From Nannochloropsis salina CCMP1776 (lineage: Eukaryota > Sar > Eustigmatophyceae > Eustigmatales > Monodopsidaceae), in assembly GCA_004565275.1 (NCBI GenBank), contig SDOX01000021.1, forward strand, positions 606,230 through 670,229: a stretch of DNA of 64,000 bases, written 5' to 3'. Position 1 is the first letter of the stretch, and the number at the start of each line of letters is the position of its first letter. A program made the translations under genes and the position numbers. The notes below the pieces were generated by a model. The model was given only the letters and a program-made list of their open reading frames with translations, made no database searches and was not told the origin of the DNA. Below, in pieces: positions 1 through 64,000 of the stretch.

Positions 1-297
1 AGTTAAATTCTTGTATCACACGCAAATCTATTGGGATCGGATGTGTAACCCACAAAGGGGATGATTTGTTCTTTTTTTTCCCCCTATCATGGTGGGGAAT
101 TTTTTGCATCCCATGATGACCGATCTCTCTTATCTCCGATCAGGTGCCTATCCAACACTTTGCTAATTCTTTCATGAGTTTTAATACTACTCAGGCATAT
201 CACCTTTCAAAGAGTGAAAGCGTGGGTACTGCAACGTGATGCTCACCTAGACCCTGCCACTGCCTCCCTCCTCTCATCATCTCACTCACGACATCTC
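1..297. other. 3' flank of the PDI gene, no gene seen
   Basis: T-rich sequence with no open frame that resembles a protein. It probably holds the PDI 3' untranslated region and the edge of a gene lying outside the window. Confidence 0.5.
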
Positions 298-1906
298 TTA
301 GAGTTCCTCGTTCGCTGGCACTTCTTCTACAGGTTCCCCTTTAAAAGCCCGCAGAATGTTCGTCTTGATTAAGAAAAGGGCCTTCTTTTCGGGACTGATG
401 TTGTCTCCGGCCAAGAGCTTTCGAAGACGTTCCGCTTCTGTATCCACGTACGCGGCACCTTTTGTCAAAACCTTCTCGATAGCCTTAAGATACACGTCTC
501 CGTGCGCTGCTGCTTGATCTTTCAAGCCGGTTGCAACTTCTTTCGCTTTGGTCAGAGTTTCCGAGGTGATTCCCACCACAGAGGTGACCAGCGCATCCAA
601 CTCCGCGATCCGGCCCGCCGACGGCAAGAGACCCCCTGTGGCCGTGTAGGCGGTGCCCGCTTTCTCGTTCAGAAAATTAACGAAGTCCACAACATCTCGA
701 CCGTGCTCGTATGCCTCCACCTCCTTTCCCTCCCCCCTGGGAAAGAACTTCAGGGTCGGGTATCCAGACACGTCAAAGCGAGAAGCCAAGTCACGGTACT
801 GCGTGGCATCCACCTTGGCCACGACCACGTCTCGTTCACCCGCAAAAATCTTAGCGACCGCCTCGTACTTAGGGGCCAGAGTCTTGCTGTGAGTGTGTTG
901 TTGCGATGTGCGCATAAGCATGGGCATACATGTCTTCGGCTTGCCGGGGGGGAGGCTTATAGGGTAGGAAGATATCGAACCCATGCGTTACAACAGGGCA
1001 TGGACAACGGTGGGAACAAAACGAAATCGGAATGACCGTGCTCACACATTTAAGCGCCTCTCTACTCCTTCTATTCGCCCACTCACGACCCCTTCGCCCA
1101 CGTTCTCAACGCACCAGTGACCGCACCACGGCGCAGTAAAGCCAACCAATACATCCTTTGTCGGGTCCATCGCTAAGGAGTCAAAATTGCCATCCGTCAG
1201 CTCGACCACTGCAGACGCCATTTTTTTGACTTTGCGGGACAGCCCCGTCTTTCCGTTTACCCACGACACGATCGTGTCGGCCGTGCGCCCACCCTCGTAT
1301 TCCTCGGGTGCGGTGCTTCCTTTGGGGAACCACTTTAATGTAGGAAAGCCCTTCACATCAAAACGTTCCCCCAGGCTGCGCTCTGCATCAGCGTCCACCT
1401 TGGCAATGACGACCCCATCCCCTGCCTTGTAGACGTCCCCAGCGATCTCATACTCAGGAGCCAAAGTCTTGCTGTGTGGTGGCACGGGGCAGGTCAGAAA
1501 CCAGTGGGAGTCATGGATCAGACGAGTACCACATGAGATTCAGAGTGCATCATTTTGCATCCACAACTGCATGCAACATCTCTGGGTAATAGTACGACCG
1601 CGAACATTGCATGGGGGGAGAGTGGTACAGGCAAGAGGCTTCGGGAGAGATATTTTCGAGGCCAAACACACGTACCAATGCCCGCACCAGGGGGCGTAGA
1701 ATTCTACCAGGACGTTTTGAGAACCGTCCACGACTTGATCGAAGTTCGCAGGGGTCAAGGTCACGACAGCAGCCTATAATGGGAATCAAATGGTTGGTAC
1801 TTCTGCGAAGTCGACCACCTCACGTATACAGATGCACTAAAGCGACCGCACACTTTACCTGAGCTGCCGTTGCCACAGTCAGCGCTAGAATGACGCTAAG
1901 CTTCAT
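298..1906 (-). CDS. ER protein disulfide isomerase (two thioredoxin domains plus ERp29 C-terminal domain)
   Basis: Four exons read in phase: 1859-1906, 1676-1773, 1115-1471 and 298-886, giving 363 residues. The first exon is a signal peptide ([16 protein letters not shown]). Two thioredoxin domains follow, each with a CGHC active site (about residues 46-49 and 165-168); in both, an intron splits the last Cys codon in the same phase, a trace of domain duplication. The C-terminal part (about 265-355) is the helical ERp29-type domain, so this is the PDI-D/ERp38 subclass rather than classical four-domain PDI. The family forms and rearranges disulfides in the ER lumen. The protein ends in NEEL, which resembles a divergent KDEL retrieval signal. 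Plants and fungi have the same domain order. The start is fixed by the signal peptide; confidence in all four exons is high. Confidence 0.93.
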
Positions 1907-3167
1907 GCTGGATTATCAGAAAATCTGCGTTGAATGTGCGTGTGTGCCGTACGAAATTACCACAGGGATTCAAACCAGATGCGAGGCCTCACCGACAGCA
2001 CGGAAGACACAATTTTTTCTGATTTCGAAACGGCGCCCGATGCACAACTTCAAGTGCATAAGAAACGACGGTGACCGTGCTCACCCAAGAACTGTGTGTT
2101 AAAGACGCGACCGGGCAGGCCTGGGGTTTCGGAAGGAAAGGCGGCAGCAGCGAAGTCTCCGAATGGAAAGCAATCGCCGGGTATCCCTTTCCTTTCTTGG
2201 CGAGGCCCGCGAGACGAGGCACCGTGCATTCTCTTTCTTTCTTGGAAGCCTGCGGAACCAAGCCCTGAACTGGCCTTCGCTTTCCTGCCCTGCCCTCCGT
2301 TACGCACCCTCGATGAACTTGGACTCTTTTGCCTCACGGCACGAGGGTGTGTGGTACAAAAATCACGCGAATCTCGGTAAACGACGGCATCCAACCAACA
2401 CGGACCGAGCGCTTTAATTTCATGCTCGAGATTATTTGAAAATCTGGACTAAAAAACTAGACATCCTTTCTGCCTTCCAATGTGAAAGGATTTGAGTCAG
2501 TGCCTCAAAGGCAATCTTTTGAAAGCATGGATGAAGTACTCAATTAAATCCGTTCGCACATGAAAAGCAGCTCATGTGGTAGCTCTCTTTTTAAAGCAAT
2601 GACACTTCATGATTCGCCACTGAGGGCTCTAGAATAGGATCTATGTAAGTGCCAGCCATCAAAGTCTAAAGTGTCTTGGGAAATGGAACATACACACTCC
2701 TCGAAGCCATTTCATCTGAACAACATGCGGTAGTAGAAGCGATGTACTACGCAAATGTGCAGAAGATGCGGAAATAAGCGCATATATAGATAGCGTGCAG
2801 AAAATGTGTTCTTTGTTGACGTAGTGACACGAAGTGGAAAGATCAGATGACCAAGCAGTAAATAACCAAAATTCGGCAATAGTCCGTTCAATGATATTTA
2901 CAACATGAACACGACCAGGAGCTTCTCGCGCGTCAAGACTGCACGAGTTATCACAGTGGGAGACCTATGTGAGCTGTCAAGAAGAAAGGATTAGCCTGAG
3001 ACGCTTGGCAACAAAGCTCGACACCCAGTGTCGTGTGGTACTCTTTTATTTCGTTTAGATTGCGGGACGATCTTAACACCCCGGATAATGCTGATATGCG
3101 ACAGCTCCCACAGAACCCCAGTGTGACGTGATGTTAAAATCAACCTTGTCGAATGCATTTCGATGCA
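1907..3167. other. Spacer between PDI and CPBP protease genes
   Basis: This lies upstream of the PDI start and downstream of the protease stop, both on the minus strand. A GC-richer block around 2090-2400 is open on both strands, but its translations are low-complexity and match nothing I know. The rest is AT-rich. I assign no gene. Confidence 0.45.
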
Positions 3168-4670
3168 TTAAATCCCGAGAAGAGATCCTAAAAACACACG
3201 TGAATTCCAGAGCGAATGGATTGCTATGGGGACAAGGAGGTTTCCTGATAACAGGTAGAGGACGGCCCACAGGTATCCTAGGGTCGTCAGGGGGATCATC
3301 CCACTCATACTCATGTGGTGCGCGGCGAAAATGACCGCACTGACAAGCGTGGCAACGTCGGCAGGGTAGAAGAGGTACAATGCCGGAAGGAGAAAGCCAC
3401 GGTACAGGACTTCCTCCCACCACGGGGCAGATACACAGGGTGCGAGGGAGCCCACCAGCATAGCAACGACATCGTTCCCCTCCGGGTTGATCATCTGCGT
3501 CACGACCGAGTCCACTTCGAAGGCCGAGGCCGGCAACACCACCTGGTTGACTGTGTCGGCGACGTGAAACGCCAGCGAAGACACGTAGTATCCGCCAATC
3601 GCCCACCACAGCCAGTACGTGTTCCAGCTCGACTTCATCCATACGCTCTTCTTCCCGAAAAAAGGCTTGTCTCCGCCCTCTCCCGCCTGAGTCTTGAGGA
3701 TGCCCACGCCGAGGAGGACCCAAACCAGGTGACCGGCCAGCACCTGCACCGCGCGACCCAGCGCCACGTTCAGCTCGGACAGACCAAAGACGTCCTCTAC
3801 CCATTTGGATGCCGAGCCTGAAGTCAGGTAGGCGACCATGAGAAGAAAGAGGATGCGCCATACCTTTCCCCGCCCCCTTTTGGGGGGGTTGAAGGGCAGG
3901 GGTCGAGCTCCGAACACCACCGGCTTCAACGGAAGCCCTCGGGCGCGCCGAAAGTAGGCCGCAGCTCCGAGGACCAGAAGACCTGCGAGTGAATCCATGC
4001 CTATGGATTGGAAAAGACCGTGGGTGTTCGGCACCAGCTGAAATGGAAACGGCATGGCTACCTTGGACAGCACGAGCATGTGAAAGAAATATAGTGCCAC
4101 CATGACGAGCACCTGGATGAGTGGATGCAGAGTCACAACCCACGTGGGTATCCATGCCGGGGCTCCCCGGGGTCGTTCTCTGTAGGAGGGAAGTTCGCTT
4201 GCGCTCCAGCTCTCTTCCCCCTCATCCATGGGAGACGCGGCAGCCGAGCTTTGCAATGGGTGGACACGCGATAAGCATCGCTGCTGTCTTCTTCTACGGG
4301 CTATAAAAGACCCGGTAACTGCCAAATACGACAAAGTCCGACAAGCGACTTGCGCCTGGTTTCCGACATGATGTCTAACTTCGTGAGAGCCCTGCGGACT
4401 TAGAAGCGGAGGCAGCACATGATTCATATGGCCACTAAACTTTGAAACGCTTGGAGATGGGATATAAAATGTCTGTGGCAGTAAACTCGGCCCTCTGGCG
4501 TTGCGTTGCAAGCCTGCAGGCGGTAGAGTGGGATAGCCAGCGCGCGGGAGGGGGTTGAAAGAGCTGAAGGCCACAGCGAGGGGCCAAGTGCATGAAGACA
4601 CGGTGAAGGCGACCAGGACTTTAGGCCCGAACCAGCCGCGACCACACTTCCTTTTTTTTAACAGAAGCAT
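3168..4670 (-). CDS. CPBP-family (CAAX-type) intramembrane protease, probably plastid-targeted
   Basis: One exon of 500 residues. The N-terminus is a short basic stretch, a hydrophobic signal and an AVAFSSF site, the bipartite plastid-targeting pattern of secondary red plastids. About 110 low-complexity residues then precede several hydrophobic helices. The hallmark CPBP motifs come near the C-terminus: EEVLYRG (the EExxxR motif), a paired-His motif (FAAHH) and HSLWN. In the family the Glu and His residues form a metal or catalytic site inside the membrane. Some members are Rce1 prenyl-protein proteases; many plastid members have no known substrate, so the substrate cannot be assigned here. 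The gene is head to head with gatC across 491 bases. Confidence 0.82.
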   Translation of the reverse strand: MLLLKKRKCGRGWFGPKVLVAFTVSSCTWPLAVAFSSFNPLPRAGYPTLPPAGLQRNARGPSLLPQTFYIPSPSVSKFSGHMNHVLPPLLSPQGSHEVRHHVGNQAQVACRTLSYLAVTGSFIARRRRQQRCLSRVHPLQSSAAASPMDEGEESWSASELPSYRERPRGAPAWIPTWVVTLHPLIQVLVMVALYFFHMLVLSKVAMPFPFQLVPNTHGLFQSIGMDSLAGLLVLGAAAYFRRARGLPLKPVVFGARPLPFNPPKRGRGKVWRILFLLMVAYLTSGSASKWVEDVFGLSELNVALGRAVQVLAGHLVWVLLGVGILKTQAGEGGDKPFFGKKSVWMKSSWNTYWLWWAIGGYYVSSLAFHVADTVNQVVLPASAFEVDSVVTQMINPEGNDVVAMLVGSLAPCVSAPWWEEVLYRGFLLPALYLFYPADVATLVSAVIFAAHHMSMSGMIPLTTLGYLWAVLYLLSGNLLVPIAIHSLWNSRVFLGSLLGI

Positions 4671-5161
4671 GCTTCCCTGTGATGATTAATGCGTAGATTA
4701 GTGTCATCCACGCGCGTTGTTTGACCCTGGCCTGTCTTAGCAATTCAAGCGCTCAAGCAGACTTGGCGAGGGCGAGGCCAGGCGACGGGAAACGACGTGC
4801 GGCGCCTCCTCGTCCTCACACTTTCAAAAGACGTACAACACCGGCGCGAAGAACCAAAAGTCGAATGTCAAAAATATTTATCTTACTGTTTCGTGACGGA
4901 ACATGCGAGTGGTAGGCTGTGTACCGTAGGCTGCCCGGACGCCGACATCTCCCCACCCTCACCATTTCCTCGATCTGCTCACAGGCAGGACTAGAGCCAC
5001 CTTGCCATGAGCTTGGGCCCTCGCGCCAGGGGGATCCTTATGCGCATCAAGAGCAAGGATAAAATCTCGCAATCGAGGTGCGTGTACTTGATGTATCGAT
5101 GAATTGATCTTGAGGCGCTCGCACGCTCACGTTTTGCCTGGTGTCCCGAAAACTTTCTCAC
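4671..5161. promoter_or_regulatory. Shared upstream region of CPBP protease and gatC
   Basis: 491 bases separate two divergent start codons, so the stretch must hold both promoters. I see no gene and no clear TATA box. Confidence 0.4.
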
Positions 5162-6233
5162 ATGCACCCTTACCTGCACAGAGCACCTCTCCCACTTCCT
5201 ATTCGCATCGGTCATAGGGCATTCACATCACGTAGAGGCCAAGATGAAACTAATGATGGTTGTCATGGGTCGATTGTACCACGGCCCAGATGGTCTGTCC
5301 ACGATTTGAGACTACTTCACGAGGATGCCGTCGAGGGAGCGGCGGAACCCTTGAGCGACGAAGAGGTGCGTGCGCAGGGATCGGTACACAGTGTAACATA
5401 GATGGCTGGGCCTTGTCACAGTGCATGCGAAAGCAAACCACGTGACCCAAGGAGGTACTTCGCCCAAAGCCTGACAACTAACTGAAATCTTTTCATTCTT
5501 GGCGCCTTTTTACACCGATTCTCAGCTACTGCGGCTGGCAAAACTCGCACACCTAGACATAGAAGGGGGAAATTTCGACCGCACGGCGTTGCGGCGTGAT
5601 GTGGGCGCCATCATGAACTGCATGGCGCTGTTGCAGGTCCGTATATCTTATTCTGAGATTCCAGACGTTTCTCGCATCCCGTAGGTGACAGCAGACTAAA
5701 TAATTGTAGTGTAGAAGTATTCTCCCCGCCTGTATTATAACCGCCTGGTTCTAACTCAATGGGTCAGCTGTGTGCTATCGTTACCCCGAATAGCATTGAG
5801 TGACAAGGCGTTTCAAAGCATGTTCCCCTTTGTTTCGCACACAAATCGTGCCTCTGAGGCGGGGAGTGCTGTGCGCGTATGGTACATTTGTAAGATGCTT
5901 CTAGCTATGTCACATCTGTCATCCTAATACAGACTACAGATTTACATGATGTCAGCAAGCAAGATATGTACGCGCCAGCAACTGGCGGGAAAGGCTCGGC
6001 ACGGCTTCGGGAGGATGTTGTCACTGAGGGAGGTGAGATTTTAACTCGGCGGCGAAGTGAATAAAATGCTTTTTTGGGAGACACTAGAAATAAATGTATC
6101 TATTTTGCATTCATACTAATTGGATCATCCACCTCCACGGCCAGGGCCCAAGATGCAGGCTCAGGTGCTGGAAAATGCACAGGAAACGGCACATGGTCAG
6201 TTTGTCGTCCCGCTTGTCAACCGCAAGTCGTAG
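5162..6233 (+). CDS. gatC: Glutamyl-tRNA(Gln) amidotransferase subunit C, organellar
   Basis: Four exons in phase: 5162-5365, 5526-5636, 5933-6032 and 6145-6233, giving 167 residues. The first intron ends with a good branch site (CTAAC) and pyrimidine tract. About 60 residues of basic, poorly structured leader precede PLSDEELLRLAKLAHLDI, the GatC opening helix. The conserved LREDVVTEG block falls in exon 3, and the C-terminal HGQFVVPLV in exon 4. GatC is the small stabilising subunit of the GatCAB complex, which converts Glu-tRNA(Gln) to Gln-tRNA(Gln) in organelles and many bacteria. The leader fits mitochondrial or dual import; it lacks the signal peptide and FxxP-type site seen in the plastid proteins of this window. 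No GatA or GatB lies nearby. Confidence 0.88.
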
Positions 6234-6616
6234 CTTGGAGTGAATACACAACAGTCATAAGGCCCCTCAATTCATGTATGCACGCGTGTGTTGGCCTAGT
6301 GCAGGGTGGTGTGTTGTGAACGGACGTGTAAGCCAAAGTAAAGCCTGGATCCTACAACCTCCCCACCCCCTTCGAGGAGTCCTCGCTCGCTCTTCGCCTG
6401 CTTTGTCGCTTACTTGTCTGCAATGTCCGTGCTTATTCTCTACCCCCCAGCCTTTTCGTTAACAGCTTGAATGTTGTGCATGATGATAATGTTCCAATCA
6501 GTGCGATTATGCCTTTCGAGACTCTCTTCTCTCGGAGCGCAAGCCATCTCAGCCCGACTCTCCCTCATTGCCTCTTTCTCGCATTTTAGATCTATTGGAG
6601 GTTTGGCGAATGCAAC
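6234..6616. other. Spacer between gatC and DDX11-like gene
   Basis: Tandem genes on the plus strand. The stretch carries the gatC 3' end and the helicase promoter; nothing else was recognised. Confidence 0.4.
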
Positions 6617-9600
6617 ATGGCTTCTCCTGCCTCAAACGTGTTATCACAACATTCGTCAAAAACATCAAGCACGAAGAAAGAGGGGCGGCGGATTCCTTTC
6701 CCATTCGAACCGTATGCTGCTCAAAAGGTACGTCTCTCCGTTCTTTTACTCTGTTTAACATCGATCCCATTGTCACTTATCCTGTCGAACACAGGCATTG
6801 ATGGAGCAACTGTACAAGACAATTGATGCAGGTCGCATAGGGCTCTTTGAGAGTCCTACGGGAACGGGAAAATCTCTGAGTTTGATATGCGCCAGCTTGT
6901 ATTGGCTGAGAGACCGGCAGCGGAGGGACGAAGTCGGCGAGGAGGATCCGCTGGCGGCCCCTTCGCTCTCTTCCACACCTCATGGAGCTACGGCTATGGC
7001 TATGAATACAGGTGGTGAAACTGAACCTGACTGGCTTCGGGACTACGGGAAGGTCAAAGAGCGCGAGGCTGCAATCGAAAAGCGAAGAAAAATACGAGAA
7101 CGACAGCAAGCATTGCAGCGTCGCTTAGAGGAAGCACGTCACGCTGATGATCGCTCGAACACATTACGAAAAGAGAAGTACCTCCATGGCAATATTGGCC
7201 TGGTGGAAAGGTGTAAAAAAAGGCCTTTTGATGCCGGAAGAAGGGGGGATAAGAAAGCGGAAGGCCTTTGGGATGACGAGGAGGATGCGGATTTGCTTCC
7301 CGTTAAATATGAAAGCGGGTGCGAACAAGACGATGACAGCGACAGGGAGAGTACGCCCAATGACCTTGCATACGGCATGGATAAGGAGGGTGATGAAGGA
7401 GAGGAATTGGATCGCAGCACCCGAAAGGTGCGCGAGGGGGAGTCTTCTATTATGTGCGGTGTCTTCCGTCTACGGTCTAGGGTTCGGTAAAGGAGTCTGA
7501 CGCTTCCTCACATCCTCAGCTCTCCTACCACATTCCGATTTCTAGATCCTCTATTGCAGTCGAACGCATTCTCAGGTGTCACAGTTTGTGATGGAGATCC
7601 AAAAGACTGGTTTTCGGGACGACGTCCGTGTCATCTCCTTGAGCTCGAGGAAGAACCTGTGCATTAACGAGGAGGTGCTGAAATTAGGGAGTGACAGCCG
7701 CATCAGCGATCGTTGCCTGGATTTGCAAAAGGGGAAAAACACAAATATTGTCGTGTCAGACATGCAATCCGACCAAAAAGACACTTCCGATAAAACTGAC
7801 AGCAAAGGTACGAAGAAGCGCCCGCGCGCTGATGCGTCGAAACGACAAGTGAAGTGTCCATTCCTCCTGGAGCGGGATCAGCGGCAGGATCTATACCGGG
7901 ACCACGCCTTGAGTAAGATTCGGAACTTGGAGGACCTGGCGGCCCTTGGAAAGAAGCTAGATACATGCCCGTACTATGGGACGCGGCGGGCAGTAGCTCA
8001 GGCGGAAGTCATCTGTATGCCATATGCGACTCTCTTACACAAAGGGACACGAGAATCCATGAAAATTCCTCTCAAAGACAACGTGGTGCTCATCGACGAG
8101 GCTCACAATCTGGTTGAAGCCATTAACGCTGTGCACACAACGCAGCTTTCATTGCAGGTGATGAGTCGCGCACTCAATCAAATGACGCTCTACTGGGAGC
8201 GGTATAAGTCTCGTCTCAGTGGGAAGAATACGGTGTACGTACAACAAATAATTCGACTTCTGGGAGGTTTGGTGAAGTTTGTTCGTAGGAAAGCATCTCC
8301 ACATGTGCTGGCTACCACTTCTGCGACTGGACAGGAGGACACCTCGGCGACGGTGATCATGACTGTGAACGAGCTTGTCTTTGAGGCCGGTATGGACAAT
8401 GTGAATCTGTTCAAAGTGGTAAGATACATGGAGCAAAGTCAAATATCGAAAAAGGTTTTGGGATTCGTGGACCGACGCGGGACTGAGGTGCAAATTCATG
8501 GATCTGAGAGCACATTCCCCGCAACATGCTCACCTTCACAAGCCACTGACACGGGAGTTCTTGGAGAATCCTCGGCAGGACTTGGAAATTATGTCAGCAA
8601 CCACATATCGTCGTTGCAAAACGTGCAGACTTTTTTGGTGGCCCTGACTGGATGTAGTCGAGACGGACGTATTGTCCTCGAAACTGGGCACGGACCTCAG
8701 AAGGGGCGCCGGCAGATGGCGGCAGGGATTAAATTTATCATGCTCAATGCTGCTGTTCATTTCCGAGAAATAGTATCTGAGGCACGCTCAGTGGTGCTGG
8801 TGGGCGGAACCATGCAACCTGTGGCGCCCATTGTGGCACAGCTTTTCCCAGATTTGCCGATATCACGTCTTGACGTGTTCTCGTGTGGCCATGTGATTCC
8901 ACCCCAAAACCTGTTAGCTTTGTGTATGAGCAAAGGTCCTACAGGCATCGACTTTGATTTCACCCATAAAAGTCGAGGTCTTGTTCAGCAAATGGACGAA
9001 CTTGGTCGACTGCTGCTCAATGTCTCTACCGTTACACCTGGTGGGTTGGTTGTTTTTCTACCTTCGTATGCTTACGAAGAAAAGTTGATGACTCGTTGGA
9101 GAGAAAGCAATTTGTTGTCCAAATTACGCTCCAAGAAATCGATCTTTAGTGAACCCAAGCAGGCTAAAGACGTAGAAGCCACCTTGCAGGCCTACTCAGC
9201 GGCCATAGCCGAAGGTGAAATACATCGTAAGGAAGAGTGCAGTGGCAGTGGCTCTGTTGGTGCAATTCTATTTTGCGTAGTTGGCGCAAAGATGTCAGAG
9301 GGTATCAATTTTGCTGATGGTATGGCTCGCGGTGTCGTGATGGTTGGATTGCCGTATCCAGATCGCCGGGATCCAGAACTGCAGCAAAAAATGCAATATT
9401 TGGATAGTTTGCAATTCTTCAAAGGAGCAGCTGCAGCCAACGATAATACTATGCCTTCAAAAAGGGAGAAGTGCATTGCCATTGGAGCTACATGCGGCAA
9501 GACTTACTATCAAAATTTATGCATGCGCGCAGTTAATCAGTCTATCGGGCGGGCTATAAGGCACGCGAATGACTGGGCAGCCATAATTCTCGTGGATCGA

Positions 9601-9744
9601 CGCTATTTTGCTGACCCCTCGATTGTTCCTCTTCTACCTAAATGGATTGCAGATCGTATCGTACCTTATAACCATAGTCAAAATTTTGGCCGGGCATTCG
9701 TTCAACTTTCAAGATTTTTTAAAGATAAGGTGGATGATAAATAA
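6617..9744 (+). CDS. DDX11: DDX11/CHL1-type iron-sulfur DNA helicase
   Basis: Three exons in phase: 6617-6727, 6795-7427 and 7546-9744, giving 980 residues, close to the family's usual 900-970. Walker A is SPTGTGKS (Lys63). An acidic and charged insert lies between Walker A and motif Ia. Motif Ia (YCSRTHSQ) is split from it by the second intron. The Fe-S region includes KCPF and CPYYGTR, the DEAH box is D432-H435, and motifs V and VI are present ([19 protein letters not shown]). This is the XPD/FANCJ/RTEL1 superfamily 2 group; the YCSRTHSQ and [20 protein letters not shown] pattern fits the CHL1/DDX11 branch, which acts in sister-chromatid cohesion and replication-fork repair in the nucleus. 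SMC5, another chromosome-maintenance gene, lies about 20 kb away. Confidence 0.93.
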
Positions 9745-10125
9745 AGCTGGATTACCAGATTACCCTTGAACAGGTAACACTGTACTTAAAAGTAGGTAAA
9801 GAAAGATGAGACACGGGTTTCCAATCTTCGACAATGTCTCCAAAAATACGAGCGAGAAAGACTCGGAAAGCATATCTATATTTTTTTTAACACGTTGCGT
9901 AGTGTTTGTGTAGGGATGCGTCATATTGCTTTTATCTTAGACTGGTCCAAGTATATTTTAGAAGCTTATCTATTAAAGAAACACATGTGGCTTTTTCGAT
10001 TTCTGGCACAAATTTAAGTAAAGATTGCACTTGGCATCGATAAAAGATCCATTCTCTTCTCTCCTTGATTAAGAGGAATCTCAACCTAACCCATACTTAC
10101 ACGTTTTCTGACTTGTGCAGACACA
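9745..10125. other. Convergent 3' flanks of DDX11-like and EFHC-like genes
   Basis: AT-rich sequence between two converging genes. No gene was recognised. Confidence 0.4.
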
Positions 10126-13100
10126 TTACGACGCGTCGCCTACAACTTTCAAGCGGCCACCAAAATCACGCAAACGGCTGCTATCTTTTTCTTCGAAAGA
10201 GTTGTCGTTAGCCAGACGATTTGCAATTTCGATGCCATCCTGACGGACTTTGGCCAGTTTTTCCAAGTCTCGGGCGCACAGTGCTTCCAATAATGCGTTA
10301 TAAGAAATAAGACAAGACTTTGGATCTGGAAAGAGATAAAGTCCGAGAACTTCACAATCGAACTCTTTAAAGTCTACATGAAATTCAGCCGCTGTTTCCT
10401 TGACCCCTTTGTAAAATTGTTCGCGCGTAATACGGCCACGACGGACATTACTTTGCTTCGAATAAGGTGACGTATCAAATGCTGTGTAAATTTTGCAGAG
10501 AATTCGCTTGCGACCCAGGCGGCTAAAGCAACTGCAAAAACTCTGTACGGCATTTTCCAACTGTTGCTGCTGGTTTCCGTCACAATGTTGGATAGATCTT
10601 GTAAGATCCTGCAGATACTTCTTGATTGTAGGAGCTTGACCTTTGCGGGAAAACGACACCTCTTTTCCAGCACATGGATCCCGACAGGTTTTGAATGAGC
10701 TACTCAGGGATGACAAAGGAATATCTACGGATTCTATAGTATAGATGGCGTCACACAGGTCCATGTAATGAAGTTTTCCGGTCCCACACAAATCGTACTG
10801 CAGGAATAAAGTCGATGCAGCACTTTCAGTCAGCAAAGGAGTCAACCCATGTACTTTAAGTGCATGAAACCATTGTTCCATGTCCAATTGGCCACAACCT
10901 CTGACATCCAATTGCCGCAATGTCTTGCGCAGGAAGGCGCGATGGCTTTCCCCATGCATGAAAGCACCTGTCAAAGCTTTATAGAGGCGTTCTTCGATGC
11001 TGAGCTGATTTGCACCCACAGCCTCTTTCGCCTGCTCCAAAACAGACTTTGGTGCACATATAGATAAAGCATCAACATAGTCATCGTACCAAATGCCGCT
11101 TTTTGATCCGCTCTCATCATTTTCCACACCCGCCCCGCTAGCTACCATAGGGCCTACAAATGCAGTAGCGACTTCAAATGAGACCAGTAATGCGACCAGT
11201 TCTTGATGGGTGATAGGCGTGGCGTGTGCTTGGGTTTCAAGCTCGCGGATCAATTTGGCGAATTCTACGTGCATCAATGCCCCAACATTTCCCTCGTCGT
11301 ACGCACGGAATAAGGCGCGGATCGGAATTCCAGCACCGATAAAGGTTTCTGCCTGCTTTACTAGACATATCCGCACAGCCAAAGGAACTGCAAAGTAGAC
11401 CTGCGAAGTGACCATAGCATAGGGAAGGATATCCCCTTCTTCGCCGTTGCCGCCCGAGGCAAGAATCATTCCAATGTCTTCTAAAATCTTTCTAGTATAT
11501 TCATCGTATCCGACCGTTTTCAAGGTAAATAGGCGCGCTCCAGTTGCGGGGACTTCAAATGTTACTGGTGGCGCGGTCAACAGAAAGTCCTCAGGACGGA
11601 GAAAGCGCGAGTGACTTCCACCAAGACCCTCCCACGACTTTCCGGTATTACCTGTAGCTTTGTTTGAAATGTATTTTTTGTACTTCCCTCGGGCCAAGAA
11701 AAGCCCTCCATCAACTCCAGAGTTGGGAATCGAAGGCTCAAAAATGCTGACCGTGGAATCGAACTCAAAAAAATTTAAGATTAGATTTCTGGAATGGTCC
11801 TCTTCCAACCGCTGTGCCCCGGTGCTATTGTTGTCCTTGCTGGCCGTCTTTCCCGTAGGGATTGCACGCATCAAGTGCACTAAAAATCGTAAAACTTTAG
11901 CCTCGTGCTGATTTTTCGCTTGCCGCTTATTCTTGCCTTCCAATATTCCCGGTTCCAGTTTGAGACCTAAAGCATAAGCATCGTCATCAGTGCCAAATCC
12001 GTTAGGCGGCGTTATGATAACTTTCGAGGTGGGATCCGCGGACTCGCTCTGTGCGATGTGCAAGGGCTTTTGTTCGATACCTTTCGATGCATACCATTCG
12101 GCAGTACTTGTGTCGCAGGAAAGCAATAGTATACGGCGCCCATAGACTTTAATATATCCTCCGCATTGTAGATCCTCGTATTGATACAGGCGGTCAGAAT
12201 CCTTGAGGACACATTGTCGGCTCAAAAAAGTTGGAAAATGATGCCGACCAGGTTCAATGGTCTCTTTGATCAATATGGTTTGGTCACTAACGTAAAAATA
12301 GAGAACACATTGGTGACGACCGCCGAGTTGGTTCTCGTCTTCGTACGCGCAGTAAAAGCGCAATACTTTGGTGTCACGAAGCTGGTAAGGGGGGAGCTTC
12401 AGAAGGTCCGAGGTATTACTTTGACTGGGTTGCGGCCTGATCTCATCCTGTTGCCGCTCTTGCACGTCTTTGCGACGTACTAAGAGAGGTTGTTCCATGC
12501 GAAGTCTTTGCTCACGATGACCATCATCAGGACACTCCATGGCCGGTCCAAATTCCACGCCAAATGTGCTTTTATACCACGCTCGAGTATGAGCATCCGC
12601 ATCTATTATAACTAGAGTTCGATTGTAAAAGACAACGCTGGCCCCAACTGCAATATCAGCAGGAGAGAAGAACTGTTCTTCTTGGTGATGGTTGTCCCCC
12701 TGCTCCTTAATGGGCTTAGGCACTTTCTGCTTTCGCATGAATGTGCCCTGAGGTATACCCGAATTCGTCTCCTTAGGTTCAATGACGGAAAACATACCTA
12801 AAATGCAAAATGAATGAAAATTGGTTTGGGGTGTGAAGATGACATAGGAGCGTATTTTGATTGCAAGTATGTATACTTCTATTGAAAACTTACGTGTTAA
12901 GTCATTTTTATGAGAGATTTTTATCGAATATCGAAATTTAGCATGCACTTACCCGAAGAAATGAAGTAATGCAGTATAAAGCGCCGGATACGCATGGTGA
13001 CCCTGTTTTCATCTCCACCTTCGAAGACTGGCTCCTTATAATAAGCATAATATCTCAACACTTCCTGGTCATTTTTTTGCAACCAAGGAGGCAAATAGCT

Positions 13101-13468
13101 ACTTTCTGCCGTATCACGGGCTTCTGCACCGCTTCCAGAATCTGTTAAGTCATCAGACGGTACGCTCGAAAAGTTCGCGTTCTCCTCTTCCTCCTTGCGA
13201 ATATGTTACAGAAGAGAAGTGGAGGCTTCATATGAATTATATATGAGTTTTAAAGAAGTTTGGTGCATAATTTTTTCAACTACCTTACCCGCCTCGCTGA
13301 ATTTACGCACTTATCGACCTTATTACGCGGATGCTCGCGAGTTTGTGAGACATTGCACGATGAGCGAAGAGCCCGGGTCAAATAAGGATTCGGTGCACGT
13401 CGCAGGCCAGGTGCAAGTGGCAGCGCAGTCTCATCGTGTTGTTCTTTGTTCGTTATATGATATTCCAT
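10126..13468 (-). CDS. EFHC1/RIB72-type DM10 and EF-hand protein of the axoneme
   Basis: Three exons in phase: 13289-13468, 12953-13193 and 10126-12797, giving about 1030 residues. Three DM10 domains occupy the first two-thirds; each has the pattern of a strand starting LRF/LRY-Y, a core HYF/YFYV, and an end such as WYKSTFG or EWYASKG. The first DM10 is split by an intron. Towards the C-terminus lies an EF-hand pair (around DVRGCGQLDMEQWF and DLCGTGKLHYMDLCDAIY). Animal EFHC1/2 and Chlamydomonas RIB72 have this order and are microtubule inner proteins of ciliary doublets. If the assignment is right, the organism has, or recently had, a flagellated stage. Exon 1 is the least certain part (acceptor is AAG, not CAG); its LPLAPG resembles the family's N-terminal LPFLPG. 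Confidence 0.85.
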
Positions 13469-13857
13469 GTTGCGTATCAAGTCGTGCTGAAAAGCTTAAG
13501 TTTCAACTCGCGATCTTCTAAATTGTCACAAGTAAAATTAGAAAGTGAGCTTTGTGAGTAGAAAAATTGTCAGCTTTAAGTTCTTCATAAAAGTAAGGAT
13601 TGCAGCGCCAAAACGGCACAAATATCTTTCTTATCCCCATACTATTTCACAAAATTCAAAAGTAAGAGGCAAGGGAAAAAGCATCCCTAAAGGTACGAAA
13701 AAGGGAGTTCCTTGGGCTAGCCAAGTAACGGCTGCCCGTTGGCCGTTACGTCGCCATTCGCCGAATCCGACCGGCCGTAGGAGCCTCCCTGACCCGACGC
13801 CCCCGATGTGGATGTAACCAGGCGCACTACACGGCTACACAGGAACCACTTCTCTTG
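13469..13857. promoter_or_regulatory. Shared upstream region of EFHC-like and PITH genes
   Basis: 389 bases between two divergent starts; both promoters must lie here. No clear motif was seen. Confidence 0.35.
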
Positions 13858-14820
13858 ATGAGTTGTCGAGGAGATCACATTGATTCATGCGGCCACGGGC
13901 ATGCTCATGCCCACGGCGAGGAATGGTACGGTGAAAGGGTAATGGGAGAGAGAGTGGCTGATTTATCTTGGCATGACTTAAATCCAAGTTGCAGTGATTC
14001 GTTTATGGGTCGGAAAATTTTGAGGCAACATCTTCTTCCCGCAATTCCCTCCACTCTCCTCAACATAGCGATCATGAAGCGGAAGATCCTGATGGTCAAT
14101 CTATGTTTGCGGCCATCGACACGAGCAAGGTTCGATGTCTAAATGAAAACGAAATTGGAGCATGCTTGCACCCTTTCAAGCCGTACAACAAACGTCGAGA
14201 GCCCGAGCCTCGACTAGACAGCCACGATGACGACCCGGAGCTATTACTCTTTGTACCCTTTACACGTATTGTGAAATTGAAGAGTATCAATATAATTGGG
14301 GGCCATGCCGGTGAAGGCACGGCGCCGACTAAAATCAAATTGTAGGTGAACGGTGTAAAAATCACTACGCTGGAACCCTCACGAGACTTAAGGGGAAGAG
14401 AGCGTATTTCCTAAGTTTGTGAGTCTTGAAATAGTATTTTTTGACTCACCACTATTTTTTGTCGGTTTTTGACTCCTGCTCAGGTTCGTAAATCGCGATG
14501 ACATCGATTTTGGTAACTGCAACGAGTTGATGGCGGCTCAAGAACTGGAACTCGTTGCAAATGCCGCCGCAATGGGTGACGGGGGTGGAATAGACTATCC
14601 TCTGAAAGTGAGCAAATTCCAGAACGTGAGCAGCCTGACCGTCTTTTTCAGCGAGAATGGAGGTGGCGACGTTACATCTGTTTCCTACTTAGGATTCAAA
14701 GGCGAGATAACCTCGGTGCGGCATGGGGTCGTTGAATGCGTGTATGAGTCTGCCCCTCAGGCGGCCGATCACAAACAGGACGCTGGGGAACACTTAATGC
14801 CGGATGTTGCTGGAAATTGA
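13858..14820 (+). CDS. PITH-domain protein (PITHD1-like)
   Basis: Three exons in phase: 13858-13925, 14069-14341 and 14484-14820, giving 225 residues. The N-terminus is His-rich (CGHGHAHAHGEEC), as in PITHD1, followed by a PITH domain: the opening IDTSKVRCLNE, the central LLFVPFTRIVKLKSI, INIIGGH, and the closing LGFKGEIT. PITHD1 proteins are about 210 residues, so this one is full length. The PITH domain is also the C-terminal proteasome-binding module of TXNL1, but no thioredoxin domain is present here. PITHD1 has been linked to proteasome function and cell differentiation in animals; its role in algae is unknown. The His-rich start could bind metal, which is inference. Confidence 0.9.
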
Positions 14821-15287
14821 GCGATATTAACAAGCGGCGGGTGGGAGTAGAAGCAGAGCGCATATGTATATACCCAAAGAATCCGGGACGCCGGGCGAGG
14901 TAGTAAGATCTTTCATGTTATGCATGTTTGTGTTTTTCGCTTTATTTTTTTCTCGAGCCAAACTGGTATTTTAAATTGTGCCATCCACTACTGTTGGCAC
15001 TACTTGGAGGAAAATTAGGTGTATACGCCCAACTTCTGAAGGGATACGCGGACTTGCCGTGCGAAGAACGTTCCCAGCTTGCACGCTTGATATGCATGTC
15101 TTGGTACTAGAGTACATCAGCCAACCTGTGGCGGCAACGAGCCTCTACTAGGAAAAATCTAAATTTGGATGCTATACCGAAAAAGCAAGGGGAGATCCCC
15201 CTCATCCCTCCCGGCCCTCCGCAGAATGCTTGGCGCCACAAGCCCTATTCCACTGTCTGGCTCCTTCGTCCAATCTCCTCTCTTTCA
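14821..15287. other. Convergent 3' flanks of PITH and CYP38-like genes
   Basis: A short open frame at 14928-15110 has a hydrophobic start but no family features and is not accepted as a gene. Confidence 0.4.
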
Positions 15288-16997
15288 TTACTCGTCCCCC
15301 TGCAAAAGAATGTCGATGAAACCCACGCGGGAGCGCACGAGATGGTCGTAACCCCATGACACTTGCACCGACTCGATCTGAAAGCTATCGTCCAGGAACG
15401 GAAGGATGTCGTTCTCTCTCCCGCCTCCCACCACGTATCCAATCAATGTAAACTTTCCATCCAAGGACTTAGCCGTTTCCACACATCGGGCGTCGCGCTG
15501 CAACCAGAAGAACTCGCTGTTAGCGCCGTTGCCGTCTTGCTCAGGATGCAACAGCCCGATCGCCCGCGGCGTCCGATAAGACAGCAGCGGCGGCGCCCGA
15601 GTAAAGAGGCCCGTGTTCCTTGCTTGGCCATAGAATGGACGGTTGCCCTCTGGTTCTGCGCGCATCACCTCCAACGGCACCCGCCTCTGCTTTCCCGTAA
15701 TGGGGTCGACGAAACCCGTCTTATAGCGCCCACCCACCACCAGCTCCACCTCCTGGTCATCCTTATTTCCGCTTCGAACTTTCTCTGTGACGAGAGGCAA
15801 GCGATTGTAAAAACCTCGCTGACACAAGTCGATGAAATTTCCGGAAGATATAGGTGCATTGAAACCATCCACGATCACTGTCATGTTCGCTGTTTTTAAA
15901 ACGCCATTTTCCTCCTTATTCCCGTTGCTACCCTCTTTATCCTTGCCCAACTCCTTCAGGAAAAAGATAACCTCCGCTCGTCCGAAGAGCCTTGGGAGAT
16001 TGAAATAGTCGTCCTCGCGACGGTCGTCATTCTTCGGCGGGGAGAAAGGGAACTTCGCAACCATAAGCTCCCCTAGATGCCCGAGATGGAGCAAGGACTC
16101 TTCTTGATATCGGAGCGTGTCCGCTACGCTTTCGTGTTGAGTAGCGTTCTCCAGATTCGAGATTGCCAAATCCAAGAGGAGGAGCTCATTCGCGAAGCGG
16201 GCCCGCCGCCTCGCTTGGGACTCAGCCGTCGTGTTCGGGCGGATCGTCAGCGCGTAGGGGAACGCATCTTTTTCTCGGTTGTACGTCGCCCGGACGTTCT
16301 CTGCCAAACCCTTTATTTTGGACCACCGGAATGTGGATATGTCTCCTGGTACTCCATTGTCTTCGGCTGCTGTCGTATTGAGCATGCCTGGCTCGGAGGT
16401 GGCTGCAGTGACAAAGCTGAGGTCCGCGATTACCTGACCGGCTTCATTGCAGAGCCCTGAGCCCTGTAGCACATTCAATCCGCGAAGTTCATTTATCCGA
16501 CTGAGTGCCTGGCCCATTCCTTTAATGGCTTGGTTGTTCAATGGCAAAGATTCCACTAGGACCGACTCCGGGAGGACTCCATCCAACAGACCTCCCTTGG
16601 TTACCCATGGAAATTCTTCCAAGGCCGCCTGTGCCCTTCCTCCCCCGCCTGCTGCTGGGATACCTACATTGATAAGTGCAGGGATTAAAGTGGAAGCTGC
16701 AGCCACAGCTCCACGCCGGCTTATCGTATTCCAAGCACGCGCGGGACGGCCTGACGGAGGCGTGTCTGATGGCGTCTCGGCTGGGATCGAGGATGATTTC
16801 GGGTACTCCATCGGGCAGGCGTCCTCCGACGGGGTAGACCGGGATGAAAACGTTCGCCATATCTGTCCTCTTGCGACAGGAGTATGGAAGGGGTGCAAGG
16901 GGGTCTGAAACCAGGCAAACGACAGGGGGAGAGCAAATGTCAGGAGGTAGGTAGGCCAGATGGCAGGACGGCCACGCATTCTGCCTTTCACGAGCAT
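15288..16997 (-). CDS. Thylakoid lumen cyclophilin, CYP38/TLP40-like
   Basis: One exon of 569 residues. The N-terminus has a hydrophobic signal ending SFAWF (bipartite plastid targeting). Later comes a twin-arginine-type lumen signal (SRRGAVAAAST, ending AQA). The helical N-terminal domain of CYP38 follows, with KGMGQALSRINELRG, and then a C-terminal cyclophilin-like domain from about residue 370 (VDGFNAPISSGNFIDLCQRGFYN through KFTLIGYVVGG). In plants CYP38 sits in the thylakoid lumen and is needed to assemble and repair photosystem II. Its prolyl isomerase site is degenerate there, and the key Arg and Phe of active cyclophilins are not obvious here either. The protein is longer than plant CYP38 (about 440) because of the leader and loops. 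Confidence 0.87.
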   Translation of the reverse strand: MLVKGRMRGRPAIWPTYLLTFALPLSFAWFQTPLHPFHTPVARGQIWRTFSSRSTPSEDACPMEYPKSSSIPAETPSDTPPSGRPARAWNTISRRGAVAAASTLIPALINVGIPAAGGGGRAQAALEEFPWVTKGGLLDGVLPESVLVESLPLNNQAIKGMGQALSRINELRGLNVLQGSGLCNEAGQVIADLSFVTAATSEPGMLNTTAAEDNGVPGDISTFRWSKIKGLAENVRATYNREKDAFPYALTIRPNTTAESQARRRARFANELLLLDLAISNLENATQHESVADTLRYQEESLLHLGHLGELMVAKFPFSPPKNDDRREDDYFNLPRLFGRAEVIFFLKELGKDKEGSNGNKEENGVLKTANMTVIVDGFNAPISSGNFIDLCQRGFYNRLPLVTEKVRSGNKDDQEVELVVGGRYKTGFVDPITGKQRRVPLEVMRAEPEGNRPFYGQARNTGLFTRAPPLLSYRTPRAIGLLHPEQDGNGANSEFFWLQRDARCVETAKSLDGKFTLIGYVVGGGRENDILPFLDDSFQIESVQVSWGYDHLVRSRVGFIDILLQGDE

Positions 16998-17369
16998 GCC
17001 GGATGATTTGTGGTAGACGATTTATGTACTCGGATGGCTGCCCATGTGTAGTCTATACTGGCCCCTGTGCGCGTTCACGGGTGAGATGGAGGGCGAGAGA
17101 GTCAGTTGAAGGTAGCGAGGCGGATACATGTCAGATAGTACCAGACCGTCGCTCTCTCCCTTCGCCTGAACAACTTTGACCATCCTAAGTTTTTAAAAGA
17201 TAGTCGTAGAGTCCGATTAAAAAAAGGAACGGATAATTTACTCTCCATCAGCTATCACGCGATCTTCAAAACGAAAGGTGTCCTATGAACTTTTGTCGCG
17301 TGGAATTGGGATCTTTTGCCGTCGATTACCAGGAGGTTACCATGTAATTTCTTGTCGTTTTTTTCGGGG
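16998..17369. other. Upstream region of CYP38-like gene and 3' flank of the aminotransferase gene
   Basis: Both neighbours are on the minus strand. Nothing beyond untranslated and promoter sequence is evident. Confidence 0.35.
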
Positions 17370-18704
17370 CTATACATCGACACTCGATTGTAAAATATTA
17401 TCATCGACCCATTCAACTAAGCGCGAAGTCAAGCAGTCGTTTTCGTACTTGAAGGCACGGCATACGTCCCCCTCTTGAAAGGACATCGTCTCCTGAGGAA
17501 TGCCTATCCAGTCAATAGGCAAAAGCAGACGTGACGTGGAACTGAGCAGCGCGCCTTCCCAGCGCTGCAAATCTTTCAAGTTCGGTGGCGGGTGTAGTAT
17601 CACGGGGACATGATGGGCGGCACATGCCTCAAGCACGAGCTTTCGTACAGTGCCCTCTAAGACTCCTTCACCAGCTGTCCACAGTTTCCCCTCCATCACG
17701 ACATAGAAATTCGTCTGCGTTCCCTCTAAAAGCGCACCATCCAAGTCCCGGAGAAGTATCTCATTAGTATCCACAGGCTTCAAAAATTCAAGCCGCTTTC
17801 TGTCGCGAACCCATCCGGAGTCTTTGGCCTTGGCATTCGACCGCGGCGCCCCCCGTACTTCGACCTTGATGGGTGGCGAGGGCCGGAGAGGCAGTTGAGA
17901 TACATGATAAAGACACTCTAGCATACTATCTTCTGTGTGCCATACAAAGAGTATTGTCAACTTGAGTTCCTCCTGCGAGATGAAGGCCTGTCCGCCCAGG
18001 GGCTTATGCCTTGACCTTGAAGTCAGGGAGAAATGGTGTAAATTTTTTAGTGCCCATTGTGACGATAGCGATGATTCGCTTCATTAAAAAAAAAGCGGAC
18101 TCTTTATTTGCTATTCGAGTGGTATAACAAAAAGCGTTGCTTACCTGTGGTGCTCGATTACGACGCGGAGAGCCTTCATGACCACAGCTCTCAAACGAGA
18201 GGGCTCGACGATATTCGCAAGCAGCGCTAGGAATAGAAGGTTATACAAGGCAGTCATATCGCGGCATCACAAACATCCCATGACATCCTCAAACATCATT
18301 CAACCCCGCAACTTGGCCCCGGTATCGTCCAGCGTTGATGATTCGAGTACGGTGGCACAGTACCTTGATCTGGCCACATGAGCATGGCTGTTTCCGACAA
18401 CCGCTTGACATGCGTATCTAGCTCAAAAATTTTACTTCCCCGCACTGTTCGTGCTGTTGTATATGCACCTCTATGTGTAGAAGAAATAATCATGAAAAGG
18501 AGTAAGTTTCTTGAGAGGGCCTCTTCATTTTCTGGCGAGAAATATCGTCACTTCTCGTTAGATGAGCTAAATGTGACGCAAACGGGCGGATTACCTTGCA
18601 TGCTTTTCCAAAAAAGTCTTCGAATCTTCTTTTGAGCATATGGGTAAGATCGTGGAAGTACTTGATGTCCTTATGAGGACCCGCGCCTCCGTATAAGCGG
18701 CCAT
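17370..18704 (-). CDS. Class IV aminotransferase-like PLP enzyme
   Basis: Four exons in phase: 18595-18704, 18364-18470, 18145-18226 and 17370-18015, giving about 314 residues. The small domain has RGAYTTARTV and ELDTHVKRL, matching the class IV pattern of a substrate loop followed by ExHxxRL. The larger domain has NAKAKDSGWVRDRK, which probably contains the PLP-binding Lys, then NEILLRDLDGALLEGTQTNF, the class IV signature. The AK-S-WVR arrangement resembles the plant D-amino-acid-aminotransferase-like group (At5g27410 type) more than BCAT or DAAT proper. Substrate unknown. Two acceptors six bases apart are possible for exon 4 (18015 or 18009). The start is uncertain: the frame stays open upstream to 18971, so a longer leader is possible. 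Confidence 0.75.
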
Positions 18705-19155
18705 AGGAGGGCGACCTCGGGCACGAAGACCTGAGGAGGAGTCGGAACGGGGTTGTGCCCTTCCTGGGGAAACGGATGCAGTACGTAGCACTGCAACGAG
18801 CCATGAAAATGTGACCAATGTACAGATTCCTCGTTTATTAACGACAGAGCCCTCCAAACCCTGAGAGACGGCTTTGGGGGAATTCATTGGCCATCTCGGA
18901 CGCCACGTACACCTCCCACCAGGAGCAGCCTCCTTGAAGCGGCGCTGAGCGAGCCCTGCCAGTGCACGCACCCTGACGCCCCTCCGCGGTCACTCTCACA
19001 CCCTTCGCGCGCCCTTCCCTTCTTTCCACACCATCAGATTTGGACATCGTGTTCGGTGACGACATTGCAAGCTCCTGCGGATGGTTTGACCACATAAGGC
19101 TTGCGGCGTCGCGCAATTCGGGCTAGGACCAGTATCGTCCCTCTTGCTCCCGAGA
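18705..19155. promoter_or_regulatory. Shared upstream region of aminotransferase-like and RelA/SpoT genes
   Basis: 451 bases between divergent starts. The aminotransferase-like frame continues open into part of it (to 18971), so its left part may be coding. Confidence 0.35.
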
Positions 19156-22100
19156 ATGGGACAGCGTGATGCGAGATGGCGAAAGAAGTCACGGAGTCTT
19201 TTGCGAGCATTGAAATATCTCACATTGGTTGCAGTAGCACACCTCAACGTGAAAGCCTTTCAGCTTCGCTCTGTGTTGCCATCAAGTACGGTCTGTTCCC
19301 AGCACTTCGGTCAGGCACCGACGGCGATGTGGCATGAGCGCTTGCTGCATGCCCACATGCACGTGAGGCAACCATCATCGTCACTGTCCAAAGACCGACC
19401 TCAAACTGCCATGTATGCATCTTCTTTTGATTTGGAATCTCTCCTTCGACTTCCCAAAGACCCCGCTCCGTCGCCACGGCCTTCCACGTCATCAGCATCC
19501 TCTGCCCAAGACACGGTCATCGCTGCCGCCGCGTCGGCCGCTGAATGCGAAAGAGTCATAGATCGTCTTGAGCGGGGTCTTAACAAGCTGAAGATGATTC
19601 ATGGTTGGTGCATCTCCCCCGCAGACGCCGCGTTTCTGGATAAGACTCGGGAGGAACTGAAGCCGCTGGTGAACTACTTGCCAGGGCGCGATGATCAAGC
19701 CAAGATTGAGACTGCGCTGCAAGTCGCGTATCACGCCCACATGGGCCAGGTACGTCGCAGCGGTGAACCCTTTGTGCGACATCCTATTGAGGTGGCGAAG
19801 ATATTGACGGAGCTTCGCATGGATGCTGATTCGATCGCGGCGGGCCTGCTCCACGACACGGTGGAAGACACTCCTGTGTCCGTCGCAGACATCCAGGCGG
19901 TGTTTGGCGCTGCAGTCCGACGCCTGGTAGAAGGTGAGACCAAGGTGAGCAAGCTGCCAAAGCGGTTGAGCCGGGCAGGCGCCTGTGAGCAGGTGGGAGC
20001 GAGCGGAGCGGGGGGCCTGGGGGGGGCCGATGCCGCCGAGGTGGCGCCACCATTGACAGACGACCAGCTGGCGAACCTTTTGCACCTATTGATGGCCATG
20101 GCTCAGGATTTCCGTGTCCTTGTAGTCAAGTTGGCTGACAGACTTCACAACATGCGCACCCTGGGCTTCATGTCTCCGACCAAGCAGGAGAAAATCGCCC
20201 GTGAGACGTTGGTGAGTGGCCCGTCTGATTGGTGATGGCTATAAGGCAATTAGTTCCTGTTTACTTTTCGTGAATACGAAGACATGTGGATACCCGCATC
20301 TGGTCCTCATGCTCATTTCTCAATGCCTCGCAGGACGTGTACGTCCCCCTGGCCCGGAAGCTGGGAGTGTGGCGGCTGAAGACAGAACTAGAGGATCTGG
20401 CTTTCAAAACGCTGCACGCACCTGAACATGCAGCCATGACGCGGGCATTGGACACCCGTAGAGAGCTGCTAGCATCGCTGCACACGAATCGCTTCGGGAG
20501 TCGGCGGTTGAGCATGACGGCGGCTCTAACGGAAGCCTTACCACGCTTGCTCAAGTCAAGGGGGGCTCTCAAGGGGCATGACGTCACTGTCCGCCTGGAG
20601 AGCAAGCAGCCTTATCAGCTCTTTGCGCGAGATACGGCGGTAGAAGGCGCCATCGATACGCAGCCCGACTTGCTGACTTTAAAAGTGGTCGTCTCCTCTG
20701 AGCACGTCGCGGGGCCCAGCAGCTGGAGCGAAGGCGCGCCTTGTACCAGCCAAAGCCCCTCTTCTGCGTCACAACCTCGACGGAGAGATCGTCGGGACTT
20801 GAAAGCAGACCGTGCGTTGTGTATGATGGTGCTTGAGGAGATCCAGACTGAGCTCCGCTCTCCCTCCAGTCACAGTCGTGTGCGTGACTACATTTCTTTC
20901 CCTTTAGACAATGGCTACCAGGCCTTGCACGATGAGCTCCGCGTGCCCGGTTTCCCCTTTCCATTGGAGGTACACGTGAACACAGACTGGATGGAGCAGG
21001 TGGCACAATATGGGCTTCTGGCCTTATGGGACGGACCGGCGTCGGCAACCGAGGCAAGCTTGGACGCCACCTACATTGCGCAGGAGCCGGTAGCCCCACT
21101 CAAAGAGGAACATGAAACACAAGCTCCTAACCAGAGACTCCAGTCGAGCGCAGTGTCTGTGGAAAGGGCCTCGGGCAGCGCGTCGGCGGGGGATTCGGCG
21201 ACGGCCGTGCCTCTCGAGCTCGGGTGGTTACAATCGTTATCAGCACAAACGAAACGGGTAGTGCGCGACAAGCCGAGCATGACCGCTCAGCAGCTTATCG
21301 GCACTCTGCAAGAGCAACTGGCTGTGAAGCGGCTCGTCCTCACCAGCGACGGCAACGTGCTCTCGCTGGACGTGCCTCAGGGAAAGGCCGGAGTGACGGT
21401 GCGTGATGCAGCTGCGGCACAGCTATCGGGAGCTACCGCCAGCATTGCCGAGCGCAGCAGTGAGAGCTCACTGACTGGATCTTTGCAGCAGCTGGAGTTG
21501 GCAGGGGCGTCAGTGAATGGACAGCCTGTGAGCCTGTCGCGACCCTTGCGGACGGGGGATGTGGTGGACTTTGTGTACCGCGCCAAGGGTGACGGGGAGG
21601 ACTCTCGTGCGGCATGGTCGTCGGCATCGGAAAGGAAGGACAAAAAAGCCTTGTGGATCTGGCAGGCGCCTCTCTTTGTTTGGCCATGGTGCCTGATCGG
21701 GAATGCAGACAGCAGTGGTAGCAGCAGATCCTCCTCATCGCCATCAAAATCAGGGGCAGACCTGCTGTCCAACAAGGTCTGGGGAGTGTCCACGCGCTCG
21801 CGACAAAAGGGCTTTGGGCAAGTTAAGCTCAAGGACACGGAGAGCGTGTGGGACAGCGGCGAAATAATATGGTTGCGTGAGTGCGAGCTCCGTCACGGCC
21901 GCCTTAGTCTCGGAGCTTTGGCCTACGGTATGGCCCACGCGTTGGTTGTCGCACTAGGGGCTTCTGGAATGGAGTGGGGTATGGGGGACGTGGGGTTGGA
22001 CCTGACAGCGGCCGCGGCAAGCACAATATCACTCGAGGGTACTGGAGCGGAGCGTATCTGTATGGATGTGGCAACCGCCGCCTGCGCAGGTGCCGCTACA

Positions 22101-22541
22101 AACTGGCTGAGATTCGCCCCCTGGGTGGCTACGGCTTTCCCCCCTTTGTCTTCGCTGGAGTGCTTTCAAATGGTCAGCTTGGTCGGCGCAGGAGAAGTCC
22201 TTGGAGGGATCGTGCCTGAGACGGTAGCTTTCAATATGCGGTATCAGGACATGCGCCGCCGTCGGCGGGCGGGAGAGAATTTTTTGGACTTGAGCAGCGA
22301 AGAAGCATCGTTAGAAGCTGCTGCGAGAGGGCACAGTGATGATTCTGCAATGAGCGGCAGCGGCGACAGAGATGGACAGGGGGAGGGACTGCAGGTACAA
22401 CAGTGTGGTCTGGGGGGAGGGAATTCGGCGCTCTTGACTCGCACGATCTCGTTGGGTTGGTTGAAGGAGCAAGAACGGCTGCTTGGTCGCCTAGGGATGG
22501 TGACTACAGCTGGTCTAGCGCTTCTTGGCGCACTTGGATAG
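19156..22541 (+). CDS. Plastid RelA/SpoT homologue with C-terminal LHC-like membrane domain
   Basis: Two exons in phase: 19156-20211 and 20334-22541, giving 1087 residues. The leader has a hydrophobic stretch and VKAFQLRS, a plastid bipartite signal. The HD (ppGpp hydrolase) domain at about 185-320 keeps RRSGEPFVRHP and HDTVED (H233, D234, E237, D238). The synthetase region keeps RDYISFPLDNGYQALH (N545-Q548) but has changes at usual positions (EVHVNT for EVQIRT, LALW for AAHW), so synthesis may be weak. A TGS domain lies at about 685-770. From about 859 it resembles a three-helix light-harvesting protein: WLRECELRHGRLSLGALAYG (E870, H873, R875 matching ExxHxR), a middle helix with E973, and KEQERLLGRLGM (E1066, R1071; the usual Asn is Leu). 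All of this is in one uninterrupted exon. Family knowledge: RSH enzymes set plastid (p)ppGpp. The fusion is inferred to tether the enzyme to thylakoids. Confidence 0.85.
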
Positions 22542-23937
22542 TGCTCTGCCAGAAAAGTTGATAGCTTACATGCCAGTTGACGACACCTGTTAATTTTCAA
22601 GATGAAGAGGGACAGCACAGGTGCCGACATGCTGTGTGTCTGACGGGCCAAAATATGGATTTCCCCAAATGTGTCGTGAATGTACATCGTATCTGACCAG
22701 CTGTGACACATTAGGGACAAGTTGTTCGAATAATCTCTTTGTAATAAATAAAAAATGCCGTCAACTTACAAGCAGCAGTTCAATGATTGTCATATCCCTC
22801 GCTAGTGTGTTTTATTTACAATAACCCGGAGATCAATATCAGATCCTATATAACAATTTGCTGCTATGTTCAAACCGATTCTCCCTCAAAAGTGTGACTC
22901 AAACGTCGGACTGACACTCTGTCAGGTTGGAGTAGAATTCATAGCTGTGCTGGATAGCGGCGAGCAACCAACGAGCTCTTCGTCGACTTTCGACACTGAT
23001 AAGGGTCGAATGCCCGTAGCAGGAAGTGCATGTGCCGGTAATAAGAGTTAAATTAGCACCCGCTTGTCCCACTGGCTGCCATTGCATGTGCCAGGCCGCT
23101 TCAGGGTCGAGAGTTCATTGTTCAATCAAATATCTAGCTTCTCGGGCAGAAGCGGCACCATGAACGTTGCGAGGGCCCGTTAGTTTTCGGCGTGCTCAGC
23201 AATTCTCGATATTAGTTTCGAGGCAAGAAGTAGCTGTTCGAATGCACTCAGGCCTCATGGGCCGCATGTACTCTTTGAAGATTCAAAGGCCTACACTGTC
23301 TCATTTAAAGCTATAAAGTTATGAGATCCATGCTATGTCGCATTTAAGTGTCCTTTGATGCGGCAACCTAAGCCCTGAAATCTATTCTCTGCTCAGAGAA
23401 TGACCTCCGAAGACAGTACCAAGCCCCGGCAGACATAAGGGAGGAGGTCGTGGCTGAAGCCGCTATCAGGGCCGCGCCGACATGTCCTTCAACTTCAAAG
23501 GCTAAGACTTGGAACCCGGTGGAACGGTCTCATAGGGGCCTGATGCAGACACAGTGGAGAGAGCCGACTGGGACACACGATTTCTACAATGCCTCGTTAG
23601 GTGATAGCCTCACGCCTTCTGAGGGCGGAGGGAAACGAGAGAGAACGGGCGAGCGTCTTGAGCGGCAGCACGCGACACGCTACGTGACACGCAAACACAA
23701 GCATTTAATTGCAAGCCCACCCATGAGTCGCAGCACTGCTTTTACAATAAGAGATGGCATATTTAAATCATACGTGCAAGGACCGATTTTTGTCCGTGAG
23801 CTCATTTATTGTAAGGAATTCGTTGAGTAGCCCCCCCCAATATTCAAATTTCGCTGGCTAGTCAAAGAGGAAGTACGCAATGTTTTCAAGCAATTTCTTA
23901 ATCATTTTTGCCCTTAAGTCCAACAGTTGTCAACAAG
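22542..23937. other. 1.4-kb spacer between RelA/SpoT and ML-cathepsin genes
   Basis: Both neighbours are on the plus strand. An open frame at about 23450-23830 lacks an ATG start and family features. AT-rich stretches at 22740-22860 look non-coding. I see no gene here. Confidence 0.45.
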
Positions 23938-26014
23938 ATGGCCATCCCCGCGAGTGCTCGGATCCTTACTGTGGTCGTGGGCGCTGCGCTATTTCTCTGC
24001 TGCAGGGCAGTGGATGTGCCCTTCGCAACATGCTCCACGACCGACGCACTGGGTACGTTTTGCAGCATTGAGAGTGACACATTACACTACAAGTCGCAGA
24101 GAAAGACACCTTATTTATTCCCTTCGGTGCGAGATATCAAACTTGTACTGGCTAAGCTACCGTCGTGTCCGGCAGTCATGCTCCATGCTGTCAGCGAACA
24201 GGAGCATGTCGAGCAAAAATATGATTGAATTTCTTACACCTCGTAAAATTTTCCCCCTTCCAATCTTACAGGAGTCAGTAAAGTGGTTATGTCCGAATGG
24301 CCTCTGCATCCAGGACATCCCGTGACCCTCTCGGTCGCCTTCAGCCCCCTGCAAGACATTGTGTTGGGAACCCAACTGACGGCCAAGGTTTTCATTCAAA
24401 ACATGCAGGTAGGCATGCTTTAAAGATTCTCGCTTGGAGGTCCCACCCCGTAATCCAACAGGAGAAGTCCGACTTGGCAAGGTCAGACCTTTCTCACCCA
24501 CAGTCAAAATTCGGATCTTGTGTCTTGGAACGATCCATCTCTTCTCGTCCCCAACAGGTTTTTGAGCACAGCGTGGACATGTGCAGCGAAACTAGCTTGA
24601 CCTGCCCCTTGAAGGCAGGCGAGGACATGCAAGTGTCTGCCTCCCAGACCCTGCCGGAGGGCATCCCTCCTGTAAGTGGGCTCAAGGTAGTCGTGCAGGC
24701 GACTGACGATACCGGCGTCATCAGCTGCATCGAGGTGGAGCTCGAGCTGGCCGTGGGCGAGTACTCGCTGGATCACCTTTCCCGCCTGTCGGCCATTGAC
24801 TCTGCCCTGGTGACAGATATTCTGATGGCTGGAACCACATGGACCCCTCACTTTTCCCCCCGATTCGCCGGCGCGACACTCAAGCAGGCGCAGGGCCTCA
24901 TGGGCACCTGGCTGCGCGGGCATCCGCTCCACATGACCTTAAAGTTAAAAGAAATAGTGATGGGACCGGCGGCGCTGAACGGGGAGAACGTGACTATTCC
25001 CGAAGTCTTCGACGCTCGAGAGGCTTGGCCGGAATGTGCGGAGCTGATTGGCAGGGTCAAGGACCAGAGCGCCTGCGGTTCCTGTTGGGCCTTCGCAAGC
25101 TCCGCGGCCTTCGAGGATAGAATGTGTATTGCACACGGCTCAAAAGATCTGCTCTCACCGACAGACACACTGGCTTGCTGTACGGGCATGGCGTGCGGCT
25201 TTTCCCAAGGCTGCAATGGGGGCCAGCCCGCGGGGGCCTGGTCCTTTTTTGCCTCCCAGGGCGTCGTCTCGGGCGGGCTCTTTGAGGAGGTAGGCACCGG
25301 TACAACCTGCATGCCGTACCCCTTTTTGACCTGTGCTCACCACGTGGAACCGACGGAGGAATTGCCAGCCTGCCCAGCAGAGGATTTCGAGACCCCGCGT
25401 TGCCGTCACACTTGTTCAGAGGAATTGTACGAGGAGAATTACAGCGCCGACAAGCGCATGGCGAAGCACGGGTACTCGGTGAGCGCTAACGTGGAAGAGA
25501 TTCAGAAGGAGATAATGGAGAGCGGGCCTGTGTCCGCAGCCTTCACCGTCTACCAGGACTTTCTCACCTACAGCGGGGAGGGCGTCTATCAACACGTGAC
25601 GGGGGCTCCGCTTGGGGGGCATGCTGTCAAGTAAGTTCAAGGCTCTGAGCCCGGCGTATGCTTGATGACCAAAGGTTGATGGACTCAAAAGACCGAATGG
25701 AGAAGACTTCTAACCAAGGTATTTCTCTTTTCTGTCTGGCACAGGTTGATCGGTTGGGGGTCCGATAACGGAACGCCTTACTGGCTCGTCGTGAACTCGT
25801 GGAACAAGGTACGTGAAGACATGGATACATTCCTAACCCTAATCGTTTCTTGCAGCCTTTCATCGATTCCAGCGTTGTTTGTCGATTTTTTCCTCTTACG
25901 CTTATTTCTTACCGCGGATGACCTTAGGCATGGGGGGACGAGGGCCTTTTCCGTATCATCCGCGGTCAAGACGAATGTGGCTTTGAATCCGATATCACTG
26001 CGGGCAGTGTGTAG
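23938..26014 (+). CDS. Secreted ML-domain / cathepsin B-like fusion protease
   Basis: Five exons in phase: 23938-24052, 24272-24408, 24558-25630, 25745-25808 and 25928-26014, giving 491 residues. A signal peptide (about residues 1-24) is followed by an ML (NPC2-like lipid-recognition) domain at about 28-145, with its conserved Cys and pattern TCPLKAG, ATDDTGVISCIEVEL. Next comes a C1 propeptide (LMAGTTWTPHFSPRF) and a mature cathepsin B domain. Catalytic residues are C260 (SACGSCWAF), H439 (GGHAVKLIGWG) and N459 (VVNSWN). The GCNGGQPAGAW block and a CAHHV loop (H345, H346) match the cathepsin B occluding loop, which gives the family its dipeptidyl-carboxypeptidase activity. It should act in a vacuole, lysosome or outside the cell. 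Whether the ML domain is cleaved off with the propeptide or stays attached is unknown. Confidence 0.9.
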
Positions 26015-26563
26015 GCGGTTTGTCGTACTACAACAGTTTTGCCAGTCTTGAGGAACGGTCCAGCGTACAAATACTGTCTAGGAGCGATAGCATATGGCAG
26101 GAGAAAGAGATGGGTCGAAGATGGCTCGTCAGGCTCGTCGACATTCGTAGCAAAAATGACAGGCAAACGGTTGAAGGAGGGACTAATCGAAGGACAGAGA
26201 CGAAGCGAAATATGCGAGGCTTGGGAATGCGCTGTCGATGAAAAAAGATATATGTCTAAAGTAAATGAGATGGAACAGTGACAGGACAAACCTGCGTCGA
26301 AGCTACAAGATTGCGAAGTAAAAGACAGATGTACAGACATCAACGCGAGTGGCGTGGGTATATGTCTGTAGCATACGAATACCGAGCGTACCATAGAAGT
26401 CAAGAATCTAAACGAAGTTGATGAGAAAACATGCACTTTCATTTTTCTGAATGCAAACAACGGTAAATAAATTGCTGATGTCTCACAACCCTTCATGCTC
26501 TGGTACTTCATAATTAGCCAATGTTCACCGATATTACGGCTTCATCGTTCGCACTCTCTGCGG
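26015..26563. other. Convergent 3' flanks of ML-cathepsin and Kelch genes
   Basis: Open frames on both strands here have odd, shadow-like composition. No gene is supported. Confidence 0.4.
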
Positions 26564-28663
26564 TCATAGCCCCGGGAAGATTGTTTTGATCTGCACATCC
26601 GCAATGCTCTTGATCTCCTCCTTCACATCTAATTCCTTCTCAGGGGCGACACAGTCCATAACAGCCAAGCCGCAGCCACACACGTGATGATCAAGTTTGG
26701 GCAATATCTCTTCCCACACACCTCGCGCGGGGTCAAAGACTTCAACTACATTCAACGACGTTGTGCCGTCCAACCCTCCAACAGCGTATAGCTTTTCATC
26801 CAAAACAGCCACCGAGCAGTACATGCGCGCGTGCCGCATCGGAACCAACACCTTCCAGCGATTCGTCAACGGGTTGTATACCTCCAGTGTATTCAGGTCA
26901 TTCACGCCGTCGTTCCCTCCACAAGCATACAGCAGCCCCCCCAGCGCCGCCAGGCCAAATGATCGCCGGGTCTCGTGCATAGACTGGACGCTCTGCCAGC
27001 GTTGCGTGCTTGGATCGAAACACTCTGCTGTGCACACGGTGTCGCCATTGCAATTGATCCCCCCAACGGCATAAAGCAGCCCGCCAAGTTCTGCCACCCC
27101 ACAGCCTGACCGACCGTCCTGCATGGCCGGGACCAGAGTCCACTGGTCGGTAACAGGATCGTAGCGCTCCACCTCATTCAAGGCCAACGGGCCACATACA
27201 CCACCCACTGCGTAGAGCAGTCCATCGATAACCGCGCATCCGCACGAGCATCGCCGCTGAGACAGATTGGCTACATACTGCCAGGTATTCGTGGTGGGAT
27301 CAAACTCCTCCACCGTTTCGACGGCCCGTTCCCCGTCGTACCCGCCCACCACATACATTTTGCCCCTCAAGGTTGCCGCCCCGCAGACGGACCTCTTCTG
27401 CTGGAGGGGTGAGACTTTGCGCCAGGCACTCAGGTGGGTATTCAGGCTGCTAACTTCCGAGTACGGATTGCGATCGTCGTGTCCGTCGTCCCCGCCAATG
27501 ACATAGATGACGGGACGGATGGCTCGGCCGCGCACGTACCGGTACGCCTGCTCTCGCAAGTCCTGCAGCGCCGAGTTGTGCCAGTGGTACGCCTGCAACA
27601 GGAGTCTTTCTGCCTCTGGACAGCACTGCACGAGATCGTGCTGGTGAATGACGTCCGCGATGAAGAAAGTGGGAACCAATTGCAGACGCACAGTCCGGAG
27701 GAGGGCAAGCATGTGGCCCCGCCGAGTGTCGGCATCGGCCGAAATCCAGCGGACGGCCGCGTTGAAGATCGTCTCCTCGGACGTGACACTGACTGAATCG
27801 TTTGACAAGAGCTGCACAAGCTTGTCCAAAGGCATTTGCAAGAACTCCTCGCCCAGATAGACGGATTCAAAGTGTCGATGAAGGTACGCCTCCGCCTTGA
27901 TTCGCATGTGCGCACAGTGAAACATGTTGGCGATCCCCAAAATGGTCAAGCAGTTACTGCTGTCCATACGCCGGATCAGGAAATCGCAGCACTGCTCCAC
28001 GACCTGAGGTACCTGTAGCCTGTTTGCCGCCACAAGGATCTCCAACACTGTGTCCTCGGCAAGCCGGACCCGCCCGCAATACGCATAGCTCACCAGCTCC
28101 TTCAGAGCCCCGTCGTCCATGCCCGAAAGATGAATTACCTTGTCGGAGCTCTCCTGCATGGGCCCTAGAAGACACGCATGAAAATACTCGCTCGCTGCCG
28201 CCAGGACAACGCGATGAGCCTTTATGGCTAGCTTGTCTCCTCGCACAACAACGTCACACAGTGCCCCTTGGTCTCTCAGAGAGTTCATTGTTTGCAGCAT
28301 ATTCGACGCGTACTCCCCGACTACTGGCATATCATCTGCATCTACTGCCGGTGACAGCTCATGCTCTTGCATGTGAGAGTGGCTGCGCTGCCGCAGATCC
28401 GCCAGCACGGGCAAGGATCGGCTGCGGTACAGCGACGAGGAAGGTAAGGATGAAGAAGAGCTCTCATCCCCTGCCGCTCCACCAGTATTCCCACCGGTGC
28501 CCGGTTTCAGATCAATCCGCCCGCCAGGTCGTCGTCTTTTTCGACAAAGACTCGAACTCAGATTTGGTTCGGCACTCGTGGGAGAGGAAACGCCTGAGGT
28601 CATGGGAGAAGACACCATATTGTCGTTTGCTTCCTCTTCGAGGCCGTCGGTGATCGTCTGCAT
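26564..28663 (-). CDS. BTB-BACK-Kelch protein, putative Cullin-3 adaptor
   Basis: One exon of 699 residues. After about 110 low-complexity residues comes a BTB domain (GALCDVVVRGDKLAIKAHR and following), a BACK domain, and six Kelch repeats from about residue 385. Each repeat has the paired Gly (AVGG, VVGG, ACGG) and a W about 25 residues later (NTWQYV, DQWTLV, QRWQSV, NRWKVL, GVWEEI). Animal KLHL proteins with this order bind Cullin-3 through BTB/BACK and recruit substrates with the Kelch propeller for ubiquitination. The substrate is unknown. This full BTB-BACK-Kelch form is common in animals and patchy elsewhere. The start is the first ATG, and the frame is intact throughout. Confidence 0.9.
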   Translation of the reverse strand: MQTITDGLEEEANDNMVSSPMTSGVSSPTSAEPNLSSSLCRKRRRPGGRIDLKPGTGGNTGGAAGDESSSSSLPSSSLYRSRSLPVLADLRQRSHSHMQEHELSPAVDADDMPVVGEYASNMLQTMNSLRDQGALCDVVVRGDKLAIKAHRVVLAAASEYFHACLLGPMQESSDKVIHLSGMDDGALKELVSYAYCGRVRLAEDTVLEILVAANRLQVPQVVEQCCDFLIRRMDSSNCLTILGIANMFHCAHMRIKAEAYLHRHFESVYLGEEFLQMPLDKLVQLLSNDSVSVTSEETIFNAAVRWISADADTRRGHMLALLRTVRLQLVPTFFIADVIHQHDLVQCCPEAERLLLQAYHWHNSALQDLREQAYRYVRGRAIRPVIYVIGGDDGHDDRNPYSEVSSLNTHLSAWRKVSPLQQKRSVCGAATLRGKMYVVGGYDGERAVETVEEFDPTTNTWQYVANLSQRRCSCGCAVIDGLLYAVGGVCGPLALNEVERYDPVTDQWTLVPAMQDGRSGCGVAELGGLLYAVGGINCNGDTVCTAECFDPSTQRWQSVQSMHETRRSFGLAALGGLLYACGGNDGVNDLNTLEVYNPLTNRWKVLVPMRHARMYCSVAVLDEKLYAVGGLDGTTSLNVVEVFDPARGVWEEILPKLDHHVCGCGLAVMDCVAPEKELDVKEEIKSIADVQIKTIFPGL

Positions 28664-29043
28664 GTGAATGTATGCCGCATAACAGCTTTAAAAATACAAT
28701 CTTGCAGAGACTACGGGGTACATCAGAGTCGTACCTCTACTGCAAGAGATATGTTCATTGTGGCTGCTGCTCGTCCTTCTTCGCCACCGGCCCTCTCAGC
28801 ACTGCTTGTTGCGTCTTTCCCGCGCGGATCCCCTGATTTCTTGTCGCTCATGGCCCCTGTCCTGGTAAACAAGAAGTTTGATCGATCGCCCAGCCATCAA
28901 CACATTCGGTCGGCGCCATTCGTGTGCGGCAAGAAAATTCATTACTTGCATGCCCTGCTAAAGCCAGGTCTAAAGTATGACGTCAACAGTCTGTCGCGAG
29001 GCCCCAGGTGGGAATAGCGACGTAAGCGGTACCGGCCTACTGC

Positions 29044-29095
29044 ACCATTTATATGTCCTGCATGTACGCATGCTGACGCAGTGCCACGCAATCTC
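29044..29095 (+). repeat. 52-base direct repeat, copy 1
   Basis: Starts ACCATTTATATGTCCTG and ends GCAGTGCCACGCAATCTC. A second copy of the same length lies 78 bases downstream, differing at only a few central positions. Confidence 0.8.
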
Positions 29096-29121
29096 ATGGG
29101 GTGCATGCAAACACCAACATT

Positions 29122-29173
29122 ACCATTTATATGTCCTGAATGTCCGCATGGTGTAGCAGTGCCACGCAATCTC
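29122..29173 (+). repeat. 52-base direct repeat, copy 2
   Basis: Second copy of the unit at 29044-29095. The 26 bases between the copies are unrelated. Two copies are too few to call a satellite or CRISPR; it may be a local duplication upstream of the Kelch gene. Confidence 0.8.
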
Positions 29174-30163
29174 CGCGGGAGTACGCCCTTTCGCCCCCGT
29201 TTGCACGCATGGTCTTATCCTTGTCTAGCTCCCGTGAGCCACGAGATATTCCAATGAAATATCTGGACAACTGCTTACGTAACAGTTGAAAAATAATGCA
29301 GCACATTTTTACTAGATGGTTAAGAATTTAGGCTTTTAGAAAAAAATTCCTGTCGGGTGCAAAAGAGGTAGCGAAAGCCCTCGCCTCCGAGGAAAAGAGA
29401 AGCCTCACGCTCTGTCTTTTTCAAGCCTCCCAGACAGGAAATGAACAATTCCTCATCTTCCATGCGACACGTAAATGAAAAAAATGTGATCATAAAATAT
29501 GTCAACATGAATTTTAGTAAAAAAAAACTCGAGCTTTGTCGTCCCCTAAAAAAAATGTGTCGTGAAAGACACAACCTATCGTTGCTACTGGCTTCCCAGA
29601 AGACTACGTGGAGTTTCCTCCCCCACCCCTACTTCTGCTGGTCTATAGATAGGTTTCACTGGATAAAGCAATGATGACTATGGCAGATCATGAAATTTCT
29701 CCCTGTCGCCACGGGAAGAGATAATAACCTGACAAATTGCCATACGGAACTAATGTAGGGAAACCGTTGACCAGTTTGCCAAAGAAAGCATACAAAATAA
29801 TACATAGGACTCGCACTTTAAAGAATGAAAAGGGAGATCTCTTTGCTGGTATTAACAGATTGACGAATGATTCGCGCTTTGAATTTTCTGTCAAGTAGGA
29901 AGCTCTCATATTATCAAGGCGTACAATGGAAGTCAACGTCACGCCTTATTGGCCCCGGCAAACACTATATTTCAGATATCTCTGCGAGTGTTCATGCGCT
30001 TGGAGAAATTACGTAGATTTACTCATACATTTTATGGTTCGTTCAATGAAGCATCTTGTCCTTGTCTGTCATGCCTTCCTTCCCACTGTGTTATACTTTT
30101 GGGAAGTTAAAAGCGAAGTTGCTGTACTCTTTGGGATCACGTAAGCCAGCTTACAAAATAACC

Positions 30164-33100
30164 TTAGCGACTACCGCCTGCAACTATCGGTGATGCCATC
30201 CGGGAAGACACCTTGTGGGGCCTGTCCTCGCTTGCGTCTTGGGCTCCAGCTCGTTTACGAGCAGCCTTGATAAAATCCTTGACGTTCCACTTGTCAAACG
30301 GCAACAACTCGGGGGCATTGAAGACAAACAAAATCGTGACATGCTCCTTCTCCATAGCAGTGAGGCCTGGAAGGAGTTTTGGAGTCACAAGAAAGTACTG
30401 GAGGTGGGTCGAGTTCGCCACGATCCGCGAGAACACGAGCCGCTCGTTCCGCTCGTCCATGCCCTGGTTGATCTCGTCGACGGCCCGGAAAGGACTGGAG
30501 ACCGTCGACTGTAAGCCCATCAAAAAGAGGATAGTGGAGACGGAGCGCTCTCCTCCCGACTGGACTTTCGCCTGCAGCGGCTGCAGCGTTGTTCCTTCCC
30601 GAAATCGCACCCGCAAGACCAGCCCCCACCTTTCAAAATCGTCGGCTTCCTCGGCCAGCACCACTTCGCCCTCGCAGCCCATTTGCCGCATGTACTCGGC
30701 AAAGCGCAGGTGCAACTTGGCCACCAGAGGCCTGAGAGCGGCGGTCCATTTCTTGGAGAGTTCGTCCACCTTCCGATGGCCTGCTTTGCAGGTCCCTGTG
30801 TGTTCTGCCAGCTCCTCTTCCCGCGCTGTCACCTGCTTGACAAGCTCCTTGTACTGTTGAAGGACAGCTGGGTTGTCATGGATCCTGTCGGCTCTCTCCA
30901 GCGTTTCCTCGTAAAGCTCTTGACATTCCTCGCAGGACTTGTCCGCTAGCTCGCTGCCCAGCAGGTCGACCATAAGAGGGTCCGCCTTGGGGCCCTTCAG
31001 CGGAAAGTCCTTCTCTAACGTCCCCTTTGTCTCACGAATATGGTCCACCAGCTCTCGAAATTGCTTATTCTTGAGCTCCACTTCCGCTTTCAACCCGTCG
31101 TGTCTTTGTGATTCAGCTTGCAATTCAGCGTCCGCGCCCCTGAGAAGAGGTTTGATCAAAGCTTGCGTCATGCGGGGCCCCACATTGCTTTCCCATCGCG
31201 CCATCAAGGCGATTACTTCGTCCGTATGCCGGGAGAGCACGTCCAGGTAGCATTTAGCAGCGGTGCACGTCTCTGCTGCAAGCTCCGCCCTTTCCTGCCC
31301 CACATCTTTATTGAGGTCTGTCTCGATTTCCTCCAATCTTGTTTTTATTCTTTTGATTCTTGTGTGAGCCTCCTTGGCTTGCTTTAGTTGTTGCTGCATC
31401 TTGTTGTGTTCCTTGTATAATTGTGTCGCCTCCCGCCCTGCCGTGTTTTGCACTTCTTCAGCGTCTCTGATCTGCGCCTGCAACTCCGCGGCCTTTTCCT
31501 TCCCAGATGTGATACGGGCCTCGATCTCCCTTGCGACATGCGCGCGTTCCCTTGCCTCCTCCTGGTCCGTGCCGCCCGACCCCAGAAGCTCTGACCGCCT
31601 CGTGATGCGAGACTGGGTGGACAGCTTTCCTGAGTACCGACTGACGTTGCCACGGTGCTGGACGATCACGCCGTCCTTCCGCTGTGTGTACACGACGGCG
31701 CTTCCCCCCTCGGCGCCGCCCTGCCCAGCAACCCCCCGCCTGCATAACTTTTCCATGAAGCCGTGGGCGATAAGTTCTTCCGTCTGGTCGTCCCCTATCA
31801 AGACGCGGTCGATGTTGGCCTGAGTGCATAGCGCAGACAGCACCTGGTGTGGAGCCTTCACCTTATGCAGCAAGATCCCCGAAATGCCCTCCATTGACAG
31901 CTCCTTCAGATCGGAGGCCGAGTAAAACTCCCTCCGCAGGTCTTGCTGCCAGTGCTCCTCTGCAAAGCCTGAAGAGGGGATGTACATGACAAAGAAATGT
32001 GGTGTGAGGAGTCAAATATTCACGCTGTGCCAAAAATAGACTCACATGCATGTTCAATCGTCCTGTCTCCCTCCTCCCCATTTTGGCCTGTATCCCACCC
32101 GAACTTACGAAGCTGCTGGACCACTATATTCGCCCTCCTACACTCTTTCCATTCGGAAAGGAGGAGCTTCTGGTCGTGATCGTTCTCCACGACAAACGTC
32201 AGCTGAACGTGCGGCAGACATTGTTGCTCGACAATAGCAGCAATACCCTCGTCCTCGACGGACACCTCCAGAATCAAGGGTCCGAACACCCTGCCGGTGA
32301 ACTTGCCTCGATTGTGCTCGAGCCATGCCCGCACCTCGCACGCCGTCCGCGCATTAGGCATCCGCGAGCTCCGGAGCCGATTAAAACGCTGCGACTCCTT
32401 GTTCGTCATCGCCTGCAGCCGCTGCTCAGAGTCGTACACCTCCCTGTTCGCCTCGACCAAGTCGCGCTTGAGGGCGTGCGCCACGCGGGCGCTTTCCTCT
32501 TGCGCCCGCTTCGCGTCACGCATCCGCCCTACCAGACTGGACATCTCTTCCTTGAGGGCCGACACGTCCACCGCATCCGCCTCCAAGGCCTGGCTCAAGT
32601 CGAGCTGGCTCTTGGCCCGGCTCCGCTCCAGCTCGCCTCGCTTCTGCTCGAGGGCCTCCGCCTCCGCCGACCGGGTCATCACCAAATCGCTCGCCGCCTC
32701 CACCTTGCCCTCTGCCCTGGCCACCTTGGCGCGGGCTTTCTTCCACAGAGCTCCTCCTTCGGCCACCGCGGCATCCCTGTTTTGCCCCAGGGCTCGGAGA
32801 CCCTCCGATCGCGAAGTAAAGGGCGTCATAGACACCCCCGCGGCTTCAAGTTCTGCCTCTTTTTCTTGCTTTTCCGCTCGCAGCTGGATGGCCATCTTTT
32901 GATTCTTTCGGAAAGAGATCCACTTGTAGCACTTATTGAGGGCGTCAGCCCGCTGCTTGAGCCTATCCTTCTCCTCCATCTTCTCCTTGTCACCCCGCAA
33001 ACCCTCCCTCCTCTCCACCAGCCTCTTCAATTCTTTCTCGCACGCCTCCCTCTTGACATCATATGTCTTCAAGGCCCTGTGCATTGAGCGAGAGATAAAG

Positions 33101-33893
33101 TACGGACAAAGTTCGGATCAGGGTCATTTAAATGCAGGATTGTGAGCCATCGACACACCGGGCGGTGAACGAAAGATATAGAGATGGCTAGATAGACGAT
33201 CGGCTTGGGGGGCGGGCGAGGAACCACCCTCTTCAAATCCTATGCAAGCCCTTGAGGAGCCAGCGGGGGCAACGACCCTTCCCTCTTTAGCAAAGTCCGC
33301 CCTCTAATTCCACCGCGCCCGGCCACTCACCGTTGGCGCCTGATGAGGCCCTCGTGGGTGCCGAACAGGTCCATCCCTTCCGTCCGCACCACCTTCTCTG
33401 TCTCCATCAGCAATTTTTCCGGGTCCATCTCCGTGAACTTGCCTACCTTCTCCTGAGGCAGAAACGTGCACAGGTTGTTGACGTGAATGCCAAGCTCCTG
33501 CACCTTCTCGTGGACGAGCGCCTGCGTGGCAGGCGCTCCGTCCATCCTGTAGGAGGAGCGGTTGCTGGCCCTCTCCAGGTCCCGACGAATGACAATGTTC
33601 TCGTCTCCTTCCCGCATGCCTTTCAACTCAAGCTCGACCCATCCCTTCTCCTTGTCGCGCATGACAAAACACCCCACCCCGTCTCCGCGTTCCAAGGCCC
33701 CCGCCTGTGAGCCCAGGCCGAGGGCAATAGCGCACAGAATCGTCGACTTTCCGCTCCCATTCGGACCCACGACCACATTCAATCGGGGACCCGGTCGAAC
33801 CTCCGCATCCGCATATGTGAGAAAATTGTGCATGCGAATGCGCAGGATAGACCCAGGTTTGTAGTCGAATGGGGCGCTCAAGCCCGCAACCAT
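30164..33893 (-). CDS. SMC5: SMC5, structural maintenance of chromosomes protein 5
   Basis: Three exons in phase: 33331-33893, 32109-33076 and 30164-31968, giving 1111 residues, the family's normal size. Near the N-terminus is the Walker A box GPNGSGKST, then the NNLCTFLPQEKVGKFTEM stretch typical of SMC5. Two long coiled-coil arms surround a hinge at about 400-560. The C-terminal head has the SMC signature QSGGERSVSTILFLMGLQ and FRAVDEINQGMDERNE, both diagnostic of SMC5. With SMC6 and NSE subunits it forms the complex that resolves joined DNA molecules during replication and recombination in the nucleus. All parts look intact. Confidence 0.95.
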
Positions 33894-34637
33894 GGTGTTC
33901 CGCGCGCTGGAGGAATATGATCCGAACGAGGGATTTGGCGACCAAAAGGCGCTCCGCTATAAATATGCCTGCGTCATGCATGCATAATGAGAAACATAAA
34001 AATTAAGATTTCCACCTTGTGAGTGTGGCGTGCTTCGAGCGCACGCATTGTTTTGGTGCTGCCCCCCCCTCCTGGCTTCGGCGACTCCCAGGCGCGAGGG
34101 GCGGGAGGAGGGGACCGAGAAAAAGCGCTTCAATAAAGATGGCGTGGCACTAATGCTCCATCCTGGCTCAAACCAGCCGTGTCTACTATATGCTAACGCG
34201 CAAAGGGAAATTTGTGCACATACGTGGTGAAGCAATGAATTAAGGCTTCGCGGAAAAGAGTTCCTTTTGGGAGCGCGGGGGGGCCGACGTCAAGGAGACT
34301 CCCAGAGTTAGGTTTCGTTGCACTCAGTCGGCGTATGGCACGATGCAAACCACCAGATAGAAAGCGCGTCACTGCAAAGTATCACCAGTAACTCATGTAC
34401 CTACCGAATACCGCTCTGGATACCTTTCGAACCTTCACAGAACCACAGGTCGACAAGCCAGGGGTGCTGGTTCCAAGGCATAACGGAGACGTCAGAAAAG
34501 CTGTCCTCCTGAAAAGTGGTTCGCCTTTGCTCGAATTTTGACGCTGTGGATTCTTTGGCATGCTCTTCGTCTTCACGTTATTGAACGAGGCGCGCATCTT
34601 CCTGGAGGGTCTCCTCTAAGTCTCGGGATTCACCATC
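33894..34637. promoter_or_regulatory. Shared upstream region of SMC5 and sterol glucosyltransferase genes
   Basis: 744 bases between divergent starts. Contains no supported gene; short C-tracts and G-tracts occur near 34060 and 34280. Confidence 0.35.
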
Positions 34638-37600
34638 ATGATGTCATCCTGCTCCCCCTCGCCCCCGTCACCCGAGGAAGACGAGCTTGCGCCGCCTGCC
34701 ACTGAGGAGTCGCGCACAGCATTGCCTCTAACAATGTGCCCCCCCGCCCCCACTATCTATCGCAATATTGGCGTGGAGGAAAGTCCTTCGAGACGGGATC
34801 GTAGTGGAAGCACCGCCAGTTCCAAAGGGGAGGGTCTGGGCATCACAGAAGGCGCCCAGCCACGAGCCGATGCACCACTGACTCCGACGCCGCAGAGACC
34901 TGAGCTACCGCTTTCATCGGTTGCACCTGCGTCTCCAGTAGGGAGTGCCGCGGGTGGGACGGGATCTGCGGACAAGGAGGACGCCCCAAGCTTGACCCGG
35001 ACCGCGGCAGGCTGCCAGGACCCCGGGTTAACGCCTGTGGGCCCTGACGAGGGCGACGGCGGCGTCCTGAGTGACGGAAACGCCTGCCGTCCTTCCAGGG
35101 GGCAAAGCGCTGAGGGACAGGACGATGGCCTGGAGACGTACTTGGCTCTGAGCGAGGAGGGGAGTAGCGGGAGTCGGGAAGACGAGGAGGACGATTTCGT
35201 GCGCGTGGAGCCTGAGATGCATCGAGGCCACGTGGAGGTGCGTGTGTTGAAGGAGGGGTGGTTGCAGAAGCAGTGCTTACGAGTGGTGGACGGTCGGCCT
35301 TCGATGTGGCGGCATTTCGCATTCTGGAAACAGCGGTACTTCGTCCTGGGATCGGACGGGGTGCTCCGGTACTACAAGGACGCAGAGCGGCAGCACTTTC
35401 GGCGGGCTATCCCGCTGGCGGGCATGGAGGTGACGGCTCACTTCTATGCACCAGCGGATCCCGGGGAGGGGGGGGAGACGGCCGCCCTGTGTGCGTGGGA
35501 AGGGGAGGGAACGTCTCTGTCAGTGCTGGCGGCGGCCGTTGGGTCCGCGGAGGGCGAGAAGGGAGGCAAGTGTCTGATCATACGTCCCAAGCAAGTACCG
35601 TTCCCGTCGCGGCGACGTGCGAGCTCGACAGGCGGGCAAACGGAGGGGGCAAGCGTGGAGGAGGAAATGAAGCTGCTGGCGACCTCCAAGGCGGAGATGC
35701 AAGAGTGGTTGGGGGCGCTTCGGGGGGAGCTGGAGGCGACGGAGCGACAGGGCCAGACACTCTTTAACACGGCCTGGAGCTTGCTTCGCTCCTATATCGA
35801 TCGTCCGCAGGGGGAGGCGAGGACCCCGGGCGGTGGGGAGGAGGTGGGTCTGGGAGCCCGCGGCATCCGCGAGGCCGACGTTGGTCCCCCTCCCATGGAC
35901 CTCCAGCATCGGTCCTCCTCCCTTTCCCCCTCTTCAGGACTTCCCATGTCAGGCAGTGAGAGTGCTGCCCCGATGGCCGACGTGAGCTTCGTTCCGCCCT
36001 CGGTGCCGATCCCGCGCATGAAGGTGGTGATGATGGTCGTGGGCACCAGGGGGGATGTGCAGCCCTTCGTCACACTCGGCCTTGCGCTACAGGCCCAAGG
36101 CCACCGCGTCCGCCTGGCCACGCACGCCATGTACCGACCCCTCGTCGTGGAGGAGGCGGGACTGGAGTTCTATCCCTTGGGGGGAGACCCGCTCAAGCTC
36201 TCGGCCTACATGGTCAAGACCGCCGGCCGCGTCTTCCCCTTCAAGCTCCCCGACCACCAGGAGATGACCAAGGACGTGCCCGAGCAGCGGGCCATGCTCT
36301 CGGAGATCATCCTCAGCACCTGGCCAGCCTGCACGGCCCCCGACCCAGAGGACCCTCTCAAACGAGGCTTCCGCGCGGACGCCATCATCAGCAATCCCCC
36401 TGTCTACGGGCACGTGCACTGCGCCGAGGCCCTGAACGTCCCGCTTCACATCATGTTCCCTCAGCCCTGGAGCCCGACGAAAGCCTTCCCTCACCCGCTC
36501 TCGGGACTGCCCTACCACGGGCACTGGTGCAAGGAGAATTATTACTCATACCTGGTGGTTGACAAGTTCCTCTGGCTCGGGATCCAGGACATTGTGAACG
36601 AGCTCCGCGTTGCTCGACTGGGCCTGCCTCCCCTGCGGTTGGGCGAGCATGGAGGGGACTTGTTGAACCGGTACCGGGTCCCCTTCGCAAAGATGTGGAG
36701 CCCCTGCCTGGTGCCCAAGCCAAAAGATTGGGGCCCTCACATCGACGTGGTCGGCCACTTCTTGGGCCCGCAGACCTCGGGGACCCCCCCGGGAGCCGAG
36801 GCCCTCCAGGCCTGGCTGGAGCCCACCGCCCCCGGACTTCCGGCGCCTCCGGCGCCCATTTTTGTCGGCTTTGGAAGCATGGTTATCCCTGACGCCCGCA
36901 GCTTGGTAGCCATGATCCTGGAAGCGGCTCATCTGACGGACACGCGCGTGGTGCTGCAGTCTTCGTGGACCGAACTCCCCTTGCCCCCCGTGGCTGTGGC
37001 CCTCCCCTCCGCTACACCCTCTACGCCCACGGTTTTCAGCATTGGTAATTGCCCCCACGACTGGCTGCTCAAGCGTTGCTGCGCCGTGATCCACCACGGG
37101 GGGGCAGGCACTGTCGCGGCCGGACTTCGCGCGGGTAAGCCCACCATGGTCTGCCCCTTCTTCGGCGACCAGTTCTTCTGGGGACAAATGGTTTTCCAAG
37201 CGCGCGTCGGTCTCCCCCCCGTACCAGTCGTAGAGCTCACCGCAGAAAAGTTGGCGACGGCTTTCAAAGATCTGCGTTCCCCTAGCCTTGTCAGCGCGGC
37301 AGAGCGGATGGCGGAGAGGTTGGGCCGGGAGGACGGCGCAAAGGAGGGCCTGAAGGCCTTCTACCGGCACCTGCCTGTAGAGGACATGGTTTGCGACGTC
37401 AGCCTCTTCACGGACACGCCCCGACTGGCCCGGGCATTCTGCACCACGTGTGGCCTCAAGCTCTCCTCTGAGGCCCATGCCGCTCTGCACTGCGCCGGGC
37501 CCCGCACGGAGAGCGGCGGGGACGGGCCTGCGCACGCGGACCACGACGTGCGCGCGTACTCAGCCATGGACTGGGCAAGCTTGTCCGGACCCAGAGATGC

Positions 37601-38828
37601 AACTGAGGGCCTGGTGCAGGGCCTGAGCTCCCTCACGCATGAGTTCCTCGGGAGCATGGCGGGCGTGGTCACAGAGCCCGTCGCGGGCGCCCACAAGACA
37701 GGCGTGCGGGGGGCAGCACAGGGGCTAGCGTCTGGTTTAGTCAATTTAGTTCGTCGGCCCATTCGTGGAGGCATAATTTTCGTCGACAAGGTCACGACCG
37801 GGGTGAGCAACCAACTCCAACTCCAGCAATCCTCGCACGGCGTGGGCATGGCTTCGTCTCTTTCTCCATCCTTCTCGTCCTTGGGCTCGCAAGGGGAAGG
37901 AAAGGGGCAGGATAATGAGGCAGGAGTATGGCAAGACAATCTGTCGATTTCCTGTGAGCTGGTGAAGGAGTTGCGCGCGGCCCACGCCCAGGCGCTACAG
38001 TGCAAGGCACTCTTCATGCGACTGAGCAAAGGCGACCCTCGATGCGTTCCCAAAGAAGGCGTGCTGAATTTGTTGGAAGAGGTACAGACAGAAGTCAGGG
38101 AGTGCGATATGTCTGATGAGAGCGGAAGATACTCCGTGTTTGGGATGTGCGGAGCGCAGGAAGAAGCGGAGGAGCGGAAAGTATTATCGAGGGCTTTGTT
38201 GGAGCGGATCGACGCTGTTGGTGCGGGCCAGATCTCTTTCCAGCAATTTTGTGTCTTTTTCAAGGCGCTTCGGCGGGGGGCTCTGATGCAACCAAGCACC
38301 CGTGAACCTGGCACCGTTTCCATCGCATCTGAAGCGACTGCTGAGAGGCGGCATGCACCGGCGGTGGCGCTGACCGAGACTCCCGAGCCTACTAAAATGG
38401 AGGGCGTGCCGGGTGAAAGCAAACCCTCGTCGGTAGCGGTAGCGATGGTCGGCGGCCCCACGGCTGAGGGTGAGAATTGCAAAAAAAGCAAACTTTTGGA
38501 CTCTCTCATCTTCGACAGCATTTTCTTGGAGGAGCGTTCAAGCGCGCCGCTGCCTCAACCGTCTTCAAATTGCCTTCGACTCTCCCTTGATTGCGATCAG
38601 GTCGAACTTGGCGAAAATTGCGAGGAGCGCTCAGGGGCAGAAAGGAAGGAGCATGACCAGGTTCCGGACGATGACGGCGGGAGCAGTGCCTCTTCCGCCT
38701 CTTCAGGGATCATGGAGGACGTCGAGATCCAGGTGGATGTGCTCCGGCGGGATAACGAGTCCTCCAAATCAGGAGACGCAGACTATCTAGGTGAAGAGGA
38801 GGACAAGGGGCCGAAGGCCTGCCCATGA
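34638..38828 (+). CDS. Sterol 3-beta-glucosyltransferase with PH domain (UGT80/ATG26-like)
   Basis: One exon of 1396 residues. About 195 acidic, low-complexity residues precede a PH domain at about 200-370 (EGWLQKQC, FAFWKQRYFVLGSDGVLRYYKD). The GT28-type N-terminal fold starts at about 460 (VVGTRGDVQPFVTLGLALQAQ), and the acceptor/UDP-glucose site has CPHDWLLKR and HHGGAGTVAAGLRAGKP at about 818, the sterol glucosyltransferase signature. Then comes a Gly- and Ala-rich amphipathic stretch (GVVTEPVAGAHKTG, RRPIRGG), which resembles the C-terminal membrane-binding segments of VPS13-type proteins, and a weak EF-hand-like motif at about 1190. The enzyme adds glucose from UDP-glucose to membrane sterols. 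Fungal ATG26 also has a PH domain before the catalytic part. The very acidic tail is unexplained. Confidence 0.9.
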   Translation: MMSSCSPSPPSPEEDELAPPATEESRTALPLTMCPPAPTIYRNIGVEESPSRRDRSGSTASSKGEGLGITEGAQPRADAPLTPTPQRPELPLSSVAPASPVGSAAGGTGSADKEDAPSLTRTAAGCQDPGLTPVGPDEGDGGVLSDGNACRPSRGQSAEGQDDGLETYLALSEEGSSGSREDEEDDFVRVEPEMHRGHVEVRVLKEGWLQKQCLRVVDGRPSMWRHFAFWKQRYFVLGSDGVLRYYKDAERQHFRRAIPLAGMEVTAHFYAPADPGEGGETAALCAWEGEGTSLSVLAAAVGSAEGEKGGKCLIIRPKQVPFPSRRRASSTGGQTEGASVEEEMKLLATSKAEMQEWLGALRGELEATERQGQTLFNTAWSLLRSYIDRPQGEARTPGGGEEVGLGARGIREADVGPPPMDLQHRSSSLSPSSGLPMSGSESAAPMADVSFVPPSVPIPRMKVVMMVVGTRGDVQPFVTLGLALQAQGHRVRLATHAMYRPLVVEEAGLEFYPLGGDPLKLSAYMVKTAGRVFPFKLPDHQEMTKDVPEQRAMLSEIILSTWPACTAPDPEDPLKRGFRADAIISNPPVYGHVHCAEALNVPLHIMFPQPWSPTKAFPHPLSGLPYHGHWCKENYYSYLVVDKFLWLGIQDIVNELRVARLGLPPLRLGEHGGDLLNRYRVPFAKMWSPCLVPKPKDWGPHIDVVGHFLGPQTSGTPPGAEALQAWLEPTAPGLPAPPAPIFVGFGSMVIPDARSLVAMILEAAHLTDTRVVLQSSWTELPLPPVAVALPSATPSTPTVFSIGNCPHDWLLKRCCAVIHHGGAGTVAAGLRAGKPTMVCPFFGDQFFWGQMVFQARVGLPPVPVVELTAEKLATAFKDLRSPSLVSAAERMAERLGREDGAKEGLKAFYRHLPVEDMVCDVSLFTDTPRLARAFCTTCGLKLSSEAHAALHCAGPRTESGGDGPAHADHDVRAYSAMDWASLSGPRDATEGLVQGLSSLTHEFLGSMAGVVTEPVAGAHKTGVRGAAQGLASGLVNLVRRPIRGGIIFVDKVTTGVSNQLQLQQSSHGVGMASSLSPSFSSLGSQGEGKGQDNEAGVWQDNLSISCELVKELRAAHAQALQCKALFMRLSKGDPRCVPKEGVLNLLEEVQTEVRECDMSDESGRYSVFGMCGAQEEAEERKVLSRALLERIDAVGAGQISFQQFCVFFKALRRGALMQPSTREPGTVSIASEATAERRHAPAVALTETPEPTKMEGVPGESKPSSVAVAMVGGPTAEGENCKKSKLLDSLIFDSIFLEERSSAPLPQPSSNCLRLSLDCDQVELGENCEERSGAERKEHDQVPDDDGGSSASSASSGIMEDVEIQVDVLRRDNESSKSGDADYLGEEEDKGPKACP

Positions 38829-39511
38829 CGGAGCGAGACGATTTAGAAGCAGTGCGTAAGGTTGTTTATCATGCGGGAGTGGAGCTATGATGGACATATA
38901 ATGCTACTTATGTGAAGAGTGGCGAGTCTGAACCATTTGTATGTTTGTGCAGGGAGAAGAAAATGGGCGAAACCAGGACGGCCGCGCGTAAATATCAAGC
39001 GTCGTGGAGTGCAAGTTTGTATACAGGATGCACCCTTAAAGTAGCCATGTCAAATGTGCAGGGGCCACGCTCTGACCCTCAGACCAACCAAGTAGGATGT
39101 CAGAGTCGATGCTCATGAGTGGGCGAAGGATATACATGTATAGAGAGGAGGAAGCTCGCTTGAAGGTGAAAACCGTCGGCTGTACGACGTACATATGGCG
39201 TGCGAATGGACAAATAGATACAGAAATGGAATAGGAATGTACGTATATGCGTGTGAAGAGATCAAAAATTGGCATATGGGCAGGATGGCCCTTGTACAAA
39301 TACGAAGTTTTCACCACCTAATCGCTTCATCGATTGCGTCTTGTGAGAAGGTTAGACCGTGGGAAAGAAAAGGAAAATCGAGTAGCGTCAGGCGCATATA
39401 AAGTCTTTCATTTTCGGTGATTGCACGACCCAGTCTCCCTCGTCTCGATACACTAACGAATATACTATAGCCATCCTCCCCCACTCCCACACTGTGCACA
39501 ACCGTGACTCC
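38829..39511. other. Convergent 3' flanks of sterol glucosyltransferase and DeSI genes
   Basis: AT-richer than the flanking genes; no gene was recognised. Confidence 0.4.
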
Positions 39512-40389
39512 TCAGGCAGATGATGCGCCCTGCGCCTCCGTGGCCCCCGCCAAACGAGTCATTGTGGCCTGGCGGATGCGCTCTCTTCTTTCGTATTCGC
39601 TTTCGTCTGCTTGAACTCCCGAAGCTGTGCTGCCCGACCGTACACCTTCGCCACTGAACGCTGTTCGAGTGCCTGAGGATGCGCCAAAAAAACGCTGGAC
39701 CGAGGGTTCGGCGGCCCCTGTAGAATTCCCCTCTTGGGAGACGGGTGCCTGACTCGTCATCTCCACGGGAAGGAAGCATGAAAAGAAAGAGCCGAAGAAG
39801 GCAAGTCTGTTGACGTAGGCGGGTATCGGTTTCCCCAAGAGCTCCATCACGAGGGCTGCCGAGAAATGATTGCAGTTTAATTTCACAAGGCTGTAATCGT
39901 CTGGACCAAAGTCCGAGCGCAGAGCTACGAGAGCTCGACGTAACGCTCTTGGAGCATCAAGCACAGTGCCCAAGGGAATAGACTCCCGAAAAGTAGCTCC
40001 AGGTGCCACCCTTGGGTACATCGCAAAAATTCCAGCGCCACCCGCATAAGTGTATTCGCTCCCTGCAATCTCCACGCCTACAAACAAATGTGGGTATGAC
40101 TGATGATGATGCGCATTCCTAATTTGCATCCTATGTCATGGTTTTGTTTCGACGCAAATGCTTTGGGAGCATCACAAAGCCGTCCTCCTCCTCTCTAGAA
40201 CGCACCACCTGCAAGACACTCACAAGAAGTACCCCTGCAAAATTCGTCCAAAATGTCATGTCTCTTACCTGTATGATACACGCCCATGCCGAGCGGATGG
40301 GCGTATCGATTCGCTGCATGCAAGTCATAAACGTTCAGATAAACCATCGTACCGCTCCCAGTAGAGTCCCCATTATTGCCCTTGTACAT
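39512..40389 (-). CDS. DeSI-type (PPPDE) deubiquitinase/deSUMOylase-like peptidase
   Basis: Two exons in phase: 40269-40389 and 39512-40077, giving 228 residues. The PPPDE domain has VYLNVYDLH, GVYHTGVEIAGSEYTYAGG (catalytic His in YHTG) and DYSLVKLNCNHFS (catalytic Cys in NCNHF), followed by LLGKPIPAYVNRLA. The intron falls between the His and the next Gly. These cysteine peptidases remove SUMO or ubiquitin from a few substrates, or act as palmitoyl thioesterases; the true substrate cannot be read from sequence. After the domain, about 80 Ser/Thr-rich residues form a tail. The ATG at 40389 is the nearest one upstream of the domain and gives a 14-residue leader. Confidence 0.87.
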
Positions 40390-40941
40390 GCTTGCGGATG
40401 ACCAAGGCCCCCGTCCTCGCCCGACAATCGATCTGGCACGCAATCAAAGAGATGTACAGCCCTGTGCATGGCGTAAGCATGGTGATGGACGGGGTCAGGA
40501 GCGTGGCCATAAGAAGAGTCGAAATCACGGCGAGTCGAAATCACCATCTCAGAGCTGCCCTTATTTGTCCGGAAAGTTCGATATTTGCTGAGCAACCCCC
40601 ACGATTGTCGGCTTTGTTTTAGCACCCAACTCGGAGCGGCTGGAGAATTGGGAATTTCACTTTCACATTCCACTACGAGGTCCTAGCATGACGCCTAGCC
40701 AAGATCAAGCAAAAGAAAAGAGTCCTCTCGCCAGAAACCGCGCCGTGGCCCATGCCCTCTCATCTAGGTGCTCAGGGCTGGCAAAGCGACGTACATGCTC
40801 CACTTGAGAAACGATTTCTTTACGTGCCTTTTCTTATCTTATCAATGAATTATCTACAAGGTCTGTAATTGGGTGAATTTATGTGCAAATGCCAACATGA
40901 GATCCAAGTTTCCGTCATAATGCCTGACCTCCAATACGCTG
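40390..40941. other. Spacer between DeSI and mitochondrial-carrier-family genes
   Basis: Both neighbours are on the minus strand. It carries the DeSI promoter and the carrier 3' end; no gene was seen. Confidence 0.4.
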
Positions 40942-42292
40942 CTACTGGTATGCGAAGAACCGGCGCAGCAGAAAGCTTGTCACACGGCTGATGCGATCCT
41001 TCGTGTTGAGCAGTGTAGCATTCTTCAAGGCTGTGTTCAAAACTTGTCCGTCCAATCCGACATAGAGCTCTCGGACTCCGCCCTCTCTGATCAGTTGCTT
41101 TAGAATGCTACACAGGCCCTGTCGCTCTTGAGCCAGCAAGAGCCTGGGCGACAGACCCAGAGGGATGGACTCAGCATCCTCTTCGCTGTGATCGTTGACC
41201 CCAAAATGGGTTTCAAGGTAGTGCGCACGTTTCGTGTCGCTCATCATTATGACTTTTGCACGGATGAGCGGATAAGTAATGAGCGTGGCGAGAAATTTGG
41301 ACAACATGCCGATCAGAAAGGTCTCCCTCACGTTGTGATGTCTGCGGCCTTGCGGAAGGGGTACCAGAGTCTTCATAGCATCGTAGGCTGCGTAGTTGAT
41401 TGCAGGATTGGAGGTGAGAAGGAGGGCGGGAAGGCAGCCGTGCCAGAATCGCGCCAGACGCCTGAGAACAGGCATGACGCCGCCCATCCCCACTCCGCAT
41501 GCGCCTTCCTCGTGACTGCTTGGCTTTACCACAGGCTCTCGGTCTGGACCATCCTCTTCCCACACAAGACGCAGCATCTTCCCAAGGGAGGGACGCTGAC
41601 CCGCCGGTGCGACCTGAAGACGAGTAACGAGAGTATCCAGGGGCATGGTCAGGAGGACGTTCACGACACCGGCCATGCTCGCGAGCGCCAGGTTTGGCAG
41701 AAATGTCACGGGCCGCTTGAATGCGCGCGTGAACACCCGTTTGAGCGCGGTGTACACGTAGAAGTAGATGAAGGTGGAGAGCACGGAGAGTTGTAGTTTC
41801 AAGCCTGCGAGGGAAGAAGCGGTCAGTTCAGGACCAGGAAAGCATAGGACAATTGTGCTTGGGGTTTGATTGAAGTAATGTCAGGCGATCACTGAGTTTA
41901 TAAGAATGAATCTGGTATCCGGCAAAAACGTTTGATGAAGTACGCGACTACCATGCCAACTCACCTAATCCAGCGTACCACAATTCTGGTTGCTTCAACA
42001 CAACTAAGACTTCCCCCAGAAAGGTCCTGGGCCCTTTCTTCTGAACAGTAGTGAGCGCGTGTAATCTGCTCGCGTCTTCGCTTGTGTCTGTATTGACCTT
42101 GGGCGTAAATCCCTTCTCGCGACCCACATCATAATCCTCATCGTTTCTCCCCTCCTCCTCAGAATCGGCTTCGGCCTGAAGGCGTAACTTGGCCACGTCC
42201 AGGGGATAAAATAATAGCGTCGTCCACAGTGCACCAATGGCTCCGCCCGTGGCTTCGGCAAATGCCGAGGGTGTTTTGTGCGCGCCTCCCAT
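40942..42292 (-). CDS. Peroxisomal adenine-nucleotide-type carrier (SLC25 family, PNC/PMP34-like)
   Basis: Two exons in phase: 41965-42292 and 40942-41804, giving 396 residues. Three carrier repeats are visible with signatures YPLDVAKLRLQAE, MPLDTLVTRLQ and YPLIRAK. The GLGELAW/GLKLQLSVLSTFIYFYVYTALKR stretch resembles the SxFIYFYxY motif of peroxisomal ATP/NAD carriers (PMP34, plant PNC, yeast ANT1). These import ATP or related nucleotides into peroxisomes to support fatty-acid breakdown. It is longer than usual (about 310-330) because of hydrophilic insertions after the first and second signatures. The third signature lacks the usual acidic residue (PLIRAK for PxDxxK), so it is not certain that all transport features are normal. 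Confidence 0.83.
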
Positions 42293-42956
42293 CCTGAAGA
42301 TGCAAGAGCCAGTTGGGAGCTCGACAGCAAGTAATGCGATACTCGGGACAGATTTCCCACCTAGGCTGAAAAGTAAGTCCCAAAATAATCTACATATGAG
42401 GCATTATAGCCTATGAATGACTGCGGCAAAACGGCTTGCGGACACGTCGAAGACAAGTGGGAACACCGTGCCACACGGGGAGAGGCAGACCGGCAGGCCC
42501 ATGGCAGGCTCGGGCTTGGAGCAAGTTGAAGTTCCGTTACCGCGAGCCGCCTGATTCGTGGCACTTGCTACGTGCTCCCCGATTGCCACGCCCTTGTCTT
42601 CCTGCCGCGACGGCCTGATAATTCATTTATCTAAAAGTCTTGACAAAGTGACCAGTCTCTTGTGGCTAAGTTTTGCAACCAAGACGTGCTTCCTTCACTC
42701 CTCGATCTGCAATATTGCAGCTTGACGGGGTCACAATTCAAATACTCGGCCCTTGAAGCATTGGTCTCATGTCCTCCTTGAAATCCCAACTGAGACTCAA
42801 AAACAAGTCAAGAATATGCTTACCGATATCAGTATACTATTCTGTCTGCAACGTCCTAAGCCCTTGCACCTGTTGACCCCGAAACTGCCTCATCAACCAC
42901 AACTTTCGTCCCTAACATGAACAAATTAGTGAAGCCCATACGAACCTTTTAATCGA
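42293..42956. promoter_or_regulatory. Shared upstream region of carrier and small membrane-protein genes
   Basis: 664 bases between divergent starts. Nothing else was recognised. Confidence 0.35.
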
Positions 42957-43514
42957 ATGGAGACGCCGCTGCCAGGAATAGGTGAGATGAAGACGCAAGA
43001 GGTAGGAGATATTGATGTTTTCGACGGCGATAACGGCCTTCACGGAAGCGAGGAGGAAGAAATAGCAGCGATGCGGGCCAACGCCTCACCGGAAGCAAAC
43101 AGATTTATGGACTCGTTGGGGAAAATCATGAAAGAGCTCTCTGAGCCCTGTCAAAAAGAATTCGGTCGCATCCTTGAAACCCAGGGAAAGATGGTGCAGC
43201 TATCTGAAGCTTGTCAGGTGGAGGTTTCGACTGCTTCTGCCGCGGTCCCCGACATAGTGCGCCACAAGGAGGCTGCGGTCCAAGAGGCTGCCGACCGCGT
43301 GCGCCGTGCCAACGGGCGCCAGCCTGATCCCAACACAGGGAAACATTTGGCAGTCATGCTTTTTATTCTCTTTGTCTGCATCGTGGGCTATATTGTATGG
43401 GTTAATAGAAAGCTCAAGGAGGCCGGCCTGACTGGCAAACGCCCTAAGCACCTGTCGAAGAAGAAAATGGAAAAGGAAATGATGCGTAAGCAGCAAGCAA
43501 AAAAGATCATGTGA
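42957..43514 (+). CDS. Hypothetical single-span membrane protein with lysine-rich tail
   Basis: I do not recognise the family. One exon, 185 residues: an acidic N-terminus, a predicted helical/coiled-coil region (about 45-115, with two Cys pairs around SEPCQKEF and SEACQVEV), one transmembrane helix (LAVMLFILFVCIVGYIVWV, about 129-147) and a basic cytosolic-type tail of about 38 residues ending KKIM. That ending fits the KKxx ER-retrieval rule. The topology resembles SNARE-like or ER-anchored proteins, but no SNARE heptad zero-layer residue is evident. Support for a real gene is the clean ATG, intact frame and clear domain segmentation; the exact function is unknown. Confidence 0.65.
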   Translation: METPLPGIGEMKTQEVGDIDVFDGDNGLHGSEEEEIAAMRANASPEANRFMDSLGKIMKELSEPCQKEFGRILETQGKMVQLSEACQVEVSTASAAVPDIVRHKEAAVQEAADRVRRANGRQPDPNTGKHLAVMLFILFVCIVGYIVWVNRKLKEAGLTGKRPKHLSKKKMEKEMMRKQQAKKIM

Positions 43515-44352
43515 AACTATTGACAACTGGAAGACGCAGATTCTGGAAGAAAAAGAAATCATGCGAAAGCTCCCAGGAGAATTCTACTTGTGACATTATC
43601 GTGGCCCACTGCAAGGCGCGCCCGAGAAAGCATAGAGATAGAAGCTCTGGTGCGAGCAGATTACGGTGAACGCGAGGAGAAAGAGACACATATAAGAATA
43701 CGAGTCGAGGATGCAGCGCCTGGTCTTGCTTGGCAAAAAGCTGTGCGCAACATGAAAATTCACTTGAGTCATGTGCTTGCCTAGTGCGTCGACTGCACGA
43801 AGAAACGAAGGCATGCCATGCAGTTAATTCGTCGCAAAACCCGTAGCACCGCTGCTTATATTTCTTTCTGGGTTGTGTTGCTGAAAGTGATGTTCCCATG
43901 TGTTGGCTTTCGTATACTTCTGTACATTCCTCAGCTCGTAACCCCCCCCCCGCTCACTTCACGACCAATGCCATGGACGTCGCACTCACGAAGAAGGACA
44001 AGGCTCATCGAGAAGCGACGCGTGAGATCAATACCATAAATTTCGCTTTCCCAATGTCCTGCCTAATTTCGCTCTCTCCTGTCGTCCATCTCGACAATTA
44101 GGCAAGCATGTACACCACACATTTGTCTGCTCAAGTACTCAAAAGTCATACGCCTCGCCGCCCGCCATGCATTCTTTTTGTGAATAGAGTGCTATGTGCT
44201 TCACGCTTTTCCGTCGGTAGTCAAATTGTTGTCTTTGTCAATAATCGCGCAAGCTCAAGCTTTCATCAATGTGCAGGACGACCCGAGCCTCCAGGCTAGC
44301 TTGCTCACTTATCACACTAGACTCGACGCGGTTCCGCCCTTGATGCTCCTCC
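43515..44352. other. Convergent 3' flanks of the membrane-protein gene and the duplicated-domain gene
   Basis: Several short open frames on both strands without family features. No gene is supported. Confidence 0.4.
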
Positions 44353-47048
44353 CTACCCAATGACACCCCCGTCATCACCTCCTCCCCCCAAAACCCGCTC
44401 GTCCCTGCTTTCCTGGGACCAGTGGTACGTTAAAACCCGCTCCTTCAGCTGGCTCAGGTCCTCGTTCGCTATCTGCACGACCGCTGCCCCCCCTGCCTTC
44501 AGCTCCGTCTCCAACATCTCATCCACAGCCCGACGATCCTCTTCAGGAAATTGCGGCGGGATGGGGACGTACAAGGCCACCGTCTGGCCCTGGTCGTTCC
44601 GAGCCTCCTTGTAAAATCCCAGGAGGTTGTGTTTCAGGTCAAATGCCGGGAAGCCCAGAGTCTCGTACGTCTCCGAGTAGTATTCCTTCGCCATAATCAT
44701 CTGGACCTGTGCCTCAGTCGCCGCACTGGGTGACATCTCTGCGCCCTCCATCCCGAACCAGGACGGGTCCATGCCCGCCAAGAGCTCGTACGTCGACTCG
44801 CGCACAAGCGGCACCAGCCCCACCCCGCCGAACTCCCCCCCTGCCCCGCCTGTCCCCCCCCCAGACGCGTCTGCTGGCATGTTCGCTCCCAAAGCGCTTC
44901 GCCCGCGAATCATGGGCGGCAGCATAGGCCCCGCTGGCGGCATGAGGTTGGGGGAGGGGCGCTGGAAGGTATCTTGGAGGAAGTGGTTCGACTGCTGGCG
45001 CGACAGCAGTCCCTCCTCGCCCTTGCTCCTCCCCGCCGCGACCCCGTGATCCATAGACCCAGCAAACGTCGACGCACCCCCTTGACTCGTAAATCCATCC
45101 CTTCCAAAATTGCCCTCCCCTTCTCGCCCCCCCGACGCCGTCGCCAGGGGCGGTCCCTCCCTCTGCCCTCCCCCGGCCTCCATCCCGGTCCCAGTCCCAA
45201 GACGCCCCAAGCCCTCTCCCTCCCCCTGCCCGCCCCGCCATGCCCCGTCCATGCCTTCCAAGGCTAGCACCAGATACCGCAGCTGCTCCATCGTCTCCCC
45301 GCGGTACGTGTGCAAGATGTTCGTGATGACGGCGTTGGGGTTCTGGATGTTGAAAAGGGGCTTGTTTATGTCAGGCGCCCCGTCTGGCTTTGACTCGTAG
45401 CCGATCAGCTGCCATTGAAGCTGGTACAGCCCGTTCACGACCGTTCTTGTCCAGGATATCACGTTCGACAAGGCCTTCATCAAGGGAGCTGCACCTCCTC
45501 CAGACGCCCCCGCGTCCCCGTGTGGTCCTATCCCCAGGCCCTGGCCAACCCCGCCCCTCGCATCGCTTCCTACCTCCCCGCCACCTCCGTTTACGGAGGG
45601 GAGCATCGCTAGTTGCGCCGTTTCCTGGAGGAGGGAGTGGGAGACCACCGGCATGGCCAAATCGATGGAGTTCCGCGACAGGGTGTGTCCTACGAGGGAG
45701 ATGTCCTCGTCCCCGCCTCCGTTAACCCCTCCAAGCCCCCCCCCCCGCTCTCCCATGGCCCCTCTCCCCTGCTTAGACCGCCGATTCCGCTTCGACCGGA
45801 CAGATACAGAGGTGCTCGTGTCGGGAGAGATGTCCGAGTTCAGCGGCGCGTGCTGCACGTCTGCCCCCACCTGGATTACGAAGCCTTTGCTCTGGTGGTT
45901 TTTTGACACGTCCTCGATCCGCAGGCGCAGCATGGCCGTGCCCGTATGATCGATGCTCTGCCGTGAGTCCGAGGAGAGCTTGAGAATGTCCTGCTTCCCC
46001 ACCGGCTGCAAGTCCTCGTAGAGTAACGACACCCGGAGCGGCACCTCCTGTCCGTGCACGCGCCGGCCCTCCGAGTCCACCAGATCCACCGCCACCTCCA
46101 TGCACTTGTCCCGACCACCCTCGTCCTTGTACCATACGGTCGGCGGCTGAGTCTCCGAGCGAATCCGCAGTCGGTGCCGAACCACGGCCATCGGGTCCGA
46201 AAAAACAGGGGCCACAAAATATTTGCTGACTGCCAGCCCGCTTCCCTTTGCGCCCCCCCCCACCGCCACCTGCAGGCGGAAATCGCGGTTGTCGAAGTTC
46301 ATGGACACGTCTCTCAGGCGCACGCGAAAGCTGCACTTGCCGTGGCGGCCCAGGCGGGGGACAGCGGGGTCCACCTCCATCACGTCCTTCTCCACAGAGG
46401 AGCGCGCCTTGTCGTTGAAGACCAATCGGACACGCAAGGGCAGCTCGAACTCGTCGCTGTGCGCCGTTAATGGTGGTTTGCATGGGGATGTGAGCATAGG
46501 TATGAGTTTTAAAGTCGCCACGTGATACCGGCCTCAACGCTTCGATGCCTAAGTGGTCATTTTCTTCCTTATCTTCCTGTGCGCCGAGCAACTCACCCGC
46601 TCTTCACTTGGTTGGCCTCGTCAAAGAGGAAGACGTGGACGTCGAAGAAGTTATTCACGAACGGGTAGCGCGGGACCGGGGGCTGAATGATTAAAGAAAG
46701 TTGCTGGCGTGCCCTCTTCGCCTTGGGCTCGTCCGAATTGGAGGGCGTCAGGGCTATGGACCCGGAGGGCGCTTCCATCTCCTCCTCCCGACCTCGTATT
46801 TTGCAGCTGTCCTCGCGATTACCGTGCCCCGCCCCCCCATTCCCGACAGCACTGGTTTCTCGCGCAGGGACCGTGGCGACCGCGGGTGAGTCCGCCCCCG
46901 CAGACCCCTTCATGGCGGCCAACCTACGACTGCTCCGACCCGTAGAGGAGTTGCTCGGGTGTCGATCCAGCAGGGGCATCGAGGATGGCGGTGGTGATGA
47001 AGCCGAGGAGGTAGATGACGTCGCGCTAGGTGCTGTGGCAGCCGCCAT
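44353..47048 (-). CDS. Unrecognised protein with duplicated beta-rich domain
   Basis: Two exons in phase: 46597-47048 and 44353-46456, giving 851 residues. The intron interrupts the first repeat unit. After a Ser-rich N-terminus, two similar units of about 90-110 residues can be aligned: one containing FFDVHVFLFDEANQVKSG, LPLRVRLVF, RLRDVSMNFDNRDFRLQV, and one containing VAVDLVDSEGRRVHGQ, VPLRVSLLYED, RLRIEDVSKNHQSKGFVIQV. They look like beta sandwiches, but I cannot name the family. A basic KRNRRSK stretch (possible nuclear signal) and about 250 Gly-rich residues follow. Two further compact segments (ISWTRTVVNGLYQLQWQLIG; a YYSETYETLGFPAFDLKHNLLGFY region) complete the protein. Function unknown; a nuclear or regulatory role would be a guess. 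Confidence 0.75.
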
Positions 47049-47579
47049 GTCGTTTGGAGAAACCCTTCGCGCTCACAAGGCAGGACCGGGATTCAAGCTT
47101 TCCCCCCCTCGTCGCACGTAAAAATCGAGTAATACTGTAGCAACCCCCCTGAAATTTCAAGTTGAAAACTGAGAGAAAAGAAGCTTTTGCGTAAGTGATG
47201 CTTCTTTGCAGGACAAGCGGATCGGTGAATTTGTGAGTCTTTCCCGGGAATTTTCCTGGGCTTGCCGCCTCGTCCGTCACGGAGGTCGGGGTGTGATACA
47301 GCGCGAAGAGAGCACTCAGACGCCGGGACACAGCCTCCCCGTGCTCGGTGCCTCCAGCTTTGAGTTTTCACGCGTATAACTTGTGCATCACACTCGATGC
47401 CGGAGGGCGGGGGCCGGACACGTGCTCTTATCTCGCCCAGGAATTGTTCCTCGTATCGTGTGATCTGCCTCTCGCCCCTTTCCGATGTCGAGATCGCCGC
47501 CACAGGCGATGTCCGCAGTCGGGTGACGAGAAATGTGACTCACTAAGTCTTCGGCCAAATAGCCTACTCCCCAGGAAAT
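47049..47579. promoter_or_regulatory. Shared upstream region of the duplicated-domain and LON-domain genes
   Basis: 531 bases between divergent starts; nothing else was recognised. Confidence 0.35.
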
Positions 47580-49474
47580 ATGCTACATCGCATGGTGCGG
47601 CGGCGGTCCTGGGTGTGTGGCTTAACAGAGCCGGCGATGTGCCTGCGATCGCAGCCTGAGGGGTCTTCCGGTGCTGCCTCAGCCAAGTTTCCCTGTTGCC
47701 GGGGCTGCCGCCATCCCAAATCCCATACATTTTCTACCGGCGCGGACACTGCCTTGAGTATCGTGCGGACGCAATCTGGAAATCGCAAGCTTTCTGAGAT
47801 TCTGAATGAAGCTGAGAAAGCATGGCAAGACTCACAGTATCCGTCGAAAATGACCTTCCAACTGCTGCATCTCCATGACGAGCTTGAAGACCAAGACGCG
47901 GACGGGGCAATTCAAGCTACTGTGCCGACCTTGATCGCCACTGCTGAGCGCAATCAACTTCTCGATACGGATATGATGACAACGGAAAGAGGCAACCCTG
48001 CGAGGGAAAAAGAAGAGCTCTCATGGAAGCACCCGAGCACCGCAACATGCATCAGCGTCGCCCTTCCCCACGCCCAGGAGGTTGTCCTCTTTCAATGCCA
48101 CGACGCCTCATTCCCTCAACTCCGACGCAAAGGAGTACAAGATGCCGGAAGTGACGGTGCGGATGCATCGGCGTTGCAGGATATGGTGCTGCAACGACAA
48201 CCGGGGCTTTTGCTCCTCATCGCGGAACCTAACTTTCCCCTGGCCGAGTTGAGCAGTCGCCTCGAGTGCATTTTTGACAAAAGCCATGTGCTGGCTGCAT
48301 ATGCGCGTGCCGTGCTTCCAGCCCTGCGCCCTCCACGCATCCTGGCGCTCGGCGGAGCTGAGGCTCCCGCTCCGGGCCCCGAGGGAGGAGCAAAGGGAGG
48401 GGGCGCCACGGTGCCGCGAGCCCTTGGACTGGCCGTGTTCGGCGACCAGACCCTGTCCGCGGAGGACGCGGGCCGCTTGGCCTGCTGCCTCTTGGGGTCC
48501 TCGTGGCTGGGCAACTTTTCCTTGGACCAGGCCCTGACGCGGCAGCTCTTCGTCCCCCGACACTGGACGCTGGGGCGGCAGCCTCCCACCCACCGGTACC
48601 GGTCAGTAAGCGACACCCAGGCCCGAGACCTCCCTTTGTTTCGACTGCAGTCTGTGCTCTTCCCGGGCTGCTCCCTCATCCTGAAAGTATTCGAGCCCCG
48701 ATACCGGCGCATGGTGAAGCAGTGCCTGGAGCGGAATGAGCCCTTCGGCCTCGTCCACGCCCAGGACTCGGTCGGGACCCTGGCCTCCATCACGGTACGT
48801 GCCCCTGCCCCTGCATGCCTCGGCTCCCACCCTGCGCCCCGGCCCCCACGTGCTCACTCGTAATCCTCGCTCGGTCGCAGGAGGTCTACCGGCTGGAGGA
48901 GGAGACTGGCGTCAGCATCCTCAGGGTCTCCGGCACGCGCCGGTTTCAGGTGGAGAGCAGCAGCCTGGCCGAGGACAGCTTCGGGCTCCTGACGGCGACG
49001 CGGGCCCGCTTCTTCGACGAGGACCCGGTGGAGGACCTGGAGGAGCTCGAGGCACTCCGGCTGCAGGCGCGCACCTGCCTGACGAGCTCGCTGGCCGCAG
49101 CTTCCGCCTCGGCCATGGGTCCGCCTCCCCCTATGTCCCTCTTGCAGGATGCGCCCTTGCGACCGTCGCCTGGAGGAGGGCAGGACGGGAACGGGCAGAG
49201 CACAAGGGGCCAGCCGCGGCCGGGGGGGAGGGAGCAGACGGGGGGCGTGGAGGAGCTCGCCAGCGCCTTGGCGAACGAGTCCTTCCTCCTGAGCCAGTGG
49301 CTGGTGGACAGCTACCAGGGCTTGTTGCCGGATGGCAAAAAGGTGGAATGGCTCCGGACTCGATCGACCAGGGAGCGCATGAGGGGATGTTTGGACTTGC
49401 TGCTAAGGCTCGTCAGAGAGGGGAAAGGCAGGGTGAGGGGAGGGACCGAGCCGGGCAAGGAGGGCTCCGTGTGA
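47580..49474 (+). CDS. LON-substrate-binding-domain protein
   Basis: Two exons in phase: 47580-48794 and 48881-49474, giving 602 residues. The LON N-terminal domain begins at about 355 (LPLFRLQSVLFPGCSLILKVFEPRYRRMV), continues across the intron (GTLASIT/EVYRLEEE, VSGTRRFQV) and ends in a helical region. There is no AAA+ ATPase or Ser-Lys protease site, so this is not Lon protease. Similar stand-alone LON domains occur in cereblon-like and LONRF-like proteins, but the RING and cereblon zinc sites are missing. The first 350 residues contain stretches (LLLLIAEPNFPLAELSSRLECIF, ALGLAVFGDQ) that faintly resemble a FIST sensory domain; I hold this loosely. The leader is basic with several Cys and could be organellar. 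Confidence 0.8.
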
Positions 49475-50036
49475 ACCAAAGGAAGGAGAAAAGAGGGGCT
49501 TGCATGCCTTCATGGGTAGCTATAGGCAACAAGATCTTTGTCGTACTGGCCTCCTCCGTGACTCATTCTTTGGTGCTGGGGCTGTGCTCTATTCAGCGCC
49601 CTCTCCCATAGATTCCAGGGAGGTGTGCACGCTGCATCGTAATCTTTTCCTTCGTACAAAGCATACGCCTCCGTCACATACTATATATTCCGCAATAGAA
49701 CCCACACCCCTGCCCGTGATGCATCGAAGTCGCTGAGCTCGCATCGGGCCATCGTCACCTTTCCTTGCTGGCCTCTGCCCGTCCTCGTGGTGGCCGTGCA
49801 TGCATTCAGGGGCAGCTTTCGGGCATCGCCGCTCTATACTTTGGAAAATGTCATCCTAGGAGAGATCGCGCAGGTTGAACTGTGGGGGATGACAAGGAAA
49901 AGCTGTCAAGAAAGTCTCTTTCAAAGTGGAAGGTATCCTCATCTATTAGTATACTAGGCTCACAACCAGTTCCAAAATGCAGCTCAACAAATGAACTAGA
50001 TAAACAATTGAGTACTCAACACATGCACTCTTTATC
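49475..50036. other. Convergent 3' flanks of LON-domain and CSN9-like genes
   Basis: No supported gene; short shadow frames only. Confidence 0.4.
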
Positions 50037-50288
50037 TTACCCCCGACCGTTCCATTCACGTACGATGTCTCCAAAATTATTGTAGAAGCCTTTGTGTACT
50101 TGCTTCTCGCCGCCCAGATAACCCTCTCCAGCCGCCAAGTCCATGCCGCTCGCTCCGTCCTCCTCGAGAAATCCTCGACTTTGCCATCTCTCTGCACCGG
50201 AGTCTTTGCCAGCACTCGACACTTTAAACCCCCGGACCCGCTGCCGACCACCTTCGCGGGGTGGAGCGTAGTCCGTTGTGCTCCACAT
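50037..50288 (-). CDS. COP9 signalosome subunit 9 (CSNAP)-like small protein
   Basis: A complete 83-codon frame with ATG start. The C-terminal half reads GMDLAAGEGYLGGEKQVHKG then FYNNFGDI, matching the human CSN9 pattern [22 protein letters not shown] at DLAA, E-K, VH and F-N-F-D with a small insertion. In animals and plants this 50-60-residue subunit binds CSN3, CSN5 and CSN6 and completes the COP9 signalosome, which removes NEDD8 from cullins. The usual acidic tail is missing here (VREWNGRG instead), and the N-terminal half is longer. A Kelch-type Cullin-3 adaptor lies elsewhere in the window, but the two are not adjacent. Such short matches can mislead, hence moderate confidence. Confidence 0.5.
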   Translation of the reverse strand: MWSTTDYAPPREGGRQRVRGFKVSSAGKDSGAERWQSRGFLEEDGASGMDLAAGEGYLGGEKQVHKGFYNNFGDIVREWNGRG

Positions 50289-50922
50289 GGCGAGTGACAG
50301 TAAAGCTTCCTGCGGCGTCCCTCTCCTGAAATGTTGATATGCGCAACGTCACGAGTCTTAGGAGGAGATGCACAATGGTAACGCCCAAGTCGCTCCGTAA
50401 ATCACGACACCTCTTTTGTGGGGAGGAATTCGCGCAGACGACGTTGGGACCCCACTCGAATCATGGCGCCCTTGGAACCTGCGAAACAATACATCGACGG
50501 TCTCCCTTCGTGCTAATGTGCCATAGGGATAGCCTCCTGAGTCCGTGACAGTGTAGCAACAATCGTCGTAAGACATCAAAGACTCACCTAACCGCTCCTA
50601 CGGTATGCTCCACCCTGAAATAACCTCCCCCCCCTCTGATCGCTCGTTCCCTCCCGCGGCCCGAACCCAAGACCCGATGACTCAACGCACTCCCTTGCGC
50701 CGCGCACGACAACAGGAAGCGAATAACAAGGAGGAGGGGTCGACCCTTCATCAGTGGTGCTTGTGTGAGACGCGCCTCTGTTAGGTGAGTGCCCTGGCAC
50801 TCGCGAGGTTCATGGAAAACCACAAAACTGTACTACAGCTCTCCTGATAATGTCCCACACATTATTTGATCTAACGATCTTTATGCATAACGTACACTCA
50901 AGGGGTTGCTTTACAGACTGTC
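50289..50922. promoter_or_regulatory. Shared upstream region of CSN9-like and CMC2 genes
   Basis: 634 bases between divergent starts. Minus-strand frames at 50358-50579 and 50584-50823 show no family features. Confidence 0.35.
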
Positions 50923-51660
50923 ATGCATCCACCACTTCAACGGCCACATCCTGACTGTCAACACGTAAGTTTTGATTTTGTCGTCTCGGAGCAGTGACAG
51001 CGATTTCCACAAGGCTTTCTGTCAGTCCAAGACAAAAAATTAAACATCAGTGTTCCTGTTTTGCGCGCTCTACACTTCGTGCTTGTGCTGATTGAACCAC
51101 ATTTCTACTGAAGCGCTGGTCGACTGACCTGTTCGACGACTATCTGCTAATCCCTGAAAGCTATGTCGAAACTCCCCTCTCCGTCGATAAGTGTAAGCTG
51201 TCAACGATGATGATGAGATGCTCTTCTCTTTGAATATGTAGTTCCTTACCACACGACATGCAGGTCATCGATGCCCTTCTATTATGCCATCAGCAACATC
51301 CGTGGGCCAAGTTTTGGGGAGAGTGCAATGAGCAAAAATGGGCTCTCGATAAGTGCTTCCGGGTATGTCATATGCGGAAAGATTTCAGGATGCATCAAAG
51401 TTGACGGAACTGACGGCATGTGAAGAGACTGCGTAATGCAGGCTTGTCATGGAAACAGGACATTAATCCATCCTTTTTTCTACCCTCTGCCTTTTCTCGT
51501 GTCCACCCCCTTCTGCCGACTGATGTCATGCCTTGGACAGATGGAAAAGGAGCAGCGCCGGCGCGCCAACTTTGCAGTGGCCAGTCGGGACGATGGGGCC
51601 TGGTCGCAGATTGTCAAGCAAAAAGAGGCCGAGCTGCGGGCAAAGAAAGAAGAGCCGTAA
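50923..51660 (+). CDS. CMC2: CMC2-like twin-CX9C mitochondrial protein
   Basis: Three exons in phase: 50923-50964, 51264-51362 and 51541-51660, giving 86 residues. It begins MHPPLQRPHPDC, as CMC2 proteins do, and has two CX9C motifs, CQHVIDALLLC and CNEQKWALDKC, joined by HQQHPWAKFWGE, then a charged helical tail. CMC1/CMC2 proteins are oxidised and trapped in the intermembrane space by the MIA40 pathway and help assemble cytochrome c oxidase. All four cysteines are present. The 42-base first exon explains why a frame-based scan would miss the start. Confidence 0.88.
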
Positions 51661-52417
51661 AGAAATTCGATACCAGTGACAATATGGATCTGTAGATTGC
51701 ACAACCAGTTGTTGGGGAGTAGATTTCCGACACGAGGAAAATTTATGGTAATGAGACGTTTAATATAAGTAAAATAGCCAAGCCTGCCAAAGGGAAAGGG
51801 GAAATGGGCCGTATTTTCCCGTGTCTCTTCACTCTTCCTGTGATTTGAGAGTTTTTGTTCCTTTCATGACCTTCTAACCCTAACCTAAACCTAAGTCTAT
51901 GAATCCGGGAGTTGAGCTCGGGAATCTACACTACATTCCCAGGTCGTCTCCCCTCCCCTCGAAGAGCATGCTGCTATTTCAAGCTCTGAGGGGGCGAACG
52001 TAGCTTTAGACACGAGTCGTCCTGCCCTTTTCCCTATCCCTCCTCTCCCCTCCGCTATCTTTTTTTCTCCCTTCAGCCGCTTTTTCAGTGCGCAGCAAAC
52101 AAATATCATACCTCAAAAATAGAGAGATTCGTATCTCTGTCCTTATGTTTTCTTCCTTATTCCCTTATTACTACCTGTCACAATCCCCCTTGCGACTCGG
52201 GAGTGGATCGTGTCTGTCGTGCTTTAAAACGGGGTATATGCGGGAAAAGAGACAAATACAACCAGCACCAGCTAGAACTCTTGCTTTCGTAATTTTGATT
52301 CAGGTGTGATTTTTTGTTTGTTTGTTTTTTCACACACTTGGAAGAATCATTTCTCTCAGACAGAATTCAAGTCTTTTTGCTCACTATGGTAGCTCTATGA
52401 CAGTACATATCCTTGCG
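51661..52417. other. Convergent spacer between CMC2 and a hypothetical reading frame
   Basis: AT-rich and pyrimidine-rich sequence including a short telomere-like run (51874-51894, separate entry). No gene was recognised. Confidence 0.4.
51874..51894. repeat. Short telomere-like CCCTAA run
   Basis: Degenerate copies of CCCTAA (CTAACCCTAACCTAAACC and so on) over about 20 bases. Far too short to be a telomere end; could be an internal relic or a chance or promoter-type telo-box. Confidence 0.4.
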
Positions 52418-52858
52418 TCATCTATCACGGTTATCGATGTGACGCAGGTATAGTTTTCCAATCCCCCCCTCCCGAATGTCAGGCTTGAGCATGAACACCG
52501 CAAGCTTGTTTGAACGTGTCTCGAGGACAGCAATCTCCTTTTCAAGAACCTGATAGTTCCATTTGATGCGGTCGTAATCGTGTACCAAAACACGAACCCT
52601 CTCCATATCAGCTCCCGTGCTCATTGCATGGAGGAAGCTGGTGCAAGCACAGGCTACCCGCCATCGTCCATCGACGAGGTAGACATCGCACATCAGCTGA
52701 TGTAGACACGCACGATTGAATTTATACGACGGATGCCACTCGAAAACTGATTGCACTATTTGAGTCAATTGTGCCCCTTTATAATCGATTGCACAGTTAA
52801 GCAATTTTCGTATAGTGTCAAAGGGAACTGACGCGAATGGATGCCGGCCCCCGAACAA
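52418..52858 (-). CDS. Hypothetical coding block, family unknown
   Basis: An open frame of 146 codons on the minus strand without an ATG at its 5' end, so an upstream exon would be needed. The translation has normal composition, including HPSYKFNRACLHQLMCDVY and a likely coiled coil (YDRIKWNYQVLEKEIAVLE). It ends in DNRDR and a stop. I recognise no family and cannot place the missing start or its splice acceptor. It could be the 3' exon of a small gene or a pseudogene remnant. Confidence 0.35.
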   Translation of the reverse strand: MFGGRHPFASVPFDTIRKLLNCAIDYKGAQLTQIVQSVFEWHPSYKFNRACLHQLMCDVYLVDGRWRVACACTSFLHAMSTGADMERVRVLVHDYDRIKWNYQVLEKEIAVLETRSNKLAVFMLKPDIREGGIGKLYLRHIDNRDR

Positions 52859-53531
52859 CCCGTTTCAAGGAGGAAATGTTTGAACTGAGTGAGGCTCGCA
52901 GAAGCTGAGTCGAGTGGAGGGCATCCGAGTAGGATAAAATTCGAAATTCGGGTTCCTACTCACATAATAATTTCTACAGCATGCAGAGGGTCCTTAAAAG
53001 TCTCTAAATATGTTTCCTAAAGGCTTTATGAGGAATAATCGCACTCACCAGTTTCAAGCCCTGTGAACGGCTTGATCGTCTTCCTCCCTTCCACCTCAAA
53101 TCTAAACAACTGAATTGATTTCTATCCTATTTTAAAGAAGGGCTCACAAATATAGATGTACATGGATGGGTCCCTACAGACCACCTAAACAGGTTTGATA
53201 TGACCAGATGACCTTTGCTATGACCAGAACTTCTGGACAATACTTTCAAGTGTTCGCGCCACTCGCCGAAAAAAGAACGAGGACTGCCTCCGAAGGGGAG
53301 TGTCTCTGCTTTCCAGGCCCTGACCACGGCCGCCCACAGCTTCGCCTGGAGCACCCCTCAGATCCGACCATCGCAATATACAGCTCACCATCCCATATTT
53401 TTATTTTCCAGGGCCTCGAGGTTTCGCTACGAAGGCAATTGGACGGGCAACCCCTATCACGGCTATCGCCGTGGCAGCTTGTTCGTGCAGCTTCTTGTGC
53501 TCCTCTGAACGAGAAGCGGCAGTCGGAGGTC
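52859..53531. other. Region upstream of the PI 4-kinase, possible further 5' exon
   Basis: A splice acceptor at 53411 is followed in the kinase frame by 40 open codons before the ATG at 53532. Another frame from the same point gives a Tyr/Gly-rich stretch (RYEGNW, GNPYHG) that stops at 53506-53508. I cannot tell which, if either, is translated. Confidence 0.35.
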
Positions 53532-56500
53532 ATGTTCATCTTTCCGGTTCTCCTATCGTTGTCTCTCGACATTGCCGTGGTCGCTGTGTATTTCCGAGAA
53601 GGCAGTCTCTATGGAAGGGAGAAGGGACAGCCGTGGGTGCATCTCTTGGACGTTTCCGCCTGCAATTTTGACTTGGTAAGGACACAAGTCAGGAGTTGTG
53701 AAAAGAGGACCGAGAAGCATTTCCACGAGTGTCTGCGGGCATGTCTTTCCATAGGTGTTGAGCACAGTTTTGAAGAGGTTTTGTTGCGAGGGAAGCGCCC
53801 TGTGCTTAGTTTCCGGCATGCCTCTCCCGTTGGGGATCCTTAAATGCACGAATGCTGCATGATGCATTTCAGTGCTTCACCATTAAACTTTCCCCAACCA
53901 GCTTCTTCATCGCTGCCTGCATTAGACCTCTCATCGGAGTCTGTTTCTCCCCCATTGTCAGGCTGTCCTGGCCACCCTCCGCATCCTCTTCATCAGCCCG
54001 TACATCTACAGCTACGTCCATCGGCGCCGGCTTGTTTACACCTTCCTTCCGTGGGCGTGGGAAGCTCTGAACATGGGTCTTGTGACGGCCCGGCTCGTCT
54101 TTCTCGTGGCCATCCTGGTGGCTTCCCGCGCGGAATATCTGCTCGTGGGCCTTTCCTTCGCCTCCATCCTCCTCCAAGCCGTCTGCCTGGAGCACCTCCG
54201 ATCGTCCGCCCCCCGGGAGAAGCACATCTTCCTGACAAGCGCTCTCAGCCGCGTGGACGCCTCCACGCTCCTGCTGGAGCACCATCAGCCCGCAGCCCCC
54301 GGCGTCGGGGTCCAAGACCTGTACGACGGGCACCGACGGGACGTGGACTTCATCGCCAGCATCACCGCCAAGATGAAGGTGCGTGGGGGGCGGGACCGGA
54401 GGGGGTCATGCCTGTCGGCAGTGCTGGACCGCGCCCTTTCTTCCCCTCTGACCATTTTCCCCCCGACAGCGCGCCAAGGAGTACTGGACGGCCAAGACCG
54501 AGAGCCTCCGGGGCCTCTGGAACGACCTGGGCCGGGCCCGGGGGGGCGAGGCCGCCGCCTTCAACCTGCTCCTTCGCCTCTTCACCTACGAGGACGTACT
54601 GGGCGATATGGACGAGGCCTTCGCGCAAGAGCCCTCCTCCGTCGAGTTCTACATCCCGCAGCTCGCCACCTTCCTCCTCTATGGGGCCTTCTGGTCGAGC
54701 GGGAGCTTGCAGGCCTTCCTGCTTGACAAGAGCGCTCACTCCATCCAGTTCGCGCACCGGCTGTACTGGTTCCTGCTCGCTTCCTGCTTGGATGGCTCGG
54801 GCATCGACCAGGAAGGCCGCCGGCAGGTGGGCACGCTCATCGAGGAGGTAAGAAGTCGGGGCCAGCGGGCGGCGCGGCGGCTGGAGCAGGGCCGGACCGT
54901 GCAGGAGCTCTACCCCCCCCGGGGCAGCTCGTCGGCCCTGCAGCGCCCTCCGCAGGCTTCCCGCCGGTGGGGCCGGGGTACCCGAAGCCGTGACAGCTAC
55001 TTCTCCAAGGACCGCGCCTCCTCTGCCACCACCACGAGCGCCTCGAGCCTGAGTCGGGCCCCGGGCCCTCCCCCGGGAGACAGGGATGCGCAGGAAGAGG
55101 GGACCACCTACGTGGACGTGGCGCGGCTTGGAGAGACGCCGCAGGCACCGTCCTGGTCCCCATCGGAACAATGGGATGCGCAGAGGGCCTCGGCGTCCTC
55201 GCCGCCCCTCCCGCCCCCCGTCCTCCTGAGTGGACCCTCCGCCCCCGGGGGGGACCCGCCGCACTCGCCCACCGCGCGCTTTCCCCTCCATCTGTGCCGA
55301 TACCAGGGCACCGACGACGACATGTTCGGCGTGCTCCCCCGCTTTCTCGACGCGCTCGTCCTCATCGCCCGCTCCTTGGGCAGCGTCCCCCGGGAGAGGC
55401 GGACTCCGAACCTGCGGGTCTCCCTCCGCGAGCTCGGCCGGCGCCTCCTCCCGTCTAACCTGGTGTACGTCCCCGTCGGCAACCCCTACAACCGCGTCTG
55501 GCGCCTGCATGCCTCCGAGTCCTTCGCCTTCTCGACCAAGGAGCGCGTGCCCTGCCTCGTGTGCCTGGAGGTGGTGGACTACGCCCCAAGTCCCCGGCGG
55601 CACGGTCCCTGCGGGGGCGAAAAGGGGGGCGGAAGGAAGTGGTGGAAGCAGGTGATGGACGGGGTGGGGGAGGGCATGCCATCTATCTCGCACACCTTTA
55701 AATTTGGAGACAAGGAGTGGACGTTGAAAATCGGCGAGCCCAGGCGGGAGGAGGAGGGGGAGGCTGGGGAGGAGACGAGGGGCGGGGAGGCGGACGAGAG
55801 GGACGGCACTACTCAGCTGGGAAAGTGGGAGCCGTTGCTTCCAGCGGATTCGTCCATGGTCCCGGACGTGCCTCGCTTGATGCGCCGCGTTTCCTCCTCT
55901 GTTGGGGTAGATGGGCTTGCAGCCACCCTGGACGCGGGCGGGATGGGGCAGTGGGCGAGCGAGGTGGCGGCCGAGGGAGGGGAGGAGGGAAGGCGAGAAG
56001 GAGGGGAGCATGTGCTCTTGAATGTCAGTCAGCTCCGACAAGCCCAGAAGCAGGGGCAATGTGAGGAGAGTAAGGAGGCGCAGCGGGGACAGGGGACCAT
56101 AGCATCCCCTGAGGCGGTGGGGGGGAAGGCGGAGTGGAAGGGGGAGGCCGGGCTGGGGGAAGACTTGAGTGAAAGCGCGCTGGGAGCGGCGCAGCCGGCG
56201 GTCGTGGAAGACTACGGCACCTTCTCCCCGGGCACGTCCCCCGGGAAGAGGCGGCTTGAGAGGGCGCGCGAAGGGCGAGAGAGAGAGCGGGGCCGGGGCC
56301 GTGGGAGTCCGCGGACGGAGGTCCCTGCTCCGGTCCACACAGACACGAGCGGCTTCAGCGGCCAAGGTGCTGGCAGGAGAAGCGGCAGCAGCTCTGGCAC
56401 GCTTGGCATGGAGGGTCTAGAGGCGAAGGCCTGCCACCCGTCCTCGACCCTCTCCCCCGCAGCCGCGGCTGTTCAGCCTCCCGTCATCTTCAAAGAGCGC

Positions 56501-57361
56501 TGGAAAGAGAAGGAGGCTCGCCTCCGCGGGCGGTCGGAAATCGGACACCTCCCGGGCTGGCGCCTAGTCCCGGTCATTGTCAAGGCCAACGACGACCTCC
56601 GTCAGGAGCAATTCGCCAGCCAGCTGCTGGGCCAGATTGCCCACGTGCTTCGCCAGGCCGAGGTGCCGGTTTGGATACGCCCCTACGGGATAATCGCCAC
56701 GTCCTTCGACGGGGGCTTGATCGAAGCCATTCCTGACACGGTCTCCCTGGACGCCTTGCGCCGAAACGACCCCTCCTACACCACCCTGCCCGATTTCTTC
56801 CAGCGTTTTTTCGGGGCGCGTCAACCCGACGGAGAGCTTGCGCTGGCTCGTGCGCGCCAGTGCTTTTTGGAGTCCCTGGCCGCCTACAGCATTGTCTGCT
56901 TCCTCCTTCAGGTCAAGGACCGGCACAACGGGAACATTCTCCTCGACGCGGAGGGGCACGTGATCCACATTGACTTTGGCTTCCTACTGGCCAGCTCTCC
57001 CGGGAACGTGAAGTTCGAGCGGGCGCCGTTCAAGCTGACGGCAGAGATGGTGGACGTATTGGGCGGACCGCGTTCGGCAGCATTTCGTCGCTTCCGAGAG
57101 CTGTGCGTCAAGACCTTCTTGGAGCTCCGACGGCAGAGGCACAAGATCATCCTGCTGGTGGAGATGGCCATGAACGCCAACGACAACTTGCCATGCTTCG
57201 GGGGGCGTCCGGCTGCGGCGGTTGAGGCCCTGCGGCAGCGGTTTCAGCCCGAGTTGAACGACCGCGCGTGCGGCGACTTTGTGAACGGGCTCATCGACGA
57301 CAGCGTCGGGAGCTGGTCTACGCGCTGGTACGATGTCTACCAGCGGGCCTTTGTATTGTAG
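53532..57361 (+). CDS. Phosphatidylinositol 4-kinase III-beta-like with N-terminal membrane region
   Basis: Three exons in phase: 53532-53675, 53962-54378 and 54470-57361, giving about 1150 residues. The first two carry about four hydrophobic segments (MFIFPVLLSLSLDIAVVAVYF; LATLRILFISPYIYSYV; LVTARLVFLVAILVAS; YLLVGLSFASILLQAVCL). A helical lipid-kinase unique region follows (FNLLLRLFTYEDVLGDMD, VEFYIPQLATFLLYG). After a long disordered, charged middle comes the kinase domain: VIVKANDDLRQEQ, VKDRHNGNILLDAEGHVIHIDFG (catalytic loop and DFG) and the C-terminal lobe to the stop. The kinase is closest to PI4KIII-beta/Pik1, which makes PI4P on the Golgi. PI4KB proteins are normally soluble and recruited by partners, so the membrane segments are unusual. 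The start is tentative; internal exons are secure. Confidence 0.82.
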
Positions 57362-57837
57362 AACGGGGGAGGCAAGATACTGTGTATGGAGATGGTGGGG
57401 AGGTGGTGGCAGGGCTCGGGGAAGGGGAGCTTGCAGTAGCCGAGTGCTTCGAGCTTTCGCCTTTTGCACGTCGGCGTTCGCATGAACCCTTCCGCGAAGC
57501 GCCTGAGGCTATGCTGCCGACCATGACTGTGGAGATAACAGCCAAAAGTAGTGTAAATAGAAATTGAACGCAACCTCCTGCCATGCTATATCCCGGTACA
57601 TTTTGCTGCTTTCGAAATGCCACGACAGCTAGGCATTTCCGAGCCAGACGGCTATTCGGTCGCACAACGCCCCAAAACCTCTTTGCCCCCTTCCGTAATC
57701 GCCATCCCGCCAGGCATATCTCCTCTCTTCTGGCTTTTCACACGCTTCGTCCCTCTCGCTATACACATGCTGCGCACTCCCACGCGCAGTCGGCGGCCTC
57801 TACCTTCTACCACTTCTCGCCCCGTTCCGATATCCCC
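57362..57837. other. Convergent 3' flanks of PI 4-kinase and bL34m genes
   Basis: No gene recognised; the long plus-strand open frame starting at 57583 runs over the bL34m gene and is a shadow. Confidence 0.45.
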
Positions 57838-58589
57838 CTACCCCGCCATCCGCGTCCTGTGCTTTGCCCGCCGTCTGGCCAAGATTTTCCTCCCGTCTCT
57901 GGTTTTCAGTCGATTCAAGAAGCCGTGAGTTCGCTTGCGTCGCAGGACGCTGGGCTGGAACGTGCGTTTGATAAGGTGCATGCCCTCGCCGGCCGTGCGG
58001 CCTCCCTCGGCGCTGTCATCGAGCACCGGTGCTGTTCGTGTTCGACTCCGTATAAGTTGGGGATGACAACACGGACAAAACGTTTCCATACCATTCCAAC
58101 TGCCTACCGGCCACACAACCTCTTTCCCCCTCTCGCACGCCCTCAGCCCCACCTACCTGACCGCGGTCCGTCCATGGAAGGATCCGGCTTCTCCTCGTGC
58201 GCCCAGACAAAGCCAAGCGGAACCGCGGGGCGCTGAAGGTGCAGTTTCTCCATGGCTTCTTCCACGCTGTACACACGCACGTCAAAGAAGGGCCCGGACA
58301 AGTTCACGGCACCTGCCGCCCCCCCTCTGGGACTGGCGGCGTCGCATGCTTCACCTGAGGGGGAAGAGGGTGGCGAAGCGGGCGGTGCGGAGGACGACCA
58401 CGGGGAGCCCCCTGAGGACGAAGACGAAGAGGATGACGATGACATAGCAGAGAATTGGAGTCGGAGGGGGTTGGAGAACGCTGCCCCGCAGTGGGAAGAT
58501 GGTATCAGGTGGCTTTGCCTCACCGTTGACCCCCGCCAAGTGCTACCACGGGCCACCCGGGACGCCAATGCCCAAAGCTGATGTGCCAT
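57838..58589 (-). CDS. Mitochondrial ribosomal protein bL34m
   Basis: Two exons in phase: 58157-58589 and 57838-58031, giving 208 residues. The last 47 residues are a complete bacterial-type L34: [16 protein letters not shown] and then [16 protein letters not shown] plus [15 protein letters not shown]. The N-terminus is a mitochondrial-type presequence ([15 protein letters not shown], basic and amphipathic). Stramenopile plastid genomes usually encode their own L34, which supports a mitochondrial role here. About 140 residues lie between presequence and L34, including a run of Ser and a folded-looking segment ([20 protein letters not shown]) reminiscent of ribosomal L1 N-termini; this insert is unusual for L34. 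The frame is open further upstream to 58694, so the ATG choice is a judgement. Confidence 0.85.
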
Positions 58590-58963
58590 GCTAGTACCTT
58601 TAGGCACCATCGCATACAAACCTGCGGGGGGAGACAGAAGTGGGCGGACGGATTTCGATGGGATGTGATTCAGAGCACGTCGGAAGGTCATCATTCGGGA
58701 CCGCCGGCCTTAGTTGCCCTCGCGGTAGTTACGGCGCAGTCACGGCGCTTGGATGGACCGTGGTCACAGCCAAGTCTGCCAACCTACAACGCGCTAGCCT
58801 TGCCAGCTTCTGGTCACGCGCATGCGTTGTGCGACTTTTCGGGATTCGCAACAAAACGTGATGGGGCCGGAGACCCTGGCGCTGAGGTCAGCTAGCGATG
58901 TCACGACCAGCGCGACGCGCAGACTTGGCCCGCCGGTTTTTCACGATTTTTTAATCTGGTTTA
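58590..58963. promoter_or_regulatory. Shared upstream region of bL34m and riboflavin kinase genes
   Basis: 374 bases between divergent starts; no other element was identified. Confidence 0.35.
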
Positions 58964-59812
58964 ATGGGCACATGGACAGGCGCGACTCAGGACACCAGCG
59001 CGACAGCCGTCTCAGGCAGCAGCCGCTACAAGGTCATGTCGATAGAGTCCCTCGGGGACGGAGGCAGTGATGGCAGTGCCGTAAACGGGGCAGGAGGCAC
59101 AACACCGCAGCTTCCATTCCTGCTTAAAGCCTCGGTGGTCAAAGGGTTTGGGAGGGGAAGCAAGCTACTGGGAATCCCAACAGGTAAGATGTGGCCCTCT
59201 TTCAATTCACGAAGAGGAGCAGGAAAATCCCTCCCCATTTCCACCATGAGTTTGTGTCTTGTTTTCACCTGCAGCCATCGTGGTGACCTCGGACCCGACT
59301 TCCCGTGCCGCATTTTATCTTGACGTGGTTCTCACCGTGACCCCTCTCCCGGCCTACAATCGGCACAGCAAATCTCAACATGGATCAAGTGGGCCCTGTG
59401 GTGGATTCGTGGCCGAATGGCATTTATTACGGCTTCTCGTGTTTGAAGGGTGACGTGTACAAGGCCGTGGCCAGTATCGGAACCAATCCCTACTTCAAGA
59501 ACAGCCAGAAGGTGAGCACCACACGCACGCAACAACCCATATGTATACATGTCTCACTCACTCCACGGCCCCTGGTCGACGGCTGTCCCGCAGACCGTGG
59601 AGCCCCACCTCTTGCACGAGTTCCCCGACGACTTCTACGGCGAGGAGCTCAAGTTTTTGGTGTGCGGCTACGTGAGGCCGGAGAGGTCCTTCGCCTCCTT
59701 GGAAGAGCTGGTGGCGGCCATACGCAGCGACATAGAGGTCGCGCGAACGGCCTTGGAGGCGCCTGGTTGGAGGATGTTGGGGACGAGGGAAGCGGCGTGG
59801 GCGGGGGGGTGA
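58964..59812 (+). CDS. RFK: Riboflavin kinase (ATP:riboflavin 5'-phosphotransferase)
   Basis: Three exons in phase: 58964-59183, 59369-59511 and 59594-59812, giving 193 residues. The family motifs come in order: VVKGFGRGSKLLGIPTAN (split by the first intron in the Ala codon), NGIYYGFSCLKG, ASIGTNPYFKNSQKTVEPHL (split by the second intron), and HEFPDDFYGEELKFLVCGYVRPE, then an SLEELVAAI helix. The product makes FMN from riboflavin and ATP, the first step to FAD. Length fits the eukaryotic single-domain kinase; the FAD synthetase half of bacterial RibF and the phosphatase half of plant FHY are absent. About 47 Gly/Ser-rich residues precede the domain with no clear targeting signal. An alternative acceptor (CAG at about 59275) would break the frame match. 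Confidence 0.92.
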
Positions 59813-60037
59813 GGGGAGGGGCCAATTTGGAGTACGGGGCGATGATAAAACTAGCACGTGTGCAGTAAAACAGGAGCGATTTTGATTAAGGTCTTGCGTC
59901 GGTCGCACGGGACGCCGAGCTGAATATATCCTTTCTGGCCGCAGAAAGCCCCCCCCGGATCGCTCACTCCCTGGCAGTAACACAGCTCTCGCTCGAGCTC
60001 GTCCTCTCTCAGTCGACGATTCTTCCTTTACTCCCTT

Positions 60038-63000
60038 TTAGCCTTCTTCAGCTCCCTTCATCTTCTTCCCCGGGCCCCCCTCGCCCTCCCCGTCCCGAGA
60101 CCCCCGCCCTTCTCCCTCATCTCCCTCCTTGTCGGCCTCGCCCCCGTCATCCTCCTCCACTGCGCCTTCCTCGTAGCCTCCGTCATCCCGTTTCCCGGCG
60201 TCTCTTCCTGCCCTTTTCCCTCTCTTCCTGGCCTTGCCTCGGGCGCCCCTCCCCTCCCCTCCTTTCTTACCTCCCCTCCCACCCTGCTCCGGCTCTCGGG
60301 ACCTCTGCGCCTTCCGGAACGCCCTCCACAGAGAGGCCCCCGACGCCCGGTCCGTGGGCCCCTGGACTGGCTCTGCCAGGAAAGCTCTGGCGGCTCGACC
60401 CACCCGAGGCGGGAAGGAGTCTGGCAAAGGCCAGCGCGAGGCGGCCGCTGCCAGACCCAGGCTTAGGGCCCCGGGCTCGGCGCCCGCGGCATCCGGCGGG
60501 ATGAGGAGGGAGCGGGGGGGCTGCACGCGGGCGCGGGCGAGGATGTGGGCGTCGCTGAGGCGCAAGATGCCGGCCACGTCCAGACCCAAGGCCTCGCGCA
60601 GCCGCCGCAAGAGCCAGCGGCCGGTCAGAGGGGCGCGGGCCGGGCGGGGGGCGCGGCTCTTGGCGAGGAAGGGCCCCGGCTGCGTCAGCTCCCAGAGCCG
60701 GCGGATGGCGGTGACCGTGTAGGGATTGCGCGGGCCCATCAGGTGGGCGGCCACCCCGGCCTTGTAGGCGAGGAGGAGGAGCGGCTCTCGGACAACCGCC
60801 GCGGTCTCCCCCTCCACTCCCTCGGGCACTGGACCGTCCCCCTCGTCACCGGCCGCGCACTCACGCAAAAGCATGTCGTCGGCGTCCGGGCCCTCATCTT
60901 GATTCCCCCCCCCCTCCTCCTCTTCCTCCTCCTCCTCCTCCTCTTCCTCGCTATCGCGATCACCATCATCCCCCTCCCGATGTATACCTTGACTCGAGCG
61001 CTCCCTCCTTCCCTCCCTCGCCTCCTCCGCCTCCTCGTCCGCGTCCGCCTCCTCGTCCTTGTCCTGCAGCCCCAAGGGCGAGAACCTGTGAGGCAAGGCC
61101 GAGGGGGGAGTGAGGGAACCGCGTGGGGGTAGACGCTCTTCTCTGCAAGGGAAGACGGCCAACTTCCTCCAGTCACGCAGAGGGGCACACGGGGAGCGCC
61201 ACGCCTCATCCCCTCCCACGATATTACCACCCATCCAAGCAGACTCACTTGACGAGCGCCCACATCCTCTCCATCTCCCCGCCCCGTCGCGACCGAGGCC
61301 ACCCGTCCTCTCCCAGCACCCGGTCCCACTGGTACGAGAACGCTCTCTCCCGGGGGCAGGGCCCCAGGTCCGCCACGTTGAAGAGCTCCAGCGCCGAGCC
61401 TTCCGCCCCACGACAGCCCGGACTACACGCCTCGTACGCTCCCGCCAGCGTGCTCTCCAGAGCCCCCCTGTCGCCCCAGTGCAGGCGGACGGGGGCGCGG
61501 CCGGGCCCCTCCCGGTGGAGACCCCCGGGCCTGTGCGGAGGCAGCGGGCCCAGGTAGGCGGCCAGGAGGCGGAAGTAGCGCAGGTGCAGCGACAGTGGGG
61601 AGGAACCGAGGGAGGGCGGGCCCAATGGGGGGGGGAGGCGTGAGCAGGCGGTCGATCAGGGCGCGTGTGAGGCGGGGGCGGCTGAGGAGAACGGGGCTGT
61701 TTGGGTCCCGCTGTGAGGCAAAAGAGGGGTGAGAGGAAGGGGGGGTGAGAGGGAGGCGGAGGCGAAGATGCCAGACCGAGGCCTGGAACGACCCTCGCCC
61801 GAGGTACTCACATAGGAGCGGAGGAGCTGGCGCCGGTAGGCATGTAGGAGGCCGGCCAGGGCTCGGTCGGAGGAGGGGTCGAGGGCCTGCCACCGCTTCA
61901 AATGCCTGAGCGTGGCCTTGTGGTCCTGCCCGCGCGCGAGCAGCGAGGCCGAGTGGGCGATTTCCTGGGCGCGAGGAGAGTCCGGGTGGCGCCGGCAGCG
62001 GGCGAGAACGAGGTTGCAAACCCGCTCCCTCCGCCTCTGCCCCCCCCCCACACGGAGCATGGCCAAGGAGGTTGCGAGAAGGCCGCTCTGCAGGTCTTTT
62101 CCTGCGTCCATAGCGCGGAGGGTTTCCTCCAGAGCCGCTTGAGCCCGTCGGAGAGACGCCGGGCTGCCTCGCTGCGGCGGGCCTGGCGCAAAGCATCGAC
62201 TTGGGGCGGCGGCAAGGTCGTTGAAAAACCTCCTGCCCCGCCCTCCGTCCTCCCCGTCGCCGTCCGAAAGGCCTGCTTCCAGACAGGCAAACAAGGCTTT
62301 CATCGAGCGCAGGTACGGGCTGGCGGCGAAGGGACGCAAGAAGGACTCTTGTTGCAATGCCTCCCTCGCCTCGGAGAGACGCCCGCCCTCCACCAGGAAG
62401 TTCACGAGCTTGGCCAGCGCCAGGACCCGCAAAGTGTTCGGCGGCGCTATGGTTTTATGTCCATTCTCAACGTCCGCTGCCTCTGGGAGCTGGATGCGGG
62501 CGCTCATCATGGTGCGGAAAAAGAGAAGGAGCCGGCGGGCGCGAGGACCTTGTGCAGGAGGAAGTCGCCTCCTCGCCCCGGCCTCCGCGTCATTGGTGTC
62601 ATCCCTCCCAGAATATGGAGTGTCACCAGCTTCACGTGCTGCCAGCTCGGTCAAAAGCCATAGATTTCCCTCAAAGCTAGTGTCCTCCAGGCGGGGCTGC
62701 AGCGCATGCAAGAGGCCGAGGGTGGTTGCAACGGCTGCCACATCGCGTGCTGCCACAAACAAGGTCAGCAGTCTCTGAAGTAGTACCGTGTGCAAGAGGA
62801 CGGGTTTGTCTTGGCAGTCTGGGAGTATGGACGTGGGCCAGTGATACAAGGGCGCCCGCCTGCTTGGTCGGAGGCCCCGCCATCGGCAGGATCTCGGCGT
62901 GTCTCTTGACCTCTGCCGCCACATGGCGGCCTCCAGGAGGCCATTCGCGACCTCTAAGCCTTGTGGTGCATGTGTCGGCTGTTGTTCCTCGGTTGTAGGA

Positions 63001-63068
63001 CTGTCGCTCCCATGAACGTCGTCTTGTTGAGAATATATCAGCTCTCGTAACGACATGCTGCTGAGCAA
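60038..63068 (-). CDS. TAF1A-like RNA polymerase I initiation factor subunit (tentative)
   Basis: Three exons: 61812-63068, 61249-61710 and 60038-61085, giving about 921 residues once a frame change at a G9 run (61627-61635) is allowed for. The helical, repeat-like body has HPDSPRAQEIAHSASLLARG and LKRWQALDPSSDRALAGLLHAY, which line up by eye with a region of human TAF1A (NPNAHIYLYNFL, LKILYQIVPSHKLMLEF). Further on, LLAYKAGVAAHLMG resembles the TAF1A C-terminal KAFVAGLLLG. TAF1A is part of the SL1 complex at rRNA gene promoters. A long acidic stretch and a Lys/Glu/Gly-rich tail are not part of that family. The assignment needs a profile search. The frame change is probably a homopolymer miscall because conserved-looking sequence continues on both sides. 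Confidence 0.45.
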
Positions 63069-63556
63069 CTAGCTAGTGCATGTCTTTGAATACTCGCATC
63101 TCACCAAGAGCAAGGCTTGTAATTTCCGTAAATACGAAGACAAAGACGAAATTGAAGCGGCGTAAAGAAGTCGCAAGGCATCGCGAGCAAGGCTGTTTTG
63201 TTTATGTCTGTGTGGGTGTTGTCCTGAGGGTTCTTAGGCGAGGCAACCGACAGAGAGCGAGGAGGCGAGGTCACCCTGCACGTCAGAGGGCGCAACCTAT
63301 CCACACGAATGATTTTTTTCTGAATCTCTGGGAGTGTCCCCGCATCTAAGCCGCACAAGGTTGCAAAGAACGTGTGCCGGAGAGAGCGTGACCATTCCCG
63401 GGCCGGATACTGCCAGACAGTCCCCTTTTGGTGGGGGCAGGAGGTCAACGCTGACTCCGCTCTCTGACTGCCTGAAAAGCACGCCTCAGTCGCGCGCCGC
63501 ACGCCTTTAAAAAACATTTCTCACCCCTCTCCTCTTCTCTACACATGCATAGAAGC
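63069..63556. promoter_or_regulatory. Shared upstream region of TAF1A-like and carotenoid oxygenase genes
   Basis: 488 bases between divergent starts. Nothing else was recognised. Confidence 0.35.
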
Positions 63557-64000
63557 ATGGCGGAGCGTTTGTACCAAACTTTTTTTCATTTGGTTTTATG
63601 TTTTGGGATATCACTCGGCTTTCGGCCTCCCAGCCTCTTCAGCCCGATGCCCTCATCTGTGACGGCCCTTCAGGCGGCAACTTCCACGACAGACTCGCGA
63701 AACCTCGCAGGCACCACGGGAACATGGAATCGAGAAGGCTGGATCAAGGGATTCGAAACTGCGCGGTCGGAGACCTCCTACGAGGTAAAGGACGTAAAAG
63801 AGGGCAGTATCCCGACCGACATCAGAGGAACGCTGTTCCGCAACGGACATGCCAAATTCGACGTAAATGGGCTGGAAATCGCGCATCCCTTCGATGGCGA
63901 TGGGATGATTAGTGCTTTAACGTTCCAGGACGGTCGAGCATTTTTTCGCAACCGCTTTGTCGAAACGGAGGGCTACAAACGGGAGCAGAAGAGTCAAAAA
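63557..64000 (+). CDS. Carotenoid cleavage oxygenase, N-terminal part (cut by window end)
   Basis: The frame from the ATG at 63557 is open to the window edge (148 codons). The leader is a signal peptide with GFRPPS after it, a probable plastid bipartite signal. The mature part shows the family's start: GSIPTDIRGTLFRNG, then HPFDGDGMISALTFQDGRA and FFRNRFVETEGYKREQ. These belong to the RPE65/CCD/NCED family, which uses non-haem iron held by four His to cut carotenoid double bonds. The iron-binding His residues lie further downstream and cannot be seen, so activity and subclass are open. Confidence 0.88.
   Translation, partial: MAERLYQTFFHLVLCFGISLGFRPPSLFSPMPSSVTALQAATSTTDSRNLAGTTGTWNREGWIKGFETARSETSYEVKDVKEGSIPTDIRGTLFRNGHAKFDVNGLEIAHPFDGDGMISALTFQDGRAFFRNRFVETEGYKREQKSQK

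Follow-up and report, generated by a model that had tools for sequence, protein, structure and literature searches.

A candidate plastid RSH1-type (p)ppGpp hydrolase with a degenerate, LHC-like C-terminal tail in Nannochloropsis salina

The window, i.e. the whole stretch of 64,000 nucleotides of Nannochloropsis salina CCMP1776 DNA that was analysed, encodes on its forward strand an RSH (RelA/SpoT)-type protein of 1087 amino acids. The gene has two exons, starts with an ATG at 19156 and reads without internal stop to the stop codon at 22539-22541 (Table 1). Its product carries, in this order, a targeting-type N-terminus, a (p)ppGpp hydrolase (HD) domain, a synthetase region, part of a TGS domain, a linker and a tail that resembles light-harvesting complex (LHC) proteins. 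The splice is supported by the RelA/SpoT profile TIGR00691, because the best stretch of this profile covers positions 1-138 in exon 1 and resumes at position 138 in exon 2, from where it continues onward.

Table 1. Features of the RSH-type gene, in positions of the window, with the evidence for each.
Feature	Position	Strand	Evidence
Signal-peptide-like N-terminus, hydrophobic residues 14-32, then VKA-F35	19156-19260	+	Sequence; hydropathy peak 14-32
Exon 1 (residues 1-352, with the targeting sequence and the HD domain for (p)ppGpp hydrolysis)	19156-20211	+	ORF with ATG; HD_4; TIGR00691 1-138
Intron, 122 bases, GTGAGT..GCAG	20212-20333	+	RelA/SpoT profile continuous across it
Exon 2 (from the synthetase region through TGS and linker to the LHC-like tail and the stop)	20334-22541	+	ORF
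Synthetase region, degraded (about residues 440-590), about 30 extra residues	20595-21047	+	Alignment with bacterial RSH; Pfam RelA_SpoT
TGS domain, C-terminal half (residues 742-766)	21501-21575	+	PF02824
Trp-rich hydrophobic linker stretch, residues 792-810, LWIWQAPLFVWPWCLIGNA	21651-21707	+	Hydropathy 1.02 over 19 residues
LHC-like helix 1, residues 865-894, WLRECELRHGR and hydrophobic run	21870-21959	+	PF00504 E 0.0035 (below cut-off); PDB matches
Hydrophobic helix 2, residues 962-980, Q964..G970..E973	22161-22217	+	Hydropathy 1.42; spacing
Basic stretch after helix 2, residues 983-997, MRYQDMRRRRR	22224-22268	+	6 K/R versus 1 D/E
Hydrophobic helix 3, residues 1066-1087, ERLLGRLGM, ends at stop	22473-22538	+	Hydropathy 1.61 at 1068-1086

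Hydropathy and reading of the sequence show a basic start, a hydrophobic run and then VKA-FQ, an arrangement resembling the signal plus transit pattern of secondary red plastids. A targeting motif of the ASAFAP type is described for diatoms in the text of PMC3750529. The enzyme is predicted to be located in the plastid. The first-pass annotation had called it a plastid RelA/SpoT enzyme, and this description is supported by the targeting-type N-terminus with its VKA-FQ and by the match of exon 1 to the Pfam domain HD_4 (E 1.6e-35).

The enzyme was aligned with 74 bacterial RSH proteins (80 loci were kept, 76 of them had a matching frame and 74 of these were long enough), and positions common to at least 90% of the 74 proteins were regarded as conserved. 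The hydrolase region is identical at 39 of 42 conserved positions, among them H209, H233, D234, E237, D238, D328 and N332, and has the metal and catalytic residues of an HD hydrolase. Further on, residues 351-640 retain 23 of 42 conserved positions, and the changes relative to the bacterial alignment include G440>L, R441>E, S447>Q and K543>L. The second of these depends on the alignment: phmmer pairs the same Arg with an Arg two residues upstream. G440, R441, S447 and K543 lie in the stretch with the synthetase active site. Against Pfam RelA_SpoT the synthetase region scores 22.3 bits, below the cut-off of 27. Loss of these residues is no proof of lost synthesis, because diatom RSH4 enzymes remain active with the active-site Gly replaced, as stated in the text of PMC6881373, where Gly240 of RelSeq is also discussed. 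The same text reports that hydrolase-only RSH enzymes are known. From its residues, the present enzyme is likely to hydrolyse ppGpp, and its capacity for ppGpp synthesis is doubtful. With a synthetase half that looks degraded, a feature overlooked by the first-pass annotation, the fusion would act as a hydrolase and not in both directions. Compared with Rel proteins in the PDB, the hydrolase (about 19963-20070, + strand) and synthetase (about 20712-20802, + strand) regions each contain an additional low-complexity piece of some 30 residues.

Exon 1 finds its best match in the PDB in 6s2v, a Rel protein of Thermus. Among the 80 bacterial loci listed, which were chosen by six peptide patterns, Deinococcota (as identified by title) rank 1, 2, 5, 9 and 13. 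Both observations appear to agree with the published affinity of RSH1, in that the red RSH1 clade groups with Deinococcus-Thermus Rel according to the text of PMC6881373.

Following the synthetase region, PF02824 identifies a TGS domain with 24.4 bits (cut-off 22.2) over positions 35-59 of the 60 in the profile, i.e. its C-terminal half only, and 8 of 15 bacterial conserved positions are kept in residues 641-785. The linker that follows contains a Trp-rich stretch that is possibly membrane-interfacial; if it crossed the membrane instead, the topology of the tail would flip.

The description of the tail in the first-pass annotation, as part of one uninterrupted exon in which TGS is followed by ExxHxR, by a hydrophobic helix with E973 and by a final E...GR helix, is confirmed in frame and in position. 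ELRHGR begins at residue 870 and provides the ExxHxR of helix 1 (E870, H873 and R875), QMVSLVGAGE (964-973) ends with E973, and ERLLGRLGM begins at E1066 and includes R1071. The helix 2 spacing, Q-x5-G-x2-E, is the same in two different fucoxanthin-chlorophyll proteins (FCPs). The hydropathy peaks of the tail (residues 876-894, 962-980 and 1068-1086) lie at or beside the named residues. Hydropathy alone is no proof of membrane helices, because a stretch of the soluble HD domain (residues 308-326; 20077-20133, + strand) peaks at 1.42, the very value of helix 2.

In phmmer searches of the PDB, all 40 matches of the tail up to E 10 are by name antenna proteins of LHC, FCP or ACP type (best E 0.032), and a shuffled copy of the tail has 0 matches. 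Such proteins are rare in the PDB: 628 to 664 of 177,635 distinct sequences match at E 0.001, a background taken from three LHC queries for each of which the best 60 matches were inspected. The Pfam profile Chloroa_b-bind (PF00504) gives the tail 18.3 bits (E 0.0035), below its curated cut-off of 22.3, and gives the whole of exon 2 16 bits (E 0.018). This score alone proves little, because exon 1 receives an equal 18.3 bits for Dscam_C, a match that is almost certainly false. When seven sub-pieces were searched against Pfam, the helix 1 piece matched PF00504 (E 0.022), one piece matched TGS and RelA_SpoT, and five matched nothing; the tail has no match in NCBIfam. With a profile built from five LHC sequences, the tail scores 6.2 bits, which 2 full and 4 block shuffles, out of 2000 each, also reach; for residues 766-1087 the score is 5.5 bits, and 0 of 2000 shuffles attain it. 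Aligned to the same profile by hhalign, the tail matches over 26 columns with a probability of 18% and an E of 0.0013. The similarity is confined to around 33 residues in helix 1. From helix 2 onward there are 0 PDB matches up to E 10 and no Pfam match, and equally high scores against the LHC profile are obtained by 313 and 219 of 2000 shuffles. Structure prediction from the single sequence of the tail has a pLDDT of 41, too low for a usable model. In viral_contigs, exon 2 has 4 pattern matches and the tail 3, none of them a relative.

Motifs of this kind were also counted in 100,000 shuffles, with patterns for helix 1 and for helices 2-3 that were fixed after seeing the sequence. E..HGR occurs in 0.19% of shuffles of residues 836-1087, and the longer [WFY]LR..E[LIV][KR][HN]GR in 0 of 100,000. 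The helix 2 pattern followed by E...GR..M occurs in 0.03% (full) to 0.05% (block) of shuffles of residues 901-1087.

An LHC-type identity of helix 1 is well supported by these similarities. The tail as a whole is best termed LHC-like, short of a proven LHC, because PF00504 stays under its cut-off. The earlier assignment of an LHC-like domain thus holds for helix 1 and for the order, spacing and hydropathy of the helices, and is weakened by the Pfam score (18.3 versus 22.3 bits), by the missing profile signal in helices 2-3 and by the low pLDDT. We consider descent of the tail from an LHC-type protein to be quite probable. The strongest competitor is a plain hydrophobic membrane anchor of other origin, in which the ExxHGR of helix 1 would have arisen by convergence or chance. 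The sub-threshold Pfam score, the dissimilarity of helices 2-3 to LHC profiles and the 0.19% frequency of E..HGR are in its favour, but such an anchor would be unlikely to draw nothing but antenna proteins (40 of 40 by name, against 0 for the shuffled copy) or to carry the longer helix 1 pattern absent from all shuffles, post hoc as that pattern is, and a similar fusion is in print for an ochrophyte (see below). On balance this origin is unlikely.

The loop between helices 1 and 2 is acidic (2 K/R versus 5 D/E in residues 901-957), and the whole loop between helices 2 and 3 is slightly so (9 K/R versus 11 D/E in residues 984-1056), its beginning being basic (Table 1). The basic residues 983-997, on what would be the stromal side of an LHC, together with the acidic residues 901-957 fit the expectation for a protein whose N-terminal enzyme faces the stroma.

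By position, E870, H873 and R875 correspond to E65, H68 and R70 of LHCII, and E1066 and R1071 to E180 and R185, residues with a part in pigment binding or helix pairing. The tail could therefore form both of the ion pairs that join the crossed helices. Helix 3 has ExxLxR (E1066, L1069 and R1071) in place of ExxNxR (Q instead of N in the FCPs compared), and the positions of LHCII N183 and Q197 are L1069 and L1083. The distance from E973 to E1066 is 93 residues, versus 41 in an FCP and in LHCII; an FDPLG-type motif is missing before helix 1, and the protein ends directly after helix 3. Compared to LHC and FCP antenna proteins (PF00504), the protein is alike in its helix 1 motif and in three hydrophobic stretches where the charged residues are those expected, and differs in its score below the family cut-off, in the loss of two helix 3 ligands, in the longer loop between helices 2 and 3 and in having nothing after helix 3. 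A scaffold that is kept with few pigment sites fits an anchor or a regulator. Alternatively, the tail may be a genuine antenna or a photoprotective LHC that binds pigment; the enzyme part would then be carried on an antenna complex and controlled by its light or quenching state. E870, H873, R875, E973, E1066 and R1071, at pigment-holding or helix-pairing positions of LHCII, are compatible with that; Leu at the helix 3 ligand positions, the 93-residue interval, the lack of an FDPLG-type motif and the abrupt end after helix 3 make it improbable.

The usual Rel C-terminus after TGS appears to have been replaced by the LHC-like domain. In PtRSH1 of Phaeodactylum, TGS is accompanied by helical, zinc-finger and ACT domains, and a C-terminal ACT is found in the majority of RSH1 clade members, as stated in the text of PMC6881373. 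The present protein has no Pfam match to ACT up to E 10, and a profile from 63 bacterial Rel C-termini matched nothing in residues 766-1087, with a control of 293 bits for a sequence that is itself one of the 63 training sequences. An ordinary Rel C-terminus is therefore unlikely. A decayed one, in which the helical, zinc-finger and ACT domains have eroded into the present tail, would have precedents in the retention of these domains by PtRSH1 and in the putative membrane segments proposed for the C-terminus of Arabidopsis RSH1 in the text of PMC5633626, but the same negative searches for ACT and for the 63-sequence profile make it very improbable.

The fusion of the RSH part and the tail in one reading frame is well supported. 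The tail has no separate start, because no in-frame Met occurs between residues 668 (ahead of the TGS match) and 885 (within helix 1). GC3 is 0.64-0.69 in every 100-residue block of residues 201-1000, compared to 0.43-0.50 in the two flanks in any phase. The linker offers 116 GT..AG pairs with a length of 60 bases or more, and donors of the type GTGA or GTAA are absent from it. A separate LHC gene downstream is unlikely, as the frame is unbroken, GC3 is steady and an in-frame ATG is missing from 668-885; that two adjacent genes have been read as one, with the tail belonging to another transcript or partly spliced off, is given some room by the 41 of 116 GT..AG pairs with a length divisible by three and is highly improbable given these same features, the absence of GTGA and GTAA donors and the like architecture named in print for Ectocarpus.

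That precedent is a single sentence of Avilan et al. 2019 (PMC6881373), according to which RSH1 of Ectocarpus siliculosus has a chlorophyll A-B binding domain; “chlorophyll” appears once in the main text of the paper. The first-pass annotation knew of no described RSH-LHC fusion, a point that this sentence corrects. This was the one paper on such a fusion found in the open-licence literature, and in the brown-algal LHC survey PMC3008699 the whole words RelA, SpoT, fusion and fused are all absent. Both proteins combine an RSH1-type enzyme with an LHC-type domain in an ochrophyte, the one from Ectocarpus being known by description only (PMC6881373). The kind of fusion is thus already on record, and the present gene is probably its second case. 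Long unbroken frames in the window, together with the targeting pattern, suggest an intron-poor ochrophyte genome, and the one short intron of the gene sets it apart from the intron-rich Ectocarpus. A second case beside the Ectocarpus mention, from what looks like a different genome, would make an error of the gene model less likely and point to a lineage trait. To the record the present gene adds the degraded synthetase, the lack of a detectable ACT, and a tail of three hydrophobic helices with ion-pair residues kept and helix 3 ligands lost.

Other known systems are alike in part. PtRSH1 and the red RSH1 clade share the hydrolase, synthetase and TGS regions with the present protein, but the synthetase of PtRSH1 is active and its sequence includes an ACT domain (PMC6881373, in its text on these proteins), in contrast to the degraded synthetase and the undetected ACT of the present protein. 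Arabidopsis RSH1, a hydrolase only, similarly keeps its hydrolase and has a changed synthetase active site, as stated in the text of PMC6881373; its C-terminus is ACT-bearing, whereas that of the present protein is LHC-like. A plastid membrane location has been suggested for Arabidopsis RSH1 in the text of PMC5633626. A precedent for such a tail is type II ferrochelatase, a plastid or cyanobacterial enzyme with a C-terminal hydrophobic segment of the LHC family (CAB segment) that alters activity; it is a different enzyme with one predicted helix, compared to the three hydrophobic helices here (PMC3563542, in its text on this segment). Removal of the CAB segment raised kcat in one study (PMC3563542), and other work cited there found ferrochelatase inactivated when the segment was removed together with the linker; the text of PMC3563542 reports no pigment binding for the segment.

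The reading that we favour, with a probability of roughly 0.6, is a plastid RSH1-type ppGpp hydrolase whose synthetase has decayed and whose degenerate three-helix LHC-like tail anchors it at the thylakoid. The nucleus-encoded, plastid-targeted enzyme would act as a (p)ppGpp hydrolase with a decayed synthetase half, and its LHC-like domain would insert in the thylakoid so that the enzyme faces the stroma. The crossed helix pair, and perhaps a few pigments, would be held by E870, H873 and R875 of helix 1 together with E1066 and R1071. Because the helix 3 ligands are lost, the tail would serve as a pigment-poor anchor or in regulation, and less probably as an antenna. Tethered in this way, the hydrolase would keep ppGpp low beside the membrane, the site of plastid translation and SRP-dependent insertion. 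An LHC-like tail where the usual C-terminal domains are missing suggests that the sensor may have been swapped from the ribosome to the thylakoid.

It is conceivable, though doubtful on present evidence, that a tail occupied by chlorophyll or carotenoid responds to the supply of pigment, to light or to the state of the membrane and turns the ppGpp hydrolase on or off. The bacterial stress messenger of these plastids would then be read directly by the photosynthetic membrane and not by ribosomes. That ppGpp can act near the membrane is indicated by its blocking of chloroplast SRP54-FtsY association in vitro (text of PMC12104861) and by its shifting of the ratio of PSII antenna to reaction centre in nitrogen-starved Arabidopsis (text of PMC8887892); in moss, ppGpp changes thylakoid stacking (text of PMC10107265).

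Several other genes lie in the window. Two on the reverse strand may concern the plastid: 3168-4685 encodes an Rce1-like membrane protease (PF02517) with, by eye, a signal-like N-terminus followed by AF, and is perhaps plastid-targeted, and 15288-17021 encodes a cyclophilin-type isomerase (PF00160) with a signal-like start and a twin-Arg-like SRRGAVAAAS, again by eye, perhaps of the thylakoid lumen. On the same strand, 10126-12948 encodes an EFHC-type protein with DM10 repeats and EF-hands. Proteins of this type are usually tied to cilia, and its presence bears on whether the alga has flagellate stages. On the forward strand, 24282-25634 joins in one frame an ML domain (PF02221, 6.6e-08) and a papain-type protease (PF00112, 1.3e-31), a fusion that is not known to be common. 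Also on the forward strand, the 1402-residue frame at 34620-38828 combines a PH domain with glycosyltransferase 28 and EryCIII-like domains, and its product resembles sterol glucosyltransferases.
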